Shown one piece after another: positions 1 to 51,175 of a stretch of 51,175 nucleotides of DNA. The position numbers were made by a program, and so were the translations under genes. Source of the stretch: Desulfuromonadales bacterium (lineage in GTDB: Bacteria > Desulfobacterota > Desulfuromonadia > Desulfuromonadales > JAHYIW01); contig JARGFI010000018.1 of assembly GCA_029210745.1 (NCBI GenBank), forward strand, positions 1-51,175, read 5' to 3'. The notes under the pieces are model-generated. The model made no database searches and was not told the origin of the DNA. It saw nothing but the letters and a program-made list of their open reading frames with translations. Within the stretch, counting starts at the first letter, position 1, and every line of letters starts with the position of its first letter.

Positions 1-329
1 AGATAGCTGCTTGGGATTCCCGCCTTAGTTCGTAAAACATGAGCATGGTTGTTCACCCACGACTTACCTCGAATAATGTATGCCTTTTGCTTTGATGGAT
101 CAAAGAAAGGTGCACCATCTTCTCCGAGCAGTACCAATTCTTCATCGAAAAGATAATCATCAATGAATCCAACTTGGCCAGTCGCACCGTAGTAGGGAAT
201 ATCTCCCTGCCGGGTTTCACGCTCTTTTGCATTTACTGGTACTCGTTGGCTATCTAGAATCTCGGCAACGTTTTCTAAAGTTGTCCATTCCCAGCCAGTG
301 GACAATTCATTTTTACTACTATTGTTCAC
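1..329 (-). CDS. hsdS: Type I restriction-modification specificity subunit (HsdS), N-terminal part, runs off the left edge
   Basis: The reverse strand reads open from a GTG at 329 to the window edge, about 109 residues. The translation has the typical start of an HsdS target-recognition domain: a GWEW..L start, an IPYYGATG segment, then LGEDGAPFF and a WVNNHAHVLR stretch, all hallmarks of the family. HsdS chooses the DNA sequence that the type I enzyme methylates or cuts. The GTG start overlaps the TGA of a short upstream reading frame ending DEVLVA, the kind of 4-base overlap usual between hsdM and hsdS, but only a stub of that upstream frame remains. The C-terminal half is outside the window. 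A broken hsdR lies upstream on the same strand, so the system may be inactive for cutting. Confidence 0.8.
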   Translation of the reverse strand, partial: MNNSSKNELSTGWEWTTLENVAEILDSQRVPVNAKERETRQGDIPYYGATGQVGFIDDYLFDEELVLLGEDGAPFFDPSKQKAYIIRGKSWVNNHAHVLRTKAGIPSSY

Positions 330-360
330 GCCACCAACACCTCATCCCAACAATGGTTTC
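324..360. repeat. 37-base direct repeat, copy A (hsdS start region)
   Basis: This 37-base stretch recurs at 511-547 in the same orientation with one mismatch. It covers the hsdS GTG start and the end of a short upstream frame (minus-strand reading ...CWDEVLVA-stop). Its duplication suggests that the junction between hsdS and the gene that preceded it was copied during rearrangement. Confidence 0.75.
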
Positions 361-391
361 CGATTATCACAATCTAACCGTCCCAAATCCA

Positions 392-413
392 GTCACGGCT
401 CGCCGTGCCCTAC
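392..413. repeat. REP-like palindrome
   Basis: The stretch reads, on the minus strand, GTAGGG followed by a short palindrome (CACGGC..GCCGTG). It has the same head (GTAGGG) as the REP elements around the RAYT gene but a different stem, so it is a divergent member or an independent element. Confidence 0.45.
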
Positions 414-445
414 ATGTTTGCCGTGCATCATGATCTTTACGATCT

Positions 446-470
446 GGGCGATTGATTAATCGCCCCTACG
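446..470. repeat. REP element between the two 37-base repeats
   Basis: The stretch has a GGGCGATT..AATCGCCC stem followed by CTACG, the same conserved ends as the REPs at 547-622 and 1215-1315, with a slightly different loop. Confidence 0.65.
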
Positions 471-510
471 CATGATTCTAAACGGGCTCAAAAATTAATT
501 TATCTTCTTC

Positions 511-547
511 GTTCACGCCGCCAACACCTCATCCCAACAATGGTTTC
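511..547. repeat. 37-base direct repeat, copy B
   Basis: This matches 324-360 at 36 of 37 positions. On the minus strand it again ends a short frame (...CWDEVLAA-stop) overlapping a GTG, but the frame begun by that GTG closes after 12 codons. It looks like a second, dead copy of the hsdS start junction. A REP begins immediately next to it at 547. Confidence 0.75.
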
Positions 548-622
548 GTAGGGGCGATTCACGAATCGCCCTGATTTTCCCGTCCGGTTCATAAACCGGG
601 CGATTCGTGAATCGCCCCTACG
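547..622. repeat. Inverted REP pair (BIME-like) downstream of the RAYT gene
   Basis: Two copies of a 25-base element (CGTAGGGGCGATTCACGAATCGCCC) lie in opposite orientation at 547-571 and 598-622, separated by 26 bases. Each copy is itself a hairpin. Inverted REP pairs of this kind are the usual companions and presumed substrates of REP-associated tyrosine transposases, and one such gene begins 15 bases further on. Confidence 0.85.
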
Positions 623-636
623 GTTCATTTTGCCGG

Positions 637-1206
637 TCATTGCCGCGCGGGGTGATTTTCGTCATCGGCCCATTTTGCCGGGTTATCGGCAATGTATTGC
701 CGAATCGCGTTCCATTCCCGTTCGCTGCGGATGACCCGTTCGTAATAATTGCGCTGCCAGACCGGGGTGCCGGGGGTGTCGCGCATTTGATTGATCTGTT
801 TGGCCGTGTTCATTTTCAAAAAACCAACAACCTTCGGCAGGGTCATGGTGCGCCGGCTGCGTAGGGGCAATTCATGAATTGCCCTTACAGGGTTGACCGA
901 TTCGCAACCGGGCAATTCATGAATTGCCCTTACGGGGTCGTTGATAATGACAATTCCGTGAAGATGGTTCGGCATGACAACACAGACATCAATTCCCAGC
1001 CCCGGATAACGGTGCGGCAACGAATCCCAGACGGTCGTGACCATTCGACCGGCGTCACTCAACCGCATCTCTCCATCCGCCACTTCGCCGAACAGACATT
1101 CCCGCCCGTGCACGCACAATGTCACAAAATACGCCCCGCCGCCGGAATAATCAAAATCCCGCAATCGGATCGACCGTCGATGATGAATGTCCGGATTGTA
1201 AGCCAT
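637..1206 (-). CDS. REP-associated tyrosine transposase (RAYT, IS200/Y1 family)
   Basis: This 189-residue protein has the fold signature of single-strand HUH transposases: an N-terminal RLRDFDYSGGGAYFVT block, the metal-binding HLH motif inside MPNHLHGI, and a C-terminal NYYERVIRSE stretch that carries the catalytic tyrosine. RAYTs are domesticated single-copy transposases that process REP hairpins. I place the start at ATG 1206 because GGAGG lies just upstream; a longer reading to 1230 only translates part of a REP. An odd insert in the middle (about residues 96-120, two copies of VRAIHELP) is encoded by REP palindromes at 860-889 and 910-934 that keep the frame. The gene separates hsdR from hsdS. 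Whether the protein with the insert is active is unknown. Confidence 0.85.
   Translation of the reverse strand: MAYNPDIHHRRSIRLRDFDYSGGGAYFVTLCVHGRECLFGEVADGEMRLSDAGRMVTTVWDSLPHRYPGLGIDVCVVMPNHLHGIVIINDPVRAIHELPGCESVNPVRAIHELPLRSRRTMTLPKVVGFLKMNTAKQINQMRDTPGTPVWQRNYYERVIRSEREWNAIRQYIADNPAKWADDENHPARQ
860..889. repeat. REP palindrome inside the RAYT coding sequence (copy 1)
   Basis: The stretch is GTAGGGGCAATTCATGAATTGCCCTTAC, a variant of the flanking REPs with CAATTCATGAATTG in place of CGATTCACGAATCG. It is read through in frame as part of a VRAIHELP peptide. Confidence 0.8.
910..934. repeat. REP palindrome inside the RAYT coding sequence (copy 2)
   Basis: This is a second, same-orientation copy of the CAATTCATGAATTG variant, 20 bases after the first. 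It also encodes VRAIHELP in the RAYT frame. Confidence 0.8.
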
Positions 1207-1214
1207 TCCCCCTC

Positions 1215-1315
1215 CGTAGGGGCGATTCACGAATCGCCCTGATTCACCGATTCACGAATCGCCCTGATTTTTCCCGACCGAATCAAAACCGGGCGATTCG
1301 TGAATCGCCCCTACG
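1215..1315. repeat. REP cluster (two inverted plus one truncated copy) upstream of the RAYT gene
   Basis: A full copy lies at 1215-1239, a truncated copy (GATTCACGAATCGCCC) at about 1250-1265, and an inverted full copy at 1291-1315. The set mirrors the pair at 547-622, so the RAYT gene is bracketed by REP pairs. The cluster fills nearly all of the gap to the end of hsdR. Confidence 0.85.
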
Positions 1316-1324
1316 TCGAAACCA

Positions 1325-4185
1325 TCACGCCGCCAAGGTCTGGTTCAATTCCTCCAGAATCGCATTTAGATCATCCCCGAACACCTGCCACACCCGGCCG
1401 ATCCCGCCCGCTTGCGCAAACGGCGCATAATCAAAATCATCGGTCTCGATCTGCAGATTGGCGGCGATATGATCACGGATCATCTCCAGCCACTGGCGCT
1501 GCTCGGCGGTAAAGCTTTTGCCGCTCGCCTGCTGCTGTTCGATCCAGGCGGTAAAGTTGACCTGCACCTTTTCGGGGAACGGCACCAGCTCACTCTCCTG
1601 ATGCATGGCAAAGCGCACCAGCGAGACCAGATCGGTCAATATATGGTTGGCCGCAGCTCCACGCACCTTCCCCGCCTGCAATTTCTGGTAGGCGGCCCAG
1701 AGCTCGTCGGGCACGCGCTTCTCCCACCCTTGCGGATGGGTCTGATAAATTTGCAGCTGCTCGACCTGGGCGACCAGCTTTTCGGCCAGATCCTGCACAT
1801 CGGCAAAGCGCAGCCGCTGCTTGAACGGCTTGCTGTAAAGAACCTGCAGGGCAGTGATCTCGTCCTTGTTCGCTTCGATAAACTGCTCGAACGATTCGAC
1901 CACGCCTCTGGCCTTCTCCTCGGAAAAGCCGGAGAAGATCAGGGTGTCGGTGCTGACCGTATCGATGATCTGTTCGTTCTTCTTCTTGATCGCAAACAGC
2001 AGTTCGCGCAGTTCCGGATTACAGAGCGGCTTGACCGCCGCGCCGATCACCTGCGCTGCCATCTGGCGCAGCTGTTTATCATCCGGCTCGCTAACGCCAA
2101 AACTCTTCTGCGCATGAGATAAATGCTTATCCGGATCGAGCGCCTCGACCAGATCACCGGTCAAATCTTTGAGACTTTTGCCACCCAGCAGCTTGCTCAC
2201 CTGTAGCTGTTCATCGGTCGTCAGCTTCTTCTCCATCCGCGCCAGCCGTGCCGCCACCGAGGAGACCACGTCGATTTCGGCGTTGCCGAAGGCGACCGCC
2301 TGCAACAACTTCTCAAAGCCGACATTCTTCTTGCGCTCCATCGGCAGAGAATCGGTCTGATCCATCTCGCAGACGCCGAGCGCATCGACGATGACGAAAT
2401 GATCCTTGGTAACCGCATCGGGGGTGACCGCTTGCAGGTCGTTGTCGTTGATGATCCGCACCCCGCGCCCCTTCATCTGCTCGAAGTATGCGCGCGACTT
2501 GACACTGCGCATAAAGAAGACGCACTCGCACGCCTTGATGTCGGTACCGGTGGCGATCATATCGACGGTGACGGCGATGCGCGGAAAGTAACTGTTGCGG
2601 AAAGCCGCGATCAGATCTTCGGGTTTGGCGCCGGTGGTGCGGTAGGTGATCTTCTGAGCGAATTCGTTCCCCTTGCCGAACTCCTCACGGACGATCTTGA
2701 CGATATCCTCGGCGTGGGAATCATCCTTGGCGAAGATCAAAGTCTTGGGGACCTCGGTCCGGTTGGGGAAGATCTCGGTAAAGAGCTTGTCGCGGAAGGT
2801 GCGGATGACGGTGCGGATCTGGTCGACGGAGACCACGTCGCGGTCGAGTTGCTTCGCCTCGTAACTGACCTCGTCATCGAGCTGTTCCCAGCGCACCTCG
2901 CGGGTCTCGCGGTCGCGTTTGTCAACATAGTAACCGGCTTCGACTGCGCTCCCCTGTTCAGTAATCGCGGTCTTGATGCGATAGACATCGTAATTAACAT
3001 TGACACCGTCGGCGACCGCTTGCGGATGACCGTACTCCATCACCAGGTTCTTGTTGAAGAAACCGAAGGTCTGTTTGCTTGGGGTGGCGGTCAAACCGAT
3101 CAGGTAGGCATCAAAGTATTCGAGCACCTGCCGCCAGAGGTTGTAGATTGAGCGATGACATTCGTCGGTGACAATGATATCGAAGCTGCCGATGGGAAAA
3201 CCGGGATTGTACTCGATCGGCTCCGACTCTTTGAACAAAGAACCTAACTCAATCGAGTCTTCCATCTCCTCGGGGAGTTCCCGCCCTTTGAGCATCGAGA
3301 AGAGCCGCTGGATGGTGCAAATGCTGACCCGCGCCATCGTATCGAACACGTTGCTGGTCATGTGCTGGACGATGTACTCTTCGCTGAACTTGAAGTTGTT
3401 GTACGGCGAGACGTACTGCTGAAACTCCTTGAGAGTCTGGCGGCCGAGGTTGCCGCGATCGACCAGAAACAGCACCCGACGGGCACCGGCAAATTTGATC
3501 AGTCGGTAGATAAAGTTGATAGCGGTGAAGGTTTTTCCCGAGCCGGTTGCCATCTGGATCAGCGCACGCGGGCGGTTCTCCTTGAGCGAAACTTCGAGAT
3601 TCTGAATCGCCTTGATCTGCGCCGGCCACAGTCCTGCGGTTTTGAGTTCCGGCATCTGCTGCAAGCGGGCGAGGAAGGTCTGGGGCTGACCGTAGGAGGC
3701 GGCGGGATCTGCGGCAATCGGCAAATCCCCCCTCGCCCCCCTTTGCCAAAGGGGGGAATCAAAGGCAGCGTCGAACAGAGCTGCGAGAAATTCGGGCCGG
3801 TGAAAAGCAAAGACGTTGCGTGAGCGCGACTCGGGATCGAGACCGTTGGTGAAGCGGGTTCGACCCCGGTCGATTCGTAACAGAAAGGGAGCGGATTGTG
3901 CCAACGCGGCAGGCCGGAGGGCAGGCCCTGGGTGTACTTGGCGGATTGGACTTCAACGCCGGTCAGGGTGGAACCGGCCTTTTTCGCTTCGATCACCCCG
4001 GCGGCTTGACCGTCAACATACAGCAGGTAGTCGGCATATCCATAGCCGGGCAAAGAAAACTCGCGGATGGCAACACCACAACCAGCGTGAATATTAACAG
4101 CACTCGAATCCTGAACAAACCATCCACAAGCGGTCAGTAATCTGTCGATATGTTCGCGGGCTTCCGCTTCTGACGCCGGAACCAT
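1325..4185 (-). pseudogene. hsdR: Type I restriction enzyme R subunit (HsdR), frameshifted
   Basis: HsdR cuts and translocates DNA in type I systems. The N-terminal part, from ATG 4185 (GAGGAG upstream), holds the nuclease core with GYADYLLYVDG and VIEAKKAG (the D...ExK signature). The rest, in another frame, holds the motor: ATGSGKT (Walker A), DECH, a TATP motif, and VDMIATGTDIK...QMKGRG near the end of the helicase. The two frames join at about 3859-3860: the first reads ...CYESTGVE and the second resumes TRFTNGLDPESRSRN, which is contiguous in intact homologues, so one base is missing. A GC-rich palindrome at 3723-3759 is inserted in frame just after (SPLWQRGARGDL). Either the gene is dead, or this is a sequencing error. 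The stop TGA is at 1325. Confidence 0.85.
3723..3759. repeat. GC-rich palindromic mini-repeat inside hsdR
   Basis: The core CCCCCTTTGCCAAAGGGGGG is a perfect hairpin with C-rich flanks. Translated in the hsdR frame it gives SPLWQRGARGDL. A related element lies at 6391-6450. I recall this peptide as a common sign of a dispersed repeat in this bacterial group (not checked here). Confidence 0.65.
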
Positions 4186-4275
4186 AAGCTCTCCTCAGAT
4201 AACACACTCAAACCGCCCAGCTACTGGTGCTACTCGCGCCCCTCCCCGGCTCGACAAGGGAGATAAAAAAACATA

Positions 4276-4319
4276 AAACCGCTAAGCCACTTCAGCAACG
4301 AAGCAGTGGCCAGCGGTTT
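4276..4319. repeat. Inverted repeat (possible second terminator)
   Basis: AAACCGCT..GCCACT pairs with AGTGGC.AGCGGTTT around a 14-base loop. A-rich sequence on the left becomes a T-rich tail on the minus strand, so it could be a weak backup terminator for the leu operon. Confidence 0.45.
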
Positions 4320-4440
4320 CAAAATAAATCAGCCTTGTACCCTCATCTATCCCGTCCTTGTCAGTTGCCAAACAGCCCCCGTAAAATACCTGAATAACTC
4401 ATGAAATGCAAACACTCCCAGCCGCCATGTCAATCACGAG

Positions 4441-4470
4441 ATAAAAAAGGCCGGACAATCTGCCCGGCCC
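4441..4470 (-). terminator. Rho-independent terminator of the leuA-leuC-leuD transcript
   Basis: On the minus strand GGCCGG and CCGGCC pair around a 9-base loop and are followed by TTTTTT. It lies 28 bases after the leuD stop. Confidence 0.85.
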
Positions 4471-4497
4471 TGTACTGTATTTGCTCAACCAGGTGAA

Positions 4498-5028
4498 TCA
4501 ATAGCGGGCGTCGGCAAACTCCACCCAACCACCGGCTTCAACCAGTGCCTTGTCGAACGGACTGATCTCGAAGGAGAAGGTCTCCTGCGCGCTTCCCGCT
4601 GTGACGGTAACGGTCTGCGCGGGGAGGTCGACAGCGACCTGCAGCGCTCCCCGGGCCTCCAGCGCAATGATCTTTTCAATATCGGCCTTAGGCAGTTCAA
4701 TCGCCAGCATCCCGCAGTTGAACATGTTCTGGCGGAAGATGCGCGCATAACTTTCGGCGATAATGGTGTGAATGTCGTTAACTTCAAAGACCCACGGGGC
4801 GTGCTCGCGCGACGAACCGCAGCCGAAATTCTCGCGCGAAACAACAACTGTCGCGTTCTTCAGCAAAGCCCCTTTGGGATCGAAATCACCGAGGCTGAGG
4901 TCTTCGAGAATATACGGCTGGAGGGCTTCCTTGGTCACCTCGGTCAGATACTTGGCCGGGATGATCTCATCGGTATTGATATCGGACCGGTCGAGGACAA
5001 TCGCCGGGCCGCCAAAAACTTTTTTCAT
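4498..5028 (-). CDS. leuD: 3-isopropylmalate dehydratase small subunit
   Basis: This 176-residue protein is the small (swivel) subunit of isopropylmalate isomerase, which converts 2-isopropylmalate to 3-isopropylmalate in leucine synthesis. Family motifs are NTDEIIPAKYL near the start and GCGSSREHAP in the middle. I chose ATG 5028 because GGGAGA sits 8 bases upstream; the longer TTG start at 5049 would overlap the leuC stop and has no such site. It follows leuC by 17 bases and is the last gene before a strong terminator. No leuB follows in this window: a restriction locus occupies the next position. Confidence 0.93.
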   Translation of the reverse strand: MKKVFGGPAIVLDRSDINTDEIIPAKYLTEVTKEALQPYILEDLSLGDFDPKGALLKNATVVVSRENFGCGSSREHAPWVFEVNDIHTIIAESYARIFRQNMFNCGMLAIELPKADIEKIIALEARGALQVAVDLPAQTVTVTAGSAQETFSFEISPFDKALVEAGGWVEFADARY

Positions 5029-5045
5029 CGTCAATTCTCCCTTAC

Positions 5046-6326
5046 TCAATAATCACGCGGATCGGTGATAGCCCCGGTGATGGCCGCCGCTGCCGCACTC
5101 GCCGGACTCATCAGATGCACCATCCCGCCCTTGCCCATCCGTCCGGCGAAGTTGCGGTTGGTGGTCGAGGCGCAGGCCTCCCCTTCGGCGAGAACCCCGT
5201 TACTCATGCCGAGACAGGCACCGCAGGTCGGGTTGGTGACACAGAACCCGGCGTCCATAAAAATATCCAGCACCCCCTCATCCATCGCCTGCTTGAAGAT
5301 CACCGGGGTCGCCGGGGAGACGATCCCCCGGACCGAATCGGCAATCTTCCTCCCCTTGAGGATCGCGGCGGCCTGACGCAGATCTTCGATGCGCCCGTTG
5401 GTGCAGCTGCCGATATAGATCTGATCGACCCTGGTGCCAACCATCTCGGTCACCGGCTTGACACAGTCCGGTTTGTAGTTGTAGGTACACTGCGGGCCAA
5501 TCTTGCTGATGTCAAAATCGAAAAGTTTGTCGTAGGCAGCATCAGCGTCGGCGCACCAGGTGCTGTACTCGTTAAGCGCGGCTTCCTTGCTGGCGAACTC
5601 ACCCTGAATGAACGGCCAGAGGTAATCAACGGTGACCATATCGGGTTGGCAGATACCGCTGGTGCCGCCTGCTTCGATGGCCATATTACACAACGTCATG
5701 CGGGCATCCATATCCATCGCGGCAACGACCGGGCCGTGAAATTCGATCACCCGGTCAGTGGCACCGTTGACGCCGAGCTGGCCGATGACGTAAAGGATCA
5801 CGTCCTTGGCATAAACACCGTTACTCAGGGCGCCGTTAAGATTGACGCGGATCGATTTCGGCTCGCGGAAAGCGCAGACCCCTTTGAGCATGCCGACTTC
5901 GAGGTCGGTGGTGCCGACGCCGGCGGCAAAAGCCCCGAAGGCACCGTGGGTGCAGGTGTGGCTGTCCCCCATAATGACGGTGAAACCGGGACGGATATAG
6001 CCTTTTTCTGGAAAGATCGCGTGGCAGACACCGTTGCGACCGACATCAAAGAAATCCTTGATGTCGTGACGCCGCGCCCAGTCGCGCAACATCTTTGCCT
6101 GCAGGGCGGTCTTGCTGTCCTTGGCCGGGGTGACGTGGTCGATGACCGCCTTGATCCTGGTGTTATCAAAAACCCGGTCCTTGCCGCGTGCTTCGAGATC
6201 AGCGATTGCCACCGGGGTGGTAATTTCATGACAGAGCACCCGATCGATATCGAGCACCCGGGTTCCCGGAAACGGCTCGTCACGCAAATGCGCGGCGAAG
6301 ATTTTTTCTGCGGTGGTTTGTCCCAT
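5046..6326 (-). CDS. leuC: 3-isopropylmalate dehydratase large subunit
   Basis: This 426-residue aconitase-family protein holds the [4Fe-4S] cluster that dehydrates and rehydrates isopropylmalate together with LeuD. The likely cluster cysteines are in YIGSCTNGR and in TCGACLG near residues 350-370. MGDSHTCTHGAFGAF is the usual substrate-side motif. Its length matches the shorter LeuC type found in deltaproteobacteria and archaea rather than the enterobacterial form of about 466 residues. ATG 6326 is preceded by AAGGAGAGG; the upstream extension to 6383 lacks a ribosome site. leuA lies upstream across a 128-base gap that carries a GC-rich repeat. Confidence 0.93.
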   Translation of the reverse strand: MGQTTAEKIFAAHLRDEPFPGTRVLDIDRVLCHEITTPVAIADLEARGKDRVFDNTRIKAVIDHVTPAKDSKTALQAKMLRDWARRHDIKDFFDVGRNGVCHAIFPEKGYIRPGFTVIMGDSHTCTHGAFGAFAAGVGTTDLEVGMLKGVCAFREPKSIRVNLNGALSNGVYAKDVILYVIGQLGVNGATDRVIEFHGPVVAAMDMDARMTLCNMAIEAGGTSGICQPDMVTVDYLWPFIQGEFASKEAALNEYSTWCADADAAYDKLFDFDISKIGPQCTYNYKPDCVKPVTEMVGTRVDQIYIGSCTNGRIEDLRQAAAILKGRKIADSVRGIVSPATPVIFKQAMDEGVLDIFMDAGFCVTNPTCGACLGMSNGVLAEGEACASTTNRNFAGRMGKGGMVHLMSPASAAAAAITGAITDPRDY

Positions 6327-6352
6327 AACCTCTCCTTGTGTTTCAAGAAAGA

Positions 6353-6375
6353 GCGGGGCCGTCTCCCGACCCCGC
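6353..6375 (-). other. Small GC hairpin in the leuA-leuC gap
   Basis: GCGGGG and CCCCGC pair around an 11-base loop on the minus strand, with TCTTTCTT after it. It could lower transcription into leuC or protect the message; this is a guess from the structure alone. Confidence 0.3.
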
Positions 6376-6390
6376 ATCGACATTTATTCT

Positions 6391-6450
6391 CCCCCTGTTC
6401 GCCAGGCTCACGTCCCCCTTACGAAGCAGGGGGGGGACCAAGGGGGGGGG
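6391..6450. repeat. GC-rich palindromic mini-repeat in the leuA-leuC gap
   Basis: Runs of C and G (CCCCCTTACGAAGCAGGGGG) form a hairpin, preceded and followed by further C/G tracts. The layout resembles the element inside hsdR at 3723-3759, so both may belong to one dispersed family. Confidence 0.5.
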
Positions 6451-6454
6451 TAAT

Positions 6455-7990
6455 TCAGATCGTAATGCTTGTCCGCTCTATCACCGATGCCATCTTGTTG
6501 AGGGCATTGATGTAGGCCTTGGCACTGGCGACGATGATATCCTCATGCGACCCCTGACCGAGCACTTCACGGCCATTTTCCTCAAGCCGCACGGTACACT
6601 CGCCCTGGGCATCGGTGCCGCCGGTAATAGCGCCAACGATATACTGGCGCAGTTCTGAACCGGTCCCGGTCAATTCCTTGATCGCCTTGAAGGCAGCATC
6701 GACCGGACCGGCACCAATAACGGTCATCTGCCTGATCTGTCCTTCGATTGCCATCTCGACCATGGCGGTCGGTGCGGCAATGCCGGAAGTGACGTTGATC
6801 TTGACCAGCTTGAAGCGCTCTTCGACGCGGATCACTTCATCGGCAATAATTGCATCGATATCTTCGTCAAAGATTTCCTTCTTCTGGTCAGCCAGTGCCT
6901 TGAAGCGTACGAACGCCTTGTCGATATCCTCTTTAGGCAAATCGTAGCCGAGTTCCTTGATGCGATCGATAAAGGCGTGGCGTCCGGAATGCTTGCCAAG
7001 AACCAGCTTGTTGCGGTTAAGACCAATTGACTCGGGGGTCATGATCTCGTAAGTCTCGGCATCCATCAGCACCCCGTGCTGGTGAATACCGGCCTCGTGG
7101 GCAAAGGCGTTGGCCCCGACAATCGCCTTGTTCGGCTGTACCACGATGCCGGTGACAGTCGACAGGAGGCGGCTGGCACCATGGATGTACTCGGTGTTGA
7201 CCCCGGTGGTAAAGGGCATGATGTCGCGCCGCGTACGCAGCCCCATCACCACCTCTTCGAGGGAACAGTTACCGGCGCGCTCGCCAATCCCGTTGATGGT
7301 ACATTCCACCTGTCCGGCCCCGGCCTGCAACGCGGCGAGGGAGTTGGCGACCGCCAGCCCGAGATCGTTATGACAGTGGACCGAGATGACCGCATTATTA
7401 ATATTCGGCACATTGTCCTTGAGATATTTGATGATGTTGAAGAACTCAAACGGCATCGCGTAACCGACGGTGTCGGGAATATTGACCGTTGTGGCCCCCG
7501 CAGTAATTACCGCTTCGACCATTCTGGCGAGGAACGGCAGCCGGGTACGAACCGCATCTTCGCAGGAGAACTCGACGTTGGGGGTATAAGAAACGGCATG
7601 CTTGACTGCCGCCACGGCAGTTTCGAGAACCTGTTCCGGTGCCATCTGGAGTTTGCGTTCCATGTGAATATCGGAGGTGGCAATAAAAGTATGGATGCGG
7701 CCACGCTCCCCGGCATACTGCAACGCCTCCCAGGCACGATCGATATCCTTGAAATTGGAACGACACAGTCCGGCGATTTCCGGGCCCTTGATCGTCTGCG
7801 CAACTTTGCGTACTGCTTCAAAATCGCCGATCGAGGCGATCGGAAACCCGGCTTCGATAATATCAACATTCATCTTTTCGAGTTCATGGGCAATCCGCAA
7901 TTTTTCTTCGATGTTCATGCTTGCGCCGGGTGACTGTTCACCGTCGCGCAAAGTCGTATCAAAAATCTTGATTCTGGTCGATTCACTCAT
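6455..7990 (-). CDS. leuA: 2-isopropylmalate synthase
   Basis: This 511-residue enzyme joins acetyl-CoA and 2-oxoisovalerate, the first committed step to leucine. The DRE-TIM barrel is shown by FDTTLRDGEQSPG at the start and by the metal-binding SVHCHNDLGLAVANS; GIGERAGN and HSGRHAF are further synthase signatures. The last ~130 residues form the LeuA dimer domain that binds leucine for feedback inhibition, so this is the full-length type. ATG 7990 follows AGGAGA. The 462-base leader upstream contains a T-box riboswitch and a good promoter, so leuA-leuC-leuD is probably switched on when charged tRNA-Leu is scarce. Confidence 0.93.
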   Translation of the reverse strand: MSESTRIKIFDTTLRDGEQSPGASMNIEEKLRIAHELEKMNVDIIEAGFPIASIGDFEAVRKVAQTIKGPEIAGLCRSNFKDIDRAWEALQYAGERGRIHTFIATSDIHMERKLQMAPEQVLETAVAAVKHAVSYTPNVEFSCEDAVRTRLPFLARMVEAVITAGATTVNIPDTVGYAMPFEFFNIIKYLKDNVPNINNAVISVHCHNDLGLAVANSLAALQAGAGQVECTINGIGERAGNCSLEEVVMGLRTRRDIMPFTTGVNTEYIHGASRLLSTVTGIVVQPNKAIVGANAFAHEAGIHQHGVLMDAETYEIMTPESIGLNRNKLVLGKHSGRHAFIDRIKELGYDLPKEDIDKAFVRFKALADQKKEIFDEDIDAIIADEVIRVEERFKLVKINVTSGIAAPTAMVEMAIEGQIRQMTVIGAGPVDAAFKAIKELTGTGSELRQYIVGAITGGTDAQGECTVRLEENGREVLGQGSHEDIIVASAKAYINALNKMASVIERTSITI

Positions 7991-8114
7991 GATGATTCTC
8001 TCCTGATCGTTCGGTCTGTGTGACGACAACGTGACACAATTCCAGTTGAATATCTTTGCTGCAAGGGTTGGCGCTCCGTCAGGTCATTTGCCACGCCATC
8101 CCCCCCGTTCACAA

Positions 8115-8356
8115 CAAAAAAAAGCCCTCACCCATTAAATGCAGGGGCGAGAGCTGAAGCTTCGCGGTACCACCCTGTTTTGATCTCTTGCGAGATCCTT
8201 CGTTGGTCCGTTACGTGGACTGACGGCATGAACTACTGCGGTCCTTCAACCGGTTCGCGCATGCGGCTCCGAGGCCAGTTCGGCGGGACTTCGTACCGGC
8301 TTGCAGCAACCGCCGGCTCTCTGTAACGAAATTATCCGCGTACTCTTCCTCATCAC
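8115..8356 (-). promoter_or_regulatory. T-box riboswitch leader of leuA (leucine specifier CUG)
   Basis: The minus strand carries the hallmark T-box AGGGTGGTACCGCG at 8176-8163. Upstream are Stem I features: GATGAGGAAGAGTA at the 5' end, AGAGAG and the GCTGCAAGCCGG distal part, then GAACTGGCCTCGGAG. In that last segment the specifier codon after GAA reads CUG (8278-8276), a leucine codon, which fits leuA. The leader ends in a terminator hairpin with a T run (8154-8116). T-boxes sense uncharged tRNA and let transcription continue when the amino acid is short. Confidence 0.88.
8116..8154 (-). terminator. Regulated terminator of the leuA T-box
   Basis: AGCTCTCGCCCC and GGGTGAGGGCT form the stem around ATTAAATGCA-type loop sequence, followed by eight T. 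The 5' arm can alternatively pair with the T-box region to form the antiterminator. Confidence 0.8.
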
Positions 8357-8377
8357 AGCCTGTGACAATGTTAAGAC

Positions 8378-8406
8378 ATTAAAACCGGGCGGAACGTTAT
8401 CGTCAA
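8378..8406 (-). promoter_or_regulatory. Sigma-70 promoter of leuA
   Basis: TTGACG (8406-8401) and TTTAAT (8383-8378) are separated by 17 bases. A transcript starting near 8371 would include the whole T-box leader. Confidence 0.65.
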
Positions 8407-8452
8407 CCCTTTTTTGTAAAGACCAGGGTGAATCGTCCGATTTTTCAGCGGA

Positions 8453-9259
8453 TCAGACGTTGTTTTGGTCTGGCGGAAGTTCTTCCGTTGTAACCAGTGG
8501 ATCTTTTTCCGGGTCCTTGTTTTTTCGCCGCAACTTGCCGAGCAGATAACCAACGGGACCGGAGAAAGTATAGGCAAGAAAAATACTGAAAAACATGATC
8601 TGCGGCTCGGCAACGATAACGATAAGCAACATGATCGCGCCGACCAGAATACCGAAAGGCTGCCGTCTGAACAGTTCGGGATCTTTAAAGGAATAATATC
8701 TGAAGTTGCTCACCATCAGTGCAGCCAGAATGTAGATAAGGAGGAGCACCGAAACTTTTTTAAGCAGCGGTCCGGAACCTCCAAGATGGTAAAAGAGCAG
8801 GACACATGCGGCGACCATGCTCGCTGCCGCGGGAATCGGCAGGCCGACAAATCGTTTCGATTCGACCGTATTGACCTGCACGTTAAACCGCGCCAACCGC
8901 AATGCGCCGCAGACAACATAGAGAAATGCCGCCAGCCAGCCCAGCTTCCCGAAAGGCTTGAGTGCCCAGGAATACATCAACAGACCAGGAGCAACACCAA
9001 AGGCAACAAGATCGGCAAGCGAATCATACTCGACACCAAAATTGCTGGTGGTTCCGGTCAGACGGGCAACTTTTCCGTCGATGGTGTCAAAAATTGCAGC
9101 AATCAGCACAAACCATGCGGCGATATGATAATCGCCGTTCATCGTGGCGACAATACCGTAGAAACCGGAAAAAAGCCCCCCGGTGGTAAAGAGGTTCGGC
9201 AGGATGTAGACACCCTTGCGCAGATTTTCGTGCCGACCTGGTAACCGATCTTTACTCAT
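8453..9259 (-). CDS. pssA: CDP-diacylglycerol-serine O-phosphatidyltransferase
   Basis: This 268-residue membrane enzyme makes phosphatidylserine from CDP-diacylglycerol and serine. The CDP-alcohol phosphotransferase motif DG..AR...(G)...D...D is visible in DGKVARLTG and EYDSLAD near residues 60-80. Around it are about six to eight hydrophobic segments (for example VSVLLLIYILAALMV). The ATG at 9259 overlaps the psd stop by 8 bases, so the two are translated together: PssA makes the substrate that Psd decarboxylates. The C-terminus is charged and rich in E, D and P. Confidence 0.92.
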   Translation of the reverse strand: MSKDRLPGRHENLRKGVYILPNLFTTGGLFSGFYGIVATMNGDYHIAAWFVLIAAIFDTIDGKVARLTGTTSNFGVEYDSLADLVAFGVAPGLLMYSWALKPFGKLGWLAAFLYVVCGALRLARFNVQVNTVESKRFVGLPIPAAASMVAACVLLFYHLGGSGPLLKKVSVLLLIYILAALMVSNFRYYSFKDPELFRRQPFGILVGAIMLLIVIVAEPQIMFFSIFLAYTFSGPVGYLLGKLRRKNKDPEKDPLVTTEELPPDQNNV

Positions 9260-9896
9260 GCCAATACCCGATGACCGATTCCCCCGCAACGGTACGGTCA
9301 CCAATGCGAACAGTGATTTCGGTTTCTTTCGGTAAATAAACGTCAACCCGCGAACCAAAACGAATCAGACCAAAACGCACCCCGCGGGTCAACAAATCCC
9401 CCACGACCGGGTAAGTGACAATCCGTCGTGCGATCAGGCCGGCGATCTGAACGAAGAGGATCTTGCCTCTGTCACTTTCGACAAAAAGTCCGGCTTGTTC
9501 ATTCTGGAGGCTGGCCTTGTCGAGCGAAGCGTTAAAAAATTCTCCACGATTATAAAACCGGGCAAGCACCTTCCCTGAAAAGGGGGCACGGTTGACATGG
9601 ACATTAAACACGTTCATGAAGATGCTGATTTTTATCACCTCTTCGCCAAAATAACGCTCTTCCATCACGTCGCCGACAAAAATCACCTTGCCATCGGCAG
9701 GCGCGACGATGGCATTGGCATCAGTCGGCGGGAAGCGTTCCGGATTACGAAAAAAATAGACCGTGAAAAGCGTCAGCACGAGCATGATGGTCGTCAGACA
9801 GCCCCATCCAAGTAACGCAAAAATCAGTGTAACGAAAACAAATAGCGCGATAAAAGGGAAACCCTCAACGGCTACCGGTTGGTGTTGATTACGCAT
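9252..9896 (-). CDS. psd: Phosphatidylserine decarboxylase (short PSD-A type)
   Basis: This 214-residue proenzyme converts phosphatidylserine to phosphatidylethanolamine. Two hydrophobic segments near the N-terminus anchor it in the membrane. The self-cleavage site is the Gly-Ser in RFGSRVDVYLP about 40 residues from the end; the serine becomes the pyruvoyl cofactor. VAPADGKV and the NVHVNRAPFSG block are typical of the family. It is shorter than the E. coli enzyme, as in other deltaproteobacteria. It lies 63 bases after ilvC, behind the ilvC terminator, and overlaps pssA. Confidence 0.92.
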   Translation of the reverse strand: MRNQHQPVAVEGFPFIALFVFVTLIFALLGWGCLTTIMLVLTLFTVYFFRNPERFPPTDANAIVAPADGKVIFVGDVMEERYFGEEVIKISIFMNVFNVHVNRAPFSGKVLARFYNRGEFFNASLDKASLQNEQAGLFVESDRGKILFVQIAGLIARRIVTYPVVGDLLTRGVRFGLIRFGSRVDVYLPKETEITVRIGDRTVAGESVIGYWHE

Positions 9897-9920
9897 GAAT
9901 CATCACATCCTTTATCCAGG

Positions 9921-9954
9921 ATTAAAAGAAACTGCCGGGGACACGCCCCGGCAG
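9921..9954 (-). terminator. Terminator of the ilv operon
   Basis: On the minus strand CTGCCGGGG and CCCCGGCAG pair around CGTGT and are followed by TTTCTTTT. It lies a few bases after the ilvC stop, so psd-pssA may depend on read-through or a promoter I could not identify. Confidence 0.8.
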
Positions 9955-9959
9955 ATCAA

Positions 9960-10979
<1,020 letters not shown>

Positions 10980-11074
10980 TCAACAGGGTCATTTTTGTGG
11001 TGTCAATCCATGTAACACATTCAGGTTGTTTATTCCATCTTTTTCAGGCAATCAGGGGCGGGCGACAACCGTCA

Positions 11075-11572
11075 TTACTGCGTCTTCCACCCCTTTGCGC
11101 CGCGCCCCAAAACCACCGGACCGGAGCGAATCAGCTCCTTGATCCCCATCGGTCGCAGCAATTCAACAACGGCATCGATTTTCCCCGGCGCTCCGGTGAC
11201 TTCTACCGTATACGAGCTCTGAGTCACGTCGACGACCTTGGCACGAAAGATATCTACGATACGCAGCACTTCAGCACGGGTCGATTCCTCGGCATTGACC
11301 TTGATCAGCCCCATCTCCCGTTCGGTATAATCCTGACCGGTGAAATCGATCACCTTGATCACATCAATCAACTTGTTAAGTTGCTTGTTGATCTGCTCAA
11401 GAATCCGTTCGTCGCCGCTGGTGACAATGGTCATCCGTGAAATAGTCGGATCGATCGTTGGCGCCACGGAAAGGCTTTCAATATTAAAGCCGCGTCCCGA
11501 AAAAAGTCCTGAAACTCGTGGCAGCACGCCGAATTCATTTTCCACCAAAACCGAAATGGTATGTTTCATCAT
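11075..11572 (-). CDS. ilvN: Acetolactate synthase small (regulatory) subunit
   Basis: This 165-residue protein has an N-terminal ACT domain (HTISVLVENEFGVLPRVSGLF) followed by the ALS small-subunit C-terminal domain (about residues 80-160). It binds valine and sets feedback inhibition of the IlvB catalytic subunit encoded immediately upstream (28-base gap). Two ATG codons stand in tandem at 11572 and 11569, preceded by GAGGAG. The length matches the IlvH/IlvN type of about 160-170 residues. Confidence 0.94.
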   Translation of the reverse strand: MMKHTISVLVENEFGVLPRVSGLFSGRGFNIESLSVAPTIDPTISRMTIVTSGDERILEQINKQLNKLIDVIKVIDFTGQDYTEREMGLIKVNAEESTRAEVLRIVDIFRAKVVDVTQSSYTVEVTGAPGKIDAVVELLRPMGIKELIRSGPVVLGRGAKGWKTQ

Positions 11573-11600
11573 TCAATCACTCCTCAGCACCTGGCTGTCA

Positions 11601-13298
11601 TCAGGACGCCAGCACCATTTCATTGATACCCGCACCAGCCGGAACCATCGGCAACACATTTTCTTCACGGCAAACCTTGAATTCCATGATGACTGGTCCC
11701 GGCGTGGCAAAGGCCTGTTTGATCACCGCCTCGACTTCATCCGGGGTCGTGGCTTGTAAGCCGGTCGCCCCGTAAGCTTCTGCCAGCTTCTTGAAATCAA
11801 TCGGCAGTTCCATACACGTCTGGCTGTAGCGGCGATTGAAGAACAGTTGCTGCCACTGCCGGACCATGCCGAGAAAATTGTTGTTCAGAATGGCAATCTT
11901 GACCGGCAGGCGATATTGCACCAGGGTCGCCAGCTCCTGAGAGTTCATCTGGAACGAACCGTCACCAGAGATATCAATGACCTGCCGCGTGGGGAATGCC
12001 GCCTGGGCACCGAGCGCGGCAGGCAGACCGTAGCCCATCGTGCCGAGACCGCCCGAAGTCAGAAAGGTACGTGGCTGAATAAAATCATAGAACTGGGCAG
12101 TCCACATCTGATGTTGACCGACTTCCGTCGTGATAATCGCGTCTTCGTCGGACAATTCACACAGTTTCTCAATGACAAACTGCGGTTTGATCTCCTTCTT
12201 CGAGCTCTTGTATCCGAGCGGCTGCTCTTTCTTCCACACCTCAATCTTCGCGCGCCACGGCGCAAGTTCGTCGCGCAGGGTTGCCACTTGCGCGTCGTAT
12301 TCGGCGAGTTGTTCGAGCATTTTTTTCAGGACATCCTTGAGATCGCCAACGATCGGCAAGTCGACGCGCACATTCTTTTTGATCGAGGTCGGATCGATGT
12401 CAATATGTATAATCTTGGCATGGGGCGCAAAGGTCGCAATTTTTCCGGTGACGCGATCATCAAAACGGGCTCCGATAGCGATCAGCAGATCAGAATCGGT
12501 CACTGCCATATTGGCGTGATAAGTGCCGTGCATGCCGAGCATCCCGAGCGACAGCGGATGCGTGTTCGGAAAGGATGACAGCCCCATCAGGGTCATGGTC
12601 AGTGGCGCCTGAATAGTTTCGGCAAATTGTTTCAGTTCCAGATTGGAATTCGACAGCGCAGCTCCGCCACCGACATAAATAACCGGCTTACGTGCCGCCA
12701 GAATCATCTTGATCGCTTTTTCTATCTGCCGCGAGTTGCCGCTATAATTCGGTTTATAGCCGCGCAGTTCAACTTTGTCCGGGTACTCAAATTTATGCGT
12801 GGCCATCTGGATGTCTTTCGGCAGGTCAACGAGGACCGGGCCGGGACGACCGGTGCGGGCAATATAAAAGGCCTGTTTGATGATTCGGGCCAGATCCTTG
12901 ATATCCCTGACCAGATAATTGTGTTTGGTGATCGGGCGCGTAATACCGATCATGTCGGCTTCCTGAAATGCGTCGTTACCGATCAGCGGCGTCGGGACCT
13001 GCCCGGTAATAATGACCATCGGAATCGAATCCATGTAGGCCGTGGCAATACCGGTGACCGTATTGGTTGCACCGGGACCACTCGTTGCGATGGCAACACC
13101 GACCTTGCCGGTGGCCCGTGCATAACCGTCAGCGGCATGAACCGCAGCCTGTTCATGGCGATTGAGAATATGTTTGATCGGCGAATCCATCAAGTCATCA
13201 TAGATATTGATGACCGTCCCCCCGGGGTAGCCGAAAACGGTATCAACGCCTTCAAGGCGCAGACATTCAAGTAAAATCTGTGATCCGGTCTTTTTCAC
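11601..13298 (-). CDS. ilvB: Acetolactate synthase large (catalytic) subunit
   Basis: This 565-residue thiamine-diphosphate enzyme condenses pyruvate into acetolactate. The active-site glutamate is in [16 protein letters not shown], and the ThDP/Mg motif GDGSF...NN is near residues 440-470 ([19 protein letters not shown]). I chose the GTG at 13298, because AGGAGG lies 5 bases before it; the ATG at 13346 gives an extra 16 residues with no ribosome site. It follows ilvD by 57 bases and is co-transcribed with ilvN and ilvC. Confidence 0.94.
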
Positions 13299-13355
13299 CA
13301 ATTCCTCCTCAGTTGAAACTTTTCGTTTCCTGGGTGATACATGCAAATGGTTGCG

Positions 13356-15035
13356 TTATTTCTGTGGATCAGTCGCTTGACAAATTGCGCCCGTATTGGC
13401 CGAGGTAACGACCTGGGCATAACGTGCCAGCCAGCCGTTCCTGATCTTCGGTTCCGGAGCCTGCCAGACGACACGACGTTCTGCCAGAACCGTTGCATCA
13501 ACCAGCAATTCAAGCGAACGCTGTGGAATATCCAGCTTAATCCGGTCACCGTCGGCAATCAGGGCGATCGGGCCACCGACGGCAGCTTCCGGCGAAATGT
13601 GCCCGATGCAGGGCCCGCGGGTACCGCCGGAAAAACGACCATCGGTAATCAATGCCACACTGTCCCCCAGCCCCAGCCCCATCAACGTCGCGGTCGGAGC
13701 GAGCATTTCACGCATCCCCGGCCCGCCTTTCGGTCCTTCGTAGCGAATCACGACCACATCGCCCGCCACGACGGTTCCGTCCATCAACGCGGCCATCGCA
13801 GCTTCTTCCGAATCGAAGCAGCGTGCCGTGCCTTCGAAGGTCATCATCTTCTCCGACACCCCGGACTGTTTGACAACCGCCCCGTCCGGCGCAATATTGC
13901 CATGCAGAATGGCAATCCCCCCTTCAGCCCGCACCGGGTTGCTGCGTGGATGGATCACGTCGTGATCAACATGCTTGATCGCCGCGGCAATCTCCCTGAC
14001 AGACAGACCGGTCAGGGTTGGATTATCGAGAATCTTGTCGCCCAGCTCGTGGAGCACACCAGGAACCCCCCCCGCCGCATCCAGATCTTCCATGAAATGG
14101 ATACCACCAGGATTCATTGAGGCCAGTTGCGGCGTGGTGCGACTGAGTTCGTCGAAAATTTCCAGCGGCAGCTCGACTCCGGCTTCACGCGCAATCGACA
14201 GCAGATGCAAGACGGTGTTGCTCGAACCACCGAGGGCCAGATCGACCCGCACGGCGTTTTCAAAGGCGGCGCGGGTAAGGATGGAACGTGGCGTGATATG
14301 GTCATTTACCAGAGCCACAATCCGTTCACCGGACGTGAAAGCAATGCGCCGCTTCAACGAGGAAACCGCCAGTGCGGTACCACATCCGACCAGACTCATA
14401 CCAAGGGTTTCGGTCAGGATCGCCATCGTGTTGGCGGTAAAAAGCCCCTGACACGATCCGGCCGAGGGGCAGGCATTTTCTTCACAGGTGCACAGCTGAG
14501 CCTCAGTCATGTTCCCCGCTTTATACTGCCCCATCGCCTCGAAGGTATCGGTCACAAACGAATATTGCCGCCCTTGAGCACCGCGCCCGGCGAGCATCGG
14601 TCCAGCGGTGACAACAATCGCAGGAATATCCAAACGTGCCGCCGCCATCAACATCCCCGGGGTAATCTTGTCACAGTTGGTCAACAGCACCAGACCGTCA
14701 AGCCGGTGGGCTTCGGCAATCGACTCGATCATGTCGGCGATCAGTTCACGGGTCGGCAATGAATAGTGCATGCCACGATGTCCCATGGCGATGCCGTCAC
14801 ACACGCCGGGAATACCGAACATGAATGCGTGCCCGCCACCGGTGTGAACGCCTTTTTCAATCTGCCGTTCCAAATCACGCATGCCGATGTGACCGGGGAT
14901 CAGGTCGGTAAAAGAGCTGGCGATGCCGATAAAGGGCTGCTTCATCTGACTCCGCGGAACTCCGGTTCCCATCAGCAGGGCACGATGCGGCGTTCGTTCA
15001 AAACCCTCAGTAATGGCAGAACTGCGTTTTTTCAT
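13356..15035 (-). CDS. ilvD: Dihydroxy-acid dehydratase
   Basis: This 559-residue Fe-S enzyme removes water from dihydroxy acids to give the keto acids of valine and isoleucine. The cluster cysteines lie in [10 protein letters not shown], in the [16 protein letters not shown] region, and nearby; [10 protein letters not shown] is the conserved C-terminal motif. It is the first gene of the ilv run, with AAGGAAC before ATG 15035. Upstream are two hairpins that close the preceding DUF465 transcript. Confidence 0.95.
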
Positions 15036-15096
15036 GGTTTAATTCGTTCCTTCTGATAATCAATCGGCAAGCTCACCTGTCGCTGCCGGATGTATA

Positions 15097-15126
15097 AAAC
15101 GGCGCCGCGATGAAATCCGGGCGCCG
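15097..15126 (-). terminator. Second hairpin after the DUF465 gene
   Basis: CGGCGCC and GGCGCCG pair around a 12-base loop and are followed by TTTTAT on the minus strand. It may be a backup terminator, or an attenuator in front of ilvD. Confidence 0.5.
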
Positions 15127-15131
15127 CACAG

Positions 15132-15162
15132 ATAAAAAGGGGTCCGGAGGCCCGAACCCCTT
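15132..15162 (-). terminator. Terminator after the DUF465 gene
   Basis: AAGGGGT.CGG and CCG.ACCCCTT pair on the minus strand and run into TTTTTATC. It lies 23 bases after the stop of the upstream gene. Confidence 0.75.
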
Positions 15163-15184
15163 AGATTCTCTCGGGTGAAGAAAA

Positions 15185-15412
15185 CTAGACCTCACGAAAG
15201 TTATGCAAAATCTTCTGCATTTCATCTTTTCCTGCCAACTTCAGCTTTTGTACCTTCTTCCGCGCAATTTCTTCATCGGGCGTCAGATAAACCTTCTCTT
15301 CAAAATCGTTCAATTCTTTTTCCAGGATCAGGTGTTCCTCATACAACATACGGAAGCGTGGGTTATTATTGCACAACTCTTCAACGACGGTCAAATCTGC
15401 TTCCTCCATCAA
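15185..15412 (-). CDS. DUF465 (YdcH-like) small coiled-coil protein
   Basis: This 75-residue protein is mostly charged helix: an N-terminal acidic stretch, then a FRMLYEEHLILEKEL heptad region, then LTPDEEIARKKVQKLKL, the typical DUF465 core. The family is widespread and small, and its function is not established. GGGAGG stands 8 bases before the first of two tandem ATG codons. It has its own promoter and terminator, so it is a single-gene transcript. Confidence 0.8.
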   Translation of the reverse strand: MMEEADLTVVEELCNNNPRFRMLYEEHLILEKELNDFEEKVYLTPDEEIARKKVQKLKLAGKDEMQKILHNFREV

Positions 15413-15457
15413 GGACCTCCCGGGATAGGGTTAATGAATACATCGAACTGCCATTTT

Positions 15458-15486
15458 AAAATAACCAATGGGATCAACCTTGTCAA
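15458..15486 (-). promoter_or_regulatory. Sigma-70 promoter of the DUF465 gene
   Basis: TTGACA (15486-15481) and TATTTT (15463-15458) are 17 bases apart, about 45 bases before the start codon. Confidence 0.7.
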
Positions 15487-15498
15487 CAGTCTATCATG

Positions 15499-16215
15499 TC
15501 ATTGTGGCAGTGTTCGACCGCTTTTTTTCGACATAATTTCAGCCTCGGCACGACGAATATAAACCGGAGTCAATTGCCCAGGCGAGAGCGTGCGTTGCGC
15601 CCGGTATTCGCGATCAGCAAGAGCCGCAGCAAGCGCCGCACGTGGTTCAGCCAGAGAAGCCGGCGCAAAATGAGCACGTCGACCGAGCCGGGCCTCAATC
15701 AACGGCCGATAAACAATGGCACCATCGCCGACAAAAAGAGTTTCCTCGTCAATTTCGTCCAGCAACTGTTCTGGCGTCATCACACGTTCAGGGTGGGACA
15801 AGACCGGTTCATCCAGCTGTCGGCAATAACGACCGACATAGACTTCACTTTTACGTGCATCAAGAAGTGCGCAGATCGGGAAGTGACTGGCCGGAAACTG
15901 TGCAGCCAGGGTCAGCAATGACGAAATAGCGATGGTCGGTCGATGGGCCGCCGTGGCCAATCCCTTCACCGTTGCGACACCGACGCGCAAGCCGGTAAAT
16001 GCCCCCGGTCCAACGACCGCAACAAAGGCGTCAAAATCAGGGATATCCCGTTCCAGCCCGGCGAGCAACCGGCGAACATTCGGCAGCAGCAGGTTGGTGT
16101 GGGTACGCGGTGAGCGCATCACCATCTCGCCAGACACACGGCCGTCTTCAAGGACCGCAATACTGGTACAGCGGGTTGCGGTACAAACAGCCAGCAACCG
16201 TGGAGACTTGACCAT
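15499..16215 (-). CDS. tsaB: tRNA N6-threonylcarbamoyladenosine biosynthesis protein TsaB
   Basis: This 238-residue ASKHA-fold protein is the non-catalytic partner of TsaD in making the t6A37 base of ANN-decoding tRNAs. The N-terminus has ATRCTSIAV, where the phosphate-loop region of the family lies, and GPGAFTGLRVGVATVKGLA is the strongest TsaB signature. It starts one base after the rseP stop, so it is translated in the same message. No TsaD or TsaE is seen here. Confidence 0.9.
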   Translation of the reverse strand: MVKSPRLLAVCTATRCTSIAVLEDGRVSGEMVMRSPRTHTNLLLPNVRRLLAGLERDIPDFDAFVAVVGPGAFTGLRVGVATVKGLATAAHRPTIAISSLLTLAAQFPASHFPICALLDARKSEVYVGRYCRQLDEPVLSHPERVMTPEQLLDEIDEETLFVGDGAIVYRPLIEARLGRRAHFAPASLAEPRAALAAALADREYRAQRTLSPGQLTPVYIRRAEAEIMSKKSGRTLPQ

Positions 16216-17544
16216 TTACGCGCCCCCGACAAAAATACGAACGATATCGTTATAAAATGCCAGAACCATCAACATCAACAACATAATTAATCCGACCTGC
16301 TGGGCAATCTCGCGCGTCCGCAACGGCACCGGTCGGCGCATCAACATTTCGAAAAAATTAAAAAAGAGATGCCCCCCATCAAGGATCGGAATCGGCAACA
16401 GATTCAAAATCCCTAACTGGATACTGAGAAAAGCCAGCACCGTGCAAATACTCGACAGGTCGGTCTGCGCCGCCTGACCGGCAATCTGGATAACCGTGAT
16501 CGGGCCACCGATATTTTTCGATGAGATTTGTCCGGCGAACATCTTCTGCATGAACGTCAGCGTCAATTCGATCAGCTCAATAGTCCGGTCAGCTCCGGCA
16601 CGCACCGCGTCAATAAAACCGAAGCGTTTAAAGAGGGTTTCCTGATGTGGTGCAATGCCGATCAGCAGATCATCTTTGCCATCACGCTGGATCGGCAGGA
16701 TCTCCACTGAAAGTTCCCTGCCGTCGCGAATGAGGTGAAACTGTTGCGGACGCTTGCCGTAATCCTGAATAACGTCGCGCAGATCATACCAGGAGTTGAT
16801 CGGGGTTGATTCAATCGCAACGATCTGGTCACCCACTTCAAGACCGGCGGCCAGCGCCGGCATTCCCGGTGCCAATCCGCCGACCAGAGGCGCAACATCC
16901 GGCATTATGCCGATCGATTGCAACCCTTCAATCCCGCCGTTTTCCGGTTCCAGTGTGATCAGCAGGGGATCGCCCCCCCGCAGAATTGTGAATTCCAGTG
17001 GCGCACCGACATGGGAGAGGAGGGCCTTGTTGGTACCGTCCCAACTGGAGACGGCATCGCCGTTAACCGCGACGATCAAATCATTGCGCTGCACACCGGC
17101 AGTCGCTGCCGGCGAGGCGTCAACCACATACCCGGCACGCGGTGCATTTTCAACATAAGCGGGCAGATTCACCCCGACCATGTAGGCAATCGGCAGGACA
17201 ACAAAAGGAAGCAGCAGGTTCATGATCGGCCCGGCCGCAATAATTGCCGTGCGCTGGGCGATCGTTTTATCTGCAAAGGAGTGCTGCCGCTCTTCAGGCG
17301 TCAGCTCCACGACTTCGTCCTGTTCACCGGTCCCCTCGCCGAGCATCTGGACGTACCCCCCCAGCGGGATTGCACAAAGCAGATATTCGGTCTCCCCCCA
17401 CTGCTTGGAGAAAAGTTTTGGGCCGAATCCGAGGGAAAACTTCAGCACCCGCACGCCCGTGGCCTTGGCGACACCAAAATGCCCCAGCTCGTGGATAAAA
17501 ACCAGAATACCAAGGAGGACAATCCCCGCAAAAACAGTCAGCAT
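16216..17544 (-). CDS. rseP: RseP-type intramembrane site-2 zinc protease
   Basis: This 442-residue inner-membrane metalloprotease cleaves membrane-bound regulators such as anti-sigma factors. The zinc site HELGH is in the first membrane helix (FIHELGHF, about residue 18), with LDGGH near residue 390 supplying the third ligand. Two PDZ domains (about residues 120-190 and 215-285) lie between. It overlaps the dxr stop by 7 bases, the classic dxr-rseP pairing. Confidence 0.92.
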
Positions 17545-18710
17545 AAAGCCTCCGCAGCACGTTGATCGATCAGGTCAGACGCAGCCTTACGCCCCATCTT
17601 GTCGGCCGCAAAGACCGTTTCAAGTGTATCGAGGGGCCGGGCAACGTGACCATTCAGCACCACAGCGATAATCTGCGCAATATCAGGGAAGGAAATTCGT
17701 TCTGCAAGGAAGGCTTCAACCGCAACCTCGTTGGCAGCATTCATCACTGCCGGCGCGGTACCGCCCATCGCCAGTGCCGTGTAAGCAAGGGGCAGACACG
17801 GAAACTTTTCACCATCCGGGGCATGAAATGTCAACGCCTCATACTGGCACAAATCAAGGGGAGACAAATCAAGAGCCAGTCGTTCCGGCCAGGAAAGCGC
17901 ATAGGCGATCGGTGTTTTCATGTCAGGAATGCCGAGTTGCGCGATCACCGAGCCATCCACATATTCAACCATTGAATGAACAACACTCTGCGGATGAACA
18001 TGAACGGCAATGCGCTCGGCAGGCAGAGCAAACAACCAGTGCGCCTCGATCACCTCCAGTCCCTTGTTCATCATCGTCGCGGAATCGATCGAAATTTTCC
18101 GTCCCATGGTCCAGTTCGGGTGGGCCAATGCATCAAGCGGGCGCACCGAGTGGAAATCGTCACTGGGACGGTGCAGAAACGGCCCGCCGGAAGCCGTCAG
18201 AATCAGGCGTCGAACGTCCTGCTGACGATGGCCGCGCAACGACTGGAAGATGGCGGAATGCTCGCTATCGACCGGAAAAAGATCGACGCCGGCAGCGCTG
18301 ACCGCCTCCATGAACAGCGAACCGGCTGTCACCAGCGTTTCCTTGTTAGCCAGGGCAATATTTTTCCCGGCAACAATCGCGGCCATGGTCGGGCGTAAAC
18401 CGGCCGCACCGACAATCGCCGATACGACCATTTCGACATCTGGATGGGAGGCACAGGCGGAAAGACCTTCGACGCCGAAAAGAATTTTCGGGGCATTTCC
18501 CCCGAGGGTGTCACGTAACCGGCGCGCATCGGCTTCCTCGCACACCGCGACCATCTGCGGCGAAAAGCGCCGAATCTGCTCGACCAGCAACGCCAGGTTC
18601 CCCCCGCCGGTAAGCGTGACAACAGAAAACCTGGCGGGATAAGCCGCGACAACTTCGAGGGTACTGACGCCGATTGATCCGGTGGACCCGAGGATTGCTA
18701 ATTTCTTCAT
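17538..18710 (-). CDS. dxr: 1-deoxy-D-xylulose 5-phosphate reductoisomerase
   Basis: This 390-residue enzyme makes 2-C-methylerythritol 4-phosphate, the first committed step of the non-mevalonate isoprenoid pathway. The NADPH motif [11 protein letters not shown] is at the very start. The metal-binding motif [11 protein letters not shown] and the substrate loop LTASGGPF are clear. It lies between cdsA and rseP in a widespread gene order, and its isoprenoid product feeds the UppS reaction encoded two genes upstream. Confidence 0.95.
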
Positions 18711-18725
18711 GAGCAGTGCAACACG

Positions 18726-19526
18726 TTATCCGTACCCCGCCCACAGCGCATAATAATAAGCAACAGGAAATGCAAAGAGCAAGCTGTCCAGGCGATCGAG
18801 TACGCCACCGTGCCCAGGGATCAACGTCCCAGAATCTTTCACGTTGGCCCCGCGTTTCAACAGCGACTCAAAGAGATCGCCAAGTTGACCGACAATACCA
18901 AGCAGAATGCCGAGGATAACCGCATCAACCAGCCGCAGATGGCCGAAGAACCAGAATTTGACCAGCAGCGCACCGAGGATACTGCCGAGCAGACCGCCAC
19001 AGGCACCTTCAATACTTTTTTTCGGGCTGATTGATCGATAAAGACGTCGGCAGCCGATGGCGCTGCCAACAAAATAGGCGCAGGTGTCACAGATCATGAC
19101 AATAAAAAGAACCAGAAAAATCCACTCACGCCCATCCGGCACCCCCCGCAACAGCGCTACGTGTCCAAATAAGAGTGCAATATAAAGAATGCCGAACAGG
19201 AGGATCGCCAGTTGTCCGGTGACTTTTTCCAGATTATTGAAACGCAGCAAAAACCAGCAGCCAAAACCAAGCGTCATCAAGGTCAATAACCCGACCAGCA
19301 GGAGCGGTGACTGCTGAATCATCGCACTCAGTAAACCGAGTGCACAGAGGCCGGCAGCAAATTTTTCGGCGCGTCGTTCTCCGGGCAGGGTCATGGCGAA
19401 GAATTCATGGAGGGCCAGACAGATGACACCACCTATCAGCAGGCTGAAGAAAAAATAATTCGCATAGATAATAAAGAGAACCAGCAGCGGCAGGCCGATA
19501 CCAGCGGTTATCAGTCGTTGTTTAAT
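18726..19526 (-). CDS. cdsA: Phosphatidate cytidylyltransferase, probable ATT start
   Basis: This 266-residue membrane enzyme makes CDP-diacylglycerol, the substrate of PssA. The C-terminal family signature is readable as the block SGTLIPGHGGVLDRLDSLLF; about seven hydrophobic helices precede it. No ATG, GTG or TTG gives a full protein: ATG 19394 would cut off about 44 residues including the first two helices. The open frame continues upstream to an ATT at 19526-19524, six bases after GGAGG, and from there it reads (M)KQRLITAGIGLPLLVL, a standard CdsA N-terminus. ATT start codons are rare (infC is the known case). A sequence error is the alternative. Confidence 0.85.
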   Translation of the reverse strand: MKQRLITAGIGLPLLVLFIIYANYFFFSLLIGGVICLALHEFFAMTLPGERRAEKFAAGLCALGLLSAMIQQSPLLLVGLLTLMTLGFGCWFLLRFNNLEKVTGQLAILLFGILYIALLFGHVALLRGVPDGREWIFLVLFIVMICDTCAYFVGSAIGCRRLYRSISPKKSIEGACGGLLGSILGALLVKFWFFGHLRLVDAVILGILLGIVGQLGDLFESLLKRGANVKDSGTLIPGHGGVLDRLDSLLFAFPVAYYYALWAGYG

Positions 19527-19583
19527 GTTAATCCTCCGGAATTCAGGGTGTAACCGGGCACTTCCAACACCCAGACAGCTATT

Positions 19584-20309
19584 TTAAAACCGACTCTTTT
19601 CCAGTTGTGCTCCGGTCAAACCAAAACGTCGTTCACGGCGAGAAAATTCGACCAGCGCTTTGTTCAACTCGTCGGCAGTAAAATCGGGCCAACAAATCTC
19701 CGTGAAATAAAGTTCTGCATAAGCCAGTTGCCAGAGGAGAAAATTACTGATGCGCATTTCACCGCTGGTACGAATCAGCAGGTCAGGGTCGGGCAACCCG
19801 GCGGTATCGAGTCGACTCGCAAAAAGCTCTTCAGTAATATCCTCAACAGACAAACCACCATCCAGAACCTCTTTCGCCAAAGTGCGACAGGCATTGCTCA
19901 ACTCCCCCCGCGATCCGTACGACAGTGCCAGGACCAGAGTCATCGCACGATTTTCAGCAGTCTGTGTAACAGCATCAGTAACCGTTCGACGAGCACGTTC
20001 CGGCAATCGCGCCAGATCACCTATGACCCGTAGCTGGATTCCCTTTTCCATCATTTCAGGCAACATCGCTTCCAGAAAATAGCCGAGAAGCTCCATCAGT
20101 CCACCAACTTCAGCCGATGGACGTTGCCAGTTTTCGGAGCTGAAGGCATAAAGGGTCAGATAACGAACGCCGAGTCCGTGACACACCTCGACGATCACGC
20201 GCACCGTTTCGACGCCGCGCTGATGACCGGCAATGCGCGGCAGGTTTCGCGCCTCCGCCCAACGACCGTTGCCATCCATGATGATAGCAATATGCTCTGG
20301 GACGATCAT
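19584..20309 (-). CDS. uppS: Isoprenyl (undecaprenyl) diphosphate synthase
   Basis: This ~241-residue cis-prenyltransferase builds the C55 lipid carrier for cell wall synthesis. The catalytic aspartate is in HIAIIMDGNGRWA at the start; LYAFSSENWQRP and the late RTSGEMRISNFLLWQ with its E.YFTEICWPDF tail are family blocks. I chose ATG 20309; a GTG at 20318 with GGA upstream is nearly as good, and the frame runs open to 20357. cdsA follows after 57 bases. Confidence 0.92.
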   Translation of the reverse strand: MIVPEHIAIIMDGNGRWAEARNLPRIAGHQRGVETVRVIVEVCHGLGVRYLTLYAFSSENWQRPSAEVGGLMELLGYFLEAMLPEMMEKGIQLRVIGDLARLPERARRTVTDAVTQTAENRAMTLVLALSYGSRGELSNACRTLAKEVLDGGLSVEDITEELFASRLDTAGLPDPDLLIRTSGEMRISNFLLWQLAYAELYFTEICWPDFTADELNKALVEFSRRERRFGLTGAQLEKSRF

Positions 20310-20410
20310 GTCATTCACATAAAATCCGGTGGACAAAAGATGTCGGTAATCTAGCACATTTCATCGTGTCGCGACAAGCATGGTGAGCGGATTCAACCTG
20401 TTGAACAAAG

Positions 20411-20437
20411 TAAAAAGGGCGCCACAAGGCGCCCCTT
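20411..20437 (-). terminator. Terminator after the ferredoxin gene
   Basis: GGGCGCC and GGCGCCC pair around a 4-base loop, followed by TTTTT on the minus strand. It ends the rpsB-side transcript before uppS. Confidence 0.85.
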
Positions 20438-20441
20438 TAAC

Positions 20442-20606
20442 TCAGTCAACGATGGCGTCGACCGGACAACTGTCAGTACAAGCGCGACATTCCGTGCAAT
20501 CATCTGTAATTGTATAGGAATCTCCTGATTCAACAATTGCGCCCAGGGGGCAGGTATCAACACAGGTTCCGCAGGCAATACATTCTTCATTAATTCTCAA
20601 TGCCAT
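20442..20606 (-). CDS. Small 2[4Fe-4S] ferredoxin
   Basis: This 54-residue protein has two CxxCxxCxxxCP motifs: CIACGTCVDTCP and CTECRACTDSCP, separated by a short acidic linker. Each binds one [4Fe-4S] cluster, so it is a classical clostridial-type electron carrier. ATG 20606 is preceded by GGAGGAAA. It lies 27 bases after frr and before a terminator, so it rides on the translation-gene transcript. The partner enzyme cannot be told from the context. Confidence 0.93.
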   Translation of the reverse strand: MALRINEECIACGTCVDTCPLGAIVESGDSYTITDDCTECRACTDSCPVDAIVD

Positions 20607-20633
20607 TTTTTCCTCCTTGGCGACGCGGGATCT

Positions 20634-21191
20634 TCAGATCTCCATGACCTCCGCTTCCTTATTACTGACAACCTCATCAACCTTGACAATGAATCTATCG
20701 GTTAAATCCTGGACCTCCTTTTCACCACGTTTCAGGTCATCGGCGGAGATTTCTTTTTCTTTCTCCATTTTTTTCAGACTTTCGTTCGCATCGCGACGAA
20801 TATTCCGCACCGCAACCTTGGCATCTTCCCCCATCCGCTTGATGACCTTGGCCATCTCTTTACGCCGTTCTTCGGTCAATGGCGGGAACGAAATACGGAT
20901 CAACTGACCATCGGAATTCGGATTCAAGCCCAGATCAGAACGTAAAATTGCTTTTTCGATCGCTGGAATCAGATTCTTTTCCCACGGCTGAATGGTAATC
21001 ATCCGCGGTTCCGGAACTGACAACGTTCCGACTTGATTCAGCGGGGTCGGGGTGCCATAGTAATCGACGCTGATATTGTCAAGAAGTGATGTTGTTGCCC
21101 GACCGGTGCGCACCTTGTTCATCTCTTTTTTCAGTGCTTCAACCGCCTTCTCCATCCTTCGTTTGGAGTCGGCAAGCGTTTCATTGTACAT
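20634..21191 (-). CDS. frr: Ribosome recycling factor
   Basis: This 185-residue protein splits the ribosome after termination together with [15 protein letters not shown] and [21 protein letters not shown] are the standard conserved blocks, and [29 protein letters not shown] is the three-helix bundle signature (quoted in parts: [20 protein letters not shown]). Length is exactly typical. It lies 3 bases after pyrH. Confidence 0.95.
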
Positions 21192-21194
21192 GAA

Positions 21195-21926
<732 letters not shown>

Positions 21927-22835
21927 TTACTTCGTCATAGCCGCGACTTCAGCAGCGAAATCATCGGTCCTTTTTTCGATCCCCTCACCCAGTTGATATC
22001 GAGCGAAACGAGTCAACTCAACCGCTCCGCCAATTTCCTTGGCCAGAGCTTCGATGACCTTGGCCACTTTCAGATCGGGATCGATAACATAGGCTTGTTC
22101 GAGCAGACAAACTTCGCCAAAATATTTATTGATCTGTCCCACAATGATCTTCTCGATAATCTCGTCTGGTTTGCCACTTTCCTTGGCTTTGGCCCACATG
22201 ATCTCTTTTTCTTTGTCGACCACATCCGCCGGGACATCGTCCCGTTTCAGGAATTGTGGATTGGCAGCGGCAACATGCATGGCCAGCAACCGCCCGGTTT
22301 CAGCAACGCGGTCAGCAGCAACGGTCGACTGCAATTCAACCAGAACCCCAATCTTGCCCCCGGCATGGACATACGAGGTCACAACGCCGCCTGATTCGAA
22401 GCGTGTAAAGCGACGAACATTGATATTTTCACCAATTGTGGCTATCTGATGGTTCTGTTCTTGAGCCACGGTGCGACCCGTCTCCGGAAAAGCGGTTGCC
22501 AGCAAAGCATCCAGATCTACCGGATTTGCCTCGATAACAGCTAGAGCAACCCCGGTACTGAAAGCCTGAAACGCTTCATTTTTAGCGACAAAGTCCGTTT
22601 CAGCGTTGACTTCGACCAGCACGCCGACATTCCCCTTGTTGGCACTGACAACGGCACCTTCGGCGGCCACACGTCCCGCTTTTTTCGCGGCTGCGGAAAG
22701 ACCTTTTTTGCGGAGAAAGTCGATCGCTTCCTGCAAATCACCATCGGTTTCATTCAGAGCTTTTTTGCAATCCATCATTCCCGCGCCCGTCTTGGCGCGC
22801 AATTCAGCGACCAGTTTTGCTGTAATCTGTGCCAC
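21927..22835 (-). CDS. tsf: Elongation factor Ts
   Basis: This ~302-residue guanine nucleotide exchange factor reloads EF-Tu with GTP. The N-terminal block LRAKTGAGMMDCKKAL and the EF-Tu-contacting TDFVAKN are conserved. It has the full two-lobe core like the E. coli protein, not the shorter form seen in some relatives. A hairpin terminator lies in the 141-base gap after rpsB, so expression may be lower than that of S2. Confidence 0.95.
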   Translation of the reverse strand: MAQITAKLVAELRAKTGAGMMDCKKALNETDGDLQEAIDFLRKKGLSAAAKKAGRVAAEGAVVSANKGNVGVLVEVNAETDFVAKNEAFQAFSTGVALAVIEANPVDLDALLATAFPETGRTVAQEQNHQIATIGENINVRRFTRFESGGVVTSYVHAGGKIGVLVELQSTVAADRVAETGRLLAMHVAAANPQFLKRDDVPADVVDKEKEIMWAKAKESGKPDEIIEKIIVGQINKYFGEVCLLEQAYVIDPDLKVAKVIEALAKEIGGAVELTRFARYQLGEGIEKRTDDFAAEVAAMTK

Positions 22836-22922
22836 AATGTCCTCCTGACACCGCCGTGCGACGGTGCAATAAAAGTTTCCTTATTTAAATTGTCCCATTC
22901 GTGGAATCAATTGTTGGTTCGG

Positions 22923-22953
22923 AAAAAAGGCGACCGAATACCGGTCGCCTTTT
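22923..22953 (-). terminator. Hairpin with T tract between rpsB and tsf
   Basis: GGCGACCG and CGGTCGCC pair around 5 bases with a run of T on either strand. It is a probable partial terminator that lets less transcript reach tsf-pyrH-frr. Confidence 0.75.
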
Positions 22954-22976
22954 ATAATTTAACCAAAGCAACAAAA

Positions 22977-23828
22977 TCAGGCTTCAGTTGCAACCGATGT
23001 TTCAACTGTTTCCGCAACCGGAGCGACGTCTTCAACCGGGGTTGTTTTTTCTTCAGCCGGGGTCGCCTCTTTGACATCGGCCTCTTCGCCATCGGCCTCT
23101 TCGCCATCGGCCCCCTCGGCATCGGTCCGCAGAGCAGTCTCACGCGCCTGAACACCTTCTTCACAGGCATCCGCCATCTTGGCGGCAAAGAGACGGATCG
23201 CACGGATCGCGTCATCATTACCGGGGATGATATAGTCGATACCGTCGGGATCACAATTGGTGTCAACCACGGCGACAACCGGAATACCAAGTTTGACCGC
23301 TTCCTTGACGGCAATCGTTTCACGTTTCGGGTCGATAATAAAGATTGCACCCGGCAACTTGGTCATATGCTTGATACCACCAAGGTTTTTCTCCAGTTTG
23401 ATGCGTTCGCGCTCAAGCTGCAACGCTTCTTTCTTGGTAATCAGATCATAGGTACCATCGGTCGACATCAACTCAATTTTTTTGAGTCGGTCAATACTGG
23501 CCTTGATCGTCGAAAAGTTGGTCAACATACCACCGAGCCAGCGGTTGTTGACGTAGTACTGACCGGCACGGCCGGCCTCTTCAACGATCGCATCCTGCGC
23601 CTGTTTCTTGGTGCCGACAAAAAGAACCTTATCACCGTTCTTTGTAACATCACTGAGAAAGGTGTAGGCACTTTTGAAATAACGAACCGTCTTTTGCAGA
23701 TCGATAATGTAGATACCGTTGCGCGCACCGAAAATATACGGTTTCATCTTCGGATTCCAGCGCTTTGTTTGATGACCGAAGTGAACACCGGCCTCCAGCA
23801 GTTGCTTCATTGCGATTTGTGCAGCCAT
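22977..23828 (-). CDS. rpsB: Ribosomal protein S2 with an acidic C-terminal extension
   Basis: This 283-residue protein is 40-50 residues longer than typical S2 (about 240). The S2 core is clear: [19 protein letters not shown] at the start, and PGNDDAIRA near residue 205 where most S2 proteins end soon after. The additional tail is rich in E, A, T and P, with tandem [16 protein letters not shown] 23828 follows GAAGGAG. A promoter lies upstream at 23948-23976. Confidence 0.95.
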
Positions 23829-23947
23829 TCTTCTTTTTCTCCTTCAGGGGGTTAGTTTCCTCCGCCCGCATCTGCTCCAGCATGACCCGACCGACGGTCA
23901 GGCACCCATACACGGATCAACGGACGTGTGTTTTGGGACAGCGCCTG

Positions 23948-23976
23948 TAGATAACACAAATGATTGTTAAAAACAA
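23948..23976 (-). promoter_or_regulatory. Sigma-70 promoter of rpsB
   Basis: TTGTTT (23976-23971) and TATCTA (23953-23948) are separated by 17 bases. The leader of roughly 110 bases to the rpsB start contains a CGACCG/CGGTCG inverted repeat. Confidence 0.55.
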
Positions 23977-23990
23977 GGGTAAAGTCCGCT

Positions 23991-25349
23991 TCAGTCAGAA
24001 CTCCCGGTAGCGGCATCAGCGGCCCCATGCAGCAGTAACTTTTTGGTCAATTGCTTGCCAAGTTCAACGCCTGGCTGGTCGAGCGGGTTGACGTTGAAGA
24101 GCGCACCGGCAAAGAGTGTTTGCACCTCAAACAGATAAAACAGCGCACCAACCGTGCGCGGACTGACCTCCGACAGCCAGATCGTGCAATTTGGCCGATG
24201 ATTACGAGTCAGCGCCTGCGCCGTTGCCTGTTGTTCACAGCGGAGCAGTTCATCCATCCCGCGACCTGTTAAATAAGCGAGTTCCGGCAACTGTGCGAAG
24301 GCGGGGATCGGCACCTTCACCCCGTAATCGCGCGGCGCGATAAAGGTCACCGTCTTGTCGCACGGGCCTTCCATGTAAAGTTGTACCTGCGAATGCTGAT
24401 CTGTCGCGCCGAGGGCCTTGACCGGGGTCGGCCCGACGAAAATATCCTCTCCATCCAGCGACATGCGCTTGCCAAGACTTTCGGCCCACAGCTGACGGTA
24501 CCAGTCTGCCACATCGCGCAGTCGATCACTGTACGGCATCATCACCGAAATGCGCAGCCCCTTCTGATAAGCAAGATACTGCAACGCCCCGTTCAGGTAA
24601 GCGGGATTCGCCAGCAGATCGGCATCCATCGCCCTCGTCATGAAGTCCGCCGCACCGGCCAGTAACGCGGCAATATCGACCCCGGCCAGAGCCAGTGGCA
24701 ACAGTGCAACCGGGGTAAACACAGTGAAGCGCCCGCCGACGCCGGAAGGGATCGCACAGGAGCGCATCCCGCTATCATTGGCCAGGCGCCGCAGCGCTCC
24801 CTGCTCCGGATCCGTAATCAACACAAAATGATCCTGCCACGCGTCCCCCTGACGCTCTTCAACCCAGTGACGCGCAATGGCAAACTGACTTCCGGTTTCG
24901 ACCGTCGCTCCCGACTTGCTGATCACAAGAAAAAGCGTTTCGTGCGGCTCAAGCAACTCCAGCGTGGCCCCGAACCCGGCAGGGTCAACATTATCCTGAA
25001 CGAAAAGGCGCGGAGCTCCACCCCGCTTTTTTCTGGGAAGTAAATTGTGGTGCAAGGCGCCAAGCGCCCGAAATGCTGCCGTTGTCCCGAGCGCCGAGCC
25101 ACCGATACCGAGAACGACAACATTTTCAAAGCGCCCCCGGAGTTCATCCGCCAGCTTTTGCACCGTTGTCAGCATGGCCCGGTCGGTGGGCAGATCGTAA
25201 AACGGCAACTCACCGGCAGCATGACGCGCCATTAAGTCAGCATGAATACGCGCACAGCGCGGCATCAGTGCCGCAAGTTCCGTCGGCGCGATACCATATT
25301 CTTCGCCGACAGCGGTGGCCAGCATATTGTCGTAATCAAGCTCAAGCAT
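23991..25349 (-). CDS. pgi: Glucose-6-phosphate isomerase
   Basis: This 452-residue enzyme interconverts glucose 6-phosphate and fructose 6-phosphate. GIGGSALGTTAAF, ISKSGATVET (phosphate binding) and the late GVELGKQLTKKLL signature are readable. I chose ATG 25349 with GGAGAA in front; the ORF is open to 25406 but has no better start. It is compact compared with the 549-residue E. coli enzyme, as in many short bacterial forms. It lies between rpsB and rluB on the same strand. Confidence 0.93.
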   Translation of the reverse strand: MLELDYDNMLATAVGEEYGIAPTELAALMPRCARIHADLMARHAAGELPFYDLPTDRAMLTTVQKLADELRGRFENVVVLGIGGSALGTTAAFRALGALHHNLLPRKKRGGAPRLFVQDNVDPAGFGATLELLEPHETLFLVISKSGATVETGSQFAIARHWVEERQGDAWQDHFVLITDPEQGALRRLANDSGMRSCAIPSGVGGRFTVFTPVALLPLALAGVDIAALLAGAADFMTRAMDADLLANPAYLNGALQYLAYQKGLRISVMMPYSDRLRDVADWYRQLWAESLGKRMSLDGEDIFVGPTPVKALGATDQHSQVQLYMEGPCDKTVTFIAPRDYGVKVPIPAFAQLPELAYLTGRGMDELLRCEQQATAQALTRNHRPNCTIWLSEVSPRTVGALFYLFEVQTLFAGALFNVNPLDQPGVELGKQLTKKLLLHGAADAATGSSD

Positions 25350-25406
25350 CGCTTTTCTCCAAGGTTCGGGATAATCCAGGTTACTGAGAAATGGTGGTTG
25401 ACGCAA

Positions 25407-26129
25407 TTATGCCCGCTGAGCCAACTTTTTCAAGCGAGCAACTTCATCGCGGGTCAGTTCGCGCCATTGCCCCTCCGCCAAGTCGCCCAGGGTTAAAAAC
25501 GCATAGCTGATCCGCTTAAGCCGACTGACCGGAAAGCCGACCGCTTCACACATGCGCCGTACCTGACGATTGCGCCCTTCGCGGATCGTCAGATTGAACC
25601 AGCCATGACTGCCGGTGGAGCGTACGCCATCGATCCTGGCGGGGGCGGTCATGCCATCTTCGAGCATCACCCCCACTTCAAGTTGCCGGAGCATCGCATA
25701 ATCGACTTTCCCCCGCACCCGCACCAGATAGGTTTTTTCGATCTGATGCCGCGGATGCGCCAGCTGCTGGGCAAAATCGCCATCATTGGTCAGCAGCAGC
25801 AACCCCTCGGTGGTCAGATCGAGTCGACCGACCGGATAGAGACGTTCCGGCAAAGCGGTGACCAGCTCCCGCACCGTTTGACGTCCCTCGGGATCGTTCA
25901 TCGTGGTCACATAGCCGACCGGTTTGTTGAGCATGAGATAACGGTGCTGTTCGGCGCGCGGCAGGGGCCGACCATCAACGACGATCTCGTCAACAGCCGG
26001 ATCGGCGGACATCCCGATAGAGGCAACGGCACCGTTGAGCATGACGCGACCGCTTTCAATCCATTTTTCCGCTTCACGACGTGAGGCCAAGCCGGCCTGT
26101 GCCAGAAGTTTTTGCAGACGCTGTTGCAT
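25407..26129 (-). CDS. rluB: Ribosomal large subunit pseudouridine synthase (RluB/RsuA family)
   Basis: This 240-residue protein has an N-terminal S4 RNA-binding domain (RLQKLLAQAGLASRREAE) and a pseudouridine synthase core with the catalytic aspartate in VGRLDLTTEGLLLLTNDG. It would convert a specific uridine of 23S rRNA to pseudouridine; the subfamily (RluB versus RluE/F or RsuA) is inferred from length and the adjacent scpA-scpB genes, a common arrangement. Confidence 0.9.
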   Translation of the reverse strand: MQQRLQKLLAQAGLASRREAEKWIESGRVMLNGAVASIGMSADPAVDEIVVDGRPLPRAEQHRYLMLNKPVGYVTTMNDPEGRQTVRELVTALPERLYPVGRLDLTTEGLLLLTNDGDFAQQLAHPRHQIEKTYLVRVRGKVDYAMLRQLEVGVMLEDGMTAPARIDGVRSTGSHGWFNLTIREGRNRQVRRMCEAVGFPVSRLKRISYAFLTLGDLAEGQWRELTRDEVARLKKLAQRA

Positions 26130-26183
26130 AAGAAAATTGATTCCGGGTTCAAATAAAGGGGCACGACGACTGCCCTGGATGTG

Positions 26184-26795
26184 TCAATCAGACAAGTCAG
26201 GCACTGATGTGAGCGGGAGCTCCGCAGGGTCCTGCTCTTCCAGTTCCTGTTGAAGCCCCCCGGCAAGCTGGTCGGGGGTGAGTTCACTGAATTCCTTGAG
26301 TGAGGGCAGGTCGGACAGATCTTTCAGGCCGAAGAACTCCAGAAAGTCACGCGAGGTGCCATAAATCAACGGACGCCCCGGCACTTCCTTTTTGCCAAGG
26401 ATGCGAATCAGGCGCTTTTCCAGAAGTGTTTTGACGACGCGGCCAGAATCGACCCCGCGCAGGTAATCGATCTCAGCACGGGTAATCGGCTGACGATAGG
26501 CGACAATCGCCAAACTTTCCAACGCCGCCCGCGACAACCTGAAGGCGCGTCCCGGATCGAGACGCTGGACATATTCGGCGAGTTCGGGGCGGGTACGAAA
26601 CTGATAGCCTCCGCCAACCTCTACCAGTTCAAACGCACGCCCACCTTCCTGATAGTCAGCCTGCAACGCACCAAGAATCGTCGTTAGTGCAGCGCGTTCC
26701 ACCTCCAGCAACGAGCTCAGCCGGTCAACCTTGAGCGGAACATCGGCCGCAAAGACAAGCGCTTCGACGATCAATTTCAAATCAGGCGTAGCCAA
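26184..26795 (-). CDS. scpB: Segregation and condensation protein B
   Basis: This ~203-residue protein is the winged-helix partner of ScpA in the SMC condensin complex that compacts the chromosome. SRAALESLAIVAYRQPITRAEI and LLEKRLIRILGKKEVPGRPLIY are family blocks (each quoted in short part). I prefer TTG 26795, since GGAGG is 6 bases before it; ATG 26822 is an alternative with a weaker site. It overlaps the scpA stop, so the two are coupled. No smc gene is in the window. Confidence 0.88.
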   Translation of the reverse strand: MATPDLKLIVEALVFAADVPLKVDRLSSLLEVERAALTTILGALQADYQEGGRAFELVEVGGGYQFRTRPELAEYVQRLDPGRAFRLSRAALESLAIVAYRQPITRAEIDYLRGVDSGRVVKTLLEKRLIRILGKKEVPGRPLIYGTSRDFLEFFGLKDLSDLPSLKEFSELTPDQLAGGLQQELEEQDPAELPLTSVPDLSD

Positions 26796-27549
26796 GTCCG
26801 TCCTCCGTCGTGCTGCCTCCATCATCCTCGCCACTGATGCCAAAGAGCCACAGGGTGCCACAGCGGGTGTTTTGCATAATACGCAGTAACCGCAGCTTGA
26901 CCAGTTCCAGTGTCGCCAGAAAGTTGACGACCACATCCTGGCGCCGCGGCTCGCCGGTAAAGAGCTCGGCAAAAGAAACGCTCTCCCGCCCCTCCAGACG
27001 TTCCATAATCAGATTGATACTCTCGGCGACGGACAACCGGTCAACATCAATCTCATGGGCGAGTGGTGCGCCACTGCGGGACAGTAGTTCCTGCATCGCC
27101 GCAACCAGTTCGAACAACCCGACCGGCACCAGTTCCTCACTCTCCGCCTCGCTGGCAACAAACGACGGCAACGACCGGGTAAAGACATCGCGATCAAGCA
27201 GCGGACGTTCGTTGAGAGTCATGGCCGCATCCTTATATTTCTGGTATTCAAGCAACCGCCGCACCAGTTCGGCGCGCGGATCGTCCTCTTCCCCCTCTTC
27301 ATCTTCAGCGTCATCACTGACCGGGAGCAGCAGCTTCGATTTAATATGCAGCAGGGTCGCCGCCATCAGCAGAAACTCGCCAGCCAAATCAAGATTCAGC
27401 TCTTTGAACGATGCAATATATGCCAGATATTGTTTGGTGATCTCAACAATCTGGATATTGCAAATATCCATCTCGTGTTTACGGATCAGGTGCAGCAGCA
27501 AATCGAGCGGCCCCTCAAACTGATCAAGCTTAACTTCGTAGCCCGTCAT
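26782..27549 (-). CDS. scpA: Segregation and condensation protein A
   Basis: This 255-residue kleisin links the SMC heads. FEGPLDLLLHLIRKHEMDI at the start is the family hallmark, followed by LAGEFLLMAATLLHIKSK; an acidic EDEEGEEDD loop separates the N- and C-terminal domains. ATG 27549 is 2 bases after the M50 protease stop, with GGGG upstream. It is co-transcribed with scpB and rluB. Confidence 0.92.
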   Translation of the reverse strand: MTGYEVKLDQFEGPLDLLLHLIRKHEMDICNIQIVEITKQYLAYIASFKELNLDLAGEFLLMAATLLHIKSKLLLPVSDDAEDEEGEEDDPRAELVRRLLEYQKYKDAAMTLNERPLLDRDVFTRSLPSFVASEAESEELVPVGLFELVAAMQELLSRSGAPLAHEIDVDRLSVAESINLIMERLEGRESVSFAELFTGEPRRQDVVVNFLATLELVKLRLLRIMQNTRCGTLWLFGISGEDDGGSTTEDGLGYA

Positions 27550-27551
27550 GA

Positions 27552-28241
27552 TCACCCCTGAGCAAACAGGAACGACATCGCCTGATGCACAACATAGGCT
27601 TGCGGGCCAGCGAAAAGGGTCACCAAAAAAGAGATAATCGGCGACAGCACCAGTTCCCACCCCTTGGTGAAAAAAATCAGAAAGAGAATAATGACGAATC
27701 CGAACGGCTCGACCCGCGCCAGTGCGGCGGCCGGTTGCGGTGGCAACAGCCCGACCATGACCCGCCCGCCGTCAAGCGGTGGCAACGGGATCAGGTTGAA
27801 AACCGCAAGAATCAAATTGATATAAAGACCAAAAGCGGCCATCAATGCCAGCGGTTCAATCGATGCCCCGATGACGGTTTCCATGATCGGCGTAGCAGAG
27901 ACCAGAAATGCCAGACCGCGCAGCACCAGGGCACAGGCCAGTGCCAGCGCCAGATTCGACAACGGTCCGGCGAGCGCGACCCAGACCATGTCATGTTTGG
28001 TGCGACGCAGATTAGCAAAATTTACCGGCACCGGACGTGCCCAGCCGAAGCCGAAAAAAAGCAACGCAGCGGTGCCGATCGGGTCAAGATGTTTGATCGG
28101 ATTAAGCGTCAGACGTCCCAGCAAGCGCGCTGTCGGATCGCCCAGTTTGTCGGCAACAAAGCCGTGCATCACCTCGTGCACGGTCACCGCCAACAGCGCC
28201 GGAACGAGCATAATTGAAATTTTGACAAAAATCTGTTCCAT
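27552..28241 (-). CDS. Site-2 protease family (M50) membrane metalloprotease, short form
   Basis: This 229-residue integral membrane protein has the zinc motif HEVMH (about residue 22) in the first helix and NLIPLPPLDGGRV (about residue 150), which gives the third zinc ligand. Unlike RseP it has no PDZ domain. This subgroup sits next to scpA-scpB or trpS in many bacteria; its substrate is unknown. Five to six hydrophobic segments are visible. Confidence 0.87.
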   Translation of the reverse strand: MEQIFVKISIMLVPALLAVTVHEVMHGFVADKLGDPTARLLGRLTLNPIKHLDPIGTAALLFFGFGWARPVPVNFANLRRTKHDMVWVALAGPLSNLALALACALVLRGLAFLVSATPIMETVIGASIEPLALMAAFGLYINLILAVFNLIPLPPLDGGRVMVGLLPPQPAAALARVEPFGFVIILFLIFFTKGWELVLSPIISFLVTLFAGPQAYVVHQAMSFLFAQG

Positions 28242-28590
28242 AAGTTTTTTGAGTTTCCCGTCAGTGTGCTGAAATGCCGCTCAATTTAGCAACAGCGACG
28301 ACGCATGTCAATCAAGGGATGAGGGTTCGAATTCATAGCTGAAAAACAACCCGCGTTGATCCGGGCACGGCGGGGAAAAACAAGGCAATAACCAGCATTT
28401 CTCGTCATATTCTTATCCTTTACTCAAGTGGGAAACAAATCTTTGACAAAAATTACGCTTTAGTATATACAATTAAAGGATATTAATATTGGCTTCTACT
28501 AAAGTTGACCCTTTGCGACGAGGGGGAGATGCAGGTTTTATGTATAAGACAGTTTGACCGGGGGGTACCCCCGCCCCTCGACCCCATTTC
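28242..28590. other. Divergent intergenic region between the M50 protease and the histidine kinase
   Basis: This 349-base gap holds a strong plus-strand promoter (28443-28471) for the kinase gene. A perfect palindrome GGGGGTACCCCC at 28561-28572 lies just before the kinase start and could affect its translation. No further coding sequence is seen. Confidence 0.6.
28443..28471 (+). promoter_or_regulatory. Sigma-70 promoter of the histidine kinase operon
   Basis: TTGACA (28443-28448) and TATACA (28466-28471) are separated by exactly 17 bases. Confidence 0.75.
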
Positions 28591-30318
28591 ATGAAGGTGG
28601 CGAGATTGCTGAACATAACGCTCTTTAAGACTCTTCGTCAAAGCATTATCAGCAAATTTACCTTTCGCACCGGCGTCGTGCTACTTATCACCATCTCAAT
28701 TTTTGCTTTTTTCAACCTTAAAACACTCAGCAAAATATTTTTAAACGATGCCAAGGATGATATTGAGACGATCAGTGAAATTATTCTGCACACAACTCAT
28801 TTTCAGATGCTGGAAGATAATCGGCAGCGCGTCTATGAGATTATGACTGAAGTCTGTTCCCATGAAAAAATTGAACGGATCCGCCTTATCGGCAACGACG
28901 GACTGATCCATTTTTCCACCACCGAGCAAGAAATTGGAAAATCGATTTATACGATCAACACCTACCATGATGATGACATCGACATCTACAGTGACGAATT
29001 TATTTTCCACAACGACAGCAGAAAAATTTTTAAAAACGACAGTGGCGTAAAAATTCTCAGTGTAACAACAAAAATCGAAAACAAACCGACCTGTTACACA
29101 GCAAGCTGTCATGTCCATCAAGCAGACATCAAGACCCTTGGCTTTCTCGAAATCCAGGGTTCGCTGGCCAAAATCGGCGTACAGGAGAGCGCCTACCGCA
29201 ACAGTATTGCTACCTTTGGTGTCGCCTTGTTGATGCTGGTGATAGTTTGTCTGAGCTGGATGACGCAGAGCATGGTCGTCAGCCCGGTACATAATCTCCT
29301 ATTGCATGCGCGCAAAGTTTCAAACATGGAACTGGACAGTCATATCGACCTGCAGTCGAACGACGAAATTGGTGAGCTTGCTGATGCGTTTAACGATATG
29401 ACAGCGAACTTGAAACAATCCCGCGATGAATACAGCGAACTGACTGAAACACTTGAAGCAAAAGTGCTGGAACGGACCAAGGAAATCGCCAAGGTCAGCG
29501 ATCAACTGGTGCAATCTGAAAAACTTGCCTCGCTGGGGCAACTGGTCGCTGGTATCGCCCATGAAATCAACAATCCACTGACCGGTATCCTGATGTTCGC
29601 CAACATTTTTTCTGCTGATCCGCGACTCGATGCGGCACAGCGCGATGACGCTCTCACCATAGTGCATGAGACAAAACGATGTGCCGATATTGTCAGACGT
29701 CTGCTTGACTTTTCGCGAACGTCAATCCCTGAAAAGCAACCCCGATCCCTGGTGCATATCATGGAACAGACCGTATCACTGGTGAAGCACCATGCTGAAG
29801 TTAACGATATTTTGATCGAGCGCAACTACAGTCCAGATTTACCTGAGATTGACGTTGATCCGAATCAAGTGGAACAGGTCTTTATTAACTTGCTGGTCAA
29901 TTCCTGTCACGCAATGCCCCAGGGCGGACACCTGAAAATTGCCATCTGCACCGATTTAAAACGCGACCGACTCATTACCACGATCGCTGACACCGGACAT
30001 GGGATCCCTGAAGAAAATCTGGGCAGGATTTTCGATCCATTCTTCACGACGAAGAATCAGGAACTGAACGGTGTGGCAGGAACGGGACTCGGCCTTTCCG
30101 TCTCTTACGGCATTATCCAGAACCACGGCGGTCAGGTGGCGGTTGAAAGCGTTATAAATCAGGGGACTGTGTTTACGATTGAGTTGCCAATCCGCACCAT
30201 CGCTCATGCTGATGAACAGTTTTTCCTCGACATCGAGGAGTCATTGGAACAAGTTTTTCCACACAGCAGTGACATGGCAACAATCCAGCCACCCTTTCGA
30301 CAGTTTGAATCTTTATAA
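28591..30318 (+). CDS. Membrane sensor histidine kinase with a CX4CH heme-type periplasmic domain
   Basis: This 575-residue protein has a first membrane helix (about 25-45), a periplasmic sensor to about 205, a second helix (205-230), a HAMP linker (SPVHNLLLHARKVSN...), a coiled coil, and an H-box with the phosphorylated His324 (GIAHEINNPL). The ATP-binding domain shows NLLVNSCHAM (N box), DTGHGIPEE and GTGLGLSV (G boxes). The sensor contains C168-x4-C173-H174, a known variant heme c attachment site. The domain is a paralogue of that in the gene at 36389, which has an additional CxxCH that this one lacks. No good ribosome site precedes ATG 28591; TTG 28606, with AGGTGG before it, is a possible start. 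It is followed directly by its response regulator. Confidence 0.88.
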   Translation: MKVARLLNITLFKTLRQSIISKFTFRTGVVLLITISIFAFFNLKTLSKIFLNDAKDDIETISEIILHTTHFQMLEDNRQRVYEIMTEVCSHEKIERIRLIGNDGLIHFSTTEQEIGKSIYTINTYHDDDIDIYSDEFIFHNDSRKIFKNDSGVKILSVTTKIENKPTCYTASCHVHQADIKTLGFLEIQGSLAKIGVQESAYRNSIATFGVALLMLVIVCLSWMTQSMVVSPVHNLLLHARKVSNMELDSHIDLQSNDEIGELADAFNDMTANLKQSRDEYSELTETLEAKVLERTKEIAKVSDQLVQSEKLASLGQLVAGIAHEINNPLTGILMFANIFSADPRLDAAQRDDALTIVHETKRCADIVRRLLDFSRTSIPEKQPRSLVHIMEQTVSLVKHHAEVNDILIERNYSPDLPEIDVDPNQVEQVFINLLVNSCHAMPQGGHLKIAICTDLKRDRLITTIADTGHGIPEENLGRIFDPFFTTKNQELNGVAGTGLGLSVSYGIIQNHGGQVAVESVINQGTVFTIELPIRTIAHADEQFFLDIEESLEQVFPHSSDMATIQPPFRQFESL

Positions 30319-30329
30319 TGCGAGGCGAT

Positions 30330-31760
30330 ATGAATGGCGAAATTGACACGATTCTGGTTGCCGATGATGATGCGGTCATTCGCAAAGGATTGATACGCAT
30401 TCTTTCTGCACAGGGGTACGAAGTCGAAGCGGTCAGCAACGGTCGAGCCGCTCTCGATCGTTTACAGCAAAAACAGTTCAAGCTCCTGGTCACTGATCTC
30501 AAGATGCCCGGCATGAGCGGTCTTGATGTATTGAAGGCGATCCGCAACTGTCAGCCGGAACTCCCGGTAGTACTGATTACCGGTTACGCTGCGATAGAGA
30601 ATGCTGTGGAGGCCATTAAAAATGGCGCGACGGATTATCTGGCCAAACCATTTACCAACGAGGAATTAATCGACAAGATCAAGAACGCCATTGAAAGCAG
30701 AGCGGTACTGATCGACGATATTTGTCTGCGCCGCGAGATGACCGAAACCGGCGGTTTCGATCGTCTGATCGGCGACAGCCGTGAAATGAAACGGCTTTAT
30801 CAACGTATCCTGCAAGTGGCTCCAACCGACAGCACGGTATTAATCAGCGGTGAAAGTGGTACCGGCAAAGAGCTGGTCGCACGCGCGATTCATAGCCACA
30901 GCCCCAGACGTTCACAGCCTTTTGTCGCGATCGACTGCACGTCACTGGCAGAAAGCCTGCTCGAAAGTGAATTATTTGGCCATGTGAAAGGTTCCTTTAC
31001 CGGAGCAACGCAAACCAAACGAGGCTTGTTTGAAGTCGCCGAAGGGGGCACACTGCTGCTCGACGAGATCGGCAATATCAGCCTGACGACACAAGCTAAA
31101 TTACTGCGCGTGCTGCAAGAACGCGTCATTACCCCCCTCGGGGGAACGGAGTTGGTCGCCATTGACATTCGCCTGGTTGCCGCCACCAATGCCAACCTGC
31201 GGGCGATGGTCAAGCAGGGCACTTTCCGTGAGGATCTGTTTTTTCGGCTTAATATTATCCCCATTGAGCTCCCTGCATTACGTGAACACCGCGCGGACCT
31301 GATGCTGTTGGCAAGCCATTTTCTCAGACGTTTTGCTGAAGAAAACGGAAAAGAAATAAGGGGGTTCAGCCCCGATGTCTGCAAACGGTTGGAACAGTAC
31401 GACTTCCCCGGCAATGTGCGCGAGCTGGAAAACATTATTGAACGGGCCGTGGTCCTGACCCAATCTGACCTTATTCAGTGTCAGGATCTGGAGATCCCGG
31501 AGGACAATGATAATCGCGCCGTCGTGGCAACGGACGTTTCCGGAACTGTTCCGCTGGATGCCCATGAACTGAAGGAACGCAAACAATGGCTGCGTGAACA
31601 AGCGGTTCTGCCATTGGAGCGAGCATTTCTCCTCAATGCCATGGATCGCAACGACTGGAATATCACCAAAGCCGCAGAGGAGGTCGGAATGCTGCGGACG
31701 AATTTTCAGGCGATGCTCAAAAAACAGGGGATCAGCAGCAATGCGCGGGGAGTGAGGTAA
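30330..31760 (+). CDS. NtrC-family sigma-54-dependent response regulator
   Basis: This ~476-residue activator has a receiver domain (acidic ADDDA at the start, phospho-acceptor Asp56 in LLVTDLKMPGMSG, Lys in YLAKPF), an AAA+ ATPase with GESGTGKE (Walker A), the sigma-54 contact loop GSFTGA and LLLDEIGNI (Walker B), and a C-terminal Fis-type helix-turn-helix (NITKAAEEVGMLRTNFQAML). The kinase stop overlaps an earlier ATG at 30318 (TAATG), which adds four residues; I prefer ATG 30330, which has GAGG upstream. It presumably activates a sigma-54 promoter, and one candidate lies at 32157-32172 in the following gap. Confidence 0.92.
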   Translation: MNGEIDTILVADDDAVIRKGLIRILSAQGYEVEAVSNGRAALDRLQQKQFKLLVTDLKMPGMSGLDVLKAIRNCQPELPVVLITGYAAIENAVEAIKNGATDYLAKPFTNEELIDKIKNAIESRAVLIDDICLRREMTETGGFDRLIGDSREMKRLYQRILQVAPTDSTVLISGESGTGKELVARAIHSHSPRRSQPFVAIDCTSLAESLLESELFGHVKGSFTGATQTKRGLFEVAEGGTLLLDEIGNISLTTQAKLLRVLQERVITPLGGTELVAIDIRLVAATNANLRAMVKQGTFREDLFFRLNIIPIELPALREHRADLMLLASHFLRRFAEENGKEIRGFSPDVCKRLEQYDFPGNVRELENIIERAVVLTQSDLIQCQDLEIPEDNDNRAVVATDVSGTVPLDAHELKERKQWLREQAVLPLERAFLLNAMDRNDWNITKAAEEVGMLRTNFQAMLKKQGISSNARGVR

Positions 31761-32246
31761 TCTCTCGCTTTTACTTTTTTTACCGGGGCAGACAGCAGCC
31801 AGCCCCGTACAACGCTATCAATATTGCGCTGTGTTACATCCTATCCGGTGTCGCTACCTGTCCCTCCATCAATCGATAGCAGCCGCACACATCTTTCTCA
31901 CAGACACCCACCTTCCTGCATATATGTAACATATATACATACCGTATATTTTTATTATTTTTTTACATATTTCAAAAACATGTTTATTTTCAACCAGTTA
32001 GAAACACACTTCCACTTAAACCAGGCAACCGGCCACCTCCAGACGCATATTTTATTTATACGCCTGCATCTTTTCTGAATCACGTTTCATTTTATCACTG
32101 TTGAATAAATCCATAAAAAACAGTTAATTACGCTATTTATTAAATTTTTCAAATTTTGGTTCAGATCCTGCACAAGTCCCTACCCAAAGCCGGAGCAAGA
32201 ATCTTCGGCGACGGAATATGTTCAACAACCCGAGAAGGAGGCCGTT
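31761..32246. other. Long AT-rich regulatory gap before the NrfD-complex operon
   Basis: This 486-base gap has no coding frame that I can support, though a short open frame occurs. It contains TGTTACAT (31832-31839) and ATGTAACA (31924-31931), two inverted copies of one half-site 92 bases apart, at positions suitable for enhancer binding. A GGGGC..GCCCC hairpin at about 31785-31806 lies after the regulator gene, and a sigma-54-like promoter lies at the downstream end. Confidence 0.55.
32157..32172 (+). promoter_or_regulatory. Possible sigma-54 promoter of the small-protein/NrfD operon
   Basis: TGGTTCAGATCCTGCA keeps the TGG and TGC blocks of the -24/-12 consensus with the required GG-N10-GC spacing. 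It lies about 75 bases before the first gene, downstream of an NtrC-type activator gene. The C-A part of TGGCAC is not kept, so it is a moderate match. Confidence 0.5.
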
Positions 32247-32471
32247 ATGAAAACACTGAGAATGATGGCAACGATGATGGCTGGATCTGCTTCAGCCGCT
32301 TATGCCGCAGCTGGCACACCAGAAGGAGAAACAGGAATTCTGACTTATTTTTTCATTGGATTTTTTGCATTGATCGTTGTGTCCCAGTTAATTCCGGCGA
32401 TGATTCTTTTTTTCGGTCTGATCAAGGGATTGTTCTCCAAAGAAGCAAAAACAACGGTCAATAAAAGCTAA
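32247..32471 (+). CDS. Small membrane protein with signal peptide, family A copy 1
   Basis: This 74-residue protein of unknown function starts with a signal-like sequence (MKTLRMMATMMAGSASAAYA) and then has one strong membrane helix (about 33-58) ending in LIPAMILFFGLIKGLF, then a basic tail. The second copy is at 32967, with the same ending LMPTIILLVGFIKGLI. GGAGG precedes the ATG. It is the first gene behind the possible sigma-54 promoter, and may be a subunit or assembly factor of the membrane complex encoded downstream. I know no named family for it. Confidence 0.8.
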   Translation: MKTLRMMATMMAGSASAAYAAAGTPEGETGILTYFFIGFFALIVVSQLIPAMILFFGLIKGLFSKEAKTTVNKS

Positions 32472-32524
32472 TCGCAGCACGTCGGGTGAACGCATACCGT
32501 CTGGCCTTGGGTGGGAGAATAACA

Positions 32525-32935
32525 ATGATGCACATGCCAGGATTACTGATCGCAGACGAAGACGTGTTGTCGAGAAAACGTATGGCAGATCTATTCATCA
32601 AAGCGGGTTATCAAGTATCTGTGCCCAACTCAGCGGCGGGAGCTCTTTACGGGATCCTTAAAAAAACCGCCCAGGTTGTCCTGCTTAGCCCCCGCTTTGA
32701 TGAATTATTGGCAACTGAATTAATTCCGATCCTTAAAAAGTGTAACCGCAATCTGACCATCATTCTGGTTGCCAGCGAACTCCCCTTAACATTAATTCGC
32801 AAGGCGCGCAGTGAGGGAATTTTCTATCACGCCCTCAAGCCGATCCGTCCGGGTGATGAGGAAGAGTTACGTCAGGCGGTCAAGTGTGCGTTTGAAAAAG
32901 TGACTCATGATTCTGCAGACGAGTGGCTGCAGTAA
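32525..32935 (+). CDS. Receiver-like protein lacking the phospho-acceptor Asp
   Basis: This 136-residue protein reads like a stand-alone CheY-type receiver: LLIADEDVLSRKRMADLF is the acidic-pocket start, and the conserved Lys is in YHALKPIRP (Lys105). At the usual phospho-acceptor spot, VVLLSPRFDE has Ser55 in place of Asp, so it is probably not phosphorylated there (a pseudo-receiver). ATG 32525 follows GGGAG; a longer frame to 32486 has no such site. It is placed between two paralogous small membrane proteins, so a structural or binding role at the membrane is plausible. This is inference. Confidence 0.75.
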   Translation: MMHMPGLLIADEDVLSRKRMADLFIKAGYQVSVPNSAAGALYGILKKTAQVVLLSPRFDELLATELIPILKKCNRNLTIILVASELPLTLIRKARSEGIFYHALKPIRPGDEEELRQAVKCAFEKVTHDSADEWLQ

Positions 32936-32966
32936 TAACCTGAGTCAACAACTTAACGGAGGCGTT

Positions 32967-33209
32967 ATGAAAAAGTTTAAAAGTTTACTGATGGGACTCT
33001 CGATGTTGGCACTGATCATAGAACCAGCCTTTGCCGTGGACACAACCAAGACTTACTCCAGCGGGATTCTGGTCGGTTCCTTCCTGGCCTTTTGTGCCTT
33101 GATTATTCTGGTACAGCTGATGCCAACAATCATCTTGCTGGTCGGGTTTATCAAGGGACTGATCAAGGGAGAAGGAAAGCAGGCGGCATATAGTAGCAAA
33201 AAAAACTGA
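32967..33209 (+). CDS. Small membrane protein with signal peptide, family A copy 2
   Basis: This 80-residue protein has a signal peptide (KFKSLLMGLSMLALIIEPAFA) and one membrane helix (about 36-62) ending in LMPTIILLVGFIKGLIKG. The helix region matches the 32247 gene product in order and spacing (Q-L-I/M-P-x-x-I-L-L/F..G-x-I-K-G-L), so the two arose by duplication. CGGAGG stands before ATG 32967. Function is unknown. Confidence 0.8.
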   Translation: MKKFKSLLMGLSMLALIIEPAFAVDTTKTYSSGILVGSFLAFCALIILVQLMPTIILLVGFIKGLIKGEGKQAAYSSKKN

Positions 33210-33253
33210 CCTGATCGGGAACCGTTAATCGTAACAATTGATGGGAGGAAAAA

Positions 33254-33424
33254 ATGATTGAACACGTACTTCAATCGATAGGTGAGTGGCAAAGTGTTCA
33301 TACCCTGGTCGATTACTATCAGTATATCAAGGGCGTTGAATACCTGATCTGTGTGGCATTTTTCATCGCTTTCCCGATGTACTATAAGTATTTGAATTCA
33401 AATTCCGTTGACGCCAACAAATAG
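33254..33424 (+). CDS. 56-residue membrane protein
   Basis: This short frame starts at ATG 33254, preceded by GGGAGGAAAAA, and encodes MIEHVLQSIGEW..., then a hydrophobic helix (YLICVAFFIAFPMYY, about 31-45) and a hydrophilic tail ending VDANK. It lies in the run of small membrane proteins, 44 bases after the previous one and 36 bases before the cytochrome gene. Ideal ribosome site and position support a real gene. No family is recognised. Confidence 0.7.
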   Translation: MIEHVLQSIGEWQSVHTLVDYYQYIKGVEYLICVAFFIAFPMYYKYLNSNSVDANK

Positions 33425-33460
33425 TGTTGCTGGGCGATCTTTAGTAAGGGAGTGATAATT

Positions 33461-33988
33461 ATGAACGCTAAGTTATTCGGAGTTACCTTGATCATGGCGG
33501 TGTCGATCCTCGCGACAGGTAGCCTGAGTCTGGCAGGCGACATGCCTGAACAAGTGTCGCTCGATACCATGGTCAAGTATTTCTCCGGCGTCAAATTTGA
33601 TCATGCCATGCATACCGAGTTGGGGGAAGATTGCTCGCGCTGCCATCATCATACCACCGGAACAGGAACAACCGACTCACGTTGCGTAAGCTGCCATGCT
33701 GACAGTGACGGTGTCGCTAACGTTGCATGTCGTGATTGCCATGTCGTCGATCCATTTTCTGCGGAACACCTAAATCAAAAAGCCCTGTCCCGCTACCAGT
33801 TTCATATCGACAAACCCGGCCTGAAAGCGGTGTATCACTGGAACTGCGTCGGTTGCCATGAAACGATGAGTGGTCCAACGGGATGTCAGACGTGTCATAC
33901 CAGAACGCCGGACGGTGACGCCTTTTTTCATGCCGATGCGTCCCCCGTTGACACGAATTGGGTCAAACAGTTGTTTGATTTGAAATGA
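33461..33988 (+). CDS. Periplasmic multiheme c-type cytochrome (five CxxCH)
   Basis: This 175-residue protein has a signal peptide (about 1-26, LATGSLSLAG) and five heme c sites: CSRCH, CVSCH, CRDCH, CVGCH and CQTCH. The spacing with FDHAMHTELG before the first site resembles cytochrome c3/c7 (class III) proteins, in which upstream histidines serve as distal ligands. A five-heme periplasmic cytochrome next to NrfC- and NrfD-like genes recalls NrfB and the cytochrome subunits of Geobacter Cbc complexes. I chose ATG 33461, since GGGAG lies 8 bases before it. Confidence 0.9.
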   Translation: MNAKLFGVTLIMAVSILATGSLSLAGDMPEQVSLDTMVKYFSGVKFDHAMHTELGEDCSRCHHHTTGTGTTDSRCVSCHADSDGVANVACRDCHVVDPFSAEHLNQKALSRYQFHIDKPGLKAVYHWNCVGCHETMSGPTGCQTCHTRTPDGDAFFHADASPVDTNWVKQLFDLK

Positions 33989-34028
33989 CATTCACCGAAG
34001 CATGTTTTTGAGGATAAGGAGAGTCGTT

Positions 34029-34985
34029 ATGAGTGGAATCAGTCGACGAAGATTTCTTGCCGCGAGTGTGGCAGGATGTGCCGCCACAACTTTGGCCGGC
34101 ACCAAAAAAGCCTTGGCAAGCGGATCATTTTCCGGCTACCCGGAGGGCATGGGGGTATTGGTCGATTTGACGCGCTGCGTCGGCTGCCGCAGCTGCGAAG
34201 CCGCCTGCAACAAGGAGCAACAGCTGCCAGCACCGGAGTTACCTTTTGATGACAAATCAGTTTTTGACCAAACTTTCCATGACGGCAAACAGTTGCGGCG
34301 TCCCGATGAAAATGCCTACACGGTTGTAAATCGCTATCAACCTGCCAGCAGCGATCAGCCCGTTTACCGCAAAGTGCAGTGCAATCATTGCAGCGAGCCT
34401 GCCTGCCTCACCTCCTGTTTTGTCAATGCCTATACCAAAACGAAGGAAGGGGCTGTCATCTATAATTCCAAAGTTTGCGTTGGCTGCCGTAACTGTATGA
34501 TTGCCTGCCCGTTTCACATCCCTGGCTACAGTTACTCCAGCGCCTTTGATCCAGTCGTTAAAAAGTGTATTTTCTGCCACGAAACACGGCTGAAGAATGG
34601 CCTGCCACCGGCCTGTGTCGAGATTTGCCCGCAGGAAGCTCTCACCTTCGGCAAGCGCAAGGAACTACTCAAAATCGGTAATAACCGCATTCAGACACAC
34701 CCAGGCCGCTACGTGAATCGAATCTATGGAGAAAAAGAGCTGGGTGGAACCAGTTGGATGTATCTGTCCCCGGTACCCTTTAGCGAAGTCGGTTTCGACC
34801 CAAATCCGGGGAACGATCCAATTATCAACCAGGTGAAGGATTTCCTCGGCACCGTGCCGATGGTTCTCGCCATCTGGCCCGCAATGTTTGCTGGTTTCCA
34901 CCTTCTTGCAAAAAAGCATGACGGCCATGAGGGGCATGACCAAACCGCCGACAAAACACCAGGCGACGAGGGAGATGAACAATGA
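34029..34985 (+). CDS. Tat-exported 4x[4Fe-4S] ferredoxin subunit (NrfC/HybA-like)
   Basis: This 318-residue protein has a twin-arginine signal (SRRRFLAASVAG) and four cysteine clusters: CVGCRSCEAAC, CNHCSEPACLTSC, CVGCRNCMIAC and CIFCHETRL...ACVEIC. The C-terminus has a hydrophobic anchor (about 280-300, VPMVLAIWPAMFAGFHLL) and an H/D/E-rich tail, like HybA of hydrogenase-2. It would carry electrons at the outer face of the inner membrane. The start ATG 34029 has AAGGAG before it. It overlaps the next gene by 4 bases (ATGA). Confidence 0.93.
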   Translation: MSGISRRRFLAASVAGCAATTLAGTKKALASGSFSGYPEGMGVLVDLTRCVGCRSCEAACNKEQQLPAPELPFDDKSVFDQTFHDGKQLRRPDENAYTVVNRYQPASSDQPVYRKVQCNHCSEPACLTSCFVNAYTKTKEGAVIYNSKVCVGCRNCMIACPFHIPGYSYSSAFDPVVKKCIFCHETRLKNGLPPACVEICPQEALTFGKRKELLKIGNNRIQTHPGRYVNRIYGEKELGGTSWMYLSPVPFSEVGFDPNPGNDPIINQVKDFLGTVPMVLAIWPAMFAGFHLLAKKHDGHEGHDQTADKTPGDEGDEQ

Positions 34986-36322
34986 AAAGTCTGATTAAAT
35001 GCGGGGTGAAACTCGTTGATTCACCGACCAACAAAGAGTCTCGCCATAGCTGGAGTCTAAAACAAAAACTCTTTTTCGGGCTGACCCCAGGACAGTATTT
35101 CGGGCAGGCATTACGCAATCCGTTCAATTGGATTCTGGGGATCATCTTCGCGATCGGACTGCCATTGATCGCCTATCGTTACCTGTTCGGACTCGGCGTC
35201 GTCACTCATGCATCAAACGACTATCCCTGGGGCTTGTTTCTGGGCTTTGGTCTTTTTGCAATGGTGCCACTTTCTGCGTCAGGATTCATGCTCGGAACAA
35301 CCGTTGAAATCTTCGGTCGCCACGATTTCGAGCCGATTGAACGCCTGGCCCTGCTTAACGGTCTGCTGGGGTACTTTTTTGCTGTCGTCTACTTGCTGGT
35401 TGATCTTGGTCAGCCGTGGCGATTACCCTACCCGATGGTGGTCTCTTTCGGGCCGGCCGCAGTCCTCTTTCTGGTCGCCTGGCACGTCGCCACCTATCTG
35501 TCGGTACAGGTCGCTGAAGTCTCTGTCGCATTCTTTGAATGGATCGGGTGGCTGGGGGGCAATCGCTTTGTGCGCCGGATTGCCATCGGACTGACCATCG
35601 CCGGCATCATTCTCTCCACCCTTCATCAGGGAGCGTTGGGGGCGCTGTTCAATTACGCACCGGGAAAGGTTCATCCACTCTGGTATTCAGCGTCGTTTCA
35701 ATGGATTCATTTCTTCTGTTCGTCGATTCCGGCGGGGCTCTGCATGGTGATCGCGGTCAGCACAATCGTCAAAAAAACCATGAGCTGGCGCTGTGACAGA
35801 AACTTTCTCGACAATCTCGACCGCTGTACTCTGGGTCTGGCCAAAGGGGCCAGTCTGGCGTTGATCACCTACCTGGCGATCAAATTGATCGGCGTTGCCC
35901 ACGACAATGAGTGGGGGTATCTGGCCACCGGATGGGGCGCCTGGTTTATGGCTGAAATCGGCTTCGGCGTGATTCTGCCAATTATTCTCTTCGCCTACGC
36001 GATTCATCATCGCAAGGTTGGTCTGGCCCGGCTGGGAGCATTTATCACCGTCTTCGGTATTGTCCTGAATCGTTTAAATACCGCACTCATCACTTTCAAC
36101 TGGCAACTCTATCAGGAAATCCCTCACGTATTTGAAGTGCTGATTACGATAACGGTTTTTGCAATCTATATTGTGGTCTATCGCTTCATCCTCTACCGAC
36201 TACCGATTCTTTATGTGTGGAAAGAGCAACCACAAGAAGCCCTTGCCGCAGAAGCAGTCAAGACAAATACGATCACCACAGCTCCCTCCCCGGCGGGTGC
36301 CCTGTATCGCCGGATCGATTAA
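34982..36322 (+). CDS. NrfD/HybB-like integral membrane quinol subunit
   Basis: This 446-residue protein has about nine or ten hydrophobic segments from residue 48 on. The N-terminal PGQYFGQALRNPFNWILG and the YPWGLFLGFGLF block fit the HybB/CbcU-like branch of the NrfD family. NrfD proteins bind quinone and exchange electrons with the attached ferredoxin subunit. No hydrogenase, molybdopterin or nitrite reductase subunit is encoded nearby, so the complex most likely passes electrons between menaquinone and the multiheme cytochrome; the resemblance to Geobacter Cbc complexes is from memory. The ORF overlaps the upstream gene. Confidence 0.92.
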   Translation: MKSLIKCGVKLVDSPTNKESRHSWSLKQKLFFGLTPGQYFGQALRNPFNWILGIIFAIGLPLIAYRYLFGLGVVTHASNDYPWGLFLGFGLFAMVPLSASGFMLGTTVEIFGRHDFEPIERLALLNGLLGYFFAVVYLLVDLGQPWRLPYPMVVSFGPAAVLFLVAWHVATYLSVQVAEVSVAFFEWIGWLGGNRFVRRIAIGLTIAGIILSTLHQGALGALFNYAPGKVHPLWYSASFQWIHFFCSSIPAGLCMVIAVSTIVKKTMSWRCDRNFLDNLDRCTLGLAKGASLALITYLAIKLIGVAHDNEWGYLATGWGAWFMAEIGFGVILPIILFAYAIHHRKVGLARLGAFITVFGIVLNRLNTALITFNWQLYQEIPHVFEVLITITVFAIYIVVYRFILYRLPILYVWKEQPQEALAAEAVKTNTITTAPSPAGALYRRID

Positions 36323-36327
36323 AAAAC

Positions 36328-36364
36328 ATGCCTGCGGGACCGTCCGTTGCGGTCCCGCAGGCAT
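36328..36364 (+). terminator. Perfect 15-bp hairpin after the NrfD gene
   Basis: ATGCCTGCGGGACCG pairs with CGGTCCCGCAGGCAT around a 7-base loop, starting 6 bases after the stop codon. No T run follows, so it may stop, stabilise or process the transcript, not a classic terminator. Confidence 0.6.
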
Positions 36365-36388
36365 ATGAATAGCGCAAGGAGTCACATC

Positions 36389-37234
36389 ATGCTCAGCAGC
36401 ATAAACAGTCGTGCTATCATCCCGGTCGCCTGCGCTGTTACCGGATTTGTCATTGCCTGCTGTGTGCTTTTATACAGCTTTGTCAAGGAAGACCTGACCA
36501 AGGGTGAAATTCAGCATGCGGCTGATCTTGCCGATACGGTGATTAAATCAACCCGTTACGCCATGCTTAAAGATGATCGGGATACTTTGAGCAACATCAT
36601 CAGCAGCATCGGCGAACAAAAACAAGTGGAACATTTACGTATTTTCAATAAAAAGGGGTTGATCATGTTTACCCGCGAAAGCGGGGAACGGTACAAGTTT
36701 ATCAACAAATCAGCAGCAGGATGCAAGGAGTGTCACGTCGAAGGAGAGCCGAAACACAGCCTTGGCACCATGTCGCAAGCACGTCAATTTACCAATAACG
36801 CCGGCAACAGCATATTGGCAATCACCGCACCGATCTACAATGAACCGGCATGTTCCAACGCGTCCTGCCACGAACATAATGCCGACCAAAAACTGCTTGG
36901 AACAATCGATATTGGCCTCTCTCAGACCCCTCTCAAACAGACGCTCGGACAGCTGAAAAACCGCATGATTATATTCAGCGGGATGGTTCTGATTCTGACT
37001 GTCGGAGCGGTTTGTGCCCTTTTGTACAACCAGGTTTTTTTGCCAATCAAAAAACTGACCAACTTTACTGAAACCCCCCAGAACGGCATGCTTGAGGATG
37101 ATTTCCCGGAAGTAAGTGGCGATATCGCCCGGCTGGCCCATGCCTTTCAAAAAATGTCTCACCAGGTAAAAGAGCTCGAACACCGCTTGTTACACAAGGA
37201 ACATGGTGTTAATTCGCCAGATTCTCTGTCCTAA
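36389..37234 (+). CDS. Membrane-anchored heme sensor with HAMP-like region and no output domain
   Basis: This 281-residue protein has a membrane helix (about 12-32), a periplasmic domain with CKECH (112-116, CxxCH) and C155-x4-C160-H161 (CX4CH), a second helix (195-215), and a short HAMP-like and coiled region that ends without a kinase, methyl-accepting or cyclase domain. The periplasmic part aligns with that of the kinase at 28591 through LRIFNKKGLIMFT / IRLIGNDGLIHFS and the CX4CH region. AAGGAG stands 7 bases before ATG 36389. It could sense or relay redox state to the kinase, or simply carry hemes. The role is inference. Confidence 0.8.
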   Translation: MLSSINSRAIIPVACAVTGFVIACCVLLYSFVKEDLTKGEIQHAADLADTVIKSTRYAMLKDDRDTLSNIISSIGEQKQVEHLRIFNKKGLIMFTRESGERYKFINKSAAGCKECHVEGEPKHSLGTMSQARQFTNNAGNSILAITAPIYNEPACSNASCHEHNADQKLLGTIDIGLSQTPLKQTLGQLKNRMIIFSGMVLILTVGAVCALLYNQVFLPIKKLTNFTETPQNGMLEDDFPEVSGDIARLAHAFQKMSHQVKELEHRLLHKEHGVNSPDSLS

Positions 37235-37296
37235 AACTGATCGTTATGTTACAGTTGGCTCAATTTTGAACACTCTGTGGTGGGCAGAAGGAGCGA

Positions 37297-37818
37297 ATGA
37301 TGAACCAGGCGGAATCCCCCCGCGAGGTGCGTCCCTTTCCGGATCGGGAAGAGTTGCGACAACGCATCGAAAGACGCATCAAAACCCTTGAACGCATCGC
37401 CGGAAGCGGTCTTTGGGCAATGGTTCTGTTTCTGCTGGTGAGCTTGTCTGCTTTTTATGAATTTTCAATCTTCCCGGCCCTCGGTACTGAGGTGCGACAA
37501 CTCCTTGGCACCCCCCCGCCAGCAACCATGATCAGCCTGGCCCTGGTTATATATGCCTTTTCGAGCATTGTCCGAACCCTGGCGAGAATGAGCCATAACA
37601 TCACGCCTTTCCTTGGGTGGATGCATACCGCTTTTTTTTGCGCTTTCTATATCTTTTACCATCTATCCGGGGCCCTTCCGGATAATTTCTGGGCTGTTTT
37701 TTTTTCCGGGACCAGCGTTATGGGGCTGGAAAATTATCATATCTGGGCATACAGCAGCAACGCGATCCGCAAAGAACGCGCCCTACTGGAGAGCATGCAG
37801 GTTACCCAAAAAGAGTAG
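37297..37818 (+). CDS. Membrane protein of unknown function, 173 residues
   Basis: This protein has a charged N-terminal helix (PFPDREELRQRIERRIK) and three to four hydrophobic segments (WAMVLFLLVSLSAFY, MISLALVIYAFSS, MHTAFFCAFYIFYHLSG, and a weaker fourth), then a basic tail. It lies 62 bases after the heme sensor on the same strand with AAGGAG before two tandem ATG codons. It is the last gene of the redox cluster, since rsmD-coaD follow. No family is recognised. Confidence 0.75.
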   Translation: MMNQAESPREVRPFPDREELRQRIERRIKTLERIAGSGLWAMVLFLLVSLSAFYEFSIFPALGTEVRQLLGTPPPATMISLALVIYAFSSIVRTLARMSHNITPFLGWMHTAFFCAFYIFYHLSGALPDNFWAVFFSGTSVMGLENYHIWAYSSNAIRKERALLESMQVTQKE

Positions 37819-37902
37819 TCCGCGCTGCGTTACTTGACCAACGTTCCTCCCCGTGCTAATTTTATCCACAGACAACCTCCCGCAATTACAAGAGAATTAT
37901 TT

Positions 37903-38478
37903 ATGCGCATCATTTCCGGTAGCGCCCGGGGAAAACATCTGGCAACGTTTACCGGTAAGGAGATTCGCCCCACCGGCGACCGCGCCCGTGAAGCCCTGTT
38001 CAGTATCCTGCTCAGCCGCTACCGTTCCCTGAACGGTATACGCGTTCTTGATCTTTTTGCCGGGAGCGGGGCGATGGCTCTCGAAGCAGTCAGTCGCGGT
38101 GCCGCCAGTGCCACCTGCGTCGACAATAATCCACAGGCGATCGAACTGATCACCCGTAACATGGCTGGCTGTGCCTTGTCCGACAAGGTGACCCTGGTAC
38201 GCAGCAATGTATTGCATTTACCGCCACAGGTTTTAAACAAGGCACCCTTTGACCTGATCTTTCTGGATCCGCCCTACGGCAAGGGGCTGGCAGAGGCCAC
38301 CCTGGCCATGCTTACTGCAAAGCAGCTACTGGGAAGAAACGGAATCATCTGCGTTGAAACCGGGGCAAAAGAAAAGCTGGATGTCGATAACCGCGCCTTT
38401 ACCTTGTGCGACGACCGCCGTTATGGAGCTATCCGGTTTCGTTTGTTTGTCAAGACTGCCATGGAGGCACACGAATGA
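37903..38478 (+). CDS. rsmD: 16S rRNA (guanine966-N2)-methyltransferase
   Basis: This 191-residue enzyme methylates G966 of 16S rRNA. MRIISGSARGKHL and IRPTGDRAREALFSIL are family starts; the AdoMet motif is DLFAGSGAMALEAVSRGA and the catalytic motif is FLDPPYG. ATG 37903 begins this core; the longer frame to 37834 is not supported. It overlaps coaD (ATGA), the usual rsmD-coaD pair. Confidence 0.93.
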   Translation: MRIISGSARGKHLATFTGKEIRPTGDRAREALFSILLSRYRSLNGIRVLDLFAGSGAMALEAVSRGAASATCVDNNPQAIELITRNMAGCALSDKVTLVRSNVLHLPPQVLNKAPFDLIFLDPPYGKGLAEATLAMLTAKQLLGRNGIICVETGAKEKLDVDNRAFTLCDDRRYGAIRFRLFVKTAMEAHE

Positions 38479-38966
38479 AAAAAAGTATTGCCGTTTATCC
38501 CGGGTCGTTCGATCCGATCACCAATGGTCATCTTGACATTATTCAACGCGGTCTGGAAGTCTTTGACGAGGTGATCATTGCTGTGGCGCGTAATTCTGAA
38601 AAAAATTCACTCTTCACCGTCGCTGAACGTCTGGAGTTGATTCGTATCGCCGTTGCCGATGATTCGCGGGTGCGCACCGAGACCTTTGACGGTCTGCTGG
38701 TCAGCTATGTCGTTAATCAGGGGGCTCGTGTCATTCTGCGCGGTTTGCGCGCGGTCTCCGACTTTGAGTACGAGCTACAGATCGCGCAAATGAATCACAC
38801 CGTCGAACAACGCGTTGAAACCCTCTTTATGATGACTGCGGTCCCCTACAGCTTCTTGAGCTCTTCGATTGTCAAGGAAGTCTGTTCCCTCGGTGGAGAT
38901 ATCAGCGCATTTGTTCCTCAGCCGGTGGGTGCAGCTTTGAAAAAAAAATTCGGTCTTTCATCCTGA
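38475..38966 (+). CDS. coaD: Phosphopantetheine adenylyltransferase
   Basis: This 163-residue enzyme transfers AMP to 4'-phosphopantetheine in coenzyme A synthesis. YPGSFDPITNGHLDII is the HxGH nucleotidyltransferase motif, and VPYSFLSSSIVKEV is the second conserved block. It starts at ATG 38475, with GGAGG upstream, overlapping the rsmD stop by 4 bases. Confidence 0.95.
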   Translation: MKKSIAVYPGSFDPITNGHLDIIQRGLEVFDEVIIAVARNSEKNSLFTVAERLELIRIAVADDSRVRTETFDGLLVSYVVNQGARVILRGLRAVSDFEYELQIAQMNHTVEQRVETLFMMTAVPYSFLSSSIVKEVCSLGGDISAFVPQPVGAALKKKFGLSS

Positions 38967-39132
38967 CCGCAGCTCGATTGTCAGGGCACTTCCCCGAAAT
39001 AATGGGGTGCTCATCTCGTCTGCAACCGTGATGTATTTTGGGTCTCTGCAAGGCTACGCCTGTCGGTGATATTTGATCCATCTTTGATTTTCAAAACTGT
39101 TTCCGAAAGCGTCTGAGCGCAAAGAGTTTACC

Positions 39133-39161
39133 TTGACATCGCCCGATTGATAAATTACCTT
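39133..39161 (+). promoter_or_regulatory. Possible promoter of purM
   Basis: TTGACA (39133-39138) is followed 17 bases later by a weak TACCTT. The match is partial. Confidence 0.35.
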
Positions 39162-39195
39162 TGGTGGCTTGTGTTCGGGGAAAAGGAGCAATAAC

Positions 39196-40245
39196 GTGAC
39201 TCAAAAAAAACCAACAACGTATAAAGATGCCGGTGTCGATATCGATGCCGGAAATCGTTTTGTGCAGATGATCAAACCTCTGGTTAAATCGTGTTCGCGT
39301 CCTGAGGTTCTGGCGGACATTGGCGGGTTCGGCGGACTCTTTTCACTGACACCTGACAAATATGCGCGCCCGACTCTGGTTGCTTCAACCGACGGTGTCG
39401 GCACCAAGCTCAAGATCGCCTTTATGCTTGATAAACATGATACGGTCGGCATTGATCTGGTCGCCATGTGTGTCAACGATATTATTGTGCAGGGTGCTGA
39501 ACCCCTGTTTTTCCTTGATTATCTTGCGACCGGACAATTGTCCCCGGAAAAGGCCGTTGAGATCGTCAAGGGGATTGTCGAGGGATGTAAACAGGCCGGC
39601 TGCGCCCTGCTCGGCGGGGAAACTGCGGAAATGCCCGGCATGTACAACGCTGGAGAATACGATCTGGCCGGGTTTACTGTGGGGGTTGTCGACAACAACA
39701 ACATCATCGACGGTTCTTCGATAACGGTTGGTGACAAGATCATCGGTCTGGCATCAAGCGGACTGCACTCAAACGGTTATTCTTTGGCGCGCAAGATACT
39801 TTTTGAGCAAGAAAGCTATGCCATTGATGCCAGGTTGCCGGAACTTGATGCTCCGCTCGGTGAGGTCCTGATTGCGCCGACCCGTATTTACGTTAAGTCA
39901 ATACTCAATTTGCTGCGCGATTTCACCCTGCGGGGCATCGCGCATATTACTGGCGGCGGACTTCCGGAGAATCTTCCACGTGTGCTGCCTCACGATTGTA
40001 AAGCGCAAATCGATGGTACATCATGGCCCAAAGCAGCAATCTTCAAACTTCTGCAAGAGAAAGGCAATATTGCCGAGGATGAAATGTATCGTACGTTCAA
40101 CTGCGGCATCGGCCTGGTCGTCATTGTCCCCGAGCAAGAAACCGATGACATCATGATGCGTCTCAATGGTCTGGGTGAAAGTGCCACTGTTATCGGCACG
40201 ATCGCTGCTCGCAAAGGCGAAGAACCGCAAGTTGTTATCAGCTGA
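39196..40245 (+). CDS. purM: Phosphoribosylformylglycinamidine cyclo-ligase (AIR synthetase)
   Basis: This 349-residue enzyme forms aminoimidazole ribotide in purine synthesis. TYKDAGVDIDAGNRFV and VASTDGVGTKLKIA are the ATP-binding starts; LLGGETAEMPGMY is a further signature. I chose GTG 39196 because AAGGAG lies 8 bases before it. purN follows after 16 bases. Confidence 0.95.
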   Translation: MTQKKPTTYKDAGVDIDAGNRFVQMIKPLVKSCSRPEVLADIGGFGGLFSLTPDKYARPTLVASTDGVGTKLKIAFMLDKHDTVGIDLVAMCVNDIIVQGAEPLFFLDYLATGQLSPEKAVEIVKGIVEGCKQAGCALLGGETAEMPGMYNAGEYDLAGFTVGVVDNNNIIDGSSITVGDKIIGLASSGLHSNGYSLARKILFEQESYAIDARLPELDAPLGEVLIAPTRIYVKSILNLLRDFTLRGIAHITGGGLPENLPRVLPHDCKAQIDGTSWPKAAIFKLLQEKGNIAEDEMYRTFNCGIGLVVIVPEQETDDIMMRLNGLGESATVIGTIAARKGEEPQVVIS

Positions 40246-40261
40246 GGGCCGGGAGGAGCGG

Positions 40262-40924
40262 ATGACTGACAAACTGCGTCTCGGCATACTCGCTTCAGGG
40301 GGTGGCACTAACCTGCAATCGATTATTGACCACTGCGCCGCCAACTCTCTTGATGCTGAAATTGTCACCGTAATCAGCAATAACCCCGATGCCGGCGCGC
40401 TTGCCCGCGCATCAAATGCGGGTATTCCCGCTCAAATCATCAACCACCGCGACTTTTCTACTCGTGATGAATTCGACCGGACCGTTGTCAGCGCATTACA
40501 ATCAGCGCAGGTTGAATTAGTGGTCCTGGCCGGGTTCATGCGCATTATTACCGATACGTTTGTCACCGCATTCCCAAATCGCATTATTAATATCCATCCG
40601 GCACTCCTCCCCGCTTTCCCCGGCCTTAACGTGCAGCGCAAGGCGATTGAGTACGGTGTGCGTTTTTCCGGCTGTACCGTCCACCTGGTCGATGGAGGGG
40701 TCGATACCGGACCGATTATCATGCAGGCGGTGGTACCAGTTCTCACTGATGATAACGAGGACACCCTGGCAGCGCGCATTCTTGTTCAGGAACACAAAAT
40801 TTATCCGCGTGTCATTCAATTATTTGCGGAAAACCGCGTCAAGGTCACCGGTCGACATGTTTACATAGATCCGGCACCACAGGCTGCCTCAGGGGTATTG
40901 GTCAACCCGGCTCTGGACGACTGA
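40262..40924 (+). CDS. purN: Phosphoribosylglycinamide formyltransferase
   Basis: This 220-residue enzyme adds a formyl group from formyl-tetrahydrofolate to glycinamide ribotide. LASGGGTNLQSII is the phosphate loop, IINIHPALLPAFPGL carries the catalytic His, and HLVDGGVDTGPII the conserved Asp. GGGAGGAG precedes ATG 40262. The C-terminus overlaps the next gene (TGATG). Confidence 0.95.
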   Translation: MTDKLRLGILASGGGTNLQSIIDHCAANSLDAEIVTVISNNPDAGALARASNAGIPAQIINHRDFSTRDEFDRTVVSALQSAQVELVVLAGFMRIITDTFVTAFPNRIINIHPALLPAFPGLNVQRKAIEYGVRFSGCTVHLVDGGVDTGPIIMQAVVPVLTDDNEDTLAARILVQEHKIYPRVIQLFAENRVKVTGRHVYIDPAPQAASGVLVNPALDD

Positions 40925-41376
40925 TGGAACGATCAATTCTGGTCAGTGCATGCTTACTCGGCCTGAACACCCGCTACGATGGGAGCACGAAGGCCGATCG
41001 TCGGGTTCTTGATTATCTGCGTCAGCACAATCTGACTCCGATTCCGGTTTGTCCCGAACAACTCGGCGGCTTGCCAACCCCTCGCCAGCGATCATGGTTC
41101 GTCAACGGTGATGGCTCCACTGTCCTTGATGGTAACGGTGAGATAACAAACGCTGACATATCGATGAACCTGGCATTTATACGCGGTGCACAAGAAGTGC
41201 TGAAAATCGCCAGGCTGACGGATTGCCGACGGGCGATCCTGAAACAACGCAGCCCGTCATGCGGTGTCGGGGAGATTTACCGGCAGAATCTGGTGGTCAG
41301 TGGTGACGGGGTCACAACGACACTACTAAAACGGCAGCAGATCGAAGTCATAAGCGAGGATGACCTGGACTTTTAG
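40924..41376 (+). CDS. DUF523 family protein
   Basis: This 150-residue protein of the DUF523 family has VSACLLGLNTRYDG near the start, CPEQLGGLPTPR in the middle, and KQRSPSCGVGEIY late; the conserved cysteines could bind a metal or cluster. Its function is not established. The ATG overlaps the purN stop by one base, so it is translated with purN. Confidence 0.85.
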   Translation: MERSILVSACLLGLNTRYDGSTKADRRVLDYLRQHNLTPIPVCPEQLGGLPTPRQRSWFVNGDGSTVLDGNGEITNADISMNLAFIRGAQEVLKIARLTDCRRAILKQRSPSCGVGEIYRQNLVVSGDGVTTTLLKRQQIEVISEDDLDF

Positions 41377-41415
41377 ACCCGCCTGTAAAAAGATGCATAA
41401 ATTCCTAAATATGAG

Positions 41416-41444
41416 TTGCATCACACGTACAATTGTGATAGATA
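41416..41444 (+). promoter_or_regulatory. Sigma-70 promoter of rpmB
   Basis: TTGCAT (41416-41421) and TAGATA (41439-41444) lie 17 bases apart, 35 bases before the rpmB start. Confidence 0.55.
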
Positions 41445-41478
41445 TCTACGGCTTTGAATGCCAAGAGGAGCTTTAATT

Positions 41479-41670
41479 ATGTCAAAAGTATGTGATATTT
41501 GCGGAAAGAAATCGCAAACAGGGAATAACGTCAGCCACGCACACAACAAAACCCGGAAAACCTGGGATCCGAATCTGCAAAAAGTTCGGTCTCTCAAAAA
41601 TGGCACGGTCATGTCCGTCAGGGCGTGTACACGCTGTATTCGTTCCGGAGCGATTGTCAAACCAGGCTGA
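41479..41670 (+). CDS. rpmB: Ribosomal protein L28
   Basis: This 63-residue protein is the short L28 with the [19 protein letters not shown] start and CTRCIRSG, giving a four-cysteine zinc ribbon (CxxC...CxxC) as in the zinc-binding C+ form. AGAGGAG lies 8 bases before ATG 41479. It has its own promoter and is followed by a strong bidirectional terminator. Confidence 0.95.
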
Positions 41671-41695
41671 TCGTTACAACCTGATCGAAATCATC

Positions 41696-41731
41696 AAAGA
41701 CGGGGATGAGCGCACGCTTATCCCCGTCTTT
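41696..41731. terminator. Bidirectional terminator between rpmB and the phosphohexomutase gene
   Basis: AAAGACGGGGAT pairs with ATCCCCGTCTTT around 12 bases. A-rich and T-rich ends make it work in both directions between two convergent genes. Confidence 0.85.
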
Positions 41732-41765
41732 ATTCTATCCACATCTAACCAGGAAACCGCGGCTG

Positions 41766-43193
41766 CTACGGGAGGCCCAAAACAAATGACTGTCCCGCAT
41801 CGATGATCGTCTGCAAATGCTCCTCGCAGTTGGCTTCTCCGTAAAGTCGCACGACCGGTTCAGTCCCTGATTTGCGAAACAACAACCACGATCCATCGTC
41901 GAGAATAAACTTGTAACCATCCAGAGTGTTCGTTTCGCACACCTTCTTGCCACCAAACTCGTCTGGAGGTAAACTCATTTTCTCAGCAAAAGCAGTCTCA
42001 AGTTCCGGTGTCAGGCGTAGATTGATGCGGCGGGTATGTACTTCACCGACCCGGCGATAAAGGTCAGTCAGCAACTCGGCTATGGTCTTTTGCTCAACGG
42101 CAACCATTTCGGCCACCAGCAGGCAGGCAAGGATGCCATCCTTGTCAGGAACATGTCCGCTGATTGTCAAACCGGCACTTTCTTCCCCCCCGATAAGAAT
42201 TTTTCCCGCTGCGATGTATTCACCAATAAATTTGAAACCGACCGGTGTTTCAAGAATATTGACTCCATGATACGCAGCAACCCGATCGAGCAGATGCGAC
42301 GTCGCAACAGAACGCGCCAGGTCGCCACGCCGTCCACTTCTCAGCATATAATCTGCCAGCAGAGCCAGAATGTAGTTGGGTTCAATGTAAGTGCCATCAC
42401 TATCAACAATCCCGTAACGATCGGCATCTCCGTCAGTAGCGAGTCCCAGGCTGAGACGCGAATCGTTGCGGATAAGATCAATGAATTGAGCAATGTTCGC
42501 TTGCGCCGGTTCCGGGGGGTAGCCACCAAAATACGGATCACGATGGTCATTGATTGTCATCACAGTCACCCCGGCGTCACCCAGTAATTTGTCGAGATAA
42601 CCGATGGCGGTGCCATAGAGTGGGTTGATCGCAAAGATCAGCCCTGAAGACAGAATGGCATCAAAATTGACCAATTTGCGTATCGACTCAACATAAGCCG
42701 GACGCGGGTCAATCTCCTCGTACAATCCCTGCGTGCGCGCCTGCTCCACGGTCATTTGATCTACATCGTCCACCACGCTCATCTCATTGGCACGGCGCTC
42801 GATATCGGCAGTCGTTGCAGGAAGCGCCGGCCCACCTGATGCGGGAGAAAACTTGAGGCCGTTATATTCATACGGATTGTGACTTGCTGTAAAATTAATC
42901 GCACCACTGCATCCCCGGCGAATGATTTCATGTGCAATCACCGGGGTGGGCGTATCACGGTCGCAAACAAACGCTTTTATTCCTGCGGCCGCGAGAATTT
43001 GTGCCGCCGCTGCAACGAAGTTTTTGCCCAGAAATCGGGCATCACAACCGACTATCACACCGCCATCTGCCGTCCCTTGGGCCAACAGATGATCGGCAAT
43101 TGCCCGAGTCACTATTCTGACATTACCGAACGTAAAATCGTCCGCCAGCAAACCACGCCAGCCCGACGTTCCAAAGATGATATCCCTCTGCAT
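41766..43193 (-). CDS. Phosphoglucomutase/phosphomannomutase family protein
   Basis: This 475-residue alpha-D-phosphohexomutase moves phosphate between C1 and C6 of a hexose. The phosphoserine site is TASHNPYEYNG, the magnesium loop is DGDADR, the sugar loop GGEESAG and the phosphate loop RKSGTEP. The four domains are present. I chose ATG 43193 with AAGGAG upstream. The true substrate (glucose or mannose phosphate) cannot be read from the sequence. Confidence 0.9.
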   Translation of the reverse strand: MQRDIIFGTSGWRGLLADDFTFGNVRIVTRAIADHLLAQGTADGGVIVGCDARFLGKNFVAAAAQILAAAGIKAFVCDRDTPTPVIAHEIIRRGCSGAINFTASHNPYEYNGLKFSPASGGPALPATTADIERRANEMSVVDDVDQMTVEQARTQGLYEEIDPRPAYVESIRKLVNFDAILSSGLIFAINPLYGTAIGYLDKLLGDAGVTVMTINDHRDPYFGGYPPEPAQANIAQFIDLIRNDSRLSLGLATDGDADRYGIVDSDGTYIEPNYILALLADYMLRSGRRGDLARSVATSHLLDRVAAYHGVNILETPVGFKFIGEYIAAGKILIGGEESAGLTISGHVPDKDGILACLLVAEMVAVEQKTIAELLTDLYRRVGEVHTRRINLRLTPELETAFAEKMSLPPDEFGGKKVCETNTLDGYKFILDDGSWLLFRKSGTEPVVRLYGEANCEEHLQTIIDAGQSFVLGLP

Positions 43194-43269
43194 AACAATC
43201 TTCTCCTTCACCGCAGATGGCGGTGTTCTGAATCATCGTCGCATTGTGCGTCACCGCTCAACACGGCAG

Positions 43270-43551
43270 TCAATCAGGCTCATACAAACATGGGGCACGA
43301 TAATCGGTGATATCTTCAACATAGGGGCAATCAGCGGGCAAGATCCCGCGTTGCAACATTTCGGGAGTCAACGCCATACAACCTGGTCGCCGCTCGTGCC
43401 GCTCGCGGTAAACGGTACAGAGGCGCGTATCCAGATCAAGCATGGCACAGGGTTCGTTGGTGTAGTATATTGCACCATTAAAATCAATTTTTTCAAAGCA
43501 GCAGCGACCGCAACGCCGACACTTTCCTTCCCACGCAACATGATCCGTCAT
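43270..43551 (-). CDS. YkgJ-family cysteine cluster protein
   Basis: This 93-residue protein has CRRCGRCCFEK near the start, a YTNEPCAMLD..TRLCTVY middle and CPYVEDI..YRAPCLYEPD, which together give the cysteine cluster of the YkgJ/UPF0153 family thought to bind zinc or iron. Function is not established. ATG 43551 has AAGGAC upstream; the frame is open to 43626 but without a better site. Confidence 0.8.
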   Translation of the reverse strand: MTDHVAWEGKCRRCGRCCFEKIDFNGAIYYTNEPCAMLDLDTRLCTVYRERHERRPGCMALTPEMLQRGILPADCPYVEDITDYRAPCLYEPD

Positions 43552-43634
43552 AGCCCTGTCCTTATTGAGTCGAAGAGTACCTGACGACACGCAGGGCGTC
43601 AAGTGAACAGGCAGAATTAAGGACAAATTTTAGA

Positions 43635-43664
43635 TTGACATTTACTTCAAAATAATCGGATAAT
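43635..43664 (+). promoter_or_regulatory. Sigma-70 promoter of the PxxKW protein gene
   Basis: TTGACA (43635-43640) and GATAAT (43659-43664) are 18 bases apart. Confidence 0.6.
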
Positions 43665-43725
43665 GGGAGTTCTGGACTTAAAAACAAATCTAACCCATAA
43701 GGAAAGATCAGGGAGGTATATAGCA

Positions 43726-44013
43726 ATGCAGTGTCAAACCATTCAGCCCGGAAATGAGTGTAACTTCTGGACCAAAAAAGGTTGTTCTTTTGAAGGCAAC
43801 GCCTGTCACAATGTCGTCGTAGCCTGTGAAGGTTGTGATCGAATCGTTGAGAGTGAAATTGGTTCTGTTTGCTCTTCTTACCCCGCTCCGGAGAAGAAAT
43901 GGACCACCGGCCTGTGCAATTTCGCAACCCACCAAAAAGTCAAGATTGATAGCGTCGAAGCCAAAGTTAATCCGCTCAAGGCGTCGAAGCGAGCGGCCGG
44001 AAAAAAGAAATAA
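43726..44013 (+). CDS. PxxKW family cysteine-rich protein
   Basis: This 95-residue protein has a dense set of cysteines (CQTIQPGNEC, GCSFEGNAC, CEGCDR, CSSY, C in LCNFA) and the family-naming motif PAPEKKW, followed by a basic tail. The family is known mainly from deltaproteobacteria and its role is unknown; metal binding is plausible. GGGAGG precedes ATG 43726. It has a good promoter and terminator and is a single-gene unit. Confidence 0.82.
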   Translation: MQCQTIQPGNECNFWTKKGCSFEGNACHNVVVACEGCDRIVESEIGSVCSSYPAPEKKWTTGLCNFATHQKVKIDSVEAKVNPLKASKRAAGKKK

Positions 44014-44024
44014 AAATCATATAA

Positions 44025-44067
44025 ATCAACAAAAAAACGGACGTTACAGCGTCCGTTTTTTTGTTGA
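44025..44067 (+). terminator. Terminator after the PxxKW gene
   Basis: AACAAAAAAACGGACG pairs with CGTCCGTTTTTTTGTT around 6 bases, with T runs on either strand. It can also serve the convergent operon ending at 44118. Confidence 0.85.
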
Positions 44068-44117
44068 TAAACTCACAGTCGCTGCCCCCTGCCAAGCTCA
44101 ACACAGCCTGCCTAAGT

Positions 44118-45104
44118 CTATTGCACAACCTCAGTTGCCATGCTTAACGCCTGAAAGGGAATTGTCAAATGAAGCAGCTTGGCCGCTTTCAGGTTCATCG
44201 TCAAAGCGACCTTGCGGGGTGTTCTGACCGGCAACGTCAATGCTTTCTGTCCGTTGAGTATTTGAATGGTATGGACACCCAGCAAGCGCCCCTGTTCGGT
44301 AGAATCAGCTGCCAGCGTTACCAGCGCTCCGTGATCGGCCAGGTGAGGGATCTGCGAAACAACAGGTATCCCTTTGGCGTTGGCAATCGCGATGATCTCG
44401 TCCAGCTTCAGATGCAACACCGCACTTTCCGACACAAACAATAAATCTGCTTTTTCAGCCAGGGTTTGTGTTGCCGCGGCGACATCACCTGCTTTGACAA
44501 CGTTTTCACGAACCGCCCCGGCACCACGCGCTGCCAGAAGTTTCTCAAACTCATCCGATTGCAGTACCGAACCTTGATCAAATTTTGTATAGAGAATACC
44601 AACTTTCTTAAATTTCTTGATCTCAAAGATTGCCGCGACCAACGTCTCAACTGGCGTTTTACTACTGACCCCGGTGATGTTCCCACCGGTAATATTCAAA
44701 TCCTTGACGATATTAAGAGCTACAGGATCGTAAACATCCGCAAACACGATGGGGATTGAAGATGACTCCTTCATCGCCACCAAGGTTGCCGGAGCCCCGT
44801 AGGTAACGATTAAATCAGCACCGACGCCAACCGCTTTACGAATAGTATTTGCCCACGACATTGGATCAGGGTTGGGCATCTGTACATAAAGCTGAATTTT
44901 ATCTTTCATTCCGCCAGATTCAATAATCTGCTCAAAAGCTTCCTGGGCTTCACGGTAACGGTCCAGACCACCGGTTATCACGACCGCCATGAATTTCTTT
45001 TCAGCAGCGAACGACGGAACAGCAACCCATAGCTGAGAAACAACTGCGGCCAGCAATAGCAGCAATCTGAATTTTACAAACAAATATCCGCCCAAGCTCA
45101 TCAT
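44118..45104 (-). CDS. ABC-type substrate-binding protein (TrpX/PF04392-like)
   Basis: This 328-residue periplasmic protein starts with a signal peptide (LLLLLAAVVSQLWVAVPSFAA) and then has the two-lobe fold of the ABC_sub_bind family: VVITGGLDRYREAQEAF, VGADLIVTYGAPATL, PIVFADVYDPVA, DLLFVSESAVL. Members bind small molecules and in other loci work with permease and ATPase partners, none of which is present here. It lies 22 bases after the beta-barrel gene on the same strand. ATG 45104 is preceded by GGGACGG. Its ligand is unknown. Confidence 0.8.
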   Translation of the reverse strand: MMSLGGYLFVKFRLLLLLAAVVSQLWVAVPSFAAEKKFMAVVITGGLDRYREAQEAFEQIIESGGMKDKIQLYVQMPNPDPMSWANTIRKAVGVGADLIVTYGAPATLVAMKESSSIPIVFADVYDPVALNIVKDLNITGGNITGVSSKTPVETLVAAIFEIKKFKKVGILYTKFDQGSVLQSDEFEKLLAARGAGAVRENVVKAGDVAAATQTLAEKADLLFVSESAVLHLKLDEIIAIANAKGIPVVSQIPHLADHGALVTLAADSTEQGRLLGVHTIQILNGQKALTLPVRTPRKVALTMNLKAAKLLHLTIPFQALSMATEVVQ

Positions 45105-45126
45105 CCGTCCCTGTCCAATCAGAAGG

Positions 45127-47196
45127 CTACCAGACATATGCAATATTTACCATGCTGCGCGTCACCGAGCCATCGAATGTGGACATATTCTTGTCATAGT
45201 AATCAACATAACTGATCTCGGCGCCACAGCGCAATCGTTCCATAACACGCCAGTCAATGCCAACCTCTGCTCCGCTCTGTACCAGATCAATCCGACCGAT
45301 ATCAGCCAATCCTTCCGCCGTGGCAAGATAATCCATTTCCACCTGGTAATCAAAATCCGGAGAATATTCAGCTGTTGCACGGATGTAACGCCCGGCCAGA
45401 CGCAGCCTGACCGAATCACTGAATTGGACCCCGAGGTCAGCCGACAGCATATGGATCTGTTGCAGGAATTCAACATCCCGGTCCATGAAAGTATGTCCGG
45501 ATTCAACCGCTGTGAGAGAAGTAGTCAACCCGCTTTGCGGGTCGGCATCGTTGCCGAATAAAAGATCCTGCGTAATATCCGTACGGGAAAACCCGTAATT
45601 AAAATTCAGGCTGACCCGCTGTGCCGGAACGGTCCAAATCCCGAAATTAACATTCTGCTGCTGCCGTTCACGATTTCGTTCAAAGGCATACACCCCGGAA
45701 GGGATCAGGAGCGACTCCGCATAATTAGCCAAATCCACCCCGGCACGCGCCGACGCGTTGACCCCCCATGATAACGCAGGCTGGAACGACGTACTGATGG
45801 ATAGCTCATGGCTGTCGTAACTACTCGTCGCATAAGCCGGAGTAGTGTTCTTTTCAAATGTATAGGTCGTATTGACACTCAATCTGCGGTCGTTTCGGGA
45901 TTTATAATACCCACCCACCTTAAAAGTTGACCTAACTTCCTCTGCGGGGGGCTGCCAGCCTGCCGCAAACGTGGTGTCGATATTATCACGTTGTGTTTCG
46001 CCACGTTTGAGCAACGCTTTGAGTTGCAGGTTGCGGCTCAAACGCCAGGTCGAAATCAGCTCAATAATCTTCTCTTTGAGATCCAGATTTTCACTGACCG
46101 GTGCAACGGCAGGGATTAAACTTGAGGTTATCGCGTCGTTGTTATCGTAATTCAGATCGAGTTGACGTAATCGCAGAATCATACTCACAGTATCGGATGG
46201 AGTAAAGGCAAAATCTCCGGCAGCTTTGTAATAATCGACCTCCGCTTCAACCGGAGAAACGGTTTTCAATAACGATTGGTTTTCCCGCTTCCCCAGCGTA
46301 TAGGAAAGATTGGCAACAACCCCTCCGGACAAAGAAGTATGGACGGCCAAGGTTGCCTCTTGCATCTTGCTGTCGGGGTCTTCACTATGCTCTGCGCTTC
46401 CCGCAAGGCGACGACCATCAATTGCACTAAACGTATCACGCGGAGTGTCCTCCTGGTCTTTGAAATCCCGATACAGGTAACTGACGATCAGATCAAAAAA
46501 ACCAAGATGACCATCAGCACTGGCCGTGAACTCATTTGTCACCCGATCCAGCTTGCGGGTGCGGCTTTGTAAATGACAGGCAGTAGCGCAATCTTCATCC
46601 ATGAAACGTAACTGCCTGGTGCCCTGTTTCTGATAGCGCCAATATCCAAGATTAATATGTGCGGGGATATCCGGAAGTTTGTAACGCATGTCCAGCTGGA
46701 AGGTTTGAGCGTCCAATGAGTACTCGTCAGCTGGGCTCTGATCAGCATAGTCGGCGCGGGTGACGACATCATCACCGGCAATGAATGGAGAATTGTAGGT
46801 TACAGCGAAGTTACGAGAATCAGTCGTTCCTGGCTGATAGGGGATATGATCAAGATGATGAAATAATTTTTCCAGTCGAAGATTCACGTGCAGCACGGTC
46901 ATGACGTCGAGTGAAGATTCAACGAGATAATCGTTTTCACTGTTATAGGCAGCATCGAGAGAGAGGTGCTTTTTGTCGGGCCCAACCAACGCCTGTAAAT
47001 CAAAGGTGGGGCTTGATTCATGTTCACGATATTCCGCAGCCCGCCCCGGCGTATCTTCGTCACTGACAACGGAGTAACCGCCGCCAGCGACCAAACTGGA
47101 GGCAAACGTCACCCCCGGAAGGAGCACAGCACAGCCCACCACAAAAAGTAACCGCCCGAATTTTACGCCATTACCGGTAACCCTATATTTATTCAC
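45127..47196 (-). CDS. MtrB/PioB-family outer-membrane beta-barrel of an electron conduit
   Basis: This 689-residue protein has a signal peptide ending near residue 33, then a long series of alternating hydrophobic-polar strands with D/N/G turns, and ends in Trp as outer-membrane barrels do. Length and the neighbouring decaheme cytochrome fit the MtrB/PioB family, which holds a cytochrome in a barrel so that electrons can cross the outer membrane. At residues 203-208 is CATACH, a CX3CH site, close to a heme c motif. It is cotranscribed with the decaheme gene upstream. This family assignment rests on architecture and context. Confidence 0.82.
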   Translation of the reverse strand: MNKYRVTGNGVKFGRLLFVVGCAVLLPGVTFASSLVAGGGYSVVSDEDTPGRAAEYREHESSPTFDLQALVGPDKKHLSLDAAYNSENDYLVESSLDVMTVLHVNLRLEKLFHHLDHIPYQPGTTDSRNFAVTYNSPFIAGDDVVTRADYADQSPADEYSLDAQTFQLDMRYKLPDIPAHINLGYWRYQKQGTRQLRFMDEDCATACHLQSRTRKLDRVTNEFTASADGHLGFFDLIVSYLYRDFKDQEDTPRDTFSAIDGRRLAGSAEHSEDPDSKMQEATLAVHTSLSGGVVANLSYTLGKRENQSLLKTVSPVEAEVDYYKAAGDFAFTPSDTVSMILRLRQLDLNYDNNDAITSSLIPAVAPVSENLDLKEKIIELISTWRLSRNLQLKALLKRGETQRDNIDTTFAAGWQPPAEEVRSTFKVGGYYKSRNDRRLSVNTTYTFEKNTTPAYATSSYDSHELSISTSFQPALSWGVNASARAGVDLANYAESLLIPSGVYAFERNRERQQQNVNFGIWTVPAQRVSLNFNYGFSRTDITQDLLFGNDADPQSGLTTSLTAVESGHTFMDRDVEFLQQIHMLSADLGVQFSDSVRLRLAGRYIRATAEYSPDFDYQVEMDYLATAEGLADIGRIDLVQSGAEVGIDWRVMERLRCGAEISYVDYYDKNMSTFDGSVTRSMVNIAYVW

Positions 47197-47241
47197 AAGA
47201 CGCTCCCGTTACTATTCGAAGACAGATCAGCCAACCACAAA

Positions 47242-48240
47242 TTATCGCGCGATAAAAGTTCCGCCGGATTTTGAAGGAATGTCGGTACCATGGATCGCTG
47301 AGTGACAATCTGTGCAACGACTGAAAAAAGCCTCCTTCATCGACCTGGAAGACAAACTCCCTCGTGCAGAATGGTTATTCCCGCCCAAATGGCCCGCATG
47401 GCACTGCAAACAGAGAAACGGCTGCCCCACTTCCAGCAGCGGCTCGTTCGGTGACCCGTGCGCGGTATGACAATTGGAACAATTTTCTGTCAGGTCAGCA
47501 TGTTCGTAAACAAAGGGGCCCTGATACTCCATGTGACAGCGGGTGCACACCTGTCTGGTTGTCGCCCCCTTGAGCATTTTATCATTTGCTGTTCCATGGG
47601 GATCATGGCAATCAGAACACATTACTTTGTGTTCCGGAACAGGGTGATGAGAAAAATTTGCAAATTCCATCCTGACCTGCTGGTGGCATTTGAAACACAG
47701 CTCCGCCATCTCCTGACGGCTGACCTTCTGCTGGGGGCCAACATGCAAGGCATGACAATCGCTGCATGAGACATCGCTGGTGGCGTGTGTGCTCCCGGAC
47801 CAGTAAGTCAACACCGGCGTTGATGACGCTGAATGGCACTTGAGGCAGATCAGTGATTGAGCCTGTTTGGGGAGATTACCCAAATTGAGTAGCCGGTCGC
47901 TGCTGCATTGATCACCATCATACTGGACTTTTTCGATCGCCAGACTTCCAGGGCCATGACACGATTCGCAATTAACCAGTGGCAACCCTGTTTCCACCTG
48001 GACTTGCGCACCATGTACAGAATTGTGAAAGTCATCGGCAATTTTGTCATGCGCATGACATTTCGCCAGACAGGCATCATTCCCGACATAATCCGCATCA
48101 AGCCGCCCGACGATCATCCGCTCATATTCCTTCACCGGCAACAACGGTGTATCGGAACGCATTGAAGACAAGTCGGAACAGGCCGGGATCAATGCCGCCA
48201 ATGCCGTGACCGCCAGCAATAAAAATAACTTCTTTTTCAA
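47242..48240 (-). CDS. Decaheme c-type cytochrome lipoprotein (DmsE/MtrA-like)
   Basis: This 332-residue protein has ten heme sites: one CX3CH (CLAKCH) at the start and nine CxxCH (CESCH, CLKCH, CSDCH, CFKCH, CSDCH, CTRCH, CSNCH, CLQCH, CTDCH). The N-terminus is a lipoprotein signal with lipobox ending IPAC (Cys21), so it is probably anchored in a membrane. I chose TTG 48240, because GGGAGG lies 8 bases before it; the ORF reads on to 48285 from another ATG. It would carry electrons from periplasmic cytochromes to the beta-barrel encoded next. Confidence 0.88.
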   Translation of the reverse strand: MKKKLFLLLAVTALAALIPACSDLSSMRSDTPLLPVKEYERMIVGRLDADYVGNDACLAKCHAHDKIADDFHNSVHGAQVQVETGLPLVNCESCHGPGSLAIEKVQYDGDQCSSDRLLNLGNLPKQAQSLICLKCHSASSTPVLTYWSGSTHATSDVSCSDCHALHVGPQQKVSRQEMAELCFKCHQQVRMEFANFSHHPVPEHKVMCSDCHDPHGTANDKMLKGATTRQVCTRCHMEYQGPFVYEHADLTENCSNCHTAHGSPNEPLLEVGQPFLCLQCHAGHLGGNNHSARGSLSSRSMKEAFFSRCTDCHSAIHGTDIPSKSGGTFIAR

Positions 48241-48283
48241 AGGACAACCTCCCGGACACAACAGAAATTCAAGAACCCTGTGC

Positions 48284-48312
48284 ATTCTTTAACAAGTATA
48301 ATTTTGTGTCAA
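48284..48312 (-). promoter_or_regulatory. Possible promoter of the decaheme/beta-barrel operon
   Basis: TTGACA (48312-48307) and AAGAAT (48289-48284) are separated by 17 bases. The -35 is perfect; the -10 is a 4 of 6 match. Confidence 0.45.
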
Positions 48313-48353
48313 TTAATTTTAAATCTCAGCAACAGCAAGCGGATGAAATACAT

Positions 48354-49436
48354 TCAAAAAAAGGTACCAATCACAACGCCCAGACCAGACAGCGGCCCTG
48401 AATCACTCATACCATCAACCGTCTTCTCTATCTTGTTCAGGGTTGTTTTGGCCTCCCGATAGAGGTCATCCTCATTAATAAGACGTCCGAACGTGCCCTG
48501 CCCTTCATCGATTTTGCCAACAATACTGTTTAAGCGCGCTACCGCCTCATAAAATTCATCGTAAAGCCCCGGTTCATTGACCAGGCGCCCCAGCGTTCCC
48601 TGATTATCGTCCGTCTTTGCCAGAATCGAATCAAGTCGCGCCGCAGCGATATTCAATTGGTTGTACAGCTGTTCATCCTTGAGCAGCAACCCCAGCGTCC
48701 CGGTTCCCTGCTGAAGGTCGGCAGAGACACTGCGCAGGTTGGCAACGGTTCCGGCGGCATCGTCATACAGCGAAGGATCGTTAATCAATTTGCCGATTGT
48801 TCCATCACCGTTCTCCAGCCGCGTTAACACCGATTTCAGGCTGACGAGCGATTCGTTCAGGTTGTCATACAGGGAGGGATTGTTAACCAGTAGTCCCAAA
48901 GTCCCCTCGCCATTATCGATTCTACGCACGACAGCACTCAAACGTTCGACCATCTCCGAAATATTGCCTCTGATTTCCACGATCAAATCCCCCAGATTGT
49001 CGAAAACCTTTTCCTGATTGCGATCCAGATTGGTGATCAGTTGATCAATATTGGCAGTTTCCTCGGTCATCAATTCACTGCCGGGCGGCAATACGGGTTG
49101 TCCTCGGGTTCCAAATGAAATTCCCAAAAATTGTCCACCGAGGAGATTAATCTGCCGGATAGACGCCGTTGAATCCGCAACCAATTCAACTGAATCTGTC
49201 GTATAAAAATCGATACGTACCTGGCTGTCTTCAATGCTGATAGCGGTGATCTTCCCCACCTCAACCCCGGCCATCCGTACCGGATCACCGACACTGATAC
49301 CGATCGCTGAATCAAAATTGGCATGGTAATGCAGCCGTTGTTCAAACGGACGCCAGTCTTCTGACAGCTCGATTAAAATGCCGAGCAAGATCAACGACGC
49401 TAAAAAAAATAAACCCACCTGTTTTTCTATCGACAT
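48354..49436 (-). CDS. mlaD: MlaD-like MCE-domain lipid transport protein with C-terminal repeats
   Basis: This 360-residue protein has an N-terminal membrane helix (about 9-26), an MCE domain (about 38-115, with VGDPVRMAGVEVGKI), a coiled part, and then five units of exactly 34 residues each built on GxGTxGxLxxxxxLY (GT at residues 178, 212, 246, 280 and 314). MCE proteins bridge the membrane system and carry phospholipids. ATG 49436 has GGGAGAGA upstream. It is the last gene of the mlaE-mlaF-mlaD operon. The tail is longer than in E. coli MlaD (183 residues). Confidence 0.9.
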   Translation of the reverse strand: MSIEKQVGLFFLASLILLGILIELSEDWRPFEQRLHYHANFDSAIGISVGDPVRMAGVEVGKITAISIEDSQVRIDFYTTDSVELVADSTASIRQINLLGGQFLGISFGTRGQPVLPPGSELMTEETANIDQLITNLDRNQEKVFDNLGDLIVEIRGNISEMVERLSAVVRRIDNGEGTLGLLVNNPSLYDNLNESLVSLKSVLTRLENGDGTIGKLINDPSLYDDAAGTVANLRSVSADLQQGTGTLGLLLKDEQLYNQLNIAAARLDSILAKTDDNQGTLGRLVNEPGLYDEFYEAVARLNSIVGKIDEGQGTFGRLINEDDLYREAKTTLNKIEKTVDGMSDSGPLSGLGVVIGTFF

Positions 49437-49441
49437 GGTCA

Positions 49442-50311
49442 CTATCTCTCCCCCCCCCCGATTCCTTTGGTGGTGGTATACAAAAATCGTTTTACATCGA
49501 GATTCGTACTCGCCTTGATCTCTTCAGGTGTGCCAACCTCGATAATCGTCCCCTCACCGATCATGGCCACACGGTCAGACAGATAGAGTGCAAAACTCAA
49601 ATCATGACTGACAATGACTGTCGTCAGGTCGAGCCGCTGACGAATATCGAGAATCACCTGTGCCAGTTCATCCGTCGTAATCGGATCAAGCTCTGCGGTC
49701 GGTTCATCAAAGAGAATCAGATCCGGATTCATTGCCAGCGAGCGCGCAATCGCAACCCGTTTTTTCATGCCCCCGGAAAGTTCAGCAATACCACGATCTT
49801 CTTCCCCCGCCAGCCCGACCAGATCGAGCTTTTCTTTGATGATTTCTCTGATCCGCGCTTCGGGACAAACTTCTTTTTCACGCAACCACAAACCAACATT
49901 TTCACCAACTGTCAACGAATTAAATAGCGCCGAGGTCTGAAAAACCATACTGTATCGATAACCACGGCTCCCCTTTGACGTGTCGTTCCAGATATCCTCC
50001 CCATCTATCAACACCCGGCCACGATCAGGTCGAATCAGTTTAACCAGATGTTTCAGCAACACACTCTTGCCGGAACCTGAGGGGCCGAGAATACTGAAGA
50101 TTTCTCCCGCCCCGATGTGGAGATCAATCCCCTGCAAGACCGGTCGACCGGCAAAACCTTTCCAGAGACCGTCAATTTCCACGCTGACTCCGTGGGAATC
50201 ATTATAATCCGCAACCGTGCCGCGTTGCTCCACTGCACTCTTGCTGAATCCGCGAGTAAGCCCGGCGAGCAGGCGAGTCAAAGAATGATTTGCAGAAGGT
50301 GGTGACATCAT
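49442..50311 (-). CDS. mlaF: Lipid transport ABC ATPase (MlaF-like)
   Basis: This 289-residue ATPase has GPSGSGKSV (Walker A), LSGGMKKRVAIARS (signature) and LILFDEPTAELDP (Walker B), as in MlaF, whose partner is the MlaE permease. An N-terminal stretch of about 50 residues before the core is longer than usual. Two ATG codons, 50311 and 50308, overlap the mlaE stop (TAATG), so the genes are coupled. The ORF is open further upstream, but that part overlaps mlaE. Confidence 0.92.
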   Translation of the reverse strand: MMSPPSANHSLTRLLAGLTRGFSKSAVEQRGTVADYNDSHGVSVEIDGLWKGFAGRPVLQGIDLHIGAGEIFSILGPSGSGKSVLLKHLVKLIRPDRGRVLIDGEDIWNDTSKGSRGYRYSMVFQTSALFNSLTVGENVGLWLREKEVCPEARIREIIKEKLDLVGLAGEEDRGIAELSGGMKKRVAIARSLAMNPDLILFDEPTAELDPITTDELAQVILDIRQRLDLTTVIVSHDLSFALYLSDRVAMIGEGTIIEVGTPEEIKASTNLDVKRFLYTTTKGIGGGER

Positions 50312-51105
50312 TACATCATGAACCGCGTCAGGAAATAATTGGCAACAAAGATCAATAAAAATGCCAGCACGACAGCACGCGTTGTTGACTGCCCGATACC
50401 CCGCGCACCGCCCATCGTTTTGAATCCCACATAGCAACCGACATGCGCGATGATTCCGCCGAACACGGCAGCTTTTAGCAACCCCTTCAAAATTTCGCGA
50501 TAGTTTAAGGCATTGGTCAGACTGTCATAATAAACATTAAGCGGGACGCCAATCTTAGCGTTGAACGCGCAGACTACCCCCCCGCCGAACATCGATATAA
50601 TCACGGTAAAGACGACCAGTGCCGGCATGGCCAGCATACACGCAATAAAACGCGGCATCGCCAGATAGCGGACCGGATTGATCTCCAGGGTGCGCAAGGC
50701 GTCAATCTCTTCGTAAACCTGCATCGCACCAACCTCTGCGGCCATTGAAGAACCAATTCGCCCCGCCACAAGCAGGCTGGTCATAACCGGCCCAAGCTCC
50801 TTGACCATTGACAAACCAACGATAGCGCCGATCGCCTCCTGCGTTCCGAAGTCGGCGAGTTGTACCCCGGTCTGCAGCGCCAGAACCATGCCGATGAAAA
50901 GTGACATCAGGCAGGCAATGGGCAATGTTCCGAGACCGATTTCTCGCATCTGGCGAAGTATCTCTGAACGATTACGTGGCGCATCCTTGAAGTAATAGAC
51001 CATCTCCGCAAGGAGCGCGAGCATCTCACCAGTCGTCTCGGCGGCACCAAGAATTTTTCTCCCGATCAGGGTCAGCATGACATCACCATAACATTTTAGG
51101 TTCAT
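50311..51105 (-). CDS. mlaE: Lipid transport ABC permease (MlaE-like)
   Basis: This 264-residue inner-membrane protein has five to six hydrophobic segments and the MlaE core: GLSMVKELGPVMTSLLVAGRIGS (quoted in part as VKELGPVMTSLLVAGRIGS) and MQVYEEIDALRTLEINP, the two permease signatures. It would drive phospholipid movement between the two membranes together with MlaF and MlaD. ATG 51105 may be replaced by ATG 51078; neither has a strong ribosome site. The mlaC and mlaB genes are not in the window. Confidence 0.92.
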   Translation of the reverse strand: MNLKCYGDVMLTLIGRKILGAAETTGEMLALLAEMVYYFKDAPRNRSEILRQMREIGLGTLPIACLMSLFIGMVLALQTGVQLADFGTQEAIGAIVGLSMVKELGPVMTSLLVAGRIGSSMAAEVGAMQVYEEIDALRTLEINPVRYLAMPRFIACMLAMPALVVFTVIISMFGGGVVCAFNAKIGVPLNVYYDSLTNALNYREILKGLLKAAVFGGIIAHVGCYVGFKTMGGARGIGQSTTRAVVLAFLLIFVANYFLTRFMM

Positions 51106-51175
51106 CCGCAGAATCTGTGGGTTACCTCCGGTTCAGGTAAACCACCAAGTGTATGATATAACGCCAGTTTTATGA

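Follow-up and report, generated by a model that had tools for sequence, protein, structure and literature searches.

The operon described here lies in a 51,175-nt stretch of DNA (the window) from a Desulfuromonadales bacterium. A sequence-only reading of the window had listed nine consecutive plus-strand genes between positions 32247 and 37818, with a histidine kinase and a sigma-54 activator just upstream. We find all nine open reading frames in that order, which recurs in most of the recovered loci and is therefore beyond chance, and we find the two regulatory genes ahead of them (Table 1). Gaps between successive genes run from about 31 to 66 nt, with a single 4-nt overlap, and a clear ribosome site precedes most of the genes. 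The preferred starts are 32525 for the receiver-like protein (REC), 33461 for the cytochrome, 36389 for the sensor, and 34029 for the iron-sulfur protein, where inspection of the sequence shows a preceding AAGGAG. A gene for RsmD comes after the operon end. At the thresholds used, the NrfD-type core, REC, and the sensor each occur as a single copy in the window's genome.

Table 1. Features of the operon and of the regulatory genes upstream, with positions in the window. Cut-offs in parentheses are those of the NCBIfam equivalog models.
Feature	Position	Strand	Evidence
Sensor histidine kinase, periplasmic c-heme sensor	28591..30318	+	Pfam HAMP, HisKA, HATPase_c; CX4CH at residue 168
Sigma-54-dependent response regulator (receiver, AAA, Fis HTH)	30318..31760	+	Pfam Sigma54_activat, 233 bits
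Putative sigma-54 promoter TTGGTTCAGATCCTGCA	32156..32172	+	91 nt 5' of smA; -24/-12 element recurs in homologous loci
smA, 74-aa membrane protein	32247..32471	+	Signal-type N-terminus and one membrane helix with Q-x-x-P
REC, receiver-like, without phospho-acceptor Asp	32525..32935	+	Pfam Response_reg, 30.3 bits, just above the Pfam cut-off
smB, 80-aa smA paralogue	32967..33209	+	38% identity to smA, common profile
HmcD-like hydrophobic subunit, 56 aa	33254..33424	+	NCBIfam HmcD, 19 bits (cut-off 34)
Pentaheme cytochrome	33461..33988	+	Five CXXCH; profile matches HmcA/NhcA C-termini
HmcB/HybA-like Tat-exported 4x[4Fe-4S] protein, C-terminal membrane tail	34029..34985	+	NCBIfam HmcB, 393 bits (cut-off 420)
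HmcC/HybB-like NrfD-family quinone-interacting subunit	34982..36322	+	NCBIfam HmcC, 354 bits (cut-off 550)
Hairpin between core and sensor gene	36328..36364	+	-33.9 kcal/mol; kept across loci
CbcD-like membrane heme protein	36389..37234	+	Cache/PAS periplasmic domain, CX4CH, HAMP-like end, kinase-less
CbcE-position membrane protein, fold without known match	37297..37818	+	AlphaFold pLDDT 93; position in Cbc5-type loci

The redox proteins at the center of the operon are those that had been read from the sequence. Five CXXCH motifs were counted in the cytochrome, the iron-sulfur protein carries a Tat motif and its 16 ligand cysteines fall into four groups, and the NrfD/HybB-like protein scores higher with the NCBIfam model for HmcC than with those for HybB (160 bits) or QrcD (43 bits). 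Likewise, the iron-sulfur protein scores lower with HybA (201 bits) than with HmcB. A profile of the cytochrome matches HmcA (PDB 1h29/1gws; E = 3e-21) and the nine-heme cytochrome NhcA (1duw; E = 3e-15), in each case over the final ~125 residues. The small HmcD-like gene adjoins the NrfD core in 78 of the 80 loci with enough flanking sequence. For the NrfD-like protein there was no Pfam NrfD match, and the PDB yielded nothing, whether searched with the single sequence or with a profile. On these matches we regard the core as a trimmed Hmc/Nhc module; because all four core proteins stay below their NCBIfam equivalog cut-offs, it is a relative rather than a member of Hmc or Nhc. In a side observation, one homologous locus (L093, G011:C10) has its NrfD gene split over three frames with the rest of the locus whole, either by decay or by sequencing error.

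Comparison with described complexes places this core more closely. The Hmc complex of Desulfovibrio vulgaris (HmcABCDEF) has homologues of its HmcB, HmcC, and HmcD here, and the cytochrome resembles the HmcA C-terminus. However, no HmcE or HmcF gene was found at the locus up to the operon end and the RsmD gene, and in place of the 16-heme HmcA there is a five-heme protein whose match is confined to the HmcA C-terminal region. The Nhc complex of Desulfovibrio (NhcABCD) is alike in having a cytochrome, a 4x[4Fe-4S] protein, an NrfD-like protein, and a small D subunit, all four of which have counterparts here, and in lacking a cytoplasmic arm; it differs in that its cytochrome has nine hemes against five here, with no NCBIfam equivalog match for the latter, and in that the operon described here has a Cbc5-type regulatory chassis. 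A 2024 survey reported pairs of a tail-anchored iron-sulfur protein and a HybB-like protein in Hmc and in one three-gene module (PMC10924467). That module likewise sets the pair beside a c cytochrome (an octaheme one), with the HybB-like protein as quinol oxidase, but was reported without conserved flanking genes, whereas the flank here is strongly conserved. CbcSTU (Cbc4) of Geobacter, a described Cbc menaquinol oxidoreductase complex, also joins a cytochrome and an iron-sulfur protein to a membrane subunit, CbcU. We dropped it as a candidate on account of its four-heme cytochrome (five hemes here) and its probable place in a separate group of NrfD proteins with about 30% identity. DsrOP and Qrc were also rejected, as their scores are far below those with the HmcB and HmcC models. 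We found no paper on this exact operon in the open-access literature. The sequence-only reading had called the locus a candidate new redox module. The idea of a new complex was abandoned after the HmcB, HmcC, and HmcD scores: the core is of a known, Hmc/Nhc-like kind, and the last two genes resemble those for CbcD and CbcE. The other part of that reading, a module that links quinone to cytochrome and has no terminal catalytic subunit, is supported by the Hmc-type matches.

The genes around the core belong to a different and wider context. Relatives of the NrfD protein with 66-97% identity occur in nearly half of the genomes of the order and in the named hosts Geomonas, Citrifermentans, Geotalea, Desulfuromusa, Malonomonas, and Pelovirga, and the neighborhoods compared have a near-fixed gene order. 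The operon is widespread among metal- and sulfur-reducing bacteria. The neighborhoods of other REC and small-protein copies revealed the same chassis with an alternative core: in Geobacter-like genomes, the kinase, regulator, smA, REC, and a further small-protein gene are followed by genes for a 7-heme c cytochrome, a b561-type cytochrome b, and a 12-heme c cytochrome, and then by the same sensor and membrane protein genes. The published descriptions of Cbc5 give CbcA as a heptaheme cytochrome, CbcB as a b561-type cytochrome b, CbcC as a cytochrome with 12 hemes, CbcD as a HAMP protein with 2 hemes, and CbcE as a membrane protein. Because the heme counts and the HAMP heme protein agree with these descriptions, we identify the sensor as CbcD-like and the last membrane protein, by its position, as CbcE-like; homologues of both occupy the same positions in both locus types. 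By architecture, the Cbc-core loci appear to correspond to Cbc5/CbcBA (cbcABCDE) of Geobacter sulfurreducens, which has the same order of heme-sensor kinase, sigma-54 regulator, smA-REC-small protein, core, CbcD, and CbcE position as the operon described here. The difference lies in the core, which is a 7-heme c cytochrome and a b561-type cytochrome b in CbcBA and an NrfD, iron-sulfur, and pentaheme cytochrome set here. The CbcA heptaheme and the CbcB cytochrome b are absent from the locus, and CbcB is absent from the window's genome at the thresholds used.

The kinase is present in most homologous loci with either core and retains its CX4CH motif in 28 of 29 orthologues. The kinase-less heme sensor had been recognized as such from the sequence, and we find in it CX2CH and CX4CH motifs, a HAMP-like end, and no kinase domain. 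Its CX4CH is invariant in 31 aligned sensors, its profile matches the heme chemoreceptor domains 3b47 (E = 4e-4) and 3b42 (E = 5e-3), and its structural model, of modest confidence (pLDDT 76), resembles the extracellular sensor domains of kinases. The last membrane protein has no significant NCBIfam match, and its AlphaFold model has no PDB fold match. The sigma-54 regulator may be linked to BccR of G. sulfurreducens. Separately, eight Geobacter-like loci have an extra cytochrome-like gene between the NrfD and sensor genes, and in two others (L248/L249) the extra gene at this place encodes a 12-heme, CbcC-like cytochrome.

We asked how the two cores are distributed over the chassis in 277 genomes of the class. 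Among the best 150 CbcD-like genes listed, 82 lie near an NrfD core (within 6 kb), none lies near both cores, and at least 54 lie near CbcB, a lower bound because CbcB matches were entered to about E = 1e-91. The remaining 14 lie near neither, one of which (G150) has CbcB among weaker matches. A tree of the regulators, built with a quick model, mixes NrfD-type and Cbc-type loci and needs seven changes of core type, at least four of them forced on well-supported branches, which implies repeated exchange of the core. In two loci (L072, L077) both cores stand back to back, each with its own regulator and its own set of smA, REC, and smB. These data suggest that one chassis carries two exchangeable cores and that the NrfD core fills the CbcBA slot.

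Our preferred reading, to which we give good though not overwhelming odds, is that the block is a redox-regulated operon for an inner-membrane quinone:periplasmic cytochrome c oxidoreductase, built on a Cbc5 chassis in which the CbcA/CbcB core is replaced by a core of the Hmc/Nhc family. By analogy, the most likely activity would be that of a low-potential menaquinol:periplasmic cytochrome c oxidoreductase, in which electrons would pass from menaquinol through the NrfD subunit and the four [4Fe-4S] clusters to the pentaheme cytochrome and on to periplasmic cytochromes, presumably reversibly. According to the literature on CbcBA, this complex is a menaquinol oxidase in Geobacter, operates near -0.2 V, is induced when better acceptors are absent, and may run in reverse in syntrophic partners. 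With their regulation in common, the NrfD core and CbcBA probably act at the same step. A low-potential respiratory role is likely by this analogy, which draws on the common chassis and not on the core. NrfD proteins are described as quinone-binding, with putative ion channels or paths (PMC8076601), so exchange of the core may change the energy coupling.

The flow of electrons could also run the other way. The complex would then be a quinone reductase, in which menaquinone receives electrons from periplasmic cytochromes that in turn obtain them from hydrogen, formate, or a syntrophic partner. Nhc and Qrc are both described as running toward quinone (Nhc as a TpIc3:quinone oxidoreductase), the core here is Hmc/Nhc-like, and Malonomonas, Pelovirga, and Desulfuromusa are among the named hosts. 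Against this, the core occupies the slot of CbcBA, a menaquinol oxidase in Geobacter, and the direction of an NrfD complex is unreadable from sequence; we consider a quinone reductase possible but doubtful.

A route of control can also be proposed. The periplasmic c-heme kinase would sense redox state and phosphorylate the sigma-54 activator, which in turn would fire the -24/-12 promoter before smA. The majority of homologous loci have such an element before smA, at -53 to -91, and in most loci few shuffled sequences reach an equal score. The heme-sensing two-component control that had been suggested from the window is thus strengthened by a conserved site, the control itself being a prediction. 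The CbcD-like protein, a sensor of the same type as the kinase, probably reports or carries electrons at the membrane. The hairpin between the NrfD and sensor genes is present in nearly all loci (L054-L092) though its sequence differs, and in several lineages it is followed by a T-run, as in a terminator. This argues against one uniform transcription unit; expression of the two genes beyond the hairpin, for the sensor and the last membrane protein, may be separate or lower.

The first three genes of the operon, smA, REC, and smB, behave differently from the core. The two small proteins described as paralogous are indeed smA and smB, which fit one profile, share a membrane helix whose Q and P are invariant, and have no significant Pfam or PDB match; the third small protein, of the HmcD type, is no paralogue of the pair. 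The call of a pseudo-receiver for REC also proved sound: a serine takes the place of the phospho-acceptor Asp, and S or G is found there in 16 of 17 aligned relatives. With the phospho-Asp lost, we dropped a role as a normal response regulator. The REC of Desulfuromonadia, with the phospho-Asp gone, has an invariant EGIF-H-L surface. REC is in its canonical position in 66 of 80 NrfD loci, and in 11 of the 80 neither REC nor smA/smB is in place (absent or moved); these 80 comprise two partly overlapping sets and are not all independent. One family has three loci with the triad inverted and downstream, in another locus (L062) REC has kept its place while smA and smB now lie downstream, and in others the triad is doubled. 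It also adjoins CbcBA cores, some of which lack it, and other lineages of the phylum have standalone groups of REC with a small-protein pair. As the triad is absent, moved, or duplicated in places, is found next to CbcBA as well, and exists on its own in other lineages, we view smA-REC-smB as a separable accessory module, so far uncharacterized.

Several further arrangements were observed. In seven loci from another lineage of the phylum, standalone small-small-REC triads keep the phospho-Asp and mostly have no oxidase nearby. An smA/smB pair lies beside an aldehyde ferredoxin oxidoreductase gene (Pfam AFOR_N, AFOR_C) at L234:4640-7366. REC and smB form one open frame in ten loci; a ribosome site lies inside the linker of these single frames, which may represent a fusion with an internal start, and the running of REC in frame into smB hints at physical linkage.

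The sequence-only reading had taken smA, REC, and smB for structural subunits of the quinone complex and had counted the three small proteins as new ones. The triad does hold its canonical position in most NrfD loci, and small hydrophobic subunits such as HmcD are known in such complexes. However, the 56-aa protein is of this known HmcD type, and the synteny comparison separates it, near-constant with NrfD, from smA, REC, and smB, which vary; their loss or displacement in some loci and their presence beside an unrelated CbcBA core and alone in other lineages make a structural role improbable. Instead, the triad would be a membrane-docked pseudo-receiver accessory for the tuning or assembly of the core, of either type. 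More tentatively, with the chances against it, we suggest that smA-REC-smB may be an undescribed autonomous membrane signaling module, in which a pair of ~75-aa membrane proteins serves as the docking site of a receiver-like protein. This module, plugged into different quinol oxidases and also used alone, would gate electron flow through contacts between proteins and not through transcription. Least credible is the view that the operon is mainly a sensing device, in which the complex brings the quinone potential into equilibrium with that of the periplasmic hemes on behalf of the kinase and sensor, while respiratory flux stays low. In its favor, the core is flanked by a sigma-54 regulator, a receiver, and two heme sensors; against it, the same regulators flank CbcBA, a respiratory oxidase.

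The choice of quinol oxidase sets the energy gain of Geobacter-like bacteria near the thermodynamic limit. In the loci compared, a single chassis of regulators and sensors carries either CbcBA or an NrfD core, never both at one sensor gene among those examined, so that the same control may go with different coupling. This accounts for finding CbcD and CbcE, which are annotated as subunits of Cbc5, where CbcBA is missing, and it supplies respiration markers for genomes that lack CbcBA. It also reveals an uncharacterized family of small proteins and pseudo-receivers.
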